DNA of 64,000 nucleotides from Xanthomonas sp. F10 (lineage in GTDB: Bacteria > Pseudomonadota > Gammaproteobacteria > Xanthomonadales > Xanthomonadaceae): assembly GCF_014206815.1 (NCBI RefSeq), contig NZ_JACHNP010000001.1:896456-960455 (forward strand). Reading direction: 5' to 3'. This document shows, piece by piece, positions 1 to 64,000 of this stretch. Every line of letters begins with the position of its first letter. The stretch's first letter is position 1. The notes below the pieces were generated by a model that worked only from the letters and a program-made list of their open reading frames with translations, had not been told where the DNA came from and did no database searches. The position numbers and the translations under genes are program-made.

Positions 1-91
1 CCTGCTGCTGGCGCGGCGCATCGTCCTGGAACTCGGTGATCAGATAGGCCTCGCCGTCGGGACCGAGGGCAGGCAATTGGCGAAAGGACAT
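1..91 (-). CDS. Hypothetical protein, N-terminal part only
   Basis: An open frame starts at an ATG whose complement is at 89-91 and runs off the left edge of the window. The visible N-terminus reads MSFRQLPALGPDGEAYLITE and continues with a Gln-rich stretch. An AGGAGG ribosome-binding site lies about 6 bases upstream of the ATG, which supports this start. Too little is visible to assign a family. The 118 bases between it and the ABC exporter hold no other gene that I can support. Confidence 0.6.
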   Translation of the reverse strand, partial: MSFRQLPALGPDGEAYLITEFQDDAPRQQQ

Positions 92-209
92 CGGGAGCCT
101 CCTGTCGAACGCTGCATCGAATGCGGGACGCCGGCACGGCAGCCGCGACATGCGCGGCCCGCGGCAGACGCGGATCGACCGTAGTCCCGCCGCCGTTAGC
201 GCGGCGTGC

Positions 210-1976
210 TCAGTCGATGAACTGCAGGCGAGCGAGTTCGGCGTACAGCCCCCCCTGCGCCAGCAGCTCGGCGTGGGTGCCCTGGGCGACGATGCGGCCG
301 TGGTCCATCACCACGATGCGGTCGGCCTTGAGCACGGTGGCCAGGCGGTGCGCGATCACCAGGGTGGTGCGCCCGGCCATCAGCCGCTCCAGCGCCTGCT
401 GCACGGCGTTTTCGCTCTGCGCGTCCAGGGCGCTGGTGGCCTCGTCCAGCAGCAGGATCGGAGCGTCCTTGAGCAGGGCGCGGGCGATGGCGATGCGCTG
501 CTGCTGGCCGCCGGACAGGCGCGCGCCGCGCTCGCCCAGTTCGCTGGCGTAGCCGTCGGGCAGCTGGCGCAGGAATGCGTCGGCTTCGGCGGCGCGCGCC
601 GCAGCCTCGACCTCGGCCTCGCTGGCCTCGAGCCGGCCGTAACGGATGTTGTCGGCGGCGCTGGCGGCGAACAGGGTCGGGTGCTGCGGCACCAGTCCGA
701 TCGCTGAGCGCAGCTGCGACGGGTCGAGCGTGCGCAGGTCCAGGCCATCCACCTGCACGCTGCCGGACTGCGGATCGTGGAAGCGCATCAGCAGCGCCAG
801 CACCGTGCTCTTGCCGGCGCCGGAGGGACCGACCAGGGCCACGCTCTCGCCGGGCCGCACATGCAGGTCGAAGCCGTCCAGCGCCGGGTGATCGGGGCGC
901 TGCGGGTAGCGGAAGCTGACGTGGTCGAAACGCACCTCGCCGCGCAACGGCTGCGGCAATGCACGCGGCTGCGCCGGCGCGACCACCTCGGGACGTTCCT
1001 GGAACAGCTCGGCGATACGGCCCATGCCGCCGGCCGCGCGCTGCAGATCGTTCCAGACCTCGGCCAGCGAAGCGACCGAGCCGCCGCCGAACATCGCGTA
1101 CAGCACGAACTGGCCGAGCGCGCCGGCGCTGAGTTCGCCGGCAGCGACCTCGTGCGCGCCGGACCACAGCACCAGCACGATGGCGCCGAAGATCAGCACG
1201 ATGGCCGCGGCGGTGATCAGCGCCTGCGCGCCGACCCGGCGCCGCGCCACCGCCACGGTCTGCGCCAGCGCCTCGCCGAAGCGGCCGCGTTCGTAGCCTT
1301 CGCGCGCATATGCCTGCACCGTGCGCACCGCGCCCAGGGTCTCGGCCGCCAGGGTGTTGGCGTCGGCGACGCGGTCCTGGCTGGCGCGCGAGATCTTCTG
1401 CAGGCGGCGCGCACCGAGCACGATCGGCAGCACCGCCAGCGGGATGCCGAGCAGGGTGTAGGCGGCCAGGTGCGGGCTGGTCACGCACAGCATCACCACG
1501 CTGCCGATCGCGGTGACCGTGCTGCGCAGGGCCACCGACATGGTGCTGCCGATGACCCCGCGCAGCAGTTCGCTGTCGGCGGACAGGCGCGAGACCAGTT
1601 CGCCGCTGCGGTTGCGGTCGTGGAAACCGGCATGCAGGCCGATCAGATGCGTATACAGACGTTCGCGCAGGTCGGCGACGACTTTCTCGCCAAGCAGGGA
1701 CACGAAGTAGAAGCGCGTGGCGGTGGCCACCGCCAGCACCACCGCGACCGCGAACAGCAGGGCGAAGGACTGGTTGATGCGGCTGCTGTCGCTGAAACCG
1801 TGGTCGATCATCTGCCGCACCGCCACCGGCAGGCTCAACGTGGCGCTGGAGGAGATCGCCAGCGCCACCAGCCAGGCGATCAGCAGGCCGCGACGGCGAC
1901 GCACGAACGGCCACAGGGTGCGCAGGCTGCCGAGTCTGCGCAGCGACTTGGCCTGGTCGGCCGGCGGGGTGTTCAT
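210..1976 (-). CDS. ABC transporter, fused permease and ATPase (MsbA/exporter type)
   Basis: This 588-residue half-transporter of the ABC subfamily B type would homodimerise in the inner membrane and export a lipid or drug-like substrate. Residues 1 to about 320 hold hydrophobic membrane helices. The C-terminal nucleotide-binding domain has Walker A (GPSGAGKST), the signature LSGGQQQRIAIARALL, and Walker B followed by the D-loop (ILLLDEATSALD). The length fits the family. Its ATG overlaps the stop of the upstream YigZ gene by 4 bp, so the two are probably co-translated. The substrate cannot be read from sequence. The genome's lipid-A flippase MsbA is an alternative identity, but the gene is not next to lpxK here. 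Confidence 0.9.
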   Translation of the reverse strand: MNTPPADQAKSLRRLGSLRTLWPFVRRRRGLLIAWLVALAISSSATLSLPVAVRQMIDHGFSDSSRINQSFALLFAVAVVLAVATATRFYFVSLLGEKVVADLRERLYTHLIGLHAGFHDRNRSGELVSRLSADSELLRGVIGSTMSVALRSTVTAIGSVVMLCVTSPHLAAYTLLGIPLAVLPIVLGARRLQKISRASQDRVADANTLAAETLGAVRTVQAYAREGYERGRFGEALAQTVAVARRRVGAQALITAAAIVLIFGAIVLVLWSGAHEVAAGELSAGALGQFVLYAMFGGGSVASLAEVWNDLQRAAGGMGRIAELFQERPEVVAPAQPRALPQPLRGEVRFDHVSFRYPQRPDHPALDGFDLHVRPGESVALVGPSGAGKSTVLALLMRFHDPQSGSVQVDGLDLRTLDPSQLRSAIGLVPQHPTLFAASAADNIRYGRLEASEAEVEAAARAAEADAFLRQLPDGYASELGERGARLSGGQQQRIAIARALLKDAPILLLDEATSALDAQSENAVQQALERLMAGRTTLVIAHRLATVLKADRIVVMDHGRIVAQGTHAELLAQGGLYAELARLQFID

Positions 1977-2566
1977 GCGGGGGCGGGTTCCGAACAGCGG
2001 ACCCGATTGCGAGTGGCGTCGCGCAGGCGGGTTTTCAAGGCGTCGACGCGATCGCGGGGCAGGCGCAGCTGCAGTTCGGCGCCGCCGGCATCGAAGCGTT
2101 CATCGAGTTTCTCCGCGGCACAGGCGCTCAGCGCGGCATGCACCGCGCCTAGATCGTCGAAGCCGCAGTGCAGGGTCAACAGGCTCAACGCGAGCAGCGG
2201 TTGCCGTGGCGCCAGGCGCAGGCATTCGGCCGCGGTCCCGCCGTAGGCGCGGACCAGGCCGCCGGCGCCGAGCTTGATGCCGCCGTACCAGCGCGTGACC
2301 ACCACCACCACGCGATCGAAGCCCTGGCCGTCGATCGCCGCCAGGATCGGGCGGCCGGCGGTGCCGGCGGGTTCGCCGTCGTCGCTGGAGCGGTACTCGT
2401 CGCCGTGGCGATACGCCCAGCAATTGTGGGTGGCGTCGGCCACCGCGACCTGCTGCACGAACGCCAGTGCCGCGCCGGCGTCGGCGATCGGCGCAGCGTG
2501 GGCCACGAAGCGGCTGTGCTTGATCTCCACGCTGTGGCTGACGGGGTGCGGGAGCGTATCGGGCAT
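1973..2566 (-). CDS. yigZ: YigZ / IMPACT family protein
   Basis: A 197-residue protein of the UPF0029/IMPACT family. The N-terminal IMPACT domain is recognised by ATHNCWAYR, DDGEPAGTAGRPIL and VVTRWYGGIKLGAGGL, which are the conserved core. The C-terminal part is the small alpha/beta domain of bacterial YigZ. Its molecular role is not well defined; the eukaryotic homologue affects translation control through GCN1/GCN2. I chose the ATG at 2566 because the conserved domain follows directly; a longer frame upstream overlaps the sigma-partner gene and has the composition of a shadow. Its stop overlaps the ABC transporter start as ATGA, and the gap to the gene upstream is 62 bp, so all may form one transcript. 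Confidence 0.9.
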   Translation of the reverse strand: MPDTLPHPVSHSVEIKHSRFVAHAAPIADAGAALAFVQQVAVADATHNCWAYRHGDEYRSSDDGEPAGTAGRPILAAIDGQGFDRVVVVVTRWYGGIKLGAGGLVRAYGGTAAECLRLAPRQPLLALSLLTLHCGFDDLGAVHAALSACAAEKLDERFDAGGAELQLRLPRDRVDALKTRLRDATRNRVRCSEPAPA

Positions 2567-2628
2567 CGGCGGCAATTGTAGACGAGGCACGCCCCCGGCC
2601 TGCCGCGCAGGCGCCGGCATCGCGCGGC

Positions 2629-3771
2629 TCAGTCGTGCAGCAGCGTGCGCAGGTCTGCGGGCACCGCGCGGTGCGGGTGGGTGCGCTGGAAGCGCAGCAG
2701 GCTGGCGCGGGCGGCGCCCAGGTCGCCGCTGTCGCGGCGCTCGCGGATCCGCTGCAGCCAGCGCTGCGGGGGCAGTTGCGCGTCGGCATCCGCTGCGGCC
2801 TCCACGGCGGCTTCCACGGCGCCGGCAGCGGGCGGGGACTGCGGCGATGCGGTAGCCGGATCGGCGGTCGACGTCGAAGGACGCAGCGAGAGCGCCTTCG
2901 ACGACTCGCCCGCGGCGGCCTGCGCGCGTGTGGGGGCCGCCAACGTGGCCTGGCGGGCGGTGTCGGTGGGGGCGCTGCGCGGCAAGGCGTCCTGCGTCGT
3001 CGCCGCGCGCGCCGGCGCGCGCAAGGCCATCGCGGCCGGTGCGGCCTGCTGCTCGGCGGCGGGCGCGTTGCTGTCGGCCACGATGGGCGGCGGTGGCGGG
3101 GCTGGCGGCGCGGCGGGCGCCATCAGCGTCGGTGGCATGGGAGGGGCCAGGCGCTTTGCGGGCGCCGGTCTGCGCGCCTGTGCCTCCGGCGTGCGCTCCG
3201 CCAGCGGCGCGGCAGGCGCCTGCGCTGCCATGCGCGCCGAAGCCGCAGGCGCGGGCGCTGCGGTCTCGGAGGTTGTTGGCGCGGCGGCCGCCTGGGCCGG
3301 CTCCGCGGAGGAGGGGGCCGGCGATGCGGCGGGCGCAGGCGCGGCGTCGGGAGCGGGAGCGACTGCCGGGGCAGGCGCCACCGCCGGTGCGGGTGCCGGT
3401 GCCGAGGGCACCGGTGGGCGTGCGCGCCAGGCGATGCCGGCCACCAGCACCAGCGAGGCGGCCAGGCCGAGCCAGGTCGGCCAGCGCGATCGCGACGCGG
3501 CTGGAGCGGGGCGCGCTGCGGGGGCGTGGGCCGTCGCCTTTCCGGCAGGCGCGGGTGGCGGCACCGGCAGCGACGTGGCGGCTTGCGCCCGCGCCCGCTC
3601 CGCGGCGCTGCTGGGGTAGTCCGCGATCTCGGTGGCACCCGGCGCGACCGCCGCGCGCGCGGCGGCCAGGATCGCCGCATCCAGCGCCGGCGGCGGCAGC
3701 GCCTGCCGGCCCTGGCGCAGGCGTTCGGCGAGCGCGCGCTCTTCCGGGGTCAGCGGTTCGTCGGCGCTCAT
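2629..3771 (-). CDS. Single-pass membrane protein, probable anti-sigma factor with Pro/Ala-rich domain
   Basis: A 380-residue protein encoded directly after an ECF sigma factor, with a 4-bp ATGA overlap. Residues 1 to about 95 are predicted cytoplasmic, 98-115 form a single membrane segment (starting WPTWLGLAAS), and about 200 Pro/Ala-rich residues follow outside the membrane. The C-terminus (about the last 45 residues) is charged and helical, with WLQRIRERRDSGDLGAARAS. There is no HxxxCxxC zinc anti-sigma motif in the N-terminal part. Position and topology suggest an anti-sigma or signal-sensing partner; this is inference. The low-complexity stretch explains the many long shadow frames here. 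Confidence 0.75.
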   Translation of the reverse strand: MSADEPLTPEERALAERLRQGRQALPPPALDAAILAAARAAVAPGATEIADYPSSAAERARAQAATSLPVPPPAPAGKATAHAPAARPAPAASRSRWPTWLGLAASLVLVAGIAWRARPPVPSAPAPAPAVAPAPAVAPAPDAAPAPAASPAPSSAEPAQAAAAPTTSETAAPAPAASARMAAQAPAAPLAERTPEAQARRPAPAKRLAPPMPPTLMAPAAPPAPPPPPIVADSNAPAAEQQAAPAAMALRAPARAATTQDALPRSAPTDTARQATLAAPTRAQAAAGESSKALSLRPSTSTADPATASPQSPPAAGAVEAAVEAAADADAQLPPQRWLQRIRERRDSGDLGAARASLLRFQRTHPHRAVPADLRTLLHD

Positions 3772-4412
3772 CCGCCCAGCCTCGCGCGCAGTTTGTCCAT
3801 CGCATAGCGCAGCCGCGACTTGACCGTTTCGCGGCCGACGCCGGTAATCTGCCCGATCTCGTCCAGGCTCAATTCCTGCTCCAGGCGCAGCAGCAGCACG
3901 TCGCGTTGCTCCTCGGGAAGCGCATCCAGGGCCAGCTGCAGCTGGCGCCGTTGTTCGAAGGCGGACAACTGCCGCTCCGGGGTGTCGGGGTCCTGCACGC
4001 GGGCGGTGCGCAGGTCGGCGTCGGCCGGCGCCGGCGGACGATGCTTGGCCGCGCGCCAGTGGTCGCCGAGCCGATTGTGGGCGATGCGCAGCAGCCAGGT
4101 GGTGAATGCGGCCTGCGGCTGCCAGTCCAGGCGCGCGGCGATGACACGCTGCCACACGTCCTGGAACAGTTCTTCGGCCAGTGCCCGATCGCGCAGCTGT
4201 CGCAGCAGGTACTGGTACAGGCGTCCGCGGTGGCGCAGGTACAAGGTCTCGAACGCGCGCGCGTCGCCGGCCGCGTAGGCCAGCATCAGGGCTTCGTCGC
4301 TCGCTTCGACCGGGGCGTCCACGGCGGCAAGCCTAAGCGTTCGCCGGGCCGGCGCATAGTCGGGAGGCGGGGGCCCGGAGGAGGGCGGCGAGGGCGGAAG
4401 TTCGGACAACAT
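3768..4412 (-). CDS. ECF-type RNA polymerase sigma factor
   Basis: A 214-residue sigma-70 family factor with only regions 2 and 4. Region 2 includes LYLRHRGRLYQYLLRQLRD and AEELFQDVWQRV, the core-binding and -10-recognition helices. Region 4 includes LPEEQRDVLLLRLEQELSL and the helix-turn-helix IGQITGVGRETVKSRLRYAM. It would direct RNA polymerase to a small regulon, probably including its own operon. The ATG at 4412 gives a Pro-rich leader before region 2; an in-frame ATG at 4430 is possible, and neither has a strong ribosome-binding site. The stop overlaps the next gene by 4 bp, typical of sigma/anti-sigma pairs. Confidence 0.88.
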   Translation of the reverse strand: MLSELPPSPPSSGPPPPDYAPARRTLRLAAVDAPVEASDEALMLAYAAGDARAFETLYLRHRGRLYQYLLRQLRDRALAEELFQDVWQRVIAARLDWQPQAAFTTWLLRIAHNRLGDHWRAAKHRPPAPADADLRTARVQDPDTPERQLSAFEQRRQLQLALDALPEEQRDVLLLRLEQELSLDEIGQITGVGRETVKSRLRYAMDKLRARLGG

Positions 4413-4539
4413 GGGGAGACAAACGCCCATCTCGCCACTTCGGGGTCGAGCCGGCGTCGATCGGCGCATGCAACGGGTATGCTGATGGTGAAGGGCGAGC
4501 GTGGAGCAGTTCCGGGGGGCCCTGCAGGAGTTGTCGTCG

Positions 4540-7425
4540 ATGCTGTTCAATTCGTCCACCACCGTCCGCGAAGACCCAGCCGGCGGCCATGCCCCCGCGC
4601 GCACGGCGCAGGCCTTGTGCGGCCTGCTGCCGCCCGGCAGCGCCGTGGCGCTCGGCTGCGGCGACGGCGTGGTCGGGCGCCTGCAGGGCGCCAGCGCACA
4701 GGCGCCGGCCTGGCTGCAGGCGCTGGTCGCCGAGGCGCTGGCCGGCACCGCGCCGCTGCCGTCGACGGTGCCGGCGCTGCTGCACGTGCACCGCACCGCC
4801 GAAGGCGCCTGCGTGGCGATCGGCGCGGAAGTGGCGCAGCCCCTGGACGCCGCGCAACGCGCGGCCTGGTGCGACGCCGCGGTCGCGTTCGGCCTCAACC
4901 TGCTCGACACCGAGCGCATGCGCGCACGCATCGAGGGCCTGGAAAAATCCAAGCAGCTGCAGCAGGCGCTGTACGAGATCGCCGACCTGGCCGGCGCCGA
5001 TCTGGAAATGAGCCAGATGCTGCAGCGCGTGCACGCCGTGCTGGAATCGCTGATGTACGCGGAGAACTGCTACATCGTCGAGTACGACGAAGACCAGCAG
5101 AGCATGCGCTTCCTGTACTTCTCCGACCGCCACGACGACTTCGTCGCCGATCCGGAGCGGACCTACTTCCTGCACGACATGCCGCACAGCCTGACCTTCG
5201 CCCTGCTGCGCCACGGCCGTGCGGTGCGCGGGCCGTCGGAGCAGGTGCGCGAGCGCCTGAAGGTGGGCGACAACATCGGCCACGGCCCGGAGAGCCGCGA
5301 CTGGCTGGGCGTGCCGATGCTGCGCGAGGGCCGCGTGTGCGGCGCCATCGTGGTGCAGAACTACGACTATGCGCTGCGCTACACCGATGCCGACCGCGCG
5401 CTGCTGGCCTACGTGGCGCAGCACGTGCAGACCGCGATGGACCGACGTCATGCGCAGGTGCAGCTGGAGCGGCGGGTGGACCTGCGCACCCAGGAGCTGC
5501 AGCGCGCCAACTGCGACCTGCAGGACGAGATCCAGGAGCGCAAGCGCGCCGAGATGCTGCAACTGGCGCTGTTCCGCATCGCCGAGCTGGCGATCCGCTC
5601 GGAGAGCCTGCAACAGTTCTACACCGAGGTACATGCCATCGTCGGCGGGCTGATCGACGCACGCAATCTGTACATCGCCCTGCTGTCCGACGACGACACG
5701 ATGCTGGAGTTCGTGTATTCGGTGGACGAGTTCACCCCGTACCGGCCGCAACGGCGCCGCGGCCGCGGGCTGACCGAGTACGTGATGCGGGTACGGCGTC
5801 CGCAGCTGCTCGAACTGTCCGACATCGACGCCTTGCTGGCGCAGGGCGAGGTGCAGGAGTACGGCCAGCGCCCCTACAGCTGGCTGGGCGCGCCGCTGTT
5901 CGACGAGGGCGAGGTGATCGGCGCGATCGTGGTGCAGAGCTACGTCGCCAAGGTGCGTTTCACCGAGCACGACCAGCGCCTGCTCACCTTCGTCGCGCAC
6001 AACATCGGCAGCGGCCTGGCGCGGCAGCGTGCGCAGGAACGGCTGCGGTTGGCGCACGCGGAGCTGGAGCAGCGCGTGGACGAGCGCACCCGCGAGCTGG
6101 CCGAGGTCAACGAGCAACTGCTGGCGCAGATCGCCGAACGCTGGCGCGCCGAGCAGCGGCTGACCCATCAGGCGCTGCACGATGCGCTGACCGGGTTGCC
6201 GAACCGCTCGCATCTGCTGGACCGGCTCAGCGAGGCGATCGCCCGTGCCCGCGGCGGCGGCAAGACCTTCGCCGTGCTGTTCCTGGATCTGGACCGGTTC
6301 AAGCTGGTCAACGACAGCATCGGCCACGCCGCAGGCGACGAGATGCTGGTGCAGGTGGCCAAGCGCATCGTCTCCACGATCCGCGGCCAGGACGTGGTGG
6401 CGCGCCTGGGCGGCGACGAGTTCGCGGTGCTGACGCCATCCGAGCACGGCCTGGACGGCGCGCGCGAACTGGCGCGGCGCCTGCTGCACGTGCTCGGCCA
6501 GCCGATGTGGGTGGCCGGCCGCGAACTGTTCCCGTCCGGCAGCCTGGGCATCGCCGCCTGGCATCCGCGCTACCACAACGGTGAGGAGATGCTGCGCGAC
6601 GCGGATGCGGCCATGTACCGGGCCAAGGCGCAGACCCAGGACCGCTGCGTGGTGTTCGACGAGGCCATGCGCGAGGCGGCGCTGCGCAGCCTCGATCTGG
6701 AGGCGGACCTGCGCCGCGCGATCAACAACCGCGACTTCGAGCCGTTCTACCAGCCGATCGTGCGCCTGCACGACGGCGAGGTGATCGGCCACGAGGCGCT
6801 GTTGCGCTGGCGCCACGAGAGCCGCGGGCTGCTGGTGCCTAGCCAGTTCATCGACCTGGGCGAAGAGAGCGGCCTGATCGAGCAGGTGGACTGGCTGCTG
6901 TACGCGCAGGTGATCCGGCGCCTGGCGCAGAGCGAGGGTGGCTACGTCTCGGTCAACGTCTCGCCGCGGCACTTCCGCTCGCCGGATTTCACCGAGCGGC
7001 TGTTCGGTCTGATCGACACCGCGGGCGCCGATCCGCGCCGCCTGCGCGTGGAGATCACCGAAGTGGCGCTGCTCGACGACGCGCCGCGCACCCTGGCCAT
7101 CCTGCAGGCGCTGCGCGAGCGCGGCGTGCTGGCGCAACTGGACGACTTCGGTACCGGGTTCTCGGCGCTGTCCTACCTGCACCGCTTCCCGATCTCGGTG
7201 CTGAAGATCGACCAGAGCTTCGTCGCCGGCCTGCAGGACGAGGGCGGCACCGGCAGCCACGCGCTGGTGCGCGGCATCCTCGCCCTGGCCAGCACGTTGG
7301 GCATCGAGACGGTGGGCGAAGGCATCGAGACCGAGCAGCAACTGGCAACCCTGCGCGAGCTGGGCTGTGACTACGGGCAGGGCTATCTGCTGGGGCGCCC
7401 GGCCGCCGCGCCGCAACAGCTTTAG
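4540..7425 (+). CDS. GAF-GAF-GGDEF-EAL cyclic-di-GMP signalling protein
   Basis: A cytoplasmic protein of 961 residues that can both make and break cyclic-di-GMP, if both domains are active. Two GAF-like sensor domains (about 150-300 and 340-485) are each followed by a coiled coil. The GGDEF motif is near residue 624, preceded by an inhibitory-site RxxD (RGQD) exactly five residues before it. The EAL domain starts near 700 with EALLRW near 751 and keeps VEITE, DDFGTGFS, KIDQSFV and EGIE. All signature residues for both activities are present. I chose the ATG at 4540, which has AGGAG nine bases upstream; a GTG at 4501 would add 13 residues. It is divergent from the ECF sigma gene. Confidence 0.92.
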   Translation: MLFNSSTTVREDPAGGHAPARTAQALCGLLPPGSAVALGCGDGVVGRLQGASAQAPAWLQALVAEALAGTAPLPSTVPALLHVHRTAEGACVAIGAEVAQPLDAAQRAAWCDAAVAFGLNLLDTERMRARIEGLEKSKQLQQALYEIADLAGADLEMSQMLQRVHAVLESLMYAENCYIVEYDEDQQSMRFLYFSDRHDDFVADPERTYFLHDMPHSLTFALLRHGRAVRGPSEQVRERLKVGDNIGHGPESRDWLGVPMLREGRVCGAIVVQNYDYALRYTDADRALLAYVAQHVQTAMDRRHAQVQLERRVDLRTQELQRANCDLQDEIQERKRAEMLQLALFRIAELAIRSESLQQFYTEVHAIVGGLIDARNLYIALLSDDDTMLEFVYSVDEFTPYRPQRRRGRGLTEYVMRVRRPQLLELSDIDALLAQGEVQEYGQRPYSWLGAPLFDEGEVIGAIVVQSYVAKVRFTEHDQRLLTFVAHNIGSGLARQRAQERLRLAHAELEQRVDERTRELAEVNEQLLAQIAERWRAEQRLTHQALHDALTGLPNRSHLLDRLSEAIARARGGGKTFAVLFLDLDRFKLVNDSIGHAAGDEMLVQVAKRIVSTIRGQDVVARLGGDEFAVLTPSEHGLDGARELARRLLHVLGQPMWVAGRELFPSGSLGIAAWHPRYHNGEEMLRDADAAMYRAKAQTQDRCVVFDEAMREAALRSLDLEADLRRAINNRDFEPFYQPIVRLHDGEVIGHEALLRWRHESRGLLVPSQFIDLGEESGLIEQVDWLLYAQVIRRLAQSEGGYVSVNVSPRHFRSPDFTERLFGLIDTAGADPRRLRVEITEVALLDDAPRTLAILQALRERGVLAQLDDFGTGFSALSYLHRFPISVLKIDQSFVAGLQDEGGTGSHALVRGILALASTLGIETVGEGIETEQQLATLRELGCDYGQGYLLGRPAAAPQQL

Positions 7426-7603
7426 GCGATCGAATGCAGAGCGCGTCGCCATGCGCGTGGCGCTTGCTGCCGAGGCGATGTGTTTCGTCTCGGCGCGACA
7501 CGTTGCGGCGATTCCGGTCGGTCCGTACCTCAGTCATTCCCACAGGCTGGAGCGACTGGAGGGCACCTGCTCTGGCCACACGCAATCCAGATGCGCTTGT
7601 CCC

Positions 7604-7670
7604 GTAGGAGCGGCTTCAGCCGCGACAGGGCGTTACCGGGAACGCCCGTCGCGGCTGAAGCCGCTCCTAC
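7604..7670. repeat. REP doublet, GTAG family, inverted pair
   Basis: Two arms of about 23 bases, GTAGGAGCGGCTTCAGCCGC and its reverse complement, face each other around a short loop. Each arm is itself a hairpin with a GTAG foot. The same arm recurs at 23773, 23885-23949, 59922-59987, 60679-60743 and 62934. This matches the REP/REPIN class mobilised by RAYT proteins; no RAYT gene is in the window. Confidence 0.9.
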
Positions 7671-7745
7671 GAGACGCTTCCTGTCGTTGTGTGCGGTGAC
7701 CGAAGCGGTCGCCACGCGCCATGAACTCGCGGTCCGTCAGGCGCC

Positions 7746-7790
7746 TCATCGCAACGCGTTGCTTTGCTTTTCGTCGATCCGCGCCGCAGG
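7746..7790 (-). pseudogene. Decayed copy of the LOG gene 3' end
   Basis: Read on the minus strand, the stretch translates as RIDEKQSNALR followed by a stop. The real C-terminus of the adjacent LOG-family gene is WIDEKRRNALR followed by a stop. At DNA level about three quarters of the bases across some 35 positions match. It looks like the remnant of a small tandem duplication, but it is short, so the call is tentative. Confidence 0.4.
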
Positions 7791-7857
7791 AGCAGTGGGG
7801 CGCCGAAGTCTGTAACGCGTTGCCATGCGTCAAACCCTTGCCGCCGATCAGCTGCGC

Positions 7858-8451
7858 TTAGCGCAATGCATTGCGCCGCTTTTCATCGATCCACTTCGAC
7901 GCCTGCGCCGGCGTGTAGTCCCGCATCCAGCCCAGCATCGTCTCGATGTCGCTGCCGTACCACAGGTCGGCGCGCTGGTCCGGGTGCAGGAAGCGCTCCT
8001 CGACCATGCGATCGATCATGCCGATCAGCGGCGCGTAGAAGCCTTCCACGTCGAGGAAGGCGCAGGGCTTGTTGCCGATGCCAAGCTGGCGCCAGGTCAG
8101 CATCTCGAAGATCTCCTCCATGGTGCCGAAGCCGCCGGGCAGGGCGACGAAGGCGTCGGAGAGGTCGAACATGCGCGACTTGCGCTCATGCATCGAGCCG
8201 ACGATCTCCAGTTCGGTGAGGCCGCGGTGCGCCACTTCCCAGTCGGCCAGTTGCTTGGGAATCACCCCGGTGACCTCGCCGCCGGCGGCAAGCACCGCAT
8301 TGGCCACGGTGCCCATCAGGCCGACATTGCCGCCGCCATAGACCAGGCGCAGCCCCTGCTCGGCGATGCGCGTGCCCAGCGCGGTGGCGCGTTCGACGTA
8401 GGCGGGCTTGTTGCCGGCATTGGAGCCGCAGTAGACGCAGATGCTTTTCAT
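7858..8451 (-). CDS. LOG family (TIGR00730) nucleoside 5'-monophosphate phosphoribohydrolase
   Basis: A 197-residue Rossmann-fold protein. It carries the LOG hallmark PGGFGTMEE at 105-113 and the preceding MHERK at 87-91, both part of the nucleotide/ribose-phosphate site. The N-terminal ICVYCGS and VYGGGNVGLMG loops are also conserved. Characterised members cleave the ribose-phosphate from cytokinin ribotides or other purine monophosphates; a role in plant-associated cytokinin release is possible but not shown by sequence. It is transcribed toward the convergent GGDEF/EAL gene. A copy of the GGGATTC-type repeat starts immediately upstream of its ATG, leaving little room for a normal leader. 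Confidence 0.9.
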   Translation of the reverse strand: MKSICVYCGSNAGNKPAYVERATALGTRIAEQGLRLVYGGGNVGLMGTVANAVLAAGGEVTGVIPKQLADWEVAHRGLTELEIVGSMHERKSRMFDLSDAFVALPGGFGTMEEIFEMLTWRQLGIGNKPCAFLDVEGFYAPLIGMIDRMVEERFLHPDQRADLWYGSDIETMLGWMRDYTPAQASKWIDEKRRNALR

Positions 8452-8669
8452 GGGATTCGGGAGTCGGGATTGGGGATTCGTAAAAGCAGTGGGTTTATCG
8501 GTCCGCCGATGATGCCGGAGCGGCGATGTGTCATCGCTTGATCGGCTTCATGCGTGGGGCGATCCGCAAAGCACAACGCCGGGCATGTGCCCGGCGCTGC
8601 GCGATTGAAGGATGGGGTAGGAAGAGGGCTGCTGTTGCGAATCCCCACTCCCGAATCCCCAATCCCAGC
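8452..8669. repeat. GGGATTC-type inverted repeat pair between LOG gene and lpd
   Basis: The left arm (8452-8487) is a tandem array of GGGATTCG/GGGAGTCG units ending in TTCGTAAAAGCAG. The right arm (8631-8669) is its inverted counterpart beginning GCTGTTGCGAATCCCC. Together they fill most of the gap between the LOG start and the lpd stop. The arms recur elsewhere in the window at 10127, 20753, 44555, 55573, 55757 and 56602. Confidence 0.85.
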
Positions 8670-8670
8670 C

Positions 8671-10122
<1,452 letters not shown>

Positions 10123-10126
10123 TCAC

Positions 10127-10222
10127 GGGATTCGGGATTGGAGATTCGGGATTCGCAAAAGCAGGAGGGGCTCAGGACGGGGACGCTGTGACCAATCCCC
10201 AATCCCGAATCCCCAATCCCGG
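10127..10222. repeat. GGGATTC-type inverted repeat pair between lpd and sucB
   Basis: The left arm (10127-10163) has tandem GGGATTC units and ends with TTCGCAAAAGCAGG. The right arm (10191-10222) is the inverse, AATCCCCAATCCCGAATCCC. The 96-bp element sits inside the suc operon, so transcription of lpd probably passes through a large hairpin. Confidence 0.85.
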
Positions 10223-10225
10223 CTC

Positions 10226-11440
10226 TTACAGACCGAACAGCATCCGGCCCGGGTTTTCCAGCTGGTTCTTGATGTCGACCAGGAACTGCACCGAGTCCTT
10301 GCCGTCGATGATGCGGTGGTCGTAGGACAGCGCCAGGTACATCATCGGGGCGATCACGACCTGGCCGTTCTCGGCGATCGGACGCTCCTTGATCGCGTGC
10401 ATGCCCAGGATCGCGCTCTGCGGCGGGTTGATGATCGGGGTCGACAGCAGCGAGCCGAAGGTGCCGCCGTTGGTCACGGTGAAGGTGCCGCCCTGCAGTT
10501 CTTCCAGGCTCAGCTTGCCGTCGCGCGCCTTCTTGGCGTAGTCGGCGATGCCCTGCTCGATGTCGGCGAAGGACTGCCGCTCGACGTTGCGCAGCACCGG
10601 CGTGACCAGGCCCTTGTCGGTGGACACGGCGATGGAGATGTCGCTGTAGCCGTGATAGATGATGTCGTCGCCGTCGATCGAGGCGTTGACCAGCGGGAAG
10701 CGCTGCAGCGCGTTGGCCGCGGCCTTGACGAAGAAGCTCATGAAACCGAGCTTGATGCCGTGGGCCTTCTGGAACTCGTCCTGCAGTTCCTTGCGCGCGG
10801 CCGAAACCTTGGCCAGGTTGACCTCGTTGAAGGTGGTCAGCATCGCGGTCGAGTTCTTCGACTGCATCAGGCGCTCGGCGATGCGCTTGCGCACGCGGGT
10901 CATCGGCACGCGCTCTTCCGGACGCGCACCGCTGGCCTTGCCGGCGCCGCCGTGCTTGGCGTAGTTGAGGATGTCTTCCTTGGTCACCGCGCCGCGCCGG
11001 CCGGTGCCCTCGACCTGCGACGGATCCACGCCTTCGGTGATGGCGCTGAAGCGCGCGCCCGGCGGCAGGCTGGAGACGTCACCGGCGGCCTTCGGCGCCT
11101 CGGCCTTGGCAGCCTTCGGCGCTTCCGCGGCGGCGGCCTTGGGCGCTTCGGCCTTCGGGGCCTCGGCGACCTTGGCCTCGGCCGGCGCCGCAGCGGCGGC
11201 CGCGCCTTCCTCGATGATCGCCAGGATCTGCGAGCTGGTTACGGTGGCGCCGGTCTCGAACTTGATCTCCTTCAGTACGCCGTCGACGGGCGAGGGCACT
11301 TCCAGCACGACCTTGTCGGTCTCCAGGTCCACCAGGTTCTCGTCGCGCTTGACCGCCTCGCCGGCCTTCTTGTGCCAGCTGGCGATGGTGGCATCGGATA
11401 CGGATTCGGGCAGTACCGGAACTTTGACTTCGGTGGCCAT
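10226..11440 (-). CDS. sucB: Dihydrolipoyllysine-residue succinyltransferase (E2 of 2-oxoglutarate dehydrogenase)
   Basis: A 404-residue E2 core subunit that transfers the succinyl group to CoA. Residues 1-80 form one lipoyl domain with the modified lysine in ETDKVVLEV (Lys43). An Ala/Pro/Lys-rich linker follows, then a peripheral subunit-binding domain around 130-165 ([15 protein letters not shown]). The catalytic domain ends with [12 protein letters not shown], which carries the HxxxDG active site. The length and single lipoyl domain are typical of SucB. It lies 47 bp downstream of sucA. Confidence 0.95.
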
Positions 11441-11487
11441 TGCAGGGGGCGTCCTAGTGGTGTCTTTTTTCGAAAGGGTGATGTGGT

Positions 11488-14313
11488 TTATTCAGCGACT
11501 TGGTCGTTGAACGGATTCAACAGCGCGTCGGCGACCAGCTTCAGCTGCTCTTCCACGTGCTCGGCGAAATGGCCGGCGGCGGGAGACGGCGAACGGGCGC
11601 GGCCGGCGTAGTGCAGGCTCTGTCCGTCGGCCAGGCAGGCCTGCAGGTGGTGCTTGATCTGGTACCAGGCGCCCTGGTTCTGCGGCTCTTCCTGGCACCA
11701 GACCAGGTCGGTGGCATTGCCGTAGCGCTTCAGTTCGGCCGACAGCAGCTCGCGCGGGAACGGATACAGCTGCTCCACGCGCAGGATGGCGACGTCGTCC
11801 TGGCCGCGCTTGGTCTGGTCCTCGAGCAGGTCGTAGTAGACCTTGCCGGAGCAGGCGACCACGCGCTTGACCTTCTTCGGGTCGGCCTTGGCGTCCGGGA
11901 TCAGGTGCTGGAACTCGCCATCGGCCAGTTCTTCCAGCGTCGACACCGCCAGCTTGTGGCGCAGCAGCGACTTGGGCGTCATCACCACCAGCGGCTTTCG
12001 CGTGGACATGCGCATCTGCCGACGGATCATGTGGAACGCCTGCGCCGGGGTGGTCGGCACGCAGACCAGCATGTTCTCCAGCGCGCACAGCTGCAGGAAG
12101 CGCTCCAGGCGCGCGGAGCTGTGCTCCGGACCCTGGCCTTCGTAGCCGTGCGGCAGGAACAGCGCCAGGCCGGAGATGCGGCCCCACTTGGCCTCGCCGG
12201 CGGCGATGAACTGGTCGATCACCACCTGCGCGCCGTTGGCGAAGTCGCCGAACTGCGCTTCCCAGATGCACAGCGCATTGGGATCGGTGGTGGAGTAGCC
12301 GTACTCGAAGCCCATCACCGCCTCCTCGCTGAGCAGCGAGTCGATCACGGTGGCGTCTTCCGGGTTCTCCACCAACTGCCGCAGCGGCAGGTAGTAGCTG
12401 TCGGTCTTCTGGTCGTGCAGGATCGCGTGGCGGTGGAAGAACGTGCCGCGGCCCGCGTCCTGGCCGACCAGGCGCAGCTTGTGGCCTTCGCCCAGCAGGG
12501 TGGCATAGGCCAGGTTTTCGGCGAAGCCCCAGTCGCCCGGCAGTTCGCCGGCGGCCATCTTCACCCGGTCCTCGTAGATCTTGGCCACGCGCGGGTGCAG
12601 CTCGACGCCGCCCGGGATGGTGGTGATGATCTTGGCCAATTGGTCCAGGGTCTTGCGCTTGACCGTGGTGTCGACCTTGTCCGAGAGCTTGCCCGACAGG
12701 TACTTGGACCAGTCGATGGCGAATTCGTCGGGCTTGCGGGTCGCCAGTTCGGTGGTGTACTCGCCCGAATCGAGCTTGTTGCGGTAGCCGTCGACCAGCG
12801 CCTGCGCCTCGCCGGCCTGCAGTACGCCTTCGCTTTCCAGCTGGGCGGCGTACAGCTCGCGGGTGGTCTTGTGCTTGCGGATGGTCTGGTACATCACCGG
12901 CTGGGTGGCCGCCGGCTCGTCGGCCTCGTTGTGGCCCCAGCGGCGGTAGCAGACCAGGTCGATGACCACGTCCTTGTTGAACTGCTGGCGGAAGTCGTAG
13001 GCCAGGTTGGCCACGAACGCCACCGCGTCCGGATCGTCGCCGTTCACATGGAACACCGGCGCGCCGATCATCTTGGCCACGTCGGTGCAGTACAGCGTGG
13101 AACGGGCGTCGTCGCGGGCGCTGGTGGTGAAGCCGATCTGGTTGTTGACCACGATGTGCACGGTGCCCCCGACCGCGAAGCCGCGCGCCTGCGACATCTG
13201 GAACAGCTCCATGACCACGCCCTGGCCGGCGAACGCAGCATCGCCGTGGATGATCACCGGCAGCACCGACTTGCGCGCGGCGTCGCCGTAGCGCTCCTGG
13301 CGCGAACGCACGCTGCCGACCACCACGGGGTCGACGATTTCCAGGTGCGAGGGGTTGAACGCGAGCGCCAGGTGCACCGACTTGCCGTCGGCTACCGCCA
13401 CGTCGGCGGAGAAGCCCATGTGGTACTTCACGTCGCCGGTGTGGGCGCGGTCGTCGTGGGCGTGCTCGAACTTGCCTTCGAACTCGTCGAACAGCTTGCG
13501 CGGGTTCTTGCCCAGGGTGTTGACCAGCACGTTGAGGCGGCCGCGGTGGGCCATGCCGACCACGATGTCCTTGACCGCGTCGTTCCCGGCGCGCTGCACC
13601 AGCACGTCCATCATCGGGATCAGCGAGTCGCCGCCTTCCAGCGAGAAGCGCTTCTGGCCGACGTACTTGGTGTGCAGGTAGCGCTCCAGGCCCTCGGCGG
13701 CGGTGATCCGCTCCAGGGTACGGCGGCGGCTGGCGGCGTCGCCGGCGATGTTGCCGCCCGCGTTCTCCAGGCGCTGGTAGATCCACTGGCGCTGTTCGAA
13801 CTCGGAGATGTGCATGAACTCGCTGCCGATCGACCCGGTGTAGGTCGCCTTCAGCCGCGCCAGCAGATCGCGCAGTTTCATCCGCGGCTGGCCGCCCAGG
13901 CCGCCGGTGCTGAACTCGCTGCCCAGATCGCTTTCCGACAGGCTGTGGAACGGCAGGCCCAGGTCCGGCGGGTTCACCGGCGGGGTCAGGCCCAGCGGAT
14001 CCAGGCGCGCGCCGAGGTGGCCGCGCGAACGGTAGGCGGTGATCAGGCGGCCGACATGGCGCTCGCGCTCGTCGCCGCTCGGGCCGGTGCCGCTGTTGGC
14101 GGCCTGGCGCGCGGCGCTGGCGATGTGGGCGATGACCGCGGAGTGGGGGACGTCACCGGCATCGCGGCCCTGGAAGCCGTCGAAGTAGGTTTTCCACTTG
14201 GGATCGATGCTGTCGGGAGAGACCAGGTACTGTTCGTACAGGTCTTCGATATAGGCGGCATTGCCGCCGGCGAGTTGCGATGACTGCGCAAACTGCTTGA
14301 GTAGATTGTCCAC
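11488..14313 (-). CDS. sucA: 2-oxoglutarate dehydrogenase E1 component
   Basis: A 941-residue thiamine-diphosphate enzyme that decarboxylates 2-oxoglutarate and succinylates the lipoyl group of SucB in the TCA cycle. The N-terminus [20 protein letters not shown] and the [15 protein letters not shown] segment are typical of SucA. The ThDP-binding region holds [19 protein letters not shown] and [14 protein letters not shown]. The C-terminal transketolase-like part has [15 protein letters not shown]. It is the first gene of sucA-sucB-lpd, with a consensus -10 hexamer about 90 bases upstream. Confidence 0.96.
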
Positions 14314-14400
14314 GATGGTGGGGTGCGGTCGCTTTGTTGGGGTGGCTTGCGGTAGGAACCGGCGGACGCGTGGGCCGCGCGGGCGTAATCAAGCGCAAAA

Positions 14401-14406
14401 ATTATA
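14401..14406 (-). promoter_or_regulatory. Candidate -10 element of the sucA promoter
   Basis: On the minus strand this reads TATAAT, a perfect -10 hexamer, in an AT-rich patch within otherwise GC-rich DNA. It lies about 90 bases upstream of the sucA ATG. No convincing -35 hexamer is visible at the usual spacing. Confidence 0.45.
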
Positions 14407-14496
14407 CCCCCATGAACCAGCCGGGGTGTGCATTCGGCGTGGTCAAGGCCGATCCCGGTTCATCCGCGGCGCACGTGGCGGCGCGGTCCGGCGGCC

Positions 14497-15396
14497 TCAC
14501 CAACCCAGTGCGCGCAGTTCGCTGCAGGGGCGCGCACGCTCCCAGACCCGGGCGAAGGAGCTGCGCAACTGCCGCGCGCGGGCACTGCCGAGCAGGTCGG
14601 TCTCGCCGTCGTAACGGTGACCGAGACCACGGAAGTAGTAGCCGCCGCCCTCGTTGACCAGGTAGGCGGTGGCGTCGCTGCGGTCCACCGGATCGCTGAC
14701 TTCGCGGAACTGGAACACGCTGGGCAAGCGCTGCGCCAGGGCCAGCAAGGGCGCGCCGGCGCGCTGCGGCGCGGCCGCATCGTGCAGCAGGATCCACACC
14801 TGCTTGGCGTGCGCGGCGACCGCGAAGCGGCGCAGTTGCTCCAGCACGCGGGCATCGTCGAGCAGGCCCGGATCCAGCGCGCGGCTGTGGATCAGTACCT
14901 GGCGGCGGGCCTGCGCCAGTACCGCGATGCTGGCGGCGATCGCCATCGCCGCGTCCTCCACCGCCACGGCACCGTCGAAGCGGCGCCGCAGCGGCACGGC
15001 CTCCGCGGCGGCGGCCATGCCGCCCGCGGGCGGCAGAAAGCCGTGGCGGGCATAGAACGCCAGCGTGGCGGCCGGGGCCTGCAGCTCCAGGTGCGGCCAG
15101 CGCCGGCGTTGCGCCGCCTCGACCAGGCCACGCAGCAGCGCGCTGCCGACACCGCGCCCGCGCCAGCCGGGCAGCACGGTCAGTGCGGCGATCCGCCGGT
15201 CCGCGCCGAGCCGCACCGCGCCCACCGCCTGGCCGTCGTCGCTGCGCGCGACCAGGTGCTCGCCCAGCGCGTCCAGCGCCGCCGCGGCGGTGTCGGCGGA
15301 GTCCGCGGCGGCACCGGTCGCGGCACGCAACGCGCGCAGTTCGGCGCCGTCGCGGACGGGATCCAGCGCAGCGATACGGAAACCGGGGCCGGGCAT
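14497..15396 (-). CDS. GNAT acetyltransferase fused to a C-terminal DUF7931-like domain
   Basis: A 299-residue protein. The N-terminal half (to about 150) is a GNAT fold, with LTVLPGWRGRGVGSALLRGL as the acetyl-CoA loop and FYARHGFLP near its end. The C-terminal half contains QVLIHSRALDPGLLDDARVL, IHSR-type features reminiscent of phospholipase-D-like folds, and resembles the domain found attached to GNATs in Xanthomonadaceae; that family name is from memory. I chose the ATG at 15396, seven bases after the stop of the upstream cupin gene, rather than an overlapping upstream ATG. It is probably in one operon with that gene. The acetylation target is unknown. Confidence 0.75.
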   Translation of the reverse strand: MPGPGFRIAALDPVRDGAELRALRAATGAAADSADTAAAALDALGEHLVARSDDGQAVGAVRLGADRRIAALTVLPGWRGRGVGSALLRGLVEAAQRRRWPHLELQAPAATLAFYARHGFLPPAGGMAAAAEAVPLRRRFDGAVAVEDAAMAIAASIAVLAQARRQVLIHSRALDPGLLDDARVLEQLRRFAVAAHAKQVWILLHDAAAPQRAGAPLLALAQRLPSVFQFREVSDPVDRSDATAYLVNEGGGYYFRGLGHRYDGETDLLGSARARQLRSSFARVWERARPCSELRALGW

Positions 15397-15403
15397 GGTC
15401 GGA

Positions 15404-16645
15404 TCAGCTCGCCTCGGCGTCCTCGTCCTCGGCATCCTGCGCGTCCAGCGGCTGATAGAAGCCGCCTTCGATCAGTTCCAGCAGGGTCTGCCTGCCGGCC
15501 GCCGACAGTGCCGCGTAGTCCGTGCCGTCGAGGTGCTCGGCCGCGGCCAGGCGCTTGGCGTCCTTCACCGGCAGCGCGAATTCCAGGCCGCTGCAGAACA
15601 GCATGGCGCCGCGGCTGGCGCGCCGCCACGCCGGCCGTGCCCAGGGATGCCGTTGCAGGACCAGGCCCTGTTCCAGCGCCGCGGCGATCTCCGCCGCCGG
15701 CGGCAGCCCGGCCGGCGGCAGGATCTCGCCGGCGGCACGGTAGGTGGTGATGAAGCGGCCGAACCAGGCACCCAGCTTGTCCGGATCGTTCATGCGCAGC
15801 GCGTTCAGCGCCTCGACCACGCGGCCCATCGCCGCCGTGTCGATCTCGTACGGGTCGGCCGGCGCCTGCAGGTCTTCGTCGTGGTAGCGCAGCGCCTCGT
15901 CGGCGCCGTCGATCAGGGTGTCCAGGTAATCGGCGATCAGCTCGGCCGAGGACGGCGCACGCATGCCCACCGAGAAGGTCAGGCAGGCGTCCTCGGCCAC
16001 GCCGTGGTGCGGCACCAGCGGCGGCAGATACAGCATGTCGCCCGGCCCCAGCACCCAATCGTGGGTCGGGTCGAACTGGCGCAGCAGCTTCAGTTCCACG
16101 TCGTCGCGGAAGTCGGTCGGCGGCGCCGGCCGGCCCAGCGCGACGCTGGCGTCGATCTGCCAGCGGCGGTGGCCATGGGCCTGCAGCAGGAACACGTCGT
16201 AGTGGTCCACGTGTGCGCCGACCGAGCCGCCGCGCGCGGCGAAGCTGACCATCACGTCGTCCACCCGCCAGCGCGGCAGGAAGCGGAACTGCTCGAGCAG
16301 GGCGCGGATGTCCGGGTCCCATTTGTCCACGTCCTGCACCAGCAGCGTCCAGTCGTGGTCGGGCATGCCGGGGAACTCGTGTTCCTGGAACGGGCCGCTG
16401 CGCACGCGCCAGCGGTCGTTGGCGCGGTCGTGCTCGATCAGCCGCGACAGCGCCGCCTCCTCGCACGCCAGCCCGGCCAGGTCGCCGGGCTCGATCGGCG
16501 AGACGAAGCCGGGGAAGGCGTTGCGGATCAGCAGCGGGCGCTTGTGCCAGTAGTCGCGCAGGAAGGTCGCGGCGGGCATGCCCAGCGGTTGCCCGGGGCG
16601 GGCGTGGAGTTCGAAGGCGGGAGCGGCGGTCTTGCGGGCAGCCAT
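15404..16645 (-). CDS. roxA: Cupin/JmjC ribosomal oxygenase (RoxA/YcfD type)
   Basis: A 413-residue Fe(II)/2-oxoglutarate oxygenase. The characterised YcfD/RoxA hydroxylates an arginine of ribosomal protein L16. The cupin core carries the metal ligands in GAHVDHYDVF (His-x-Asp) and the distal His in PPLVPHHGVA. The N-terminus WHKRPLLIRNAFPGF and the extended C-terminal helical domain match the family, as does the length. The ATG at 16645 precedes the conserved N-terminus MAARKTAAPAFELH. It is followed after seven bases by the GNAT gene. Confidence 0.85.
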   Translation of the reverse strand: MAARKTAAPAFELHARPGQPLGMPAATFLRDYWHKRPLLIRNAFPGFVSPIEPGDLAGLACEEAALSRLIEHDRANDRWRVRSGPFQEHEFPGMPDHDWTLLVQDVDKWDPDIRALLEQFRFLPRWRVDDVMVSFAARGGSVGAHVDHYDVFLLQAHGHRRWQIDASVALGRPAPPTDFRDDVELKLLRQFDPTHDWVLGPGDMLYLPPLVPHHGVAEDACLTFSVGMRAPSSAELIADYLDTLIDGADEALRYHDEDLQAPADPYEIDTAAMGRVVEALNALRMNDPDKLGAWFGRFITTYRAAGEILPPAGLPPAAEIAAALEQGLVLQRHPWARPAWRRASRGAMLFCSGLEFALPVKDAKRLAAAEHLDGTDYAALSAAGRQTLLELIEGGFYQPLDAQDAEDEDAEAS

Positions 16646-16921
16646 GTGCAGTGGGTCCTTGCGACGCGGAAGGTAAAGGGCGGGCGCGCAGCGGCGCCGG
16701 CCGGACCCGGCCATTGTCCGCCGGTTTGGCGCGTGTGGCCATCGCGCTGGCCTTCGTGTGCGCCGCTGCGCGCGGATGGGCGGCCGGGCGGAGGCCCTGG
16801 CCGTGTGTCGTGACCGCGTATCGTGGGTGACCACGTGCGCAGGCCATGGGCGGCGCTAGGCGCATACGAACTGGGCGATGACGGCGACCCTCAGGGCAGT
16901 GGGGGCGCAGCGTCGGTCGCG

Positions 16922-17524
16922 CTACTGGACGAGGATGCGGTTGTCGCGGCCGCCGTCGTCGACCTGAGCGCTGCCGCTGCGCTGGACGATGGCGTTGTCG
17001 TTGCCCTGCAGGGCGATGGTGGCGATCTCGGTGGCCTGCAGTTGGTTCTGGTCGCCGGACACGTCCAGGGTCGCGATGCGTGCCATCTGCAGCCGGCCAT
17101 TGCGGCCGAACAGCGCGACCTGCCCCGCGTCGCCGCGCATCGCCACCTGGGCGTTGTCGCCGAGCACGCGCAAGGTGTCGGCCCGCTCGATCTGCAGGTT
17201 GCCGTTGCGGCCGAACAGGCTGACGGTGGCGCAGTGCCCATGCAGCACCAGGGTGGCGTCGCGGCCGACGATGTTCAGGTCGCGACCGTCGCAATCGATG
17301 TCGCCGCTGGCCGAGGCGACCATGCGGATCGGCGCTTCCGCGTCGCGCTCGTCGCCATCGGCAATGTCGCCGGCCGACGGCGCCGCCGCGATCGGCGGCG
17401 CGGCCTGCATGATCACGGTACGCGGGGCGGCGGTGTGCGCGCCATCGCCGGCCGGCGGGCGTGGCGCCTGCGCGCAGCCGGCCAGGGCCAACAGCGGCAG
17501 CACAAACAACGGGGTGTGTCTCAT
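16922..17524 (-). CDS. DUF3060-like lipoprotein
   Basis: A 200-residue exported lipoprotein: the signal peptide MRHTPLFVLPLLALAGC ends in a lipobox (LAGC). The mature part has repeated short strands such as VSLFGRNGNLQI and VALFGRNGRLQM, with IVGRDATLVLHGHC before them. This resembles the beta-helical DUF3060 fold. The cell function is unknown. It is a single gene between purB and the roxA gene on the minus strand; the 276 bases downstream of it hold no gene I can support. Confidence 0.8.
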   Translation of the reverse strand: MRHTPLFVLPLLALAGCAQAPRPPAGDGAHTAAPRTVIMQAAPPIAAAPSAGDIADGDERDAEAPIRMVASASGDIDCDGRDLNIVGRDATLVLHGHCATVSLFGRNGNLQIERADTLRVLGDNAQVAMRGDAGQVALFGRNGRLQMARIATLDVSGDQNQLQATEIATIALQGNDNAIVQRSGSAQVDDGGRDNRILVQ

Positions 17525-17585
17525 CGCGGGGCTCTGCTGTGAGCCACCAGCATGCCCCCGGCCGATTAACCCAGGATGGACGGCC

Positions 17586-20499
<2,914 letters not shown>

Positions 20500-20869
20500 G
20501 TGCGGTCCCCGGCGCGCGCCGCTGGCGCGTCATCGCGCCGGGCGGGAGGGGTGGAAACGGCGGAGTGCGTGGTCCGGCGCAGCGTGCGCCATCTACAGTC
20601 TGAATCGTCGCCCATGGCGGCGTGGAAGTTCCATCGGTGATACGTCGCCGCAGTCTAGCCGATGCGCCATGGCGGCGGCGCCCGCGGGCACCGTCTCGCG
20701 CATTCGGTCACAGGCAAGCGTCGCCAACGAACACCCGCACAAGCGCGCAACCGCTGTTGCGAATCCCCAGTCCCGACTCCCCAATCCCGGCCCTCCAGCC
20801 ATCACGCCGCGACAATCTTTTCGTTTGCTAGACTTTCTGTAACCGTTTTCAACATCAACGTTCCCCCCA
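20500..20869. other. Divergent intergenic region with one GGGATTC-type arm
   Basis: This 370-bp gap between two divergent genes should hold both promoters. The only distinct element is an inverted-orientation GGGATTC repeat arm at 20753-20796. An AT-rich patch near 20820-20850 with TTTGCTAGACT may be part of the promoter of the plus-strand lipoprotein gene. Confidence 0.6.
20753..20796. repeat. Single GGGATTC-type repeat arm
   Basis: GCTGTTGCGAATCCCCAGTC followed by further AATCCC-type units matches the right arms of the other elements. No left arm is visible nearby, so this is a solo arm. Confidence 0.8.
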
Positions 20870-21874
20870 ATGAAATCTTCTTTGCGTCTGGCGGCGCTGG
20901 CCGCCGCTGTGTCCGTTTTCATGACCGCCTGCGGCGGCAAGCCCTCGGCCACGCCGACCGATTCCGATGCCAGTGCCGATGCCCGCCATGCCTCCGCCGA
21001 TACCGCTGGCAGCGAAACGGATCAGGCCCTGACCAGCAAGCTCAACGCCTACATCGAATGCTTCAACAAGGTCGATGGGCGCATCCACGAAGGCGCGCAG
21101 CAGTACATCCGCTGGATGGCCGACCCCAAGGCCGGCCCGACCGGCAAGGAAACCAGCGTGTATGGGCCGGCCCCGATCGACGAGTACGCGATGAAGCTGT
21201 GCGATGCGCCGATGACCCAGGCGATCGCGGCCAAGCCGGCGCTGCCGGCGCTGGATGCGGCGGCGAAGCGCTATCTGGCCGCGTTGAAGACGCTGCAACC
21301 GTTGGCCAACCAGGCCCGCGACTACTACGACCGCGAGGATTACCAGGACGACCAGTTCGCCAAGGGCAAGCAACTGCATGCGCCGCTGATGGCCGCGCTG
21401 TCCGAATTCCACGAAGCCAGCGAGGCCTTCAGCCATGAGCTGGAGGCGCAGAACGATGCCGCGCAGCGCGAGCAGTTGAAGGCGATGGAGAAGGCCGAAG
21501 GGCGCACCCGCGAGTTCTACCGGCTGTCGATGATGCTCGAGGCCAAGGAGATCGCCGGCCTGATGCAGGACGACGACTTCGACACCGCCAAGGCCACGGC
21601 GCTGGTGGCCGGCTTCAACCGCCTGTCCGACGAGGCGCACGCCAAGGTCGCCGACCAGGAGCCGGGCAAGTCCGACTGGGCAGGCTTCGAAAGCGCGGCA
21701 GAGAATTTCCGCAAGGAATCCAAGGCGCGGATCAAGCGCGTGGCGGACAAGATTCCGTACAGCGCATTCGAGCAGCGCTCGCTGGACAATCCGATCGTCG
21801 CACCGGAAGGCTCGCCGGCGCGCCTGCTCAAGAGCTACAACGACCTGGTGTTCCAGAGCAACCGGCAGCAATGA
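20870..21874 (+). CDS. DUF3829-like (YiiG-type) lipoprotein
   Basis: A 334-residue protein with a lipoprotein signal: MKSSLRLAALAAAVSVFMTA then CGG. A short Asp/Ala-rich linker follows, then an all-helical domain from about residue 55 with NAYIECFNKVD, as seen in the DUF3829/YiiG family. Its function is unknown. The fold suggests an outer-membrane or periplasmic helical bundle. It lies alone upstream of fumC on the same strand with 328 bp between them. Confidence 0.8.
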   Translation: MKSSLRLAALAAAVSVFMTACGGKPSATPTDSDASADARHASADTAGSETDQALTSKLNAYIECFNKVDGRIHEGAQQYIRWMADPKAGPTGKETSVYGPAPIDEYAMKLCDAPMTQAIAAKPALPALDAAAKRYLAALKTLQPLANQARDYYDREDYQDDQFAKGKQLHAPLMAALSEFHEASEAFSHELEAQNDAAQREQLKAMEKAEGRTREFYRLSMMLEAKEIAGLMQDDDFDTAKATALVAGFNRLSDEAHAKVADQEPGKSDWAGFESAAENFRKESKARIKRVADKIPYSAFEQRSLDNPIVAPEGSPARLLKSYNDLVFQSNRQQ

Positions 21875-22202
21875 GCGTCCGGGCCGGCGGCGCATGCCGC
21901 TGGCCCTCACCCGTGTCGTCGTCCCGTCGTTTGCCGACAACGGCGCATGGCTCACGCCGTTCGCACCGCGCTGCCTGGCTCCGCGGATCCGATCCGCGCT
22001 CGGATGCGGCTGCCGATCGCGGCAGGTCTGCGCCGGGCGGACAAGCCTCCAGACATTCCTAACATCCGCGGGCGCACACTGCTGACGCCGGGCGCTGCGC
22101 CGCGGATAATGCGCGCGCCAGCCGCAATCCCGCCAGCCTGCCTCCCCGGACGTCCGACGACGGCGCCGATGGGTTCCCTTTTGCAGATGCGGAGATTGCG
22201 CA
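21875..22202. other. Intergenic region upstream of fumC
   Basis: This 328-bp region has no open frame with a recognisable product and no repeat from the families seen elsewhere. It should contain the fumC promoter. GGAG about nine bases before the fumC ATG is the likely ribosome-binding site. Confidence 0.6.
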
Positions 22203-23636
22203 ATGAGTGACAAATTTAGGGTCGAACACGACAGCATGGGCGAACTGCAGGTGCCCGCCGATGCCTTGTGGGGAGCGCAGACCCAGCGTGCGGTGCAGAA
22301 CTTCCCGGTGTCGGGGCGTCCGATGCCGCGCGGCTTCATCCGCGCGCTGGGCCTGATCAAGGCCGCCGCGGCCGGCGTCAACGCCGACCTGGAGCTGTTG
22401 CCCAAGGCCGTCGCCAAGGCGATCCAGGCCGCCGCGCTGGAGGTGGCCGAGGGCCGCCACGACGCGCACTTCCCGATCGACATCTACCAGACCGGATCGG
22501 GCACCTCGTCGAACATGAACGCCAACGAGGTCATCGCCACGCTGGCCAACCGCACCGCCAAGGGCGAGGGCAAGAACGGCAGCAAGGCGCTGCCGACGGT
22601 GCATCCCAACGACCACGTCAACCTCGGCCAGAGCTCCAACGACGTGGTGCCGACCGCGATCCGGGTCGCGGCGTTGCTGGCCGCGCGCGAGCATCTGTTG
22701 CCCTCGCTCAAGCATCTGCGCAAGGTGATCGACAAGCGCGCCAAGCAACTGCAGGGCGTGGTCAAGACCGGGCGCACCCACCTGATGGATGCGATGCCGC
22801 TGACCTTCGGCCAGGAGTTCGGCGCCTGGTCGGCGCAACTGGTGTCGGCGCAGGAACGCATCGACGACAGCCTCAAGCGCCTGCGCCGGCTGCCGCTGGG
22901 CGGCACCGCCATCGGCACCGGCATCAACGCCGATCCGCGTTTCGGTGGCAAGGTCGCCAAGGCGCTGTCGACGCTGACCGACTGCACCTTCGAGAGCGCC
23001 GAGAACAAGTTCGAGGGCCTGGCCGCGCAGGACGACGCGGTGGAACTGTCCGGGCAGCTCAATGCGCTGGCGGTGGCGCTGATCAAGATCGCCAACGACC
23101 TGCGCTGGATGAACGCCGGGCCGCTGGCCGGCCTCGGCGAGATCGAGTTGCCGGCGCTGCAGCCGGGCAGCTCGATCATGCCGGGCAAGGTCAACCCGGT
23201 GATTCCCGAGGCCACGGTGATGGCCTGCGCGCAGGTCATCGGCCACCACACCGCGATCACCGTGGCCGGGCAGACCGGCAACTTCCAGTTGAACGTGACC
23301 CTGCCGCTGATCGCGGCCAACCTGCTGGAGTCGATCCAGTTGCTGGGCAACGTGTCGGTGCTGCTGGCCGATTCGGCGATCGCCGGGCTCAAGGTACGCG
23401 AGGAGCGGGTGCGCGAGGCGCTGGACCGCAACCCGATCCTGGTGACCGCGCTGAATCCGATCATCGGCTACGAGAAGGCCGCGGCGATCGCCAAGCGCGC
23501 CTACAAGGAGAACCGGCCGGTGCTGGAGGTGGCCAAGGAGGACAGCGGCCTCGGCGAGGACGAGCTGCGCCGGCTGCTGGACCCCGCCGCATTGACCGAA
23601 GGCGGCATTCACGCCGGCGCGGGCGGCGGCGGCTGA
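22203..23636 (+). CDS. fumC: Class II fumarate hydratase
   Basis: A 477-residue, oxygen-stable, iron-free fumarase of the TCA cycle that interconverts fumarate and malate. The superfamily signature GSSIMPGKVNPVIPE includes the catalytic serine. TGSGTSSNMNANEVIA and GRTHLMDAMPLTFGQEFG are the other conserved regions. The C-terminus has a short Gly-rich tail (AGGGG). A hairpin shortly after the stop may end the transcript. Two superfamily members, purB and fumC, lie within 5 kb of each other but are not close duplicates. Confidence 0.95.
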   Translation: MSDKFRVEHDSMGELQVPADALWGAQTQRAVQNFPVSGRPMPRGFIRALGLIKAAAAGVNADLELLPKAVAKAIQAAALEVAEGRHDAHFPIDIYQTGSGTSSNMNANEVIATLANRTAKGEGKNGSKALPTVHPNDHVNLGQSSNDVVPTAIRVAALLAAREHLLPSLKHLRKVIDKRAKQLQGVVKTGRTHLMDAMPLTFGQEFGAWSAQLVSAQERIDDSLKRLRRLPLGGTAIGTGINADPRFGGKVAKALSTLTDCTFESAENKFEGLAAQDDAVELSGQLNALAVALIKIANDLRWMNAGPLAGLGEIELPALQPGSSIMPGKVNPVIPEATVMACAQVIGHHTAITVAGQTGNFQLNVTLPLIAANLLESIQLLGNVSVLLADSAIAGLKVREERVREALDRNPILVTALNPIIGYEKAAAIAKRAYKENRPVLEVAKEDSGLGEDELRRLLDPAALTEGGIHAGAGGGG

Positions 23637-23662
23637 AGCGCGCTGGCGCTGCGAGCAGAAAT

Positions 23663-23691
23663 GCCTGGCACGGCGTTATGGCGTGCCAGGC
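23663..23691 (+). terminator. Hairpin after fumC
   Basis: GCCTGGCAC and GTGCCAGGC form a perfect 9-bp stem around an 11-base loop, 27 bases past the fumC stop. No T-tract follows, so it may protect or pause rather than terminate. Confidence 0.4.
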
Positions 23692-23718
23692 GCAGCGGAC
23701 GATCGCACGGTGAAAGCA

Positions 23719-23949
23719 GTCGGGACTGAAGTCCCGCCCACATCGTCTCCGGATATCTCGCCGCAAGCACCTGTAGGAGCGGCTTTAGCCGCGAAGAACG
23801 AAGGAGGGCGGCAATCGGACACCGAAGGCAGTCGGGACTGAAGTGCCTCCGACATGGCCTCCGGCTGTCTCACCGCAGGCCTCTGTAGGAGCGGCTTTAG
23901 CCGCGACGGGCTTTCTCGGTAAAGCCATCGCGGCTGAAGCCGCTCCTAC
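23719..23949. repeat. Alternating REP cluster, two families
   Basis: Four units alternate: GTGG family at 23719-23742 (GTCGGGACTGAAGTCCCGCC), GTAG family at 23773-23794, GTGG family at 23831-23853 (partly decayed), and a complete GTAG inverted pair at 23885-23949. This is the densest REP cluster in the window. Confidence 0.85.
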
Positions 23950-24011
23950 AGGAAGACATCCAGCTTTACTGGAGGCGCTCTTGTGCCGGCACTTGCGCGC
24001 GCCGGCGCCCC

Positions 24012-24452
24012 TCAGCGACGCTCGGCCTGCAGGTTGCCGAAGCTATCGCGGTACGGCTGCAGCGACGGAATGTCGCGCAAGACCGCTTCCTGCGCGGCGG
24101 TGATCTCCGGAGTCGGCGCGAAGCCGACCGAGCGCATGTTCGGGTCCGGCGCCGCGGTCTCCAGGGTGCGCTGGCGCTGCATCTGCAGGTGCATGAACAA
24201 CTGCTGCAACTCGGTGCGCTGCGCGGCCGGCAGCGGCAGTTCGATGTCGTCGATGCGCAGGCTGCCATCGGGGCCGATGGTGGCATTGGCGGCCGGGGCG
24301 CGGCGCAGCATCACGTTCATGCTGTCCACTGCCACCCGCGGCTTGCTGCGCTCGGCGCGCGAGGAGGCGGTCTCGCCGCCGCGTCCGCCGCAGGCGGCGA
24401 GCAGCAGGCACAGCGACAGCAGCGAGAACCAGGCGAACAGCGTCTTCTTCAT
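24012..24452 (-). CDS. Small lipoprotein, paralogue of the 27025-27579 gene
   Basis: A 146-residue protein with a signal peptide ending in LLLAAC, a lipobox. The mature part contains IGPDGSLRIDDIELPL and AQRTELQQLF, and near the end AQEAVLRDIPSLQPY. The protein at 27025-27579 has matching segments ITRDGKLLIDGKPVAL and AQDALMQKVPAFRPY in the same order, so the two are related. Both recall the DUF2884/YggN family, in which a short beta hairpin precedes helices. The function is unknown. Confidence 0.75.
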   Translation of the reverse strand: MKKTLFAWFSLLSLCLLLAACGGRGGETASSRAERSKPRVAVDSMNVMLRRAPAANATIGPDGSLRIDDIELPLPAAQRTELQQLFMHLQMQRQRTLETAAPDPNMRSVGFAPTPEITAAQEAVLRDIPSLQPYRDSFGNLQAERR

Positions 24453-24530
24453 GGGGGCAATGCAGTGGGGGAGTAAGGCATTCTAGAACGTGCGGCGGCT
24501 GCGGTCGTGGCGAGGCGCGCTGGCCGCGCG

Positions 24531-25970
24531 CTAGCGGCGCGGGTTCGGGGTGGACTGCATGGCGCGCGCGAGCACGCTGAACATCCGCTCGTCGGTGGAT
24601 TGCGCCACGTTGAAACGCAGGAAATCGCCCGCGCTCAGCGACTGGCTGAAGGCATTGCCCGGTGCCAGCACCACGCCCTCCTGCAGGCAGGCGCGCGCGA
24701 TCGCGGCGGCCTCCATATCCGCTGGCAGCCTGCACCAAAGGAACAGGCCGGCCTGCGGGATCAGCCAGGGCCGGATGTCGAGGCCCTGGAGCCGCGCCAC
24801 GGTCCTGGCCATCTGCTCCGCCAGCCGTCGCCGCAAGGTCTCCATGTGCCGGCGGTAGCCACTGTCGGTCAGGGCGATCAGCACGGCCTCGGCCGCCAGC
24901 CGTCCGCCGCCGAAGCTGGTGGCGATCTTCAGGTCGGCGAGGCTGTCGATCCAGTCGCCACGCGCGGCGATGTAGCCGCAACGCAGCGACGCCGACACCG
25001 TCTTCGAGAAGCTGCCGACCTGGATGACCCGCGCCAGGCCGTCGAAGGCCGCCAACCGCGGGGCGGGGCTGGTCTCGAAGTCGGCGAAGATGTCGTCCTC
25101 GACGATCACCAGGTCCGAGCCCTCGGCCAAGAGCAGCAGCCGGTGCGCCGTCGCCGCGGACAGGGTCGCGCCGGTGGGGTTGTGGATCCCCGAATTGGTG
25201 ATGTACAGCCGCGGGGCGTGCGCCTGCAGTGCAGCTTCGAAGTGCGCCACATCCGGTCCGTTCGGCGTGTAGGGCACGCCCACGAGCTGCACGCGATGCG
25301 CCTTGAGCAAGGCATGGAAATTGAAGTAGCACGGGTCGTCGACCAGCACCGTGTCGCCGGGCGAGAGCAGGAAACGGCCGATCAGGTCGATCGCATGCGT
25401 TCCCGATTCGGCGAGCAGGATCTGTTCGGGCGGCGCCTGCACGCCATTGCTCGCCAACCGTCGCGACAGGAACTGGCGCAAGCCGGGGTGACCCAGGGGC
25501 GTGGCGTACTCGGTCAGTTCCAGCGTGTCGGCGCGCGCCAGCGTGCGCAGTGCGCGGCGCATGCCCGCGCCGTACAGCCACTCCGGGGGCAGCCAGCCGC
25601 AGCCGGGCTTGAGCGCACGCGCATCCGCTTCCAGCGACTGCCGCGACACCCACAGCGGATCGATCTGCCTGTCGAGCTTCGGGCCGAGGTGCGCCAGCGC
25701 CAGCGGGGCCACGGACCCGGCCACATAGAAGCCCGACCCCGGTCGCGCCACGATCGCGCCTTCGGCCGCCAGCCGCTCGTAGGCTTCCACCACCGTCGAC
25801 ACCGATACGCGCAGCGCGCGCGCCTGTGTGCGTACCGAAGGCAGGCGCGCTCCGGGCAGGCTGGTGCGGTTGGCGATGCGGGCGCGGATATCGGTCATCA
25901 CCGCATCGATGCGCGTACCGGGTGCTTCAGGTCTGTCCACTGTCGTCGTCTGTACTGGGTCTTGAGGCAT
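24531..25970 (-). CDS. MocR-type regulator (GntR HTH fused to PLP aminotransferase domain)
   Basis: A 479-residue protein of the MocR subfamily. The N-terminal winged helix (residues about 20-95) includes LPGARLPSVRTQARALRVSV and VEAYERLAAEG. The rest is a type-I aminotransferase-like domain. It includes DPCYFNFHA, NSGIHNPTGATLS and EDDIFADFE, with the PLP lysine in VGSFSKTVSASLRCGYIA. Such proteins sense PLP or an amino compound and control a neighbouring gene. Here that is the divergent EamA transporter, with 90 bp between. Its own start has no clear ribosome-binding site; an in-frame ATG about 24 codons later is an alternative. Confidence 0.9.
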   Translation of the reverse strand: MPQDPVQTTTVDRPEAPGTRIDAVMTDIRARIANRTSLPGARLPSVRTQARALRVSVSTVVEAYERLAAEGAIVARPGSGFYVAGSVAPLALAHLGPKLDRQIDPLWVSRQSLEADARALKPGCGWLPPEWLYGAGMRRALRTLARADTLELTEYATPLGHPGLRQFLSRRLASNGVQAPPEQILLAESGTHAIDLIGRFLLSPGDTVLVDDPCYFNFHALLKAHRVQLVGVPYTPNGPDVAHFEAALQAHAPRLYITNSGIHNPTGATLSAATAHRLLLLAEGSDLVIVEDDIFADFETSPAPRLAAFDGLARVIQVGSFSKTVSASLRCGYIAARGDWIDSLADLKIATSFGGGRLAAEAVLIALTDSGYRRHMETLRRRLAEQMARTVARLQGLDIRPWLIPQAGLFLWCRLPADMEAAAIARACLQEGVVLAPGNAFSQSLSAGDFLRFNVAQSTDERMFSVLARAMQSTPNPRR

Positions 25971-25984
25971 AACAGTACTGCGAA

Positions 25985-26005
25985 ACCGTATTGGACCGTA
26001 TCTGG
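25985..26005. promoter_or_regulatory. Tandem direct repeat, candidate MocR operator
   Basis: ACCGTATTGG and ACCGTATCTGG lie head to tail in the 90-bp divergent region between the MocR-type gene and the EamA gene. MocR proteins often bind direct repeats. CAGTAC also occurs on both sides of the MocR start codon. Confidence 0.5.
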
Positions 26006-26060
26006 CCGCAGCGGCTTCGCGCGGCGTCTACTACAGCGGCGACGCAACCGGGAGACTCGC

Positions 26061-26924
26061 ATGGAAAAGATCACCAGTGGCTGGATCAATGGATGTATCG
26101 GCGTGATGATTTTCGCGGGGTCGTTGCCGGCGACCCGCGTCGCGGTTGCCGATTTCTCTCCCGTGTTCCTGACCTGCGCCCGCGCCAGCATTGCCGCCGC
26201 ACTTGGGCTAGCGCTCCTGCTCGCGTTTCGGCAGCCGCGTCCGCGCCCCGCCGAGCTACCCGCCTTGGCGATGACGGCGCTGGGGGTCGTGGCCGGGTTT
26301 CCGCTGCTGACCGCGCTGGCGCTGCAGCACGTCACCTCGGCGCATTCCATCGTGTTCGTGGGCCTGCTGCCGTTGTGCACCGCCGTCTTTGCCGTGTTGC
26401 GCGCCGGCGAACGCCCGCGTCCGTCGTTCTGGGTGTTCTCGCTGGCCGGTGCCTCCAGCGTCGTCGGCTATGCGGCGATCGGCGGGATCGACGCCTCGCT
26501 GCGAGGCGATCTGCTGATGCTGGCTGCGGTGGCGCTGTGCGGGCTGGGCTATGCGGAGGGCGCGCGCCTGTCGCGCACGCTGGGCGGATGGCAGGTCATC
26601 TGTTGGGCGCTGGTGCTGTCGTTGCCGCTGATGGTGTCCCTGGCCTTGCTGACGCAGCCCGCGTCGTTCGGCGCTGTGCGGATGCCGGCATGGCTCGGCC
26701 TGGGCTATGTCTCGCTGTTCAGCATGTTGATCGGCTTCGTGTTCTGGTACCGCGGCTTGGCGCAAGGCGGGATCGCGGCGGTCGGGCAACTGCAGTTGTT
26801 CCAGCCCTTCATCGGCTTGGGCCTGGCGGCGCTGCTGCTGCACGAAACGGTGAGCTGGACGATGCTGGCGGTGACCCTGGTCGCGGTGGTCTGCGTGGCC
26901 GGCGCGAAACAGTACGCCCGCTGA
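26061..26924 (+). CDS. EamA/DMT-family transporter
   Basis: A 287-residue integral membrane protein with about ten helices in two EamA repeats; the first holds SLPATRVAVADFSPVFLTCAR and the second LGYVSLFSMLIGFVFWYRGLA. Members export amino acids, purines or other metabolites. I chose the ATG at 26061, which has GGGAGA upstream and starts the first helix; the longer upstream frame has the composition of an antisense shadow. Divergence from a MocR-type regulator suggests export of an amine or amino acid under its control. Confidence 0.85.
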   Translation: MEKITSGWINGCIGVMIFAGSLPATRVAVADFSPVFLTCARASIAAALGLALLLAFRQPRPRPAELPALAMTALGVVAGFPLLTALALQHVTSAHSIVFVGLLPLCTAVFAVLRAGERPRPSFWVFSLAGASSVVGYAAIGGIDASLRGDLLMLAAVALCGLGYAEGARLSRTLGGWQVICWALVLSLPLMVSLALLTQPASFGAVRMPAWLGLGYVSLFSMLIGFVFWYRGLAQGGIAAVGQLQLFQPFIGLGLAALLLHETVSWTMLAVTLVAVVCVAGAKQYAR

Positions 26925-26936
26925 GACCGCGAGCCG

Positions 26937-26964
26937 CCCGGCAAACGTTTGCACGACTGCCGGG
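26937..26964. terminator. Hairpin between convergent genes
   Basis: CCCGGCA and TGCCGGG form a 7-bp stem with a 14-base loop, 13 bases past the EamA stop and before the convergent lipoprotein stop. There is no T-tract. Confidence 0.3.
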
Positions 26965-27024
26965 TGGAGCGCGAACATGGCGGGCGGTTGTGGACGAGCG
27001 TCGCGGCAGCGCGGCTGCCGCTGG

Positions 27025-27579
27025 TTACGCGGCCGAGTGCCTGCAGTCGCTGACGTCGCTGTCGTCAAGGGTGGAGTAGGGACGGAACGCCGGCACCTTC
27101 TGCATCAGCGCATCCTGCGCGGCACGCAGCGCGGCGACCTGGTCGCAGATCTTCAGCGCCGCCTGCTTGATCTTGTCGGCCTGCGCCTCGACCTGCGCAC
27201 CGATGTGCTCGGTGTCGCCGCTGAGCACGCCGCTGATGGCATCGCCGGCCGCCTTCACGCCGAGCGCCGCCCCGGCCTTGCCGACTTCCACGCCCTGCTT
27301 GCCCACCGCCTCGATCTGGCTGCGGTAGGCCAGCAGCAGGCGTTGCTGCTCGGCGTCCAGCGCGACCGGCTTGCCGTCTATCAGCAGCTTGCCGTCGCGG
27401 GTGATGGTGGCCGGCGGCTGTCCGTCGGCCTTCAGGGTCAGGTCGCCGTTGAGGAAGGTCAGGCTTTGCGCGCCGCCGTGATCGACCACGACGCGGTCGT
27501 TGGATGAGCGTTGGCAGGCGCTCAGCGCGAGCAGGGTGGCCAGGGCGACGCCGGCCAGGGGCAGGGAACGGAACTGCAT
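27025..27579 (-). CDS. DUF2884-like lipoprotein, last gene of the YtrA-type operon
   Basis: A 184-residue exported protein with a lipobox (LLALSAC). After it come LTFLNGDLTLKADG and ITRDGKLLIDGKPVAL, then a helical region (GVEVGKAGAALGVKAAGDAI) and the C-terminal AQDALMQKVPAFRPY. It is a paralogue of the 24012-24452 protein. The start is 38 bp after the stop of the GSGD-repeat gene, which places it in the same operon as an ABC transporter and its regulator. This suggests an envelope role; the exact function is unknown. Confidence 0.78.
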   Translation of the reverse strand: MQFRSLPLAGVALATLLALSACQRSSNDRVVVDHGGAQSLTFLNGDLTLKADGQPPATITRDGKLLIDGKPVALDAEQQRLLLAYRSQIEAVGKQGVEVGKAGAALGVKAAGDAISGVLSGDTEHIGAQVEAQADKIKQAALKICDQVAALRAAQDALMQKVPAFRPYSTLDDSDVSDCRHSAA

Positions 27580-27617
27580 GGGCGTGTCCTCGTACGAAAG
27601 GGAGAAAGCGGAGGAGA

Positions 27618-28442
27618 TCAGCGCGGCTTGGGCAGGTTGACGCTGCCGCGCACGCCACGGTGGGTGACGTCGCCGCTGCCGACCTTCTGCACGCTCAGGT
27701 TGCCGCCGACGTTGCCCACGTCCAGGTCGCCGGAGCCGACGGTCTGCACCGCGACGCTGCCGCTGACGTCGCGCAGTTGCACATCGCCCGAACCCACGCT
27801 GTCGAGCTGCACGCTGCCGCGCACGCCGTGCACGGTGAGGTCGCCGGAGCCCACGGTGCCGACCTTGACGTCGCCGCCGACCTGATCGGCCTTGACGTCG
27901 CCCGAACCCAGCGTCGGCAGGGCCACGCTGCCGACATTGCGCAGTTCGATGTCGCCGGAGCCGACCGTGGCGCTGACCGCGCCGCGGATGTTCTGCGCGT
28001 GCAGGTCGCCGGAACCGATCTTGGCGTCGAGCGAGGCCACGCCGCTGATCTCGGCATCGCCGGAGCCCAGTTGCAGCTGCACCGGCAGGTTGGCGGGAAT
28101 GCTGCCGGCCACGTTGAGGTAGGCGTAGCGGTTGCCGACGCTGATGCCGTGGATCTTGCCCTCGTGCTTGAGCGTCACCACCAGGGTATCGCCGTCGTGG
28201 CGCTGGCGCAGGGTCAGCTCCTTGAGCATGTCCTCGTCGGAGGCGCAGGCGCGGCCGCGCAGCGTGGAGTCGCCGCCGCTGGCGCCGCTGAGCTTGAGGT
28301 CGTTCTGCTGCACGTCAAACAGCACCGACTTGACGCCGGCCAGGTCCAGCTTCAGTTCGCGCGGTTCGGAATACTTGCAGTCGTCGGCCATGGCGACGGC
28401 CGGCAGCGACAGCAGCGCACACAGGGCGAGGGTCTTGCGCAT
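27618..28442 (-). CDS. DUF4097-like exported GSGD-repeat (beta-helix) protein
   Basis: A 274-residue protein with a cleavable signal peptide (MRKTLALCALLSLPAVAMA). From about residue 120 it has eight tandem repeats of 17-19 residues, each starting GSGD (for example VGSGDLTVHGVRGSVQLDS). Such repeats build a right-handed beta-helix in DUF4097/DUF2807 proteins. It is periplasmic or surface-associated, with no lipobox. It lies 42 bp downstream of the permease gene and 38 bp upstream of the lipoprotein gene. Its role is unknown; its position links it to whatever the ABC transporter senses or handles. Confidence 0.82.
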   Translation of the reverse strand: MRKTLALCALLSLPAVAMADDCKYSEPRELKLDLAGVKSVLFDVQQNDLKLSGASGGDSTLRGRACASDEDMLKELTLRQRHDGDTLVVTLKHEGKIHGISVGNRYAYLNVAGSIPANLPVQLQLGSGDAEISGVASLDAKIGSGDLHAQNIRGAVSATVGSGDIELRNVGSVALPTLGSGDVKADQVGGDVKVGTVGSGDLTVHGVRGSVQLDSVGSGDVQLRDVSGSVAVQTVGSGDLDVGNVGGNLSVQKVGSGDVTHRGVRGSVNLPKPR

Positions 28443-28484
28443 CGGGATACTCCTTGCAGAAAAGGGAAGGGGACTGCGCTGCGA

Positions 28485-29477
28485 TCAGGCTTCGTCGCGC
28501 CAGCGGCGCACGTAGATCGCGGCGACGATGAAGGCCACGCCGACGGCGGCGCCGATCCACATGTCCGGGTCGCGGAACAGCACCCAGCTGTCGCCCAGGT
28601 GGATCGCATTGACCAGGTCCTGCGGACCGCTGATGTGGGTCTCGGCCACCTGCTCGTTCAGTACCGGGCCCCAGCTGCCGGGCAGCACGCTGAGCAGGCC
28701 GCGATAGACCACCGTGTACCAGATCAGATTGTGGTTGACATTGAGCATCGGCAGGATGCCCATCATGCTGGCGGTCACGCAGCCCAGGATCGGGATCAGC
28801 ACCGCCCACAGGAACGGCTTGCTGCGCGCCCAGGCCGAGCACAGCATCAGCCAGCCGATCGCCGGCAGCGACCACATCACCTGTACCGGCAGCGCGGCCA
28901 GGACCATGCCGATGATGCGCAGCGGGTGCGATTCGGTGAAGACCGCGGTGCTCTGCGGGATGCCGTTGACCGACAGGGTCAGGGCGGTGACCACCCACAG
29001 CGCCAGGCCGATCAGCAGGCCGACGCCGATCGCCAGCAGCGGCGCCAGCAGCAGCGCCCAGGCGGCCTTGGACAGCACCGTGCCGGTGTCCGACAGCGGC
29101 AGCGACTTCCAGAACAGCACGCTGCGGTCGCGGCGGTCGTCGTACAGCGCGCCCAGCGCGTAGAAGAACACCACGAAGCCGACCACGATGCTGGCCAGCA
29201 GGACGCCGGCGAGCATGGTGCCGTCGCCGACCGCGCCGATGATCTGGTGGGCGTTCTGGGCCTGGCCGTCCCACTGCACGTCGTTCAGGCGCGAACCGCC
29301 GCCGTGGTTGCGGCCGGCGATGCTGCCGATGATCGACAGCACCGTGTACAGCGCGGCGACGATGCCGCCGGTGATGACCGGGGCCCACAGGAAACCGCCG
29401 CGGTGTTCCCAGAACTCGCGCTTGAGCAGCCACGTGAAGGTGGACACGGGAGAGATTGTCTTGGCGGGAGCGTTCAT
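28485..29477 (-). CDS. ABC transporter permease (ABC-2 like)
   Basis: A 330-residue membrane protein with about six hydrophobic segments, including GGFLWAPVITGGIVAALYTV near the start and WIGAAVGVAFIVAAIYV at the end. GALYDDRRDRSVLFWKSLPL is a motif shared by permeases next to YtrA-type regulators. Its ATG overlaps the ATPase stop by 4 bp. It should pair with that ATPase to form an exporter or a bacitracin/envelope-stress type transporter. The substrate is unknown. Confidence 0.85.
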   Translation of the reverse strand: MNAPAKTISPVSTFTWLLKREFWEHRGGFLWAPVITGGIVAALYTVLSIIGSIAGRNHGGGSRLNDVQWDGQAQNAHQIIGAVGDGTMLAGVLLASIVVGFVVFFYALGALYDDRRDRSVLFWKSLPLSDTGTVLSKAAWALLLAPLLAIGVGLLIGLALWVVTALTLSVNGIPQSTAVFTESHPLRIIGMVLAALPVQVMWSLPAIGWLMLCSAWARSKPFLWAVLIPILGCVTASMMGILPMLNVNHNLIWYTVVYRGLLSVLPGSWGPVLNEQVAETHISGPQDLVNAIHLGDSWVLFRDPDMWIGAAVGVAFIVAAIYVRRWRDEA

Positions 29478-30352
29478 GCGTAGGTGCCCTTCATGATGGC
29501 GACGAACAGGTCGGCCAGGCCGGGAGTGCGGGTTTCGCCGAGCGCGGCCAGCTGCGCCTGCGGCACGCCGTCGTACAGGAACACCGACTTGCCGAACGGC
29601 AGGCCGCGTTCGTCGATCGGCTGCAGCGCGCGCGCCGCGTCGATGCGCTCGGCCGGCACCAGCAGCTCGGTGTAGCGGGTGGCCATGTGCTCCATGTCGG
29701 CGCTGAGCACGATGCGGCCGTCGCGGATGAACAGCACGTCGGTGAGGATGTGCTCGATCTCCTCCACCTGGTGGGTGGTGATGACGATGGTCTTCTGCTC
29801 GTCGAAATAGTCTTCCAGCAGGCGCTGGTAGAACTCCTTGCGGTACAGGATGTCCAGGCCCAGGGTCGGCTCGTCCAGCACCAGCAGGCGCGCGTCGATC
29901 GCCATCACCAGCGCCAGGTGCAACTGCACGATCATGCCCTTGGACATCTCGCGCACCCGCAGCTTGGGCGAGAGCTTGGTGTTGGCCAGGAAGCGCTCGC
30001 ACTTGGCGCGGTCGAAGCGCGGATGCACGCCGGCGACGAAGTCGATCGCCTCGCGCACCCGCATCCAGCGCGGCAGCACCGCCACGTCGGCGATGAAGCA
30101 CACCTCGTTCATCAGCGCGTCGCGCTGCTTGCGCGGGTCCATGCCCAGCACGCGCAGTTCGCCTTCCACCGCAGTCAGGCCCAGCACCGCCTTCAATGCG
30201 GTGGTCTTGCCGGCGCCGTTGGGGCCGATCAGGCCGACGATCCGGCCGGGCGCGATGGTGAAGGACGCGTCGGCCAGCGCCGGCTTGTGGTTGTAGGTCT
30301 TGCGCAACCCCTGCGCAGAGACGACGGATTCGGATGCGACAGCGGCAGTCAT
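29474..30352 (-). CDS. ABC transporter ATP-binding protein
   Basis: A 292-residue ATPase with Walker A (GPNGAGKTT) and Walker B (RLLVLDEPTLGLD), followed by ITTHQVEEIEHI. The signature position reads MSKGMIVQLHLALVMA instead of a canonical LSGGQ, which is usual in the YtrB-type branch. The C-terminal extension after about residue 220 is typical of the group. The start overlaps the GntR stop and the stop overlaps the permease start, each by 4 bp. Confidence 0.9.
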   Translation of the reverse strand: MTAAVASESVVSAQGLRKTYNHKPALADASFTIAPGRIVGLIGPNGAGKTTALKAVLGLTAVEGELRVLGMDPRKQRDALMNEVCFIADVAVLPRWMRVREAIDFVAGVHPRFDRAKCERFLANTKLSPKLRVREMSKGMIVQLHLALVMAIDARLLVLDEPTLGLDILYRKEFYQRLLEDYFDEQKTIVITTHQVEEIEHILTDVLFIRDGRIVLSADMEHMATRYTELLVPAERIDAARALQPIDERGLPFGKSVFLYDGVPQAQLAALGETRTPGLADLFVAIMKGTYA

Positions 30353-30711
30353 GGCGTTTTCCCCGGTGGCAACAAGTCTTGCAGTGTCAGGCCCAGGCGC
30401 TGGATGCGTTCCAGCACCAGAGGCCACTCTTCGTTGAGGAAGCGCTCGCGCTCGCTGCCACGCAGCTTCTGCGCCGCTTCCTCGGTCATGAACATGCCCA
30501 GCCCGCGGCGCTTCTCGACCAGGGCCTCGTCGGCCAGTTCCTGGTAGGCGCGCGAGACGGTGATCGGGTTGAGCTGGTATTCGGCGGCCACCTGGCGCAC
30601 CGAGGGCAGGGCGTCGCCGGGCTTGAGGATGCCGTCGAGCATCATCGCGATGACGCGCTCCTTCAGCTGGCGGTAGATCGGAGCGCCATCGCTCCATTGG
30701 ATATCGCTCAT
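30349..30711 (-). CDS. GntR family regulator, YtrA subfamily
   Basis: A 120-residue repressor. The N-terminal winged helix contains PIYRQLKERVIAMMLDG, LPSVRQVAAEYQLNPITVSR and AYQELADEALVEKRRGLGMF. The C-terminal part is only about 45 residues, as in YtrA proteins, which lack a large ligand-binding domain. YtrA regulators control their own ABC-transporter operons. A palindromic operator is visible upstream of the operon. The gene is followed directly by the ATPase gene with a 4-bp overlap. Confidence 0.92.
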   Translation of the reverse strand: MSDIQWSDGAPIYRQLKERVIAMMLDGILKPGDALPSVRQVAAEYQLNPITVSRAYQELADEALVEKRRGLGMFMTEEAAQKLRGSERERFLNEEWPLVLERIQRLGLTLQDLLPPGKTP

Positions 30712-30713
30712 GG

Positions 30714-30956
30714 TCAGCTCCGTGGGCGCAGGGTGCGCGCGAAGGAGAAATAAGGCACGGACAGCGAGGCCCGCAGACGCCGTACCGCCGGGGCGGTGGC
30801 GGGTGCGGCGCCGGTGGCGCTGTCGTCGTGCGGCGTGCTGGCGCCATAATCCAGCGGCCGTCCCTGGTGGCGTTGGGCGCCGATCCAGCTCGCGCAGAGC
30901 AGGGTGCCGACGATGACCAGGGCCGGAAGGCTGCGCTGGAAGCGTTTGAGATTCAT
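30714..30956 (-). CDS. Small single-pass membrane protein, first gene of the YtrA-type operon
   Basis: An 80-residue protein with one N-terminal hydrophobic segment (LPALVIVGTLLCASWIGAQ) and a short, weakly conserved tail rich in Ser, Arg and Ala. It starts just downstream of the operator and ends two bases before the GntR gene, so it is very likely translated as part of the operon. I recognise no family. Confidence 0.6.
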   Translation of the reverse strand: MNLKRFQRSLPALVIVGTLLCASWIGAQRHQGRPLDYGASTPHDDSATGAAPATAPAVRRLRASLSVPYFSFARTLRPRS

Positions 30957-30980
30957 CGTGGGACCTGCTCTGGGTGAGTG

Positions 30981-31002
30981 GTGTTGTATTTAACTATAAC
31001 AC
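30981..31002. promoter_or_regulatory. Palindromic operator of the YtrA-type operon
   Basis: GTGTTGTA and TATAACAC are inverted, with seven of eight positions matching, around a 6-base AT-rich spacer. The site lies 25 bases upstream of the first operon gene (minus strand) in the divergent region with the glutathione peroxidase gene. Its symmetry and position fit a GntR/YtrA binding site. It may also influence the divergent gene. Confidence 0.7.
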
Positions 31003-31084
31003 CGTTACACGGCATGTCAACACGCTGCGGACCCAACTTCCGACCTGGTCGTACGCGACTTCCCTTTCTCTTCGACGGTGCCCC

Positions 31085-31651
31085 ATGAAATTTTCCAAGC
31101 GTCTGTTTTTCCTCGCGATCCTGGCCGCTGCCGGCACCGTCGGCAGTGCCTGGGCGGGCTCCTTGCTGGACCGGGACTACCGTCCGCTGGCCGGCAAGGA
31201 CAAGGTGAACCTGAACAAGACCTACGGCGGCAAGGTGCTGCTGGTGGTCAACACCGCCAGCAAGTGCGGCTACACCCCGCAGTACGACGGCCTGGAGAAG
31301 CTGCAGCGGCAGTACGCGGCGCAGGGCTTCAGCGTGCTCGGCTTCCCGTCCAACGATTTCAAGGGCCAGGAGCCGGGATCGGAGAAGCAGATCCAGGAAT
31401 TCTGCACGCTCACCTACGGGGTCAAGTTCCCGATGTTCGAGAAGGTGCACGTGATCGGCGACGAGGCCACGCCGCTGTACAAGCAACTGACCCAGGCCAC
31501 CGGCGTGGCGCCGGGCTGGAATTTCCACAAGTATCTGATCGCGCGCGATGGGCGCGTGGTCGCGCAATTCCCGAGCAAGGTCACGCCGGACGATCCGGCC
31601 TTGCGCAGTGCCATCGAACGCGAACTGAAAGCGCAGCCTGCGTCGCACTGA
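31085..31651 (+). CDS. Exported glutathione peroxidase, Cys type
   Basis: A 188-residue thiol peroxidase of the glutathione peroxidase family, which reduces hydroperoxides. An N-terminal signal peptide (to about residue 25, ending SAWAG) predicts a periplasmic location. The active-site Cys61 is in NTASKCGYTPQY. The Gln region reads NDFKGQEPGS and the Trp is in GWNFHKYLI, so the catalytic triad is present. Bacterial members usually use thioredoxin-like reductants. The gene is divergent from the YtrA-type operon, with the operator between them. Confidence 0.9.
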   Translation: MKFSKRLFFLAILAAAGTVGSAWAGSLLDRDYRPLAGKDKVNLNKTYGGKVLLVVNTASKCGYTPQYDGLEKLQRQYAAQGFSVLGFPSNDFKGQEPGSEKQIQEFCTLTYGVKFPMFEKVHVIGDEATPLYKQLTQATGVAPGWNFHKYLIARDGRVVAQFPSKVTPDDPALRSAIERELKAQPASH

Positions 31652-31751
31652 AAGCGAGTCAACATCTCGGCCGCGCATGCGACAATGCCGGCCTCTGTCT
31701 GCGCCATCCCGGCGCGTCCAGTTCACGGTTCACTTCCAGGGAAAGTAGCGA

Positions 31752-32702
31752 ATGAAGATGGGAATGCGCGGCGCCGTGGCGTCGCTGGTGGTGGGGATGA
31801 TGCTGGCCGCCGGCCAAGCGCAGGCGCAGGCGCCGGCTGCCGGCAGCGCGACGACGACGCTGAGCAGCGAGAAGCAGAAGGTCAGCTACGCGATCGGCAT
31901 GGATGTGGCGCGTTCGTTCGAGCCCATCGCCCAGGACATCGACGTCAACGCGCTGCAGCGTGCGATCGAGAACGCGTTCAAGGGCGGCAAGCCGCTGTTG
32001 TCCGACGAGCAGACCCAGGCCACCGACACCGCGCTGCGCACGCAACTGGCCGCGCGTAACGGCCAGCCGGTGCCGGGCATGGCGCCTGGCACGCAGCCGC
32101 CGCCGGTGTCCAAGGAGAACGTCGGCCTGATGCTGGGCGACCGTGCGGTCGGCCCGTCGCTGGCGCGGATCCAGAACGACATCGACCTGCCGACGCTGAT
32201 GGGCGCGGTGCGCACGGTGTTCGCCAAGGGCCAGACCGCGATGACCCAGGAGCAGGCGATGGCCACGCTGCAGGCGTTCGGCGCCTCCAAGCAGGCTGCC
32301 GTGGCGACCAAGAACAAGCAGGAGGGCAACGCCTTCCTGGCGCAGAACAAGAACCAGAAGGGCGTGATCACCACGCCGTCGGGCCTGCAGTACATGGTGC
32401 TGCGCGAAGGCAGCGGCGCGCGGCCCACGCCCACCAGCAAGGTGCGGGTGAACTACGAAGGCAAGCTGCTCGACGGCACCGTCTTCGACAGCTCCTACAA
32501 GAACGGCCAGCCGGCCGAGTTCTCGCTGAGCCAGGTCGTGCCGGGCTGGAGCGAGGGCGTGGCGCTGATGCCGGTGGGGTCCAAGTACCGCTTCTGGATT
32601 CCGTCCAACCTGGGCTACGGCCCGCAGGGAACGCCGGGCGGCCCGATCGGCCCGGATGCGATGTTGACCTTCGACGTGGAACTTTTGAACATCCTTCAAT
32701 AA
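31752..32702 (+). CDS. FKBP-type peptidyl-prolyl isomerase with duplicated N-terminal domain
   Basis: A 316-residue exported protein. The signal peptide ends about residue 26 (AQAQA). The C-terminal FKBP domain from about 205 has VRVNYEGKLLDGTVFDSSY, FSLSQVVPGWSEGVALM and GYGPQGTPG, so it should be an active prolyl isomerase. The N-terminal helical dimerisation segment is present twice, about 41-102 and 121-182, sharing DID, L, F.KG and EQ positions. Mip/FkpA relatives usually have one copy and about 230-270 residues. The gene precedes ugd by 15 bp and may be co-transcribed with it. Confidence 0.9.
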   Translation: MKMGMRGAVASLVVGMMLAAGQAQAQAPAAGSATTTLSSEKQKVSYAIGMDVARSFEPIAQDIDVNALQRAIENAFKGGKPLLSDEQTQATDTALRTQLAARNGQPVPGMAPGTQPPPVSKENVGLMLGDRAVGPSLARIQNDIDLPTLMGAVRTVFAKGQTAMTQEQAMATLQAFGASKQAAVATKNKQEGNAFLAQNKNQKGVITTPSGLQYMVLREGSGARPTPTSKVRVNYEGKLLDGTVFDSSYKNGQPAEFSLSQVVPGWSEGVALMPVGSKYRFWIPSNLGYGPQGTPGGPIGPDAMLTFDVELLNILQ

Positions 32703-32717
32703 CCGAAAGGAGATTAC

Positions 32718-34064
32718 ATGCGCGTAGCGATATTCGGCACCGGCTATGTCGGGCTCGTCACCGGAACCTGTCTGGCCGAAGTCGGCCACCATGTGGTGTG
32801 CGTAGACATCGACCAGGCCAAGGTGGATGGGCTCAACAAGGGCGTGGTCCCGATCTACGAGCCTGGCCTCTCGCCGATGGTCAAGGCCAATCACGCCGCA
32901 CGGAGGCTGTTCTTCACCACCGATGCGGCCAGCGCCATCGCGCATGGGGATATCGTGTTCATCGCCGTCGGTACGCCGCCGGACGAGGACGGTAGCGCAG
33001 ATCTGCAGTACGTCCTGGCGGTGGCCCGCACCATCGGCCAGCACATCCAGGGGCCGACCATCGTGGTCAACAAGTCGACGGTGCCGGTGGGCACCGCCGA
33101 CAAGGTGCGCGCGGCGATCGCCGCCGAGCTGGAAGCGCGCGGCGAAGCGATCGAGTTCGACGTGGTCTCCAACCCGGAGTTCCTGAAGGAAGGCGATGCG
33201 GTGGCCGACTGCATGCGGCCGGACCGCATCGTCATCGGCAGCAGCAAGCCCGGCTCGGCCGCGCGCCTGCGCCGCCTGTACGCGCCGTTCAACCGCAACC
33301 ACGACCGCATCGTGGAGATGGACGTGCGTTCGGCCGAACTGACCAAGTACGCGGCCAACGCGATGCTGGCGACCAAGATCAGTTTCATGAACGAGATCGC
33401 CAACATCGCCGAGCGCGTCGGCGCCGACGTGGAGAAGGTGCGCCAGGGCATCGGCTCGGATCCGCGCATCGGCTGGCACTTCATCTACCCGGGTGCCGGC
33501 TACGGCGGCTCGTGCTTCCCCAAGGACGTGCAGGCACTGGCGCGCACCGCGCAGCAGTACGGCCACGCGCCCAGGCTGCTGGATGCGGTGGAAGCGGTCA
33601 ACGAGGCGCAGAAAGGCCACCTGTACGAGCTGATCCAGCGCCACTACGGCGCGGCACAGCCGCTGAAGGGCAAGACCTTCGCAGTGTGGGGCCTGGCGTT
33701 CAAGCCCAACACCGACGACATGCGCGCCGCCTCCAGCCGCCGCCTGCTGGCGCAACTGTGGGAAGCGGGCGCCACGGTCTGTGCCTACGATCCTGAAGCG
33801 ACCGAGGAGGCCAAGCGCATCTTCGGCGAGCGCGCCGACCTGCACTTCTGCAGCGATGCCTTCGATGCGCTGGAAGGCGCCGACGCGCTGGTGGTGGTCA
33901 CCGAGTGGAAGCAGTTCCGCAGCCCGGACTTCACCCGCATGAAGGAGCTGATCGGCGATGCGGTGGTGTTCGACGGCCGCAATCTCTACGATCCGCAGGA
34001 AATCGAGAGCTTCGGCCTGGCGTACTACGGCATCGGCCGCGGACGTTCGATCCATGCAGCATGA
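32718..34064 (+). CDS. ugd: UDP-glucose 6-dehydrogenase
   Basis: A 448-residue enzyme that oxidises UDP-glucose to UDP-glucuronate with NAD, a precursor for exopolysaccharide or lipid-A sugars. The N-terminal NAD motif is [11 protein letters not shown]. The catalytic Cys266 is in [23 protein letters not shown] and [11 protein letters not shown] are also conserved. A strong AAGGAG site precedes the ATG. In Xanthomonas this product can feed xanthan. Its stop overlaps the slyX start by 11 bp. Confidence 0.95.
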
Positions 34065-34290
34065 TTTTTCCACCCAGGATCGGTTGCTGGAGAACCGCCT
34101 GATCGAGCTGGAAACGCGCCTCTCCTTCCAGGAGCAGGCGCTGGCGGAAATGAGCGATGCCCTGGCCGAAGCGCGGATCGAAAGCCAGCGCAACGCCGAG
34201 TTGCTGCGTCACCTGCTCGAAGATCTGGGCAAGGTGCGCAGCACGCTCTACGCCGACCCGGCCGACGAACCGCCGCCGCCGCATTACTGA
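34054..34290 (+). CDS. slyX: SlyX family protein
   Basis: A 78-residue all-helical protein. [20 protein letters not shown] followed by [10 protein letters not shown] matches SlyX, a short coiled coil, with the Pro-rich C-terminus (DEPPPPHY) typical of the family. The biochemical function is unknown. The ATG at 34054 lies inside the end of ugd; a longer upstream frame is the shadow of ugd. Confidence 0.88.
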
Positions 34291-34317
34291 TCCCCCGAAC
34301 CGATCGATTCCGTCCCG

Positions 34318-35007
34318 ATGAGCGATACCCTCCGCGAGCAGTTGCTGGGCCTGGGCTTCAAGCCTGCGCCAAAACCCGAACGCAAAGCCCCGCCCGCCGC
34401 GCCGCGGCCGCAGGGACGGCCGGGCCAGCGCCCGGCACCGGCCGGGGCGCGCGGCGAGCGCGCTCCCGGCGGCGCGCCCAACGCCGGCAAGCCCGGCGGC
34501 GGGCGCGGCCGTCCGCACGGCCACGGCCAGGGCAAGCCGCAGGGTGCGGGCGGCCAGCCTGCACGGCCGCCGCGCAGCCGCGAGGACATCGACCTGGCCA
34601 AGGCCTATGCGATCCGCGCCCAGCGCGAGAAGGACGAGCGGATCGAGGCGGAGCGGCAGAAGCAGGAAGAAGCACGCCTGCGCCGCGAGGCGCGGGCCAA
34701 GCTCGACGCGTTGCTCAAGGACCAGGCGCTGAACCAGTCCGAGGCCGACATCGCCCGCCACTTTCCCTATGGTGGCAAGATCAAGCGCATCTACGTCACC
34801 GCCGACCAGCTCAAGGCGCTCAACGCCGGCGAGCTGGGCGTGCTGCAGCAGAACGGCCGCTACCTGCTGGTGACCGCGGCGCTGCTGGACCAGGCCGAAG
34901 CGATCTTCCCGGCAGCGGTGGCGCTGCGGGTGGATCCGAACGCGCCGGCCGAGGAAGACCCCTACGCCGATCCCAAGTACCAGATCCCCGACGATCTGGT
35001 CTGGTAA
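34318..35007 (+). CDS. DUF2058 (YaiL-type) protein
   Basis: A 229-residue cytoplasmic protein. The N-terminus MSDTLREQLLGLGFKPAPKP is the start of the family, followed by about 60 Pro/Gly/Arg-rich low-complexity residues. A charged helix follows (IRAQREKDERIEAERQKQEE). The C-terminal domain contains DIARHFPYGGKIKRIYVTAD, the DUF2058 core. Relatives are annotated as nucleoprotein or polynucleotide-associated without firm function. It lies 27 bp after slyX. Confidence 0.85.
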   Translation: MSDTLREQLLGLGFKPAPKPERKAPPAAPRPQGRPGQRPAPAGARGERAPGGAPNAGKPGGGRGRPHGHGQGKPQGAGGQPARPPRSREDIDLAKAYAIRAQREKDERIEAERQKQEEARLRREARAKLDALLKDQALNQSEADIARHFPYGGKIKRIYVTADQLKALNAGELGVLQQNGRYLLVTAALLDQAEAIFPAAVALRVDPNAPAEEDPYADPKYQIPDDLVW

Positions 35008-35009
35008 GC

Positions 35010-37148
35010 GTGGCACTGCCAGGGACGGGCACGCAGGACGCCGGGCGTCTGCGCACGCCGCCGCACGCGGGCGGCGGTTACCTGCCGTACGTGGATGGGC
35101 TGCGCGCGATCGCGGTGCTGGCGGTGATCGCCTACCACCTCGATCCGGCGTGGCTGCCGGGCGGGTTCACCGGCGTGGACATGTTCTTCGTGATCTCCGG
35201 CTTCGTGGTCAGCGCCTCGCTGCAGCGCTTGCCGGCGGCCGGACAGCTGGGCGTGTTCGCGCAGTTCTACGCGCGGCGGATGCGCCGCATCGCGCCGGCC
35301 CTGGTGGCGTGCCTGCTGGTCACGGGGCTGGCCAGCGGCCTGTTCATTCCCGAGTCCTGGCTCAGCGAGACCAGCGCCAAGACCGGGCGCATGGCCTTCG
35401 TCGGCCTCAGCAACTGGGTGCTGGCCGCGACCGGCAACGATTACTTCTCGCCCAAGGCCGAATTCAATCCCTACACCCACACCTGGTCGCTGGGCGTGGA
35501 GGAGCAGTTCTACCTGCTGTTCCCGCTGTTGTTCCTGGCCTGGAACCGCGGTGGCCGCGGCCGGCTGTGGTCGACGCTGCTGGTGGCGCTGGCCTCGGCC
35601 GCCTCGCTGGCGTTCGCCTGGCGGCATAGCCGTGACGCCGGCGATGCCGCGGCGGCGTTCTATCTGACCACCGCGCGCTTCTGGCAACTCGGCAGCGGGG
35701 TGCTGCTGTACCAGGTGCTGGCATTGCGCGGACGATACGACGCCGGCACACAGGCGCCGCCGCCGGCTGCCTGGACCTGGCGTTCGCCATTGCTGGCGGT
35801 GGCGCTGGGAGCGGTGGCGGTCGGCCTGTGGCGCGCGCGCCCGGGCCACTCGCCGTGGCCGGATGGCCTGTGGCCGGTACTGGGCACGCTCGGCCTGCTG
35901 GCGCTGCTGCATGGTGCTCCGGCCGGCTGGACCCGTCGCGCGCTGGCCCACCGCCTGCCGGTGGCGATCGGCCGCGTGTCGTATTCGCTGTACCTGTGGC
36001 ACTGGCCGGTGTTCGTGCTGTTCCGTTGGACCGTCGGCCTGGAATCGGCGCCGGCCAGGGCCGTGGCGCTGCTGCTGGTGGCGGCGCTGGCGCTGGCCTC
36101 GTACCGCTGGGTGGAGCTGCCGTGGCGGCATGGCCGGATCGGCCGCGTGCGCACCCCGGCGCGGACCGTCGTCGCCGGCCTGGGCGTGGTGCTGCTCGCC
36201 GCGGGCACCCATGCGCTGCTGCAGGACACCCAGCGCTACTACGGGCTGAGCACGGTCAGCCGGCATCCGCTGGACTGGTACGCCTATGCCAAGGGCCTGC
36301 GCCGGGAATTCCCGCACTGCGCGCTGCAGACCCGCCAGGTACCGGTACAGGTGGGCAGCGCCAAGCTGTTCGAACGCGGCGCCTGTACGCTGCACAACCG
36401 CGCGGGCGGCCGTTTGTTCGTGGCCGGCGACTCGCATGCGCTGGCCTACAACGAACTGCTGCGGCGCTTTGCGCTGCAGAGCGGGATGCCGGTGCGCCTG
36501 TACGGCGTCGGCGGTTGCCCGATCGTCGGCCTGCAGGCCTGGCAGGCGAGTAACCCCGGCTGTCAGGCCTACGAGCGCAGCACCCTGGCCGACGTCGCCG
36601 CGCATGCGCGCGATGGCGATGTGCTGTTCCTGCCCGCGTTGCGGGTGCTGCGCCTGGCCGACCAGGACCGCCTGTTCGACGAGACGGCGGTGATGGCCGA
36701 GCAGGAAGGCGCCGAAGCGCAGGCCGCGCGCAGCGCTGGCGAAGCGGCCGCGCTGGCGCTGCTGCAGCCACTGGCGCAGCGCGGCGTGCGCATCGTCTTC
36801 GAGGCGCCCAAGCCGGTGCTGCGCGCGCCGCCGTATCGCTGTTCGGATTGGTTCAACCGCGGCAATCCGATCTGCGCGCGCGGCATCCCGATTTCGCGCG
36901 CAACCATGGAGCGTTACCGCGCACCGGTGCTGCAGAGCCTGCAGCGCATCGCCGCGCAGCTGCCGCATGCCTCGGTGTGGGATCCCTTGCCGCTGCTGTG
37001 CGACGCGCAGCGATGCAGCGGCCGCCGCGACGGGCGCCCGCTGTTCTTCGATGCCGATCACCTCAGCGGCTACGGCAACCGCGTGCTGTTGCCGGACTTC
37101 ACGTCGCACATCGCGGCGATCCAGGCACACTCGCCGCCGGCGCCTTGA
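35010..37148 (+). CDS. Membrane O-acyltransferase with C-terminal SGNH domain (OafA type)
   Basis: A 712-residue protein. The first 390 residues are an acyltransferase-3 membrane domain with YVDGLRAIAVLAVIAYHL and the RRMRRIAPAL loop. The C-terminal part (about 420-710) is an SGNH hydrolase-like domain with FVAGDSHALAYNELL and DADHLSGYGNRV. Such enzymes acetylate O-antigen, peptidoglycan or exopolysaccharide at the periplasmic side. The GTG start at 35010 comes two bases after the DUF2058 stop. Its position near ugd suggests a polysaccharide target, but this is inference. Confidence 0.9.
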   Translation: MALPGTGTQDAGRLRTPPHAGGGYLPYVDGLRAIAVLAVIAYHLDPAWLPGGFTGVDMFFVISGFVVSASLQRLPAAGQLGVFAQFYARRMRRIAPALVACLLVTGLASGLFIPESWLSETSAKTGRMAFVGLSNWVLAATGNDYFSPKAEFNPYTHTWSLGVEEQFYLLFPLLFLAWNRGGRGRLWSTLLVALASAASLAFAWRHSRDAGDAAAAFYLTTARFWQLGSGVLLYQVLALRGRYDAGTQAPPPAAWTWRSPLLAVALGAVAVGLWRARPGHSPWPDGLWPVLGTLGLLALLHGAPAGWTRRALAHRLPVAIGRVSYSLYLWHWPVFVLFRWTVGLESAPARAVALLLVAALALASYRWVELPWRHGRIGRVRTPARTVVAGLGVVLLAAGTHALLQDTQRYYGLSTVSRHPLDWYAYAKGLRREFPHCALQTRQVPVQVGSAKLFERGACTLHNRAGGRLFVAGDSHALAYNELLRRFALQSGMPVRLYGVGGCPIVGLQAWQASNPGCQAYERSTLADVAAHARDGDVLFLPALRVLRLADQDRLFDETAVMAEQEGAEAQAARSAGEAAALALLQPLAQRGVRIVFEAPKPVLRAPPYRCSDWFNRGNPICARGIPISRATMERYRAPVLQSLQRIAAQLPHASVWDPLPLLCDAQRCSGRRDGRPLFFDADHLSGYGNRVLLPDFTSHIAAIQAHSPPAP

Positions 37149-37189
37149 GGCGCAGCCCCTCCGCCTCCCGCCTCGCAAGGAGTTCGCGC

Positions 37190-38044
37190 ATGCCTGTTCC
37201 ACGTTTTCTCGCGCCGCCGTCGCTGGCGGTGTCGGCGTCCGTCGCCGCCCGCCATGGCCGCCGGCCGCCGTTGCGCCGCCGCGGCGATGTGCTGTTGCGC
37301 GGGGCGCTGCTGCTGGCCGCCACTGCCGGCAGCGCCGGCGTGGCCTGCGCCGACGACGCACCGGCGTTCGACCGGCCTGGCATCGGCTTCGCCTCGAGCA
37401 CCCTGCAGCGCGGCCAGGTGGCCTGGGAGCAGGCGTTCTTCGATGGCAGCTACGACCGCGACGGCGACGTGCGCAGCACCGAGTACGTCGCCAACAGCCG
37501 GCTGCGGATCGGCCTGAGTGCGCGCACCGAACTGCAGTTGGCGATCGACAGCCAGGTGTGGCAACGCGTGCGCGGCGGCGGCCAGGACCGGCGCGGGCAC
37601 AGCGGCGGCGACGCCAGCATCGGCCTGAAGCAGGCGCTGCCGAGCACCCGCGACGGCTTTACCTGGGCGCTGCTCGGCAGCGCCAGCCTGCCGGTCGGCC
37701 GCGCGCCGTACGGCGATGCCGGCCACCGCTACGACCTGGGCCTGAGTGCCGGGTGGGACCTGCCGCAAGGACGTAGCGTGGCCCTCTATGGCAATGTCAG
37801 CGACAGCGAGGACGGCTCCGGCTGGAGCGTCTCGCCGAGCTACACCTTCTATGCCGGCGACACCCTGAGCGCCTACGTCGAGGCCGGCATCGGCGGCGGC
37901 GAGGACGACATGCGCGCGCTCGGCAGCGGCGTCACCTGGCTGTTCGCCAAGCGTGTGCAACTGGACGTGTCGGTGTTGCGCGGTCTCTCCTCGCAGACCC
38001 CGGACTGGCAGGGCGGCCTCGGCATTTCGGTGTTGTTGCGCTGA
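37190..38044 (+). CDS. Outer-membrane beta-barrel-like protein (MetA-pathway/transporter type)
   Basis: A 284-residue exported protein. After an unusually long Arg-rich N-terminus (MPVPRFLAPPSLAVSASVAA) a hydrophobic signal segment (GALLLAATAGSAGVACADD) precedes the mature region. The rest has alternating strands, such as TELQLAIDSQVWQRV and FTWALLGSASLPVG, ending LGISVLLR, consistent with a beta-barrel. It resembles the MetA-pathway-of-phenol-degradation family. An AAGGAG site supports the ATG at 37190. The substrate is unknown. It converges on metH. Confidence 0.75.
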   Translation: MPVPRFLAPPSLAVSASVAARHGRRPPLRRRGDVLLRGALLLAATAGSAGVACADDAPAFDRPGIGFASSTLQRGQVAWEQAFFDGSYDRDGDVRSTEYVANSRLRIGLSARTELQLAIDSQVWQRVRGGGQDRRGHSGGDASIGLKQALPSTRDGFTWALLGSASLPVGRAPYGDAGHRYDLGLSAGWDLPQGRSVALYGNVSDSEDGSGWSVSPSYTFYAGDTLSAYVEAGIGGGEDDMRALGSGVTWLFAKRVQLDVSVLRGLSSQTPDWQGGLGISVLLR

Positions 38045-38141
38045 GCGCGCCGTGCGCGTTGCGCCTTTTCGCAGCGGTCTTGGGCGCGCGACGCGCAGAG
38101 GCTGCACGCGGGATCAAGCCGCACGACGCCTGGTCATGTGC

Positions 38142-38240
38142 GTCTCGATCCGCGCACCGGTGCGCGTGCGACAAGCCGGCGCTTCCATCAGCGCCAGCGC
38201 GTCATCGTTGTTTCGATCCACGCACGCGTGAGCGCGCGAC
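38142..38240. CRISPR. Relic type I-C-like CRISPR repeat-spacer-repeat
   Basis: Two 31-bp sequences at 38142-38172 and 38210-38240 are separated by 37 bp. The second begins GTTTCGATCCACGC and ends GCGCGAC; the first begins GTCTCGATCCGCGC and ends GTGCGAC. They match each other at about 25 of 31 positions. From memory, the second matches the Xanthomonas type I-C repeat at about 26 of 31. The frames across them give FDPRTRER- and VSIRAPVR-like peptides, familiar false proteins from I-C arrays. No cas gene is in the window. The unit lies between two convergent genes. Confidence 0.65.
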
Positions 38241-38249
38241 GGTGCCGGC

Positions 38250-41036
<2,787 letters not shown>

Positions 41037-41139
41037 GGTCAGCGTTCCGGAAACGGAGAGGTGCAGGCGCGCGCGCAGGCGGCACCGTGCCGGCGCAGGA
41101 GTACGGGGGCGAGGACGGCGGGCATGCGCACGGCGGACA

Positions 41140-42282
41140 TCAGGCGACCTGCGCCTGCGCCGCCAGCGGCACGCGCGGCGGCAAGCCCCGCACCGCCTCG
41201 GCGATGGCGCGGATGTGGGCGGGGGTGGTGCCGCAGCAGCCGCCGACCAGGTTCAGCAGCCCGGACTCGGCGAACTCGCGCAGCGTCGCCGCCATTTCCT
41301 CGGGCGTCTCGTCGTACTCGCCGAAGGCGTTGGGCAGGCCGGCGTTGGGGTGCGCGCTGACGTAGCCGTCGGCGATCCGCGCCAGGGTTTCCACGTGCGG
41401 GCGCAGGTCCTTGGCGCCGAGCGCGCAGTTCAGCCCCACCGACAGCGGCCGCCCATGCGCGACCGAGGCATAGAACGCTTCGGCGGTCTGCCCGGACAGG
41501 GTGCGGCCGGAGGCGTCGGTGATGGTCCCGGAGATCATCACCGGCAGGCGCCCGCCGCGCGCGTCGAACACCTCTTCGATCGCGTACAGCGCGGCCTTGG
41601 CGTTGAGCGTGTCGAAGATGGTCTCCACCATCAGCGTGTCGGCGCCGCCGTCGATCAGGCCGTCGATGGCCTCGCGGTAGGTGGCGCGCAGCTCGTCGAA
41701 GCTGGTGTTGCGGAAGCCGGGATCGTTGACGTCCGGGCTGATCGAGGCGGTACGGCTGGTCGGACCGAGCACGCCGATCACGAACCGCGGCTTGTCCGGC
41801 GTCAGTGCCTCGACCGCATCGCAACAGGCGCGGGCGACCTGTGCGCCGGCCTTGTTGAGTTCGTAGACCAGGTGTTCCAGGTGGTAGTCGGCCTGGCTGA
41901 TGGCGGTGGCATTGAAGGTATTGGTCTCGAGCAGGTCGGCGCCGGCGTCGAGGTAGGCCCGGTGGATCTCGGCGATCACCTCGGGGCGGGTCAGCAGCAA
42001 CAGGTCGTTGTTGCCCTTCAGGTCGTGGCCCAGCGGTGCGTGGTCGCAGCCGGGGCCATGCACATGCTCGGCCTGCGCGTCGTAGCCCTCGGCGAAGCGC
42101 TCGCCGCGGTAGTCGGCCTCCTGCAGCCCATGGCGCTGGATCATTGTGCCCATCGCCCCGTCGATGATCAGGATGCGCTCGGACAAGGCCTGCAGCAGTT
42201 TCTGCGTGCGCTCTGGGTTTAGCCAGGGCAGGCCCGGGACCCGGGACCCGGGACCCGGGACTCGGGGAGAAGCGTCGCTCAT
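41140..42282 (-). CDS. Methionine synthase, homocysteine-binding part
   Basis: A 380-residue homocysteine S-methyltransferase domain equal to the N-terminal quarter of E. coli MetH. The core starts [20 protein letters not shown]; zinc ligands are Cys in [10 protein letters not shown] and the Cys pair in [14 protein letters not shown]. It should supply the homocysteine site to the separate cobalamin protein encoded 103 bp downstream. The first 16 or so residues ([17 protein letters not shown]) are encoded by a GGGTCCC palindromic element and have no counterpart in MetH. Its ATG overlaps the ArsR-methyltransferase stop by 4 bp. Confidence 0.93.
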
Positions 42283-42350
42283 GCGCCTTCTCCTGCTTTT
42301 GCCGTGGCTTTACCGGGTCCCGGGTCCCGGGTCCCCGGTCCCGGCTCTCC
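42231..42350. repeat. GGGTCCC-type palindromic element spanning a stop/start junction
   Basis: The left arm (42232-42270) has four GGGACCC-type units and the right arm (42311-42350) the inverse. The ArsR-methyltransferase stop and the metH1 start, which overlap, lie between the arms. The element therefore codes for both the C-terminal tail ([13 protein letters not shown]) of one protein and the N-terminal leader of the next. Confidence 0.85.
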
Positions 42351-43277
42351 CGGCTTCCCCGCAATCAACGAAATCACCTCGAAATGCGGCGGACGCTTCT
42401 CGCGGGTCACGGTTTCCAGGCTGGAGACCTCGAGCCCGGCCTTGCCGACGAACTTGCGCAGTTCCTTGGCGGCGAAGCCGAGGTTGACGTGGCCGTAGGC
42501 CTGCACCGCGGCCTTGTGTTCGTGGCGCGCCAGGCTGCACAGCAGCAGGCGGCCGCCCGGGCGCAGCACCCGCGCCGATTCGCACACCGCCTGCGCCGGC
42601 TTGGTGGCGTAGGTCAGGGCGTGCATCATCACCACCAGGTCGAAGCTGGCGTCGGCGAAGGGCAGGGCGTGCATGTCGCCCTCGCGCACCTCCACGTTGC
42701 CGAGCCGGCGCAGGCGCTCGCTGGCCGCGGCCACCACCCGCGCGCTGGTGTCGATGCAGACGTAGCGGCGCGCGTGCGGCGCCACCAGTTCGGCCAGCAC
42801 GCCGTCGCCGGAGGCGATGTCGAGCACGTCGCCGGTCTCCAGCAGCGGCAGCGCGGTGCGCGCCAGCGCTTCCCAGGTGCGGCCCGGCGAATAGTGGCGT
42901 TCCATGTCGCCGGCCACCGAGTCGGCCCAGTTCTGGTCGGCGGCGCGGTTGGCCAGCACCGCGGCCACGCGTTCGGCGTCCTGGCGCAGCAGCGGATCGT
43001 CGCTGCCGGTGCTCAGCGCCAGCCACAGCGCGCGCTGGGCCGGGTCCAGCAGGGTCTCGTCGAAGCGATAATAGGCCGACACGCCGGCGCGGCGGTCGCG
43101 CACCAGCCCGGCCTCCTTGAGCTTGGCCAGGTGGGTCGAGACGCGCGGCTGCGCCAGGCGGGTGATGGCCGACAGTTCGGCCACGGTCAGCTCCTCCTGC
43201 TCCAGCAACGCCAGCAGGCGCACGCGGGTGGCGTCGGCGAAGACCTTCAGCCGGGACGACCAGTCCTCCAGATCCAT
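42279..43277 (-). CDS. ArsR-family regulator fused to a SAM-dependent methyltransferase
   Basis: A 332-residue fusion. The N-terminal 95 residues are an ArsR winged helix: [20 protein letters not shown] and [20 protein letters not shown]. The C-terminal part is a class I methyltransferase with [20 protein letters not shown] as the SAM-binding motif and [11 protein letters not shown]. It is the first gene of the split-metH operon, so it probably senses SAM or SAH and controls methionine synthesis. SAH-responsive ArsR proteins of this kind (SahR) are known. I chose the ATG at 43277, which has GGAAG upstream; a longer frame reads through the operator. The tail is encoded by a repeat element. Confidence 0.88.
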
Positions 43278-43309
43278 AAATATCTTCCTATCGCGATATA
43301 GAGATATTT
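43278..43309. promoter_or_regulatory. 32-bp dyad operator at the ArsR-methyltransferase start
   Basis: AAATATC and GATATTT are inverted, 18 bases apart, and share one symmetry axis with the central palindrome TATCGCGATA. Thirteen of 16 base pairs match across the axis. The dyad abuts the ATG and covers the ribosome-binding site. This position suggests autoregulation of the methionine operon. Confidence 0.7.
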
Positions 43310-43403
43310 TGGTCCGCGCGGCGGTTGCGGTCAAGTTGCACACGCCGGCGTATGGTCGGCGCGGCTACAATGGCCGCACCAACAAGCCCGGGAGGGGTTC
43401 GAC

Positions 43404-44552
43404 GTGGATTTCAGCTTTACCGAAGAGCAATTGATGATCCAGGACGTGGCGCGGCGCATCGCCCAGGAGCGGATCGCCCCCAGCGCCGAGCACCACGACC
43501 GTGCCGGCGAATTCCCGCTGGAGAACATCCGCCTGCTGGGCGAGAACGGGCTGATGGGCATCGAGGTGCCGGAGGAATACGGCGGTGCGGGCATGGACCC
43601 GATCGCCTACGTGCTGGCGATGGTCGAGATCGCCGCCGGCGACGCGGCGCATTCCACCATCATGTCGGTCAACAACTCGCTGTTCTGCGCCGGCATCCTC
43701 AAGAACGGCAATGAGGAACAGAAGCAGAAATACGTGCGCGCCATCGCCGAGGGCCGCGAGATCGGCGCCTTCGCCCTGACCGAGCCGCAGTCCGGCTCCG
43801 ACGCCACCGCGATGCGGTGCCGCGCGGTGCGCCAGGACGACGGCAGCTTCGTCATCAACGGCAAGAAGAGCTGGATCACCTCCGGCCCGGTCGCCAAGTA
43901 CATCGTGCTGTTCGCGATGAGCGAGCCGGACAAGGGCGCGCACGGCATCACCGCGTTCGTGGTCGATACCGACAAGCCGGGCTTCCATCGCGGCAAGACC
44001 GAGCCCAAGCTGGGCATTCGCGCCTCGGCCACCTGCGAGATCGAGTTCCAGGACTACGTGGCCAGCGCCGACGAGGTGCTGGGCACGCCGGGCGAAGGCT
44101 TCAAGATCGCGATGAGCGTGCTCGACGCCGGCCGCATCGGCATCGCCTCGCAGGCGATCGGCCTGGCCCGCGCCGCCTACGAGGCCACCCTGGAGTACGT
44201 GAAGGAGCGCAAGGCGTTCGGTTCGCCGATCGGCGCGTTCCAGATGACCCAGGCCAAGATCGCCGACATGAAGTGCAAGCTGGACGCCGCGCTGCTGCTG
44301 ACCTTGCGCGCGGCCTGGCTGAAGGGGAAGGGCCAGCGCTTCACCACTGAGGCCTCGGTGGCCAAGCTGACTGCCTCCGAGGCGGCGATGTGGATCACCC
44401 ACCAGGCGGTGCAGATCCACGGCGGCATGGGTTACTCCAAGGAGATGCCGCTGGAGCGCTACTTCCGCGATGCCAAGATCACCGAGATCTATGAGGGCAC
44501 TTCGGAGATCCAGCGCCTGGTGATTGCCCGTAACGAGACGGGATTGCGTTGA
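43404..44552 (+). CDS. Acyl-CoA dehydrogenase
   Basis: A 382-residue FAD enzyme that oxidises acyl-CoA to enoyl-CoA. MDFSFTEEQLMIQDVARRIA is the usual start, FALTEPQSGSDATAMRC and INGKKSWITSGPVAKYIVLF are in the middle domain, and IYEGTSEIQRLVIARNE near the C-terminus has the catalytic glutamate. The length is normal. The GTG start at 43404 is preceded by GGGAGGGG. Chain-length preference cannot be read from sequence; the short-chain/branched group is possible. It is divergent from the ArsR-methyltransferase gene. Confidence 0.93.
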   Translation: MDFSFTEEQLMIQDVARRIAQERIAPSAEHHDRAGEFPLENIRLLGENGLMGIEVPEEYGGAGMDPIAYVLAMVEIAAGDAAHSTIMSVNNSLFCAGILKNGNEEQKQKYVRAIAEGREIGAFALTEPQSGSDATAMRCRAVRQDDGSFVINGKKSWITSGPVAKYIVLFAMSEPDKGAHGITAFVVDTDKPGFHRGKTEPKLGIRASATCEIEFQDYVASADEVLGTPGEGFKIAMSVLDAGRIGIASQAIGLARAAYEATLEYVKERKAFGSPIGAFQMTQAKIADMKCKLDAALLLTLRAAWLKGKGQRFTTEASVAKLTASEAAMWITHQAVQIHGGMGYSKEMPLERYFRDAKITEIYEGTSEIQRLVIARNETGLR

Positions 44553-44616
44553 GGCGGGGATTTGGGAGTCGGGATTGGGGATTGGCCGGTTTCCGAATCG
44601 GTTGAGGCATCGGGAG

Positions 44617-44645
44617 AAGCGGCCGCAAGGCCGCTTTTTCTTTTT
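44617..44645 (+). terminator. Rho-independent terminator after acyl-CoA dehydrogenase
   Basis: AAGCGGCC, loop GCAA, GGCCGCTT, then TTTCTTTTT. This is a perfect 8-bp GC stem followed by a T-tract, 64 bases past the acyl-CoA dehydrogenase stop. Confidence 0.9.
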
Positions 44646-44681
44646 GTGGAAAAGGGATGAGTGGCGTTCGGGCTGCATTGC

Positions 44682-44704
44682 GTCGGGACTGAAGTCCCTC
44701 CCAC
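44682..44704. repeat. REP unit, GTGG family
   Basis: GTCGGGACTGAAGTCCCTCC, the second REP family of the window, also at 23719, 23831 and 59822. It is a solo unit between two terminators. Confidence 0.8.
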
Positions 44705-44780
44705 AGGGAGCGCTCGGCCTTCAAGGAGCTCTCCGTCTTGCGGCGGGTTTTGGATCGCGCTTCCCGACTAGATTCCCGGA

Positions 44781-44807
44781 CAACAAAAAGCGGCCTTGCG
44801 GCCGCTT
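44781..44807 (-). terminator. Rho-independent terminator after the RND operon
   Basis: Read on the minus strand, AAGCGGCC, loop GCAA, GGCCGCTT and a TTTGTTG tract follow the RND genes after about 115 bases. The stem and loop are identical to those of the plus-strand terminator at 44617. Confidence 0.85.
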
Positions 44808-44921
44808 CTTGTTTTGCCTCTACAGGACGGAAGGATCAGGGCCGGGAGCGGGCCGATTCACGAATCCCAACTCCCAAATCCCTGGCCTTTCAGCAGCCGA
44901 ATGGCTGATCATCCCCGCCCC

Positions 44922-47900
44922 TCAGCGATCCGGCTGATGCCGCGCCAGGCCGGCTTCCTGCATCTGCGTGAACTCCTTCGAGGGCTCGTCCAGCTTGTCG
45001 CCGAGCATGCGCCGCACCATCACGAAGAACAGCGGGATGAACAGCACGCCCAGCACGGTGGCGAACAGCATGCCGCCGATCACGCCGGTACCGATGGCGT
45101 GGCGGGCGTTGGCGCCGGCACCGGTGGAGATCGCCATCGGCAGCACGCCGAGGATGAACGCGAACGAGGTCATCAGGATCGGGCGGAAGCGCAGGTGCGC
45201 CGCCTCGGCCGCGGCCTCGCGCAGGGTCTTGCCCATCGCCCGCTGCTCCACCGCGAACTCGACGATCAGGATCGCGTTCTTGGCGGCCAGGCCGATCACC
45301 GTGATCAGGCCGATCTTGAAGTAGATGTCGTTGGGCAGGCCGCGCAGCAGCGAGAACGCCACCGCACCAAGCACGCCGATCGGCACCACCAGCAGCACCG
45401 ACACCGGGATCGACCAGCTCTCGTACAGCGCCGCCAGGCACAGGAACACCACCACGATCGACAGCACCAGCAGCAGCGTGGCGGTGTTGCCGGCGATGAT
45501 TTCCTGGTACGACATGCCGCTCCAGTCGAAGCCGAAGCCCGGCGGCAGGTCGTTGTTGACGATGTCCTCCATCGCGCCCATCGCCTGGCCCGAGCTGCCG
45601 CCCGGGGCCGGGTTACCGACGATGTTGACCGCCGAGTAGCCGTTGTAGCGGCTCAGCGAGGGCGAGCTGTAGATCCAGTCCGAGCTCACCACCGTGCTCA
45701 ACGGGATCATCTGCGGCAGGCCGCTGCTGTCGGTGGCGGTGCTGCTGGGCACGTAGAAGTTGCGCAGCGACTCCGGACCGGTGCGGAACGGCGCGTCGGC
45801 CTGCATGTTGACGCGCTTGATGCGGCCTTCGTAGAAGAAGTCGTTGACGTACACCGGCGCCAGCATCAGCTGGATCGACTGGTAGATGTCGTTGACCGAC
45901 AGGCCCATCGACTGCGCCTGCACGCGGTCCACCTTCAACTGCAGCTGCGGCGAGTTCTCCAGGCCGTTCGGACGCACGCCGGCCAGGGTGTCCTGGCGCT
46001 GCGCGGCCTTGCCGAGCACGATGTTGCGCGCCTGCAGCAGGGCTTCCTCGCCGGCACCGGTCCGGTCCTGCAGCCACATGTCGAAGCCGCCGAACTGGCC
46101 CAGGCCCTGCACGGTCGGCAGGTTGACCACGAAGATCTGCGCGTCCTTGATCCCGTAGAACATCCCGTTCAACTGCTGGATCAGGTCGCCTGCGGCGATG
46201 TCGCGGTCTTCCCAGGGCTTGAGCCGGATGAAGCCCATGCCCACGTTCTCGCCGCGGCCCAGGAAGCTGAAGCCGGCCACCTGCAGCATGCCTTCGACCG
46301 CCTTCTGCTGCTGCAGCACGCCGCGCATCTGCGCGAACACCTCGTTGGTGCGGGTCTTGGTCGCACCCGGCGGCAACTGCACGATCGCCAGCGCGAAGCC
46401 CTGGTCCTCTTCCGGCAGGAAGCTGCCCGGCATGCGCGTGAACAGGAAGCCGCACAGCACCAACAGCAGGGCGAACACGGCCATCCAGCGCGGCGCGCGG
46501 CGGATGGTGCTGCCGACCGCGCCGACATAGCGGTGCGCCAGCTTGTCGTAGTACTTGTTGAAGGTGCGGTAGACCCAGTTCGGGTTGTCGTTGTGGGTGG
46601 GCTTGAGGAACGCCGCGCACAGCGCCGGGGTGAAGCTCAGCGCCAGGAACGCCGAGAACCCCATCGACATGGCGATGGTGATCGCGAACTGCTTGTAGAT
46701 CGCGCCGGCCGCGCCGGGCTGCATCGCCGAGGGGATGAACACCGCCGCCAGCACCACGGTGATCGCCACCACCGCGCCGGTGATCTGGGTCATCGCCTTG
46801 TGGGTGGCCGCCTTCGGTGCCAGGTGCTCCTCGGACATGATGCGTTCGACGTTCTCGATCACCACGATCGCGTCGTCGACCACGATACCGATCGCCAGCA
46901 CCATCGCGAACAGGGTCAGCTGGTTGATGGTGAAGCCGATCGCCCACATGCCCAGGAAGGTGCCCAGCAACGCCACCGGGATGACCAGGGTGGGGATGAT
47001 GGTGGCGCGGAAGTTCTGCAGGAACACCAGCATCACCAGGAACACCAGCACGATCGCCTCGGCCAGGGTCTTGACCACTTCCTCGATCGAGATCTTGACG
47101 AAGGTGGTGCTCTCGTACGGCGTGAACCAGGTGACGCCCTGCGGGAAGCTGGGCTGCAGCTCGTCCATCTTGGACTTGACCGCCTCGGACACGCTCAGCG
47201 CATTGGCGCCGGGCAGCAGCTGGATCGCGAAGGCGCCGGTCGGCTTGCCGTTGTACTGGGTGTCGAAGCCGAAGTTGGTCGGGCCGAACGCGACCCGGGC
47301 CACGTCCTTCAGCCGCACCACGGTGCCGTTGCCGTCGGCGCGCAGGATGATGTTCTCGAACTGCTCGGGCGAGGTGAAGCGGCCTTCGGCGCTGACCGTG
47401 GCGGTGAACGACTGGCCCTGCGGTGCCGGATCGGAACCCAGCGAGCCGGCCGCGAACTGCACGTTCTGGGCGCGGATCGCGGTGTACACGTCGTTGGCGG
47501 ACATGTGGTAACCCTGCAGCTTCTCCGGGTTCAGCCAGATGTCCATGGCGTACTCGGCACCGAACTGCTGGGTGCTGCCGACGCCGGGCACGCGCGAGAT
47601 CTGTTCCAGCACGCGCGAACCGACGATGTCGTTGAGCGCGTCGCGGTCGATCGACGGGTTGTCCGAACGCAGCGCGATCACACTGAGGAAGCCGGCGTTG
47701 GCCTTGGCCACCACCACGCCCTGCGCGGTCACTTCCGAGGGCAGGCGCGGGGTGGCCAGTGACACCTTGTTCTGCACCTGCACCTGGGCGATGTCCGGAT
47801 CGGTGCCGGTCTCGAAGGTCAGGGTGATGGTGGCGGTGCCGCTGGAGGACGACGACGAGCTGAAGTAGAGCAGGTGGTCGATGCCGGTCAGTTGCTGCTC

Positions 47901-48095
47901 GATCACCTGGGTGACCGAGCGTTCGGTGGTGCTGGCGCTGGCGCCGGGATAGGTGGCGGTGACGGTGACCTGGGGCGGGGCGATCGAGGGATACGACTCG
48001 ACGCCGAGATTGAGGATGGCGATCACGCCGCTGAGCGAGATCAGGATCGCCACCACCCAGGCGAAGACCGGGTGTTCGATGAAGAACTTAGGCAT
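44922..48095 (-). CDS. RND efflux pump permease (HAE1 / AcrB-MexB type)
   Basis: A 1057-residue inner-membrane proton-driven drug exporter. MPKFFIEHPVFAWVVAILIS is the typical N-terminus. GIVVDDAIVVIENVERIMSE carries the two proton-relay aspartates, and GLAAKNAILIVEFAVEQRAM holds the conserved lysine of the C-terminal half. Length and both duplicated halves are complete. It follows the adaptor gene after 12 bp. No outer-membrane channel gene is in the operon, so it must recruit one encoded elsewhere. Confidence 0.95.
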   Translation of the reverse strand: MPKFFIEHPVFAWVVAILISLSGVIAILNLGVESYPSIAPPQVTVTATYPGASASTTERSVTQVIEQQLTGIDHLLYFSSSSSSSGTATITLTFETGTDPDIAQVQVQNKVSLATPRLPSEVTAQGVVVAKANAGFLSVIALRSDNPSIDRDALNDIVGSRVLEQISRVPGVGSTQQFGAEYAMDIWLNPEKLQGYHMSANDVYTAIRAQNVQFAAGSLGSDPAPQGQSFTATVSAEGRFTSPEQFENIILRADGNGTVVRLKDVARVAFGPTNFGFDTQYNGKPTGAFAIQLLPGANALSVSEAVKSKMDELQPSFPQGVTWFTPYESTTFVKISIEEVVKTLAEAIVLVFLVMLVFLQNFRATIIPTLVIPVALLGTFLGMWAIGFTINQLTLFAMVLAIGIVVDDAIVVIENVERIMSEEHLAPKAATHKAMTQITGAVVAITVVLAAVFIPSAMQPGAAGAIYKQFAITIAMSMGFSAFLALSFTPALCAAFLKPTHNDNPNWVYRTFNKYYDKLAHRYVGAVGSTIRRAPRWMAVFALLLVLCGFLFTRMPGSFLPEEDQGFALAIVQLPPGATKTRTNEVFAQMRGVLQQQKAVEGMLQVAGFSFLGRGENVGMGFIRLKPWEDRDIAAGDLIQQLNGMFYGIKDAQIFVVNLPTVQGLGQFGGFDMWLQDRTGAGEEALLQARNIVLGKAAQRQDTLAGVRPNGLENSPQLQLKVDRVQAQSMGLSVNDIYQSIQLMLAPVYVNDFFYEGRIKRVNMQADAPFRTGPESLRNFYVPSSTATDSSGLPQMIPLSTVVSSDWIYSSPSLSRYNGYSAVNIVGNPAPGGSSGQAMGAMEDIVNNDLPPGFGFDWSGMSYQEIIAGNTATLLLVLSIVVVFLCLAALYESWSIPVSVLLVVPIGVLGAVAFSLLRGLPNDIYFKIGLITVIGLAAKNAILIVEFAVEQRAMGKTLREAAAEAAHLRFRPILMTSFAFILGVLPMAISTGAGANARHAIGTGVIGGMLFATVLGVLFIPLFFVMVRRMLGDKLDEPSKEFTQMQEAGLARHQPDR

Positions 48096-48107
48096 GGGGG
48101 GAGTCCG

Positions 48108-49382
48108 TTACTGCTTCGGCTGGTCGGAATGCGAGGCGGCGTCCGGCGAATCGCCGTGCGCTGCGCCCTGTGCCGGGGCGGCGCCCTTGGCCGGTGCGGC
48201 AGCACCCTGGCCGGGGGCGGCGCCAGCGCCCGGGCCCTGGCCCTGCGCAGCGGCGTTCGGGTCCCACGGCTTGGCCACGGCCGGTGCGCCTTCCTTGACC
48301 TTGGGCAGGCCACTGACGACCACCTGGTCGCCGCTCTGCAGGCCGCCGCTGACGATCCACTTGTCGCCCTGCTGGCCGACCGTGGTCAGGTCCTTGCGCA
48401 CCACCTTGCTGTCCTTGCCGACGACCATGGCGTAGGCGCCCTTGGCATCGCGCAGCACCGCCGCCTGCGGGATCAGGTAGACGTCCTTGCGCTGGCCCAG
48501 GTTGGCCGCGAAGCTGACGAAGGCGCCGGGCAGCAGCACCCGGTCCGGGTTCGGCAGCAGTGCGCGCAGCGTCACCGAGCCGGTGCTCGGATCCACCGCG
48601 GCGCCGGAGAAGTCCAGCGTACCGGCATGCGCATAGGTGCTGCCGTCGCCGAGCTTGATCTGCACGGTGGACTTGTCCTCGGCGTTGAGCGCGACGTTGC
48701 CCTCGGTCTGCGCCTGGCGCAGCTGCGCCAGTTCGTCGGCGCTCATCGAGAAGTTGACGTACAGCGGGTCGAGCTGGTCGATCGTGGTCAGCAGGGTGCT
48801 GTCGCCCTGGCCGACCAGCGCGCCCTCGGTGACCTGCTGCTTGCCGGCGCGGCCGGAGATCGGCGCGGTGACGGTGGCGTAGCCGAGGTTGATGCGTGCG
48901 GTTTCGACCGCCGCGCGGGCCTGCTGCACCGACGCGGCGGAGCTGCGCTCGGTGGCCTCGGCGTTGTCCAGGTCGGACTTGGACACGTAGGCCTGCGGCG
49001 CCAGGCTGCGCGCGCGGGCGGCGGCGGCCTTGGCGTTGGCGTAGGTGGCTTCGGCGGCGGCCAGCTGGCCCTGCGCCGAGGCCAGCGTCGCCCGCAGCGG
49101 CGCCGGGTCGATCTGGAACAGCGGCTGGCCTTCCTTGACGTCGGTACCTTCGGTGTACAGGCGCTTTTCCAGCACGCCGGCCACGCGGGCGCGCACATCG
49201 GCGCTACGGAACGCGGACAGGCGGCCGACCAGTTCGCGCTGCAGCGGCACGGTCTGCGGCTGCGCCTGCAGCACGCCCACCTCCGGCGGCGGCATGGCCT
49301 GCTGCTGATCCTGTTTCTTGCAGGACGCCAACACCACCACGACGGCGCAGGCCAGGGCGAAAGAACGCAACGGGGAGGTCAT
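48108..49382 (-). CDS. RND efflux periplasmic adaptor (AcrA/MexA type lipoprotein)
   Basis: A 424-residue lipoprotein adaptor joining the inner-membrane pump to an outer-membrane channel. The signal ends in VVLASC (lipobox). The lipoyl/coiled-coil hairpin spans about 60-210 (GVLEKRLYTEGTDVKEGQPL, then ARINLGYATVTAPISGRAG). The beta-barrel and membrane-proximal domains follow. The last about 60 residues are an unusual Ala/Gly/Gln/Pro-rich tail. Its ATG overlaps the TetR stop by 4 bp. Confidence 0.94.
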   Translation of the reverse strand: MTSPLRSFALACAVVVVLASCKKQDQQQAMPPPEVGVLQAQPQTVPLQRELVGRLSAFRSADVRARVAGVLEKRLYTEGTDVKEGQPLFQIDPAPLRATLASAQGQLAAAEATYANAKAAAARARSLAPQAYVSKSDLDNAEATERSSAASVQQARAAVETARINLGYATVTAPISGRAGKQQVTEGALVGQGDSTLLTTIDQLDPLYVNFSMSADELAQLRQAQTEGNVALNAEDKSTVQIKLGDGSTYAHAGTLDFSGAAVDPSTGSVTLRALLPNPDRVLLPGAFVSFAANLGQRKDVYLIPQAAVLRDAKGAYAMVVGKDSKVVRKDLTTVGQQGDKWIVSGGLQSGDQVVVSGLPKVKEGAPAVAKPWDPNAAAQGQGPGAGAAPGQGAAAPAKGAAPAQGAAHGDSPDAASHSDQPKQ

Positions 49383-50032
49383 CGGGTGGTACTCCGGTCT
49401 GGTTTTGTAGAAGGAAGGGAAGGGGCGGGGGTGAAGGCGCGCAGGAAACCGTCCACGGCGAACTCGGCCCAGGCGCGCTGCGCGGCGGGCGCGTCGCGAT
49501 GCGCGCTGTGGAAGCGCCGACGTTCGAAATCCATGCCGACGATCATGCTCAACAGCAGTTCGGCCATGAAGTGCGGATCGTCATGCCGGAGCTGGCCCCG
49601 GGCCATGGCATCGCGCAGGTGCTCGCTCAGGCGTTGCATCAGCGCTCCGGCGCTGTCGCGGAACAAGGAGCGGGCTTCTTCGGGGAAGTGCCGAGATTCG
49701 GCGGCGATCAGCTGGGAACTCTGCAGAACGCTCGGCTCGAACAACTGTTCCAGGTATTCGCAGGCGAAGCGCAGCAGGCTGCCGCGCAGGTCGTCCTGCG
49801 CCGGCTCCAGGTGCGCGGTGGCCAGGTCCAGGTGGTCCTGCAGCGCCCGCCGCAGCAAGGCTTGCTTGCTGCGGTAGCGGCTGTACAGGGTCTGCTTGGA
49901 GCAGCCGGCGCGTGCCGCCACCGTGTCCATGCTCAGGCCCATGCCTTCCTCGGCCAGCAGCTCGCGCACGACCGCGTACACGCGTTGGTCGCGCGCCTGG
50001 CGCTGTGCGGCAGAGGCGAGGGGGGTGCTCAT
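49379..50032 (-). CDS. TetR family repressor of the RND operon
   Basis: A 217-residue regulator. The N-terminal helix-turn-helix is LSMDTVAARAGCSKQTLYSR followed by YRSKQALLRRAL. The C-terminal domain (about 70-200) is helical and should bind the inducer. It is the first gene of the tetR-adaptor-pump operon on the minus strand, so it most likely represses its own operon until a pump substrate binds. A weak inverted repeat lies just upstream of the start. Confidence 0.9.
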   Translation of the reverse strand: MSTPLASAAQRQARDQRVYAVVRELLAEEGMGLSMDTVAARAGCSKQTLYSRYRSKQALLRRALQDHLDLATAHLEPAQDDLRGSLLRFACEYLEQLFEPSVLQSSQLIAAESRHFPEEARSLFRDSAGALMQRLSEHLRDAMARGQLRHDDPHFMAELLLSMIVGMDFERRRFHSAHRDAPAAQRAWAEFAVDGFLRAFTPAPSLPSTKPDRSTTR

Positions 50033-50039
50033 CGATTGT

Positions 50040-50053
50040 GGACTATACCGTCC
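50040..50053. promoter_or_regulatory. Weak candidate TetR operator
   Basis: GGAC and GTCC arms are six bases apart, eight bases upstream of the tetR ATG, overlapping a TATAGT-like -10 on the minus strand. The symmetry is short, so the call is tentative. Confidence 0.3.
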
Positions 50054-50274
50054 AGTTTAGAATTAGAACAGCCTTGACACCGCGGCGTTCTTGCTGACAA
50101 CAACGCGGCCCGCAAAGCGTGGTGATCGCGGCGTGACGATGGTGTCGCGACCCGCTTTGCCCGATTTGGCGCCTCGTCTCCGCCACGCCGTCGGTTTGCG
50201 ATGCAGCAAGGTAGTTGAACGGAGCACCGGTACAATTCTCGCTTTCCCATCGAGCATCGTTGCTGCTCTCCGTC

Positions 50275-53200
50275 ATGAAACCCAAACACGCCGCTTCCCG
50301 TTCCAAATCTCCGGCCGCCACCCGCACCTCCGCGACCCCGTCCGCCACCAAGTCGGCCAAGGCGCCCGCCAAGCCCAAGGCGGCCGCCAAGCCTGCGGCC
50401 AAGCCGGCCGCCCCGCGCAAGGCCGCGACGCCGCCCAAGCTGGCCGCGACCGTGCCGGCCACGTCCAAGGTGATCGACGCGGCGCCCGCCGCCGGCGGTT
50501 TCAGCCTGACGCCGGTGTTCGCGGCGCTGCGCAAGCGCTACCCGGCCGCCCGCCAGGAGGAAGCGCAGACGTTCGCCGAGGAGTTCTACAAGCGCATGGA
50601 GGAGGACGAGTTCCCCCACCACAGCGCACAGGAGTGGGCGGCGCTGGCCGCGTCGATGCTGGAATTCGCGCGCAAGCGCAAGCCGGGCACGGTCAACGTG
50701 CGGGTGTTCAATCCGAATCTGAAGGACGACGGTTGGGAGTCGTCGCACACGGTGCTGCAGATCGTCAACGACGACATGCCGTTCCTGGTCGATTCGGTGA
50801 GCATGGCGCTGGCGGAACTGGGTATCGGCGTGCACGTGCTGGGCCATCCGGTGCTGCGCATGCAGCGCGACAAGAGCGGCATGCTGGAGAACGTGGGCGA
50901 GGGCAAGGCGGAATCGCTGATGGCGCTGGAGATCGACCGCCAGCCGCCGGAAGACATGGCGCAGGTGGAAGCGGCGATCCGGCGCATCCTCGGCGAGGTG
51001 CGCAACATCGTGCGCGACTGGGGCAGCATGCGCGAGAAGATGCTGGCGCTGGCCGACGACCTGACCACCCGGCGCCTGCCGGTGGACGACAAGGGCCGGC
51101 GCGAGGCGCAGGAATTCCTGCGCTGGGCCGCGGCCGACCACTTCACCTTCTTCGGCTACCGCGAGTACCGCGTGGAGAAGCAGGGCGGGGAAGACGTGCT
51201 GGCGCCGCTGGAAGACAGCGGCCTGGGTCTGCTTCGCGGGCAGGACAAGTCGCCGGCGCGGCCGGTGCGCACGCTGGCCGCGCACGGCCTCAGCGAGTCG
51301 GGCAACAAGGAAGCGCTGATCCTGACCAAGACCAATGCGCGCTCGCGTGTGCACCGCAGCGGCTACATGGACTACATCGGCGTGCTGGAGTTCGACGCCA
51401 AGGGCCGCATCGTCGCCGAACAGCGCTTCCTCGGCCTGTTCACCTCCAGCGCCTACAACCGCCGCCCGTGGGAGATCCCGCTGGTGCGCGAGCGCTTCGA
51501 CTATGTCATGCGCAAGTCCGAGCTGACCCCGAGCAGCCACAGCGGCAAGGCGCTGCGCCACATCCTGGAGACGCTGCCGCGCGAGGAACTGTTCCAGTCC
51601 AACGAGGAAGAGCTGTACCGCACCGCGATGGGCATCCTCGGCCTGCAGGAGCGGGTGCGCAGCCGCCTGTTCCTGCGCCGCGACAAGTACGGCCGTTTCA
51701 TTTCCGCGCTGGTGTACATCCCGCGCGAGCGCTTCAACACCGACGTGCGCCTGCGCATCGAGGCATTGCTGAAGGACGCGCTGCACGGCGAGTACATCGA
51801 TTCCAACGTGGTGCTGGGCGAATCGCCGCTGGCGCAGCTGCACCTGATCGTGCGGCCGAAGCCGGGCGAGGCGCTGGAGTTCGACACCACCGAACTGGAG
51901 TCGCGCCTGGCGCACCTGCTGCGCAACTGGCACGACGACCTGCGCGAGGCGCTGGTGGCCAGCCGCGGCGAGCGCGATGGCCTGCGCCTGGCCGCCGGCT
52001 ATGGCCGCGCGCTGCCGGCCGGCTACATCGAGGAGTCGACCGCGCAGATCGCCGCGCGCGACGTCGAGCGCCTGGCCGCGCTGCGCGGCCCGGAAGACCT
52101 GCACCTGAGCCTGCAGGCGCTGCGCCGCGACGGCGCCGACAGCCTGCGCCTGAAGCTGTACCGCCAGCACGACGACCTGCCGCTGTCGGACGTGTTGCCG
52201 ATGATGGAGAACCTGGGCCTGCGGGTGATCTCCGAGCGTCCGTACCGCCTGGTGGTGGACGGCACGCCGCTGTCGATCCAGGACTTCGAGGTCGAGCCGC
52301 TGGCCGGCAGCATCGACGTGGACGCCGCCGACGCGCCGCTGTGCGAGGCGTTCGTGCGGATCTGGCGCGGCGACGCCGAGAACGACGGCTTCAACCGCCT
52401 GATCGTCGGCGCCAGCCTGAGCTGGCGCCAGGTCGCGGTGCTGCGCGGCTACTGCAAGTACCTGCTGCAGACCGGCGTGCCGTTCTCGCAGGCCTACGTG
52501 GAAGAGACCTGCAACCGCTATCCGCTGCTGGCGCGGCTGCTGGTGGAGCTGTTCGAGGCGCGCTTCGATCCGGCCACCGGCAGCGAGAGCAAGGCGCAGA
52601 TCGCCGAAGGCCAGGCCGCGCTGGCGGCGCAGCTGCGCCTGCTCGCCAACGGCGACGAGGCCGCGCTGAAGGCGCTGCAGCCGGTGATCGACGCGCGCAG
52701 CGGCAACCGAGAGACCCAGCTGGAGGCGGTCTCGGCCGCGCTGCTGAAGCTGTTCGACCAGGTGGCGAGCCTGGACGAGGACCGCATCCTGCGCAGCTTC
52801 AAGGGCGTGATCGAAGCGACCCTGCGCACCAGCCACTACCAGCGCGGCGCCGATGGCGGGCTGGGCCACTGCATCAGCTTCAAGCTGGATTCGGCCAAGG
52901 TGCCGGACCTGCCCAAGCCGCGCCCGTACCGCGAGATCTTCGTGTACGGCCCGCGCGTGGAAGGCGTGCACCTGCGCTTCGGCGCGGTGGCGCGCGGCGG
53001 CCTGCGCTGGTCCGACCGGCGCGAGGACTTCCGCACCGAGGTGCTGGGCCTGGTCAAGGCGCAGATGGTCAAGAACACGGTGATCGTGCCGGTCGGCGCC
53101 AAGGGCGGCTTCTTCTGCAAGCGCCCGCCGGTCGGCGGCGACCGCGATGCGGTGCTGGCCGAAGGCATCGCCTGCTACAAGCTGTTCATCCAGGGCCTGC

Positions 53201-55407
53201 TGGACATCACCGACAACATCGTCGGCGGCAAGATCGTGCCGCCGCCGCAGGTGGTGCGTCACGACCAGGACGACCCGTACCTGGTGGTCGCCGCCGACAA
53301 GGGCACGGCCACCTTCTCCGACATCGCCAACGGCCTGGCGCTGGACCACGGCTTCTGGCTGGGCGACGCGTTCGCCTCCGGCGGCTCGGTCGGCTACGAC
53401 CACAAGGGCATGGGCATCACCGCGCGCGGCGCCTGGGAGTCGGTCAAGCGCCACTTCCGCGCGCTGGGGCGCGACTGCCAGAACGAAGACTTCACCTGCG
53501 TGGGCATCGGCGACATGTCCGGCGACGTGTTCGGCAACGGCATGCTGCTGTCGCGCCACATCCGCCTGCTGGCCGCGTTCGACCACCGCCACATCTTCCT
53601 GGACCCGAACCCGGACGCGGCGGCGTCCTTCGCCGAGCGCGAGCGCCTGTTCAAGCTGCCGCGTTCCAGCTGGGCCGATTACGACGCCAAGCTGATCAGC
53701 GCCGGCGGCGGCATCTATCCGCGCACGCTCAAGTCGATCGAGATCAGCGCCCCGGTGCGCGAGGCGCTGGGCCTGGAGCCGGGCATCAAGCAGCTCTCGC
53801 CGAACGACCTGATGAACGCCATCCTCAAGGCGCCGGTGGACCTGTTCTGGAACGGCGGCATCGGCACCTACGTCAAGGCCGCCAGCGAGACCCACGGCGA
53901 TGTCGGCGACCGCGCCAACAACGGCCTGCGCGTCAACGGCGGCGAGCTGCGCTGCAAGATCGTCGGCGAGGGCGGCAATCTCGGCCTGACCCAGCTCGGC
54001 CGCATCGAGGCCGCGCAGGTCGGGGTGCTGCTCAACACCGACTTCATCGACAACTCGGCCGGCGTGGATACGTCCGACCACGAGGTCAACATCAAGATCC
54101 TGCTCAACGACGTGGTGCAGGCCAAGAAGCTGACCCTGGACGCGCGCAACAAACTGCTGGCGTCGATGACCGACGAGGTCGCCGAGCTGGTGCTGTGGGA
54201 CAACATCCGCCAGAACCAGGCGCTGAGCCTGATGGAGCGGATGAGCCTCAAGCGCCTGGGCTCCAAGCAGCACTTCATCCGCACCCTGGAAGCGCAGGGC
54301 CTGCTCGACCGGCAGATCGAATACCTGCCCTCGGATGCGGAGATCTCCGCACGCAAGGCTCGCGGCCAGGGCCTGACCCGGCCGGAGCTGGCGGTGCTGC
54401 TGTCCTACTCCAAGCTGGTGGCGTTCCAGCAGTTGCTGGAATCGGACATCCCCGAGGACCCGTACCTGTCCAAGGAACTGCAGCGCTATTTCCCGCAGCC
54501 GCTGCAGAAGAAGTACGCGGACGCGATGGAGCGGCACCGCCTCAAGCGCGAGATCATCGCCACCGCGGTGACCAACACCACCATCAACCGCATGGGCGCC
54601 ACCTTCCTGATGCGCATGCAGGAAGACACCGGCCGCAGCATCGCCGAAGTCGCCAAGGCCTACACCATCAGCCGCGAGACGCTGGATGCGCGCGCGCTGT
54701 GGACGCAGATCGACGCGCTGAACGGCAAGGTGCCCGAGTCGGTGCAGATCGACGCGCTGGAGGTGATCTGGACGCTGCAGCGCGCCTTCGTGCGCTGGCT
54801 GCTGTTCCGTCCGGGCCCGATGCCGGGCATCACCGCGGCGGTGGAGCGCTACTACGAGCCGTTCAACGACATCCGCGTCGCCTCCGGCGTGCTGCCCGAT
54901 TCGCAGCGTCCGCGCTACGAGGCCCTGGTGCAGGAGTGGCAGGACAAGGGCCTGCCGCCGGCGCTGGCGCAGCAGCTGTCGGAACTGCGCTTCCTGGAGC
55001 CGGCGTTCGACATCATCGAGATGGCGCGCACCCGCAAGCTCAAGCCGGTGGAGGTGTCGAAGGTGCACTTCCGCCTCGGCGAGGCGCTGCAGTTGCCGTG
55101 GCTGTTCGAGCAGATCGACGCGCTGGAGGTCAACGGCCGCTGGCATGCGGTGGCCCGCGGCGTGCTGCGCGACGAACTGGCCAAGCACCACAGCGCGCTG
55201 GCCGGCCAGGCGCTGAGCCTGCCGGGCGGCACCGCCGAGGCCAAGGTGCAGCACTGGCTGCAGCGCGACGACAGCAGCCTGCGCTTCACCCTGAGCATGC
55301 TGCAGGAACTGGCTGCGCAGAAGACGCTGGACTATCCCACCGTGTCGGTGGCGGTGCAGCGGCTGGGCCAGTTGGCGGCGCACGGGGTGACGGCGCACGG
55401 GGTGTAG
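50275..55407 (+). CDS. gdhB: NAD-specific glutamate dehydrogenase, large (GDH180) type
   Basis: A 1710-residue enzyme that deaminates glutamate to 2-oxoglutarate and supplies the TCA cycle. Residues 1 to about 75 are a Lys/Ala/Pro-rich low-complexity leader. The catalytic region lies in the middle, with [35 protein letters not shown] and [18 protein letters not shown], as in the 180-kDa family. The large N- and C-terminal parts are regulatory domains of the family. I chose the ATG at 50275; an in-frame upstream ATG at 50215 would add 20 residues and has no better ribosome-binding site. Confidence 0.95.
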   Translation: [1710 protein letters not shown]

Positions 55408-55413
55408 CCCCGT

Positions 55414-55459
55414 GGTCAGGCCCGTGCGGGCCTGACCCAGCCGTTTGCGGCGCAAACGG
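55414..55459 (+). terminator. Tandem hairpins after gdhB
   Basis: GGTCAGGCCCG and CGGGCCTGACC form an 11-bp stem with a two-base loop at 55414-55437. CCGTTTGC and GCAAACGG form an 8-bp stem at 55441-55459. No T-tract follows. Confidence 0.5.
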
Positions 55460-55572
55460 TTGGCGCCGCACGGCCACCTTGCCTATCCCCCGCGGCTTCG
55501 CCGCGCTCCCCTTAACAGAAGGGGGGGGCTTCCTCCAGAGAGGAGTGTGGGATGGGAGAGGGGGCGTGGTGA

Positions 55573-55692
55573 TGGGGGTTAGGGAGTCGGGAGTTGGGAT
55601 TCGCAACAGCGCATCACGTTCTCGATTCCTCTGTGCATCTGACGATCCCGTTGCTCGCTTTTGACAATCCCGAATCCCCATTCCCGAATCAG
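55573..55692. repeat. GGGATTC-type element, copy upstream of nadK
   Basis: The left arm reads GGGAGTCGGGAGTTGGGATT; the right arm ends with CAATCCCGAATCCCCATTCC. The core includes GATTCCTCTGTGCA and TTGCTCGCTTTTG. The same core and arms occur at 56602-56726. It looks like a small non-coding mobile element with long terminal inverted repeats. Confidence 0.8.
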
Positions 55693-55756
55693 AGCCTTTG
55701 GGTTGCCCAGTTCTGCGGTCTTGACTGTCCCGTTTCCGACGCGATAGCCGCTTCTG

Positions 55757-55790
55757 CCAATCCCGAATCCCCACTCCCGAATCCCGGCTT
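55757..55790. repeat. Solo GGGATTC-type arm before nadK
   Basis: CCAATCCCGAATCCCCACTC and following units match the right arms of the other elements, 28 bases upstream of the nadK start. Confidence 0.75.
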
Positions 55791-55817
55791 TACACCCGGA
55801 CAGGTATGATCGGCGCC

Positions 55818-56600
55818 ATGAATGCGCCCATGCCGTCCTCGCCCCGCATCTGTTTTCTTGCCAGTGTCCCCACCGAGTCGCAGCGGGCGCGCGAACAACT
55901 GGTCGCGCGTTATGGCGATTGCGAGCCGGCGGAGGCCGATGTGCTGTGCGCGCTCGGCGGCGACGGTTTCATGCTGCAGACCCTGCATCGCCACGGCAGC
56001 CTGGGCAAGCCGGTGTTCGGCATGAAGCTGGGCACGGTCGGGTTCCTGATGAACCAGTTCCGCGACGACGACCTGGTCGCGCGCTTGGCCCAGGCCGAGC
56101 CGGCCAAGCTGCGGCCGCTGGAGATGCTGGCGCAGACCGAATCCGGCGCCACCACCGGCTCGCTGGCCTACAACGAGGTCTCGCTGCTGCGGCAGACGCG
56201 CCAGGCCGCGCACGTGAGCATCGATCTCAACGGCCAGACCCGGGTCGACGAACTGATCTGCGATGGCGTGCTGGTGTCCACCCCGGCCGGCAGCACCGCC
56301 TACAACTCCTCCGCGCACGGACCGATCCTGCCGCTGGGTTCGCACACCCTGGCGCTGACCCCGATCGCGCCGTACCGGCCGCGGCGCTGGCGCGGCGCGA
56401 TCCTCAAGGCCGACATCGAAGTGCGCTTCCGTGTGCTGGACCCGTACAAGCGCCCGGTCAGCGTCACTGCCGACTCGCACGAGACCCGCGACGTGGTCGA
56501 AGTCACCATCCGCGAATCCCGCGACCGCCTGGTCACCTTGCTGTTCGATCCGGAGCACAACCTGGAGGAGCGGATCTTGAGCGAGCAATTTATGGTGTAG
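55818..56600 (+). CDS. nadK: NAD kinase
   Basis: A 260-residue enzyme that phosphorylates NAD to NADP. The GGDG motif is in [13 protein letters not shown], and the second conserved region includes [15 protein letters not shown] and [20 protein letters not shown]. The length fits gammaproteobacterial NadK. I prefer the ATG at 55818 ([16 protein letters not shown]); an in-frame ATG at 55806 adds four residues. The gene is flanked on both sides by copies of the same repeat element. Confidence 0.92.
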
Positions 56601-56601
56601 G

Positions 56602-56726
56602 GCGGGGATTCGGGAGTCGGGATTGGGGATTCGCAACAGCGCACCGCTTTCTCAGATTCCTCTGTGCACCTTCCCACCCCTTTGCTCGCTTTTGCCAATC
56701 CCCAATCCCCACTGCCGAATCCCTGC
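56602..56726. repeat. GGGATTC-type element, copy downstream of nadK
   Basis: The left arm starts two bases after the nadK stop (GGGGATTCGGGAGTCGGGAT). The core GATTCCTCTGTGCA and TTGCTCGCTTTTGCC match the copy at 55573-55692. The right arm ends just before the next start codon, so the element fills the whole 130-bp gap. Confidence 0.85.
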
Positions 56727-56730
56727 TCTC

Positions 56731-57696
56731 ATGTCCGACAACTCCCCCCGTCTGCTCACCGTCGCGGTCACCTCGCGCGCCCTGTTCGATCTGGAAGAGG
56801 GTCATGCCCTGTTCGAGCGGGACGGGGTGGAGGCGTACAGCGCGTACCAGCGCGAGCGCGAGGACGATGTGCTGGCGCCCGGGGTGGCGTTTCCGGTGGT
56901 GCGCAAGCTGTTGGCGCTGAACCAGGGCACGCCGCCGGAGACGCCGCCGGTGGAGGTGATCCTGCTGTCGCGCAATTCCGCCGACACCGGGCTGCGCATC
57001 TTCAATTCGATCCAGCACTACGGCCTGGGCATCGTCCGCGCCACCTTCACCTCCGGCGAGGCGACCTGGCCCTACGTCAAGCCATTCGGCACCGACCTGT
57101 TCCTGTCGGCCAACCCGGAGTCGGTGCGGCGCGCGCTCAGCCACGGCATCGCCGCGGCGACCATCCTGCCCAAGCCGCCCGGCGAGCACGCGCAGGAAGC
57201 GGCCGCGGCGGCCGGCGCGATCGACGCCGATCGCCTGTCCACGCAGCTGCGCATCGCCTTCGACGGCGATGCGGTGATCTTCGGCGACGAGGGCGAGCGC
57301 TTCTCGCGCGAGCAGGGCGTGGAGGCGTTCGGCCGCTACGAGCGCGAGAACGCGCGCGAGCCGCTGACCGGCGGGCCGTTCCGCAATTTCCTGTCGGCGC
57401 TGCATGCGCTGCAGTCCGCGTTTCCGGCCGGCGAAGCGTCGCCGATCCGAACCGCGTTGGTCACCGCGCGCTCGGCGCCGGCGCACGAGCGGGTGATCCG
57501 CACCCTGCGCGAATGGGGCGTGCGCCTGGACGAGGCGCTGTTCCTCGGCGGCCGCCACAAGGGCCCGTTCCTGCAGGCGTTCGGAGCGGACATCTTCTTC
57601 GACGATTCGCAGCACAACATCGACAGCGCCGCCCGCGAGCGCGTCGCCGCCGGGCATGTGCCGCATGGGGTCGCCAACGACATCGCCACGCCGTGA
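56731..57696 (+). CDS. Cytosolic 5'-nucleotidase (NT5C1-like)
   Basis: A 321-residue protein of the 5'-nucleotidase family related to cytosolic NT5C1, which dephosphorylates nucleoside monophosphates. LLTVAVTSRALFDLEEGHAL is the N-terminal region, VEVILLSRNSADTGLRIFNS and FDGDAVIFGDEGERF are in the middle, and FLGGRHKGPFLQAFGADIFF carries a likely phosphatase motif. It is cytoplasmic. Its stop overlaps the next gene's GTG by 4 bp. The repeat element ends a few bases upstream of its start. Confidence 0.82.
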   Translation: MSDNSPRLLTVAVTSRALFDLEEGHALFERDGVEAYSAYQREREDDVLAPGVAFPVVRKLLALNQGTPPETPPVEVILLSRNSADTGLRIFNSIQHYGLGIVRATFTSGEATWPYVKPFGTDLFLSANPESVRRALSHGIAAATILPKPPGEHAQEAAAAAGAIDADRLSTQLRIAFDGDAVIFGDEGERFSREQGVEAFGRYERENAREPLTGGPFRNFLSALHALQSAFPAGEASPIRTALVTARSAPAHERVIRTLREWGVRLDEALFLGGRHKGPFLQAFGADIFFDDSQHNIDSAARERVAAGHVPHGVANDIATP

Positions 57697-58505
57697 GCGC
57701 GGCGCCGGGCGGCGGCCGCTGGGCCGCGCTGCGCCGCCTGTTGCGGCAAGACGCGGACGCGCCCACCGACCTGCGTCCCGGGCGGCCCTACGTGCGCCAC
57801 GGCTGGCGCTACACCAGCCTGCAGTTCAAGGGCGAGGTGACCCAGAGCCGCATGTACACCTGGTGGCCGGACGTGCTGCAGGTGGGCTACACCCGCAGCA
57901 TGCTCGGTGCGCTGCTGCTGCGCCCGGATCCGCGGCGGATCGGCATCGTCGGTCTCGGCGGCGGTTCGCAGGCCAAGTTCTGCTATCGGCACTTGCCGCA
58001 GGCGCGGATCGAGGCGATCGAGGCCGATGCCGACGTGCTGGCCCTGCGCACGGCCTTCCGCATCCCGGACGACGACGCGCGCTTCGAGGCCATGCACGGC
58101 GACGGCGCGCGGTTGCTGCGGCAACGGCGCGACCGCTACGACCTGCTGCTGCTCGACGCCTACGACGCCGACGGCATCCCGGCCGCGCTGCTCAGCCGCG
58201 GCTTCTACGAGGACTGCCACGCGGCGCTGGCGCCGGGCGGGGTATTGGTGGTGAACCTGTACGACACCGACACACGCCGGCATCTGGCGCATCTGCGCGC
58301 CCTGTTCGGTGGCCGCGTACTGCGCCTGGACGAACCGGCCATGGACAACCACGTGGTGTTCGCCTGGACCGGCGCGCTGCCGGCGCTGGATGCGCATGCA
58401 GCGCTGGCGCGGCTGCCGTGGTCGGCACGCTGGCAACTGCGCACGCCGTTCCGGCGCGTGCAGCAGGCGATGGCCGGCAGGACGGGGCAAGGCGCTCAGC
58501 GCTAG
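57693..58505 (+). CDS. Spermidine-synthase-like methyltransferase-fold protein
   Basis: A 270-residue protein of the SpeE/aminopropyltransferase-like fold. GIVGLGGGSQAKFCYRHLPQ is the nucleotide-binding glycine loop, and IEAIEADADVLALRTAF and YDLLLLDAYDADGIP follow the family pattern. The full spermidine synthase signature for decarboxylated-SAM and putrescine binding is not evident, so it may act on another substrate. The GTG start overlaps the 5'-nucleotidase stop (GTGA). Confidence 0.75.
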   Translation: MSAAPGGGRWAALRRLLRQDADAPTDLRPGRPYVRHGWRYTSLQFKGEVTQSRMYTWWPDVLQVGYTRSMLGALLLRPDPRRIGIVGLGGGSQAKFCYRHLPQARIEAIEADADVLALRTAFRIPDDDARFEAMHGDGARLLRQRRDRYDLLLLDAYDADGIPAALLSRGFYEDCHAALAPGGVLVVNLYDTDTRRHLAHLRALFGGRVLRLDEPAMDNHVVFAWTGALPALDAHAALARLPWSARWQLRTPFRRVQQAMAGRTGQGAQR

Positions 58506-58671
58506 GCGGCGCCTGGCTGTATCGGGTCATTGGGTTGCGCGTGCATCGTTCGCACACGGCGCCTGTCCGACGTTGCACGCCAGCGCTGGCAAACACAGCG
58601 ATGGCAAACACGTTGTGCTCAGGTGCGATTTGCAAGAATTTCTGCTCGTTGATGGAAGAGTCCGCGCATCG

Positions 58672-59700
58672 ATGCGTCCACAACACGATTCAGCTGCGTC
58701 CCCGCCTGCGCACGCGAGCGCAGATCCCGAAGCTGCCACGCTTCTGTGGCGGACCACCGTGCCCGGCGTGGCCGCCCATCGACTCTGGCTGGACGAACGG
58801 ACCGGGCAGGTGCTGGTCGCGGATGGATGGGGCGTCAGCTTCGGCGCGCTGCGGGTGCGCGCGCTGTCCATGGCGACAGGCGACGAAGTGGCGTCGGTCG
58901 CCCTGGGCAACCAGGCGCGGGCCTTCGCCAGCGACGGCGGGGGCAGCGTGCTGGCGGCCACCGAGACCAAGCTGTTCCGGCTCGAGTCCGGCACGCTGCG
59001 CGTCGCGGAAAAATGGACATCGCGCATTCCGCGGTACATCGACCGCCTGCTGCCGCTGGACGGCCATGTGCATGCGGCCAATGCCCGCTCCGCACAGCTC
59101 AGCGCCATCAGTCTGGCGGATGGCAGCGTGCGGCGCAGGGCGCTGGCGGAGGAATTGCAGCTGCACGCGACGCCTGATGGCAAGATCCTGGCGGTGGCGG
59201 CCGAGGGCAGCGTCTGGCTCGCAGAGCCCGGCCTGCCCCAGCCGCCCAAGCGCATCGCGCGGACGCCGCCGATGTGCCACTCGGCGATGGACGGACAGGG
59301 CCGCCTGTGGCTCTCGCTCGGATCCGGCCGCATCGTCGACGGCAACCGCGTGTCCTGGGCGGCGCCGACCGCGAGCGCCGGATTCATGGATCCACCTTAC
59401 ACGTCGGTGACGGAGATCGACCTTGGCACCGACTTCTGGAACATCGCGGTCACTCGCGATGGCCGCATGCTGACGGTGGCCGCCACCACGGCGACGACTG
59501 GCGAGCAAGTGCGACATGTCCAGACGGGTGTCGCGTCCTTCCGCACCGACGAGTGCACTCCACACGGCTGGGTGCAGGCGCCGCCGGAGTTCGAGATCGC
59601 GCTGATGTGCCCGGACGCCGGGTGCGCATTCGCCACCCGAAACCTATGGCGCAGCGCCGGCGATCCGGAAGTGTCCGAGCTGATCTGCCTGCAGTTGTAG
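58672..59700 (+). CDS. Orphan protein, possibly beta-propeller-like
   Basis: A 342-residue protein without a recognised family. It has repeated short strand-turn segments such as LWLDERTGQVLVADGWG, SLADGSVRRRAL, TPDGKILAVAAEGSVWLAEP and VTRDGRMLTVAATTATTG. This spacing would fit a propeller that reads a polymer or ligand. There is no clear signal peptide; the N-terminus (MRPQHDSAASPPAHASADPE) is disordered. I chose the ATG at 58672, with GGAAGAG 11 bases upstream; a GTG a few codons earlier is possible. Six Cys residues are spread in the C-terminal half. Confidence 0.6.
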   Translation: MRPQHDSAASPPAHASADPEAATLLWRTTVPGVAAHRLWLDERTGQVLVADGWGVSFGALRVRALSMATGDEVASVALGNQARAFASDGGGSVLAATETKLFRLESGTLRVAEKWTSRIPRYIDRLLPLDGHVHAANARSAQLSAISLADGSVRRRALAEELQLHATPDGKILAVAAEGSVWLAEPGLPQPPKRIARTPPMCHSAMDGQGRLWLSLGSGRIVDGNRVSWAAPTASAGFMDPPYTSVTEIDLGTDFWNIAVTRDGRMLTVAATTATTGEQVRHVQTGVASFRTDECTPHGWVQAPPEFEIALMCPDAGCAFATRNLWRSAGDPEVSELICLQL

Positions 59701-60123
59701 CGACTCTCCCGTGCCGGGGCCGGACAGGCGACGGTGGAGGACCTGCATGCGTGAGGTCAGTCGAACAGTCGATCCAGCCCGGCAGAAGGCGGATGGCGGA
59801 GGATGGCCAGACGTGACTCCTGTGGGAGGGACTTCAGTCCCGACTGCATGCTGCCCGGGAAGCCATAGCGCTTTGATCGTCGCGACTGAAGGAGCCTCCG
59901 ATCACGACAGGGCGCACCGGCGTAGGAGCGGCTTGAGCCGCGACAGCCATGCAGGGAACGTCTCGTCGCGGCTGAAGCCGCTCCTACGAGACTAGCGAAT
60001 GCTTGGCAAACAACGGGTTGTTGGTTTTGCCCTGAACGTCCTCGCCACAGGAGGGCGCCGCGTGCTCGTGGCCTGACGTGCCCTTGGCGCTCGGCCGAGA
60101 CGCCTTGCGCCGCCCGCCATCGC
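59701..60123. other. Convergent intergenic region with REP sequences
   Basis: This 423-bp gap holds a GTGG-family REP unit at 59822-59844 and a GTAG-family pair at 59922-59987. I see no gene. Confidence 0.8.
59822..59987. repeat. REP cluster, GTGG unit plus GTAG doublet
   Basis: GTGGGAGGGACTTCAGTCCC at 59822 (unit ends 59844), then the GTAG arm GTAGGAGCGGCTTGAGCCGC at 59922 paired with its inverse ending at 59987. Confidence 0.85.
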
Positions 60124-60660
60124 CTACAGCGGCAGCAGGATGTTGCTGAGCTTCCAGCGCAGGCCGTCGCGGGTGAATACGAAGGGCACCGCGGTGCCGT
60201 CAGCGGTGTGCACGGTGGCGACGAAGCGCGTGGTCGATTCGAAGCGGTGTTCGGCCTGGCGCAGCGGTTGCGGCGGACGCGGCGCGGCGTAGGTGTCGCC
60301 GCCGACGGTGTCGCCGCTGGCGCGCTTCCACAACGCGTCGCCCTGCATCAGCGCGCCGATGCCGGCCGGGGTGACCAGCGCGTCCACGCTCATCCCACCG
60401 AGGCCGCCGGCCAGCGACAGCAGCGCGCCGCCGAACAGGCTGGACTGCAGGTCTGGTCCGGCGCGGCGTACCAGCGCATCGTCCACCTGGGCCTTGAGGT
60501 TCACCCGCAGGGTCGGGAAGTCGACGTAGCGCTCCAACGCCGCCGCATCGCGCTCGCGCAGCGCCTGGTCGATGCCGCGGATGGCCAGGTACGGTCCGGC
60601 GACGACATAGCCGCCGAGGGCGAACAGGGCGAGGAACAGCAATGCCAGCCATTTCTTCAT
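60124..60660 (-). CDS. DUF2939-like membrane-anchored protein
   Basis: A 178-residue protein with an N-terminal hydrophobic segment (LALLFLALFALGGYVVAGPY) that should anchor it to the inner membrane, then IRGIDQALRERDAAALERYV and FPTLRVNLKAQV, as in the DUF2939 family. The function is unknown. A REP doublet lies between its start and the DUF2461 gene downstream on the same strand. Confidence 0.82.
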   Translation of the reverse strand: MKKWLALLFLALFALGGYVVAGPYLAIRGIDQALRERDAAALERYVDFPTLRVNLKAQVDDALVRRAGPDLQSSLFGGALLSLAGGLGGMSVDALVTPAGIGALMQGDALWKRASGDTVGGDTYAAPRPPQPLRQAEHRFESTTRFVATVHTADGTAVPFVFTRDGLRWKLSNILLPL

Positions 60661-60678
60661 GGGATGTCCTCGGGTCGC

Positions 60679-60743
60679 GTAGGAGCGGCTTCAGCCGCGA
60701 CCGGCGTCGACGGAATGCCTGTCGCGGCTGAAGCCGCTCCTAC
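60679..60743. repeat. REP doublet, GTAG family
   Basis: GTAGGAGCGGCTTCAGCCGC at 60679 and its inverse ending CTAC at 60743. This is a complete pair within the 100-bp gap between two genes on the same strand. Confidence 0.9.
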
Positions 60744-60760
60744 GGGAAAACGTTGCCGTT

Positions 60761-61447
60761 CTAGAATTCCAGGTCCAGCGCCGCGCACAGATAGTCCACG
60801 AACGGACCGAGCGTCTGCAGGTCGGCGGCGATCTGCGAGCGCAGCCGCGGGCCGGTCATCGCCGCGTCGTCGACCTGGCGCCAGAACACCCAGTTCTTGT
60901 GCTTGAGGTCGTCGATGCACTCGAAGTCGGCCGGGAAGCCGCGCGGCGGCCGCACCAGCATCTCGCTTTCCTCGAAGTCGAAGCGGCGGCGCAGCGCCGG
61001 CGCGTGCGCGGCGGCCTTCCAACTGCCGGGATTGTCGAAGATGAACTGGCGCACCTTGCGCTGCGTGTCCGGTTCCGGATGCCACAGCCCGGCGCCGACG
61101 AAGCTCTCGCCCGGCTGCAGGTGGATGTAGAACGACGGCGCCGGCACCTGCTTGCGCCGCTCGTGGAACAGGCGCGCGCCCTGCCAGGTCTTGTACGGCG
61201 ACTTGTCGTGGGAGAAGCGCGCGTCGCGATGGATGCGGAACAGCGAGCCGCCGACGCCGCGCGGATCGGCGCGGAAGTGCTCGCTGACCTGGGCCAGGTC
61301 CGGCTGCAGATCGGTGATCAGGCGCAGGAACGGCTGGCGCACGTGTTCTTCGTACTTGTGCCGGTTGTCGTTGAACCAGGCCTTGTCGTTGTGCCGGGCG
61401 AGCGCCCGCAGGAACTTGAAGCTGGCGTCGCTGAAATAGCTGGTCAT
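60761..61447 (-). CDS. DUF2461 (TIGR02453) protein
   Basis: A 228-residue cytoplasmic protein. FLRALARHNDKAWFNDNRHK and HRDARFSHDKSPYKTWQGA are the conserved family segments, with PSFYIHLQPGESFVGAGLWH in the second half. The function is unknown. The ATG overlaps the exonuclease I stop by 4 bp; a longer upstream frame is a shadow of that gene. Coupling to sbcB does not by itself define a role. Confidence 0.88.
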   Translation of the reverse strand: MTSYFSDASFKFLRALARHNDKAWFNDNRHKYEEHVRQPFLRLITDLQPDLAQVSEHFRADPRGVGGSLFRIHRDARFSHDKSPYKTWQGARLFHERRKQVPAPSFYIHLQPGESFVGAGLWHPEPDTQRKVRQFIFDNPGSWKAAAHAPALRRRFDFEESEMLVRPPRGFPADFECIDDLKHKNWVFWRQVDDAAMTGPRLRSQIAADLQTLGPFVDYLCAALDLEF

Positions 61448-62883
61448 AGGCTGCGTTGCAGGTCGTGGCCCCAGGCGGCCAACTGGTCGAGCAGGGCTTG
61501 CTTGGTAGCATCCTGCGAGTGAGCCAGGCGTAAATCGGCCAGCTCCGCATAGAAGGCGTCGAAGCTCAGTTCGGACAGGCCGCTGTCCTGTTGCAGGCGC
61601 TGCCGCCGGTACTCGTCCCAGCGCGCCTGCTCGGCGATGGACAGACTCTGCGGCCAGTTGCGCGCGCGGTAGCGGAACAGCAGTTCGGGCAGGCGCGGAT
61701 CGCGGAACTGGCCTTCCAGCGCGGCCAGTTGCGCCGGCGGGCTGGCGCGGACCTGGGCCATGGCGCGCTTGTCGCCGTCGGCCAGGAAGCCGTCGTACAA
61801 CGAGGCGTCGACATCGGCCGGCACCGCGGCACGCTCGCTGGCGAACACCCGCCGTACCTTCTCCGCCAGCGCCGGGCCGGCCTCGCGCAGGCGCGCGGCC
61901 TTGGCCAACAGCTGCGCCGGGTCCAGCCGCAGCCGGGCGAAGTCCGCCTCGCGCAGGTGCGCCCAGGCGACCAGCGCCGGCGCCTTGTTCAGATGCACTT
62001 CCTTGAGCGGGATGCGCTGTTCGCCCTCGGGCAGGTCGGCCTGCGGGGTGTACAGGCGGTCGGCGATCTGTTCTGGCGTATAGCGCAGCAGCGGCTCGAT
62101 GTCGCCTTCCAGGTCGAACACCAGCACCCGGCTGTCGATGCGTGGATGCCGTGCCAGCGGCAGCACCGGCGCCGCGCACAGGCGCGCGGCCGGATAGCGC
62201 ATCGACACATGCAGCACGGGCTGCATCGCCACCGCGTCGAGCAGGCTGCCGCAGAAGCGCTTGTCGCGCAGCTTCAGCGCGTATTCCCACAGCCGCGGCT
62301 GGCTGCGGCGGAAATGCCGGGCCATGCCGATGGTGGCGTACACGTCGGACAGCGCCTCGTGCGCATCGCCGTCGCGCACGCCGTTGGCTAATGCCAGTTG
62401 CTCCAGCTTGAACGAGGTGGCGCCGTCCTCGCGCTGCGGCCAGACGATGCCCTCCGGGCGCAGTGCGTGCATCAGCCGCAGCATGTCCAGCAGGTCCCAG
62501 CGCGAGTTGCCGTTGCGCCACTCGCGTTCGTAGGGATCGTAAAAATTGCGGAACAGGCCGTGGCGCACGAACTCGTCGTCGAAGCGCAGCGAGTTGTAGC
62601 CCAGTGTGCAGGTTTGCGGCCGCGCCATCTGTTCGGCGATACGCGCGAACGCCTCGGCTTCGCTGACCCCCTCGCGCAGCGCCTGCTGCGGGGTGATGCC
62701 GGTGATCAGGGTGGCGACCGGCGAGGGCAGCAGGTCGTCGGCCGGCTTGACGAAGAAGCTGATCGGCTCCTCGATCACGTTGAGGTCGGCGTCGGTGCGC
62801 ACCGCGGCGAACTGCGCGATGCGCGTGCGCCGCGGATCGGCGCCGAAGGTCTCCAGGTCGTAGAAGAGGAAGCTGTCGGGCAT
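61444..62883 (-). CDS. sbcB: Exodeoxyribonuclease I
   Basis: A 479-residue 3'-to-5' exonuclease specific for single-stranded DNA, acting in recombination and repair. FLFYDLETFGADPRRTRIAQ carries the first acidic DEDD residues. YNSLRFDDEFVRHGLF and DAHEALSDVYATIGMARHF hold further catalytic Asp and His positions. The SH3-like and C-terminal helical domains are present, giving a normal length. The adjacent DUF2461 gene is translationally coupled. Confidence 0.94.
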   Translation of the reverse strand: MPDSFLFYDLETFGADPRRTRIAQFAAVRTDADLNVIEEPISFFVKPADDLLPSPVATLITGITPQQALREGVSEAEAFARIAEQMARPQTCTLGYNSLRFDDEFVRHGLFRNFYDPYEREWRNGNSRWDLLDMLRLMHALRPEGIVWPQREDGATSFKLEQLALANGVRDGDAHEALSDVYATIGMARHFRRSQPRLWEYALKLRDKRFCGSLLDAVAMQPVLHVSMRYPAARLCAAPVLPLARHPRIDSRVLVFDLEGDIEPLLRYTPEQIADRLYTPQADLPEGEQRIPLKEVHLNKAPALVAWAHLREADFARLRLDPAQLLAKAARLREAGPALAEKVRRVFASERAAVPADVDASLYDGFLADGDKRAMAQVRASPPAQLAALEGQFRDPRLPELLFRYRARNWPQSLSIAEQARWDEYRRQRLQQDSGLSELSFDAFYAELADLRLAHSQDATKQALLDQLAAWGHDLQRSL

Positions 62884-62933
62884 GACGAATCGAATGGTGC
62901 GGGGCAGGCGAGGCGCGGAGCGCGGATGCTTGT

Positions 62934-63017
62934 GTAGGAGCGGCTTCAGCCGCGATGGGCGTTACCGGTAATGCTGTCGCAGCAGATCGCCCCAGACCAG
63001 GGAGAGCCGCTCCTGCG
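62934..63017. repeat. Disrupted REP doublet between sbcB and kmo
   Basis: The left GTAG arm (62934-62956) is intact. The right arm is split and mutated, with GTCGCAGCAGA followed some 20 bases later by GAGCCGCTCCTGCGG. It is the only damaged doublet in the window. Confidence 0.65.
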
Positions 63018-63049
63018 GAAGACCGGGTGCCCGCACAGGGTACGCCGGT

Positions 63050-64000
63050 TCAATGCGCCCCCTCCAGCGGCGCCAGCCGCGCGTGCACGATCCGCTCCAG
63101 CCACCGCCAGTCGATCCGCGACAGATCGCTGTGGCCCTGCGTGGCCTGGACCAGGATGTCGCGCTGCACCTCGCTGCGTTCCAGCGCCTGCGCGTAAGGC
63201 GTGCGCAGGAAGGTGACCATGGTGTAGTGCGGGACGAAGCGGGTGGGGTGCCGCGCCTGCAGGGCCTGGCCGAGTTCGCGCTGCAGCAGGAAGCCGGCGT
63301 CGCCGACGCGGTCGCGCATTTCCACATAGTTTTCCAGCGCCATCTGCTGGATCGCGCCGGCGTTGGGCTTGCGCTCGGCCTCGAAGGCGGCGTAAGCGCG
63401 CGCCAGGTCCGGTTCGCGCTGCAGGTGCGCGGCCAGCGCGGCGCAATCCTCGAACGCGCAGTTCATGCCTTGCCCGTGGAACGGCACCATCGCGTGCGCG
63501 GCGTCGCCCAGGAGGACCGCGCGGCCGTCCAGGTGCCAGCGCTCCAGGCGCAGCGTGCCGAGCAGGCCCGGCGGGTGCTGTTCCCAGTGTTCGGCCAGTT
63601 GCGGCATCAATGGCAGGGCGTCGGCGAAATCGCGCGCGAACAGCGCCAACGCCTCCTCGCCGCTGCGCACGGTGGCGAAGCTGGGCTCGCCCTTGTTGGG
63701 CAGGAACAGGGTGACGGTGAAAGTGCCTTCGTGATTGGGCAGGGCGATGCACATGTAGTGCCCGCGCGGCCAGATGTGCAGCGCGTTGGGTTCGATGCGG
63801 AAACCGCCGCTGGCGCTGGGCGGGATCTCCAGTTCCTTGTAGGAATGATCGAGGAACTCGATGTGCTCGGCCATCGGCGCCTTGCGCTGCATCGCCGCGC
63901 GCAGCGCCGAGCCGGCGCCGTCGGCGCCGATCATGCTCTCGAAGCGGATGTCGTGCGGCTGGTCGTCGCGGTCGTCGATGAAGCGCGCATAGCCGGCGTC
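63050..64000 (-). CDS. kmo: Kynurenine 3-monooxygenase, C-terminal part
   Basis: The frame runs off the right edge; about 317 residues of the C-terminal part are visible. The FAD enzyme hydroxylates kynurenine to 3-hydroxykynurenine. GDAAHAMVPFHGQGMNCAFE is the flavin-binding motif, and LDHSYKELEIPPSASG and ENYVEMRDRVGDAGFLLQRE match kynurenine monooxygenases. It ends LERIVHARLAPLEGAH. In Xanthomonas this serves tryptophan-to-quinolinate NAD synthesis and 3-hydroxyanthranilate production; the other pathway genes are not in the window. Confidence 0.9.
   Translation of the reverse strand, partial: DAGYARFIDDRDDQPHDIRFESMIGADGAGSALRAAMQRKAPMAEHIEFLDHSYKELEIPPSASGGFRIEPNALHIWPRGHYMCIALPNHEGTFTVTLFLPNKGEPSFATVRSGEEALALFARDFADALPLMPQLAEHWEQHPPGLLGTLRLERWHLDGRAVLLGDAAHAMVPFHGQGMNCAFEDCAALAAHLQREPDLARAYAAFEAERKPNAGAIQQMALENYVEMRDRVGDAGFLLQRELGQALQARHPTRFVPHYTMVTFLRTPYAQALERSEVQRDILVQATQGHSDLSRIDWRWLERIVHARLAPLEGAH

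Follow-up and report, generated by a model that had tools for sequence, protein, structure and literature searches.

The stretch of DNA analysed here (the window, 64,000 nucleotides) carries, at positions 38142-38240, a unit composed of two 31-bp imperfect repeats (R1 and R2, identical at 25 of 31 positions by direct sequence comparison) and the 37-bp spacer enclosed by them (Table 1). A reading made from the letters alone (hereafter the sequence-only reading) had described such a unit between convergent genes, and its coordinates, repeat identity and setting were all confirmed: the left gene ends at 38044 on the plus strand, and metH ends at 38250 on the minus strand. The four neighbouring genes examined (acyltransferase/SGNH, PF13557, metH and S-methyltransferase) included no phage gene. 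Within metH (window positions 38868-38975), GGGACCCGGGAC-like repeats run in frame, and a similar peptide starts the ORF that ends at 42282. The region was compared across 20 genomes of the genus Xanthomonas (the window's own, G000, included), all of which matched it in part.

Table 1. Features at the junction of the beta-barrel gene and metH (positions in the window).
Feature	Position	Strand	Description
Left flanking gene	37190..38044	+	Beta-barrel type (PF13557 family); left neighbour of the G007 and G011 arrays as well
Left flank	38045..38141		From the beta-barrel stop to R1; no good match in the other junctions compared (best E 0.034)
R1	38142..38172	-	Degenerate 31-bp I-C repeat; probable leader-distal (trailer) terminal repeat; crRNA sense on the minus strand
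Fossil spacer	38173..38209	-	37 bp; PAM-proximal base at its start on the minus strand
R2	38210..38240	-	31-bp I-C repeat; 27/31 to the G011 repeat (4 changes)
Nine bases from R2 to metH	38241..38249		Counterpart in G007/G011: remaining array, probable leader and epimerase gene
metH	38250..41036	-	Right flank; B12-dependent methionine synthase with pterin and B12 domains

The repeats and their likeness to type I-C arrays

Aligned with the type I-C repeats of the genus, both repeats match those of intact arrays, as the sequence-only reading had stated for R2: against the array consensus of one relative (G011), R2 has 4 mismatches (27/31) and R1 has 8 (23/31), the latter reaching 24/31 against the G010 consensus. 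The hairpin of R2 (a 7-bp stem with a 4-nt loop) is retained in the register seen in intact repeats, and its positions 17 and 24 are both altered with the pairing in the stem preserved; the fold of R1 takes a different register. The differences from the G011 repeat that are common to R1 and R2 (read from the sequences) fall at positions 6, 15 and 24, the one at position 15 being also present in the G010 repeat. Given these shared differences and the paired change in R2, the ancestral array may have had a repeat variant of its own. A search for the R2 variant in 297 genomes of the family (at <=1 mismatch) recovered only the window and one copy in a G010 array, and no living array built of the variant; in the window's own genome (4.78 Mb in 6 contigs) there was no further site at <=3 mismatches to a pattern derived from R1 and R2. 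The spacer (a single interval, as there are two repeats) has a length of 37 nt, within the 32-38 nt range of the 308 unique spacers collected from the genus.

The peptides that had been taken for familiar false proteins of I-C arrays were recovered as well: VSIRAPVR is encoded in the ORF 37953-38231, the FDPRTRER-type peptide corresponds to a frame of R2, and a true array (G010) encodes the comparable FNPRTREGAT and SIHAPARVR. The R1/R2 pair was absent from the list of a generic repeat finder, an Rfam search of the region returned nothing useful, and a search of 37950-38350 for a sigma-70-like promoter found none.

The strength of the repeat match was gauged against simulated and real sequence. 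In approximately 10 Mb of Markov-1 simulated DNA (one strand) we recorded no site at <=7 mismatches, one at 8 (best 23/31) and no pair in which both members had <=8 mismatches with a 32-39 nt gap. Scored by the closest of three consensuses on both strands, the window itself held three sites at <=10 mismatches, namely R1 (7), R2 (4) and one of 9 mismatches at position 953, and in the array-free controls (64,470 bases from 17 hand-chosen loci) none of the three consensuses had a site at <=10 mismatches.

Arrays and cas genes in the genus

The junction between the beta-barrel gene and metH was inspected in 19 relatives. Intact long arrays occupy it in 2 of the 20 genomes, G011 with 44 repeats (a count that leaves out one additional site with 9 mismatches) and G007 with 58, and in both the array is followed by an epimerase gene (PF01370 in G011) and then by metH. 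The junctions of the other 17 relatives had no repeat at <=10 mismatches, the test being weaker for G013 (split over two contigs) and for G001 and G012 (beta-barrel gene not found). The epimerase gene was not found at the junctions of G000, G004, G005, G014 and G018, nor in the stretches available from G001 and G012 (G013 fell outside this test); it is present in G006, labelled as the same species as the window genome, whose junction has no detectable repeat. Comparison of this junction among relatives, which the sequence-only reading had seen as informative, reveals intact arrays in two of them, and the unit has both a match to a CRISPR repeat family and relatives with an array at its very site. 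The G011 array (L034 382-3235) is in itself a large, fresh-looking orphan, with 44 nearly perfect repeats of I-C type in a one-contig genome that has no Cas8c, Cas1 or Cas7c match.

In both intact arrays the degenerate repeats are located at the end opposite metH, and the sequences that follow the last repeat on the metH side are 81.5% identical over 200 bp between G011 and G007. Part of this sequence recurs on the corresponding side of arrays in G010 (75.7% over 74 bp) and G005 (75% over 76 bp). Judged from these sequence comparisons, the metH side probably carries the leader, so that the unit in the window would be the leader-distal, oldest end of an array. No such leader piece was detected next to the arrays of the G007 cas locus, G012 and G019, which counts against this reconstruction, and leader queries had no match next to R2 in the window, where no leader relic is left.

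The sequence-only reading had also claimed an absence of cas genes, and the searches bear it out for what they covered. Profiles for Cas8c, Cas1 and Cas7c (cas3, cas5c, cas2 and cas4 being outside their scope) had no match in the window's own genome; Cas8c was positive in 5 of the 20 genomes (G005, G007, G010, G012 and G019), Cas1 in 7 of the 20, and Cas7c in only one (G010) of the seven genomes searched. The DNA of the 8.1-kb G010 region that holds its cas genes likewise had no match in G000.

A second decaying I-C array was found in the same genome (G000:C1:352436-352661; L151 537-762), in the intergenic region between gph and dinB. It has approximately 4 units (7, 8, 11 and 14 mismatches), of which the two weakest were identified by position and by the alignment with G008 only, and it aligns with its G008 counterpart without gaps at 82% over 280 bp, spacers included. 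The relic shared by these two genomes shows that arrays here were inherited and are decaying in place. At least one unit occupies this site in 7 of the 20 genomes (G000, G006, G008, G009, G010, G011 and G013; a single one, with 9 mismatches, in G009), and 13 of the 20 have no unit at <=9 mismatches. The relic units of three of them lie at L083 6299-6621 (G006), L154 647-967 (G011) and L129 2770-3092 (G013). In G010, two further small I-C remnants (L091 8384-8546 and L084 6884-6978) exist in addition to the long cas-linked array of that genome, and the former holds a homologue of the spacer in the window.

Source of the spacer

None of the spacers in the intact G007 and G011 arrays resembles that of the window. 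The closest relation was found in a three-repeat relic of G010, situated between a HAD-hydrolase gene (gph by inspection) and a Y-family polymerase gene (dinB; by Pfam): its 35-nt spacer agrees with that of the window at 26 of 35 positions, both being aligned at the PAM end and having the same starting base. The next best of the 308 unique spacers reached 18 (12 loci scanned, one of them without spacers), and only 2 of 47,278 spacer pairs attained 22 identities. Both spacers can be read as codons, the translations being NDDALALMEAPA for the window and NDDELALIEAL for G010.

After the G010 relic spacer had revealed the reading frame, a phage gene was found by means of a degenerate pattern, which recovered from IMG/VR two contigs encoding a 62-aa protein. 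This protein is a member of phrog_4113 (E 3e-23), with a weak match to the Arc-like repressor family, and relatives of it are present in 22 phage records (Pseudomonas 11, Burkholderia 8), phages that we take to be mostly temperate. On one of the contigs (L093) each spacer agrees at 27 positions (out of 37 for the window and 35 for G010) directly after TTC, and in ungapped identity the two take the top places among the 309 spacers tested there. Over 44 phage homologues, the window spacer averages 21.6/37 identities at one register, compared with <=12.9 in the ten other registers printed and with a maximum of 16.7 in 2000 shuffles. The three bases that precede the protospacer in these homologues are TTC (20), CTC (14), CTG (7) or another triplet (3); in front of the two best phage matches (28/37) stands CTG, not TTC. 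TTC is the tested PAM of the Xanthomonas I-C arrays of X. oryzae PXO99A (PMC8406640) and X. albilineans (PMC10810201).

A near-perfect phage protospacer was not found. With the spacer alone, blastn against phages gave weak matches only (best E 0.8 among the matches listed), blastn of the region against plasmids did the same (best E 0.2 among the matches listed), and a stricter degenerate pattern with TTC retrieved nothing from IMG/VR. The local scores of the phage genes tried (22-35) are barely above the background of the own genome (25-33 for 20-kb stretches, and 39 when the stretch with guaB is counted), so that it is the fixed register, the PAM and the G010 spacer, not the local score, that carry the argument for a phage.

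The best gapped match of all is to a host gene, guaB (IMP dehydrogenase, IMPDH by Pfam). The guaB of five relatives (G002, G003, G005, G015 and G017) agrees with the spacer at 27/37 positions ungapped and at 30/33 columns with one 2-nt gap, with BLAST E near 9e-5 per genome, and its local score of 50 (G005 locus) surpasses both the 31 of the next of the 309 spacers and the 22-35 of the phage genes tried. A spacer derived from it would make this a self-targeting array, aimed at the chromosome of its own host or of a relative, which could favour the loss of the system. Against this origin, the PAM position is occupied by ACC instead of TTC, the spacer is mismatched at three of its first eight bases (bases 1 and 2 among them), and the alignment requires a gap. 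The guaB of the own genome is also a weaker match (26/37 ungapped, local score 39) than that of other species, and the G010 relic spacer has no guaB match (local score 19-20) but matches the phage gene at 27/35 (local score 39). We therefore regard guaB as an improbable source, with a chance that is small but worth stating, and consider that the spacer was likely taken from the phrog_4113 gene of a temperate phage; this preference stems from its fixed-register relation to the G010 spacer and from the match of that spacer to the phage gene. The sequence-only reading had suggested that the spacer be compared with both phages and plasmids: among phages phrog_4113 is the most likely candidate, contested by the host guaB, and the plasmid matches of the region were weak.

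If the phage origin is accepted, two lineages would have targeted one phage gene at the same PAM, a hint that they faced a phage enemy in common. The spacer common to the window and G010 could instead be one spacer by descent or copying (through array duplication or transfer between loci), as is suggested by 26/35 identities in a fixed register where the next of 308 spacers has only 18. We hold this to be rather less probable than two acquisitions at the same PAM: the two loci differ (beta-barrel/metH and gph/dinB), several of the differences fall (by inspection) at third codon positions, as they do between homologous phage genes, and the spacers have unequal lengths (37 and 35), with the last bases of the window spacer fitting some phage homologues.

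A very probable remnant of a lost array

We reason that the unit is very probably the leader-distal (oldest) end of an ancestral type I-C array once situated between the beta-barrel gene and metH. This interpretation draws on the arrays present at the same site in G007 and G011, the repeat match beyond that of simulation and controls, the normal spacer length, the probable leader on the metH side, the homology of the spacer to one in the G010 relic, the lack of a match to Cas8c, Cas1, Cas7c or the G010 cas region and the second decaying array in the genome; it is independent of the source of the spacer. In the course of events that we envisage, the array of the ancestor would have incorporated a fragment of foreign DNA, the most likely donor being the temperate-phage phrog_4113 gene beside a TTC PAM, and would have conferred immunity through it. 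The cas genes would subsequently have been lost (or may never have been at this site), a deletion, suggested by the layout of the intact relatives, would have removed the remaining array, the leader and the epimerase gene, stopping 9 bp short of metH, and the two repeats and one spacer left behind would have decayed afterwards. The claim of the sequence-only reading that a type I-C-like relic marks a former array site is thus strongly supported by the same-site arrays in relatives and by the repeat match.

Several observations fit less well. The spacer in the window is unlike any in the G007 and G011 arrays and the left flank of the unit cannot be aligned with theirs, so the case for common descent with those particular arrays is built on position and repeat type. 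Both the lack of any leader relic and the state of G006, which has the epimerase gene and a junction free of detectable repeats, weigh on the same side. The paired change at positions 17/24 of R2 would be rare under plain decay; a variant repeat would explain it, and none was found. The source of the spacer, too, is disputed, the gapped guaB score being 50 as opposed to 22-35 for phage.

A remnant of an array has to be weighed against other accounts of the unit. That GC-rich intergenic DNA happens by chance to look like a CRISPR repeat might be argued from the GC-rich region and from the generic repeat finder, which missed the pair; the probability of this is practically nil, and we reject it, as neither simulation nor array-free controls yielded such a pair, relatives carry arrays at the same site, and the spacer is homologous to one in another relic. 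The unit might still be in use, as a mini-array of two repeats serving a Cas complex supplied in trans (from a plasmid or from the cas genes of another strain), for which the normal spacer length and the stem and loop of R2, kept as in intact repeats with the change at 17 matched at 24, would speak. We judge this very unlikely, considering that the genome has no match to Cas8c, Cas1 or Cas7c, that no leader and no sigma-70-like promoter (37950-38350) were found, that R1 folds differently with 8/31 differences from the G011 repeat, and that the best phage match is only 28/37. Correspondingly, the suggestion of the sequence-only reading that a solo unit is still recognised by Cas proteins found no support, with the three Cas families undetected, the leader missing and R1 degraded.

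Equally slim are the prospects that the unit has been kept as a small RNA, either a crRNA or a decoy for I-C complexes arriving on mobile elements, its spacer aimed at a conserved temperate-phage gene; the idea comes from the hairpin of R2, kept by a paired change while R1 decayed. Even less credible is an origin from a phage, as a solitary repeat or RNA anti-CRISPR (Racr) that remained in the chromosome, in place of a host array. RNA anti-CRISPRs and solitary repeats (PMC10651486) share with the unit the occurrence of few repeat copies without cas genes, and the unit differs from them in being chromosomal, without phage genes among the four flanking genes examined, in having two repeats and a spacer, and in that true arrays occupy the site in relatives. 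Of a present function for the remnant we see no sign, and we infer that it has none: the unit seems to be a trace of lost bacterial immunity and not a working system.

CRISPR arrays that are orphaned or vestigial and lack cas genes are a known kind of locus, and the unit belongs with them as an array-like element without detectable cas genes; it departs from them in that intact arrays occupying its site in relatives, the likely origin of its spacer and a likely deletion can all be named. It is therefore ordinary in kind (an orphan CRISPR remnant) and unusually well documented. In repeat type, repeat length and spacer length it resembles the I-C arrays of the genus, which in G005, G007 and G010 adjoin genes for Cas8c (Csd1) and Cas1, and it is unlike the published Xanthomonas I-C arrays (PMC8406640 and PMC10810201) in having two degenerate repeats only, no leader and no Cas8c, Cas1 or Cas7c match; the likeness was judged on the genus genomes. 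Among the papers listed by literature searches, no title or abstract dealt with this relic or with array sites at beta-barrel/metH and gph/dinB.

When cas genes are missing, an array remnant is difficult to establish as such. In this case the location, the repeat type, the spacer in common with another relic and the state of the relatives agree, and hence the loss of an adaptive immune system becomes readable as an event at named sites. With two array sites (beta-barrel/metH and gph/dinB) that are intact, orphan, decaying or empty among 20 genomes, the rate of array loss and decay would become measurable. The cas-linked array of G007 (L085 4986-5889) has a 904 bp interruption between two perfect repeats, and at the gph/dinB site of G006 a dispersed GC-rich element of approximately 35 bp, which occurs elsewhere in at least 12 of the 20 genomes among the matches listed, lies between two repeats.
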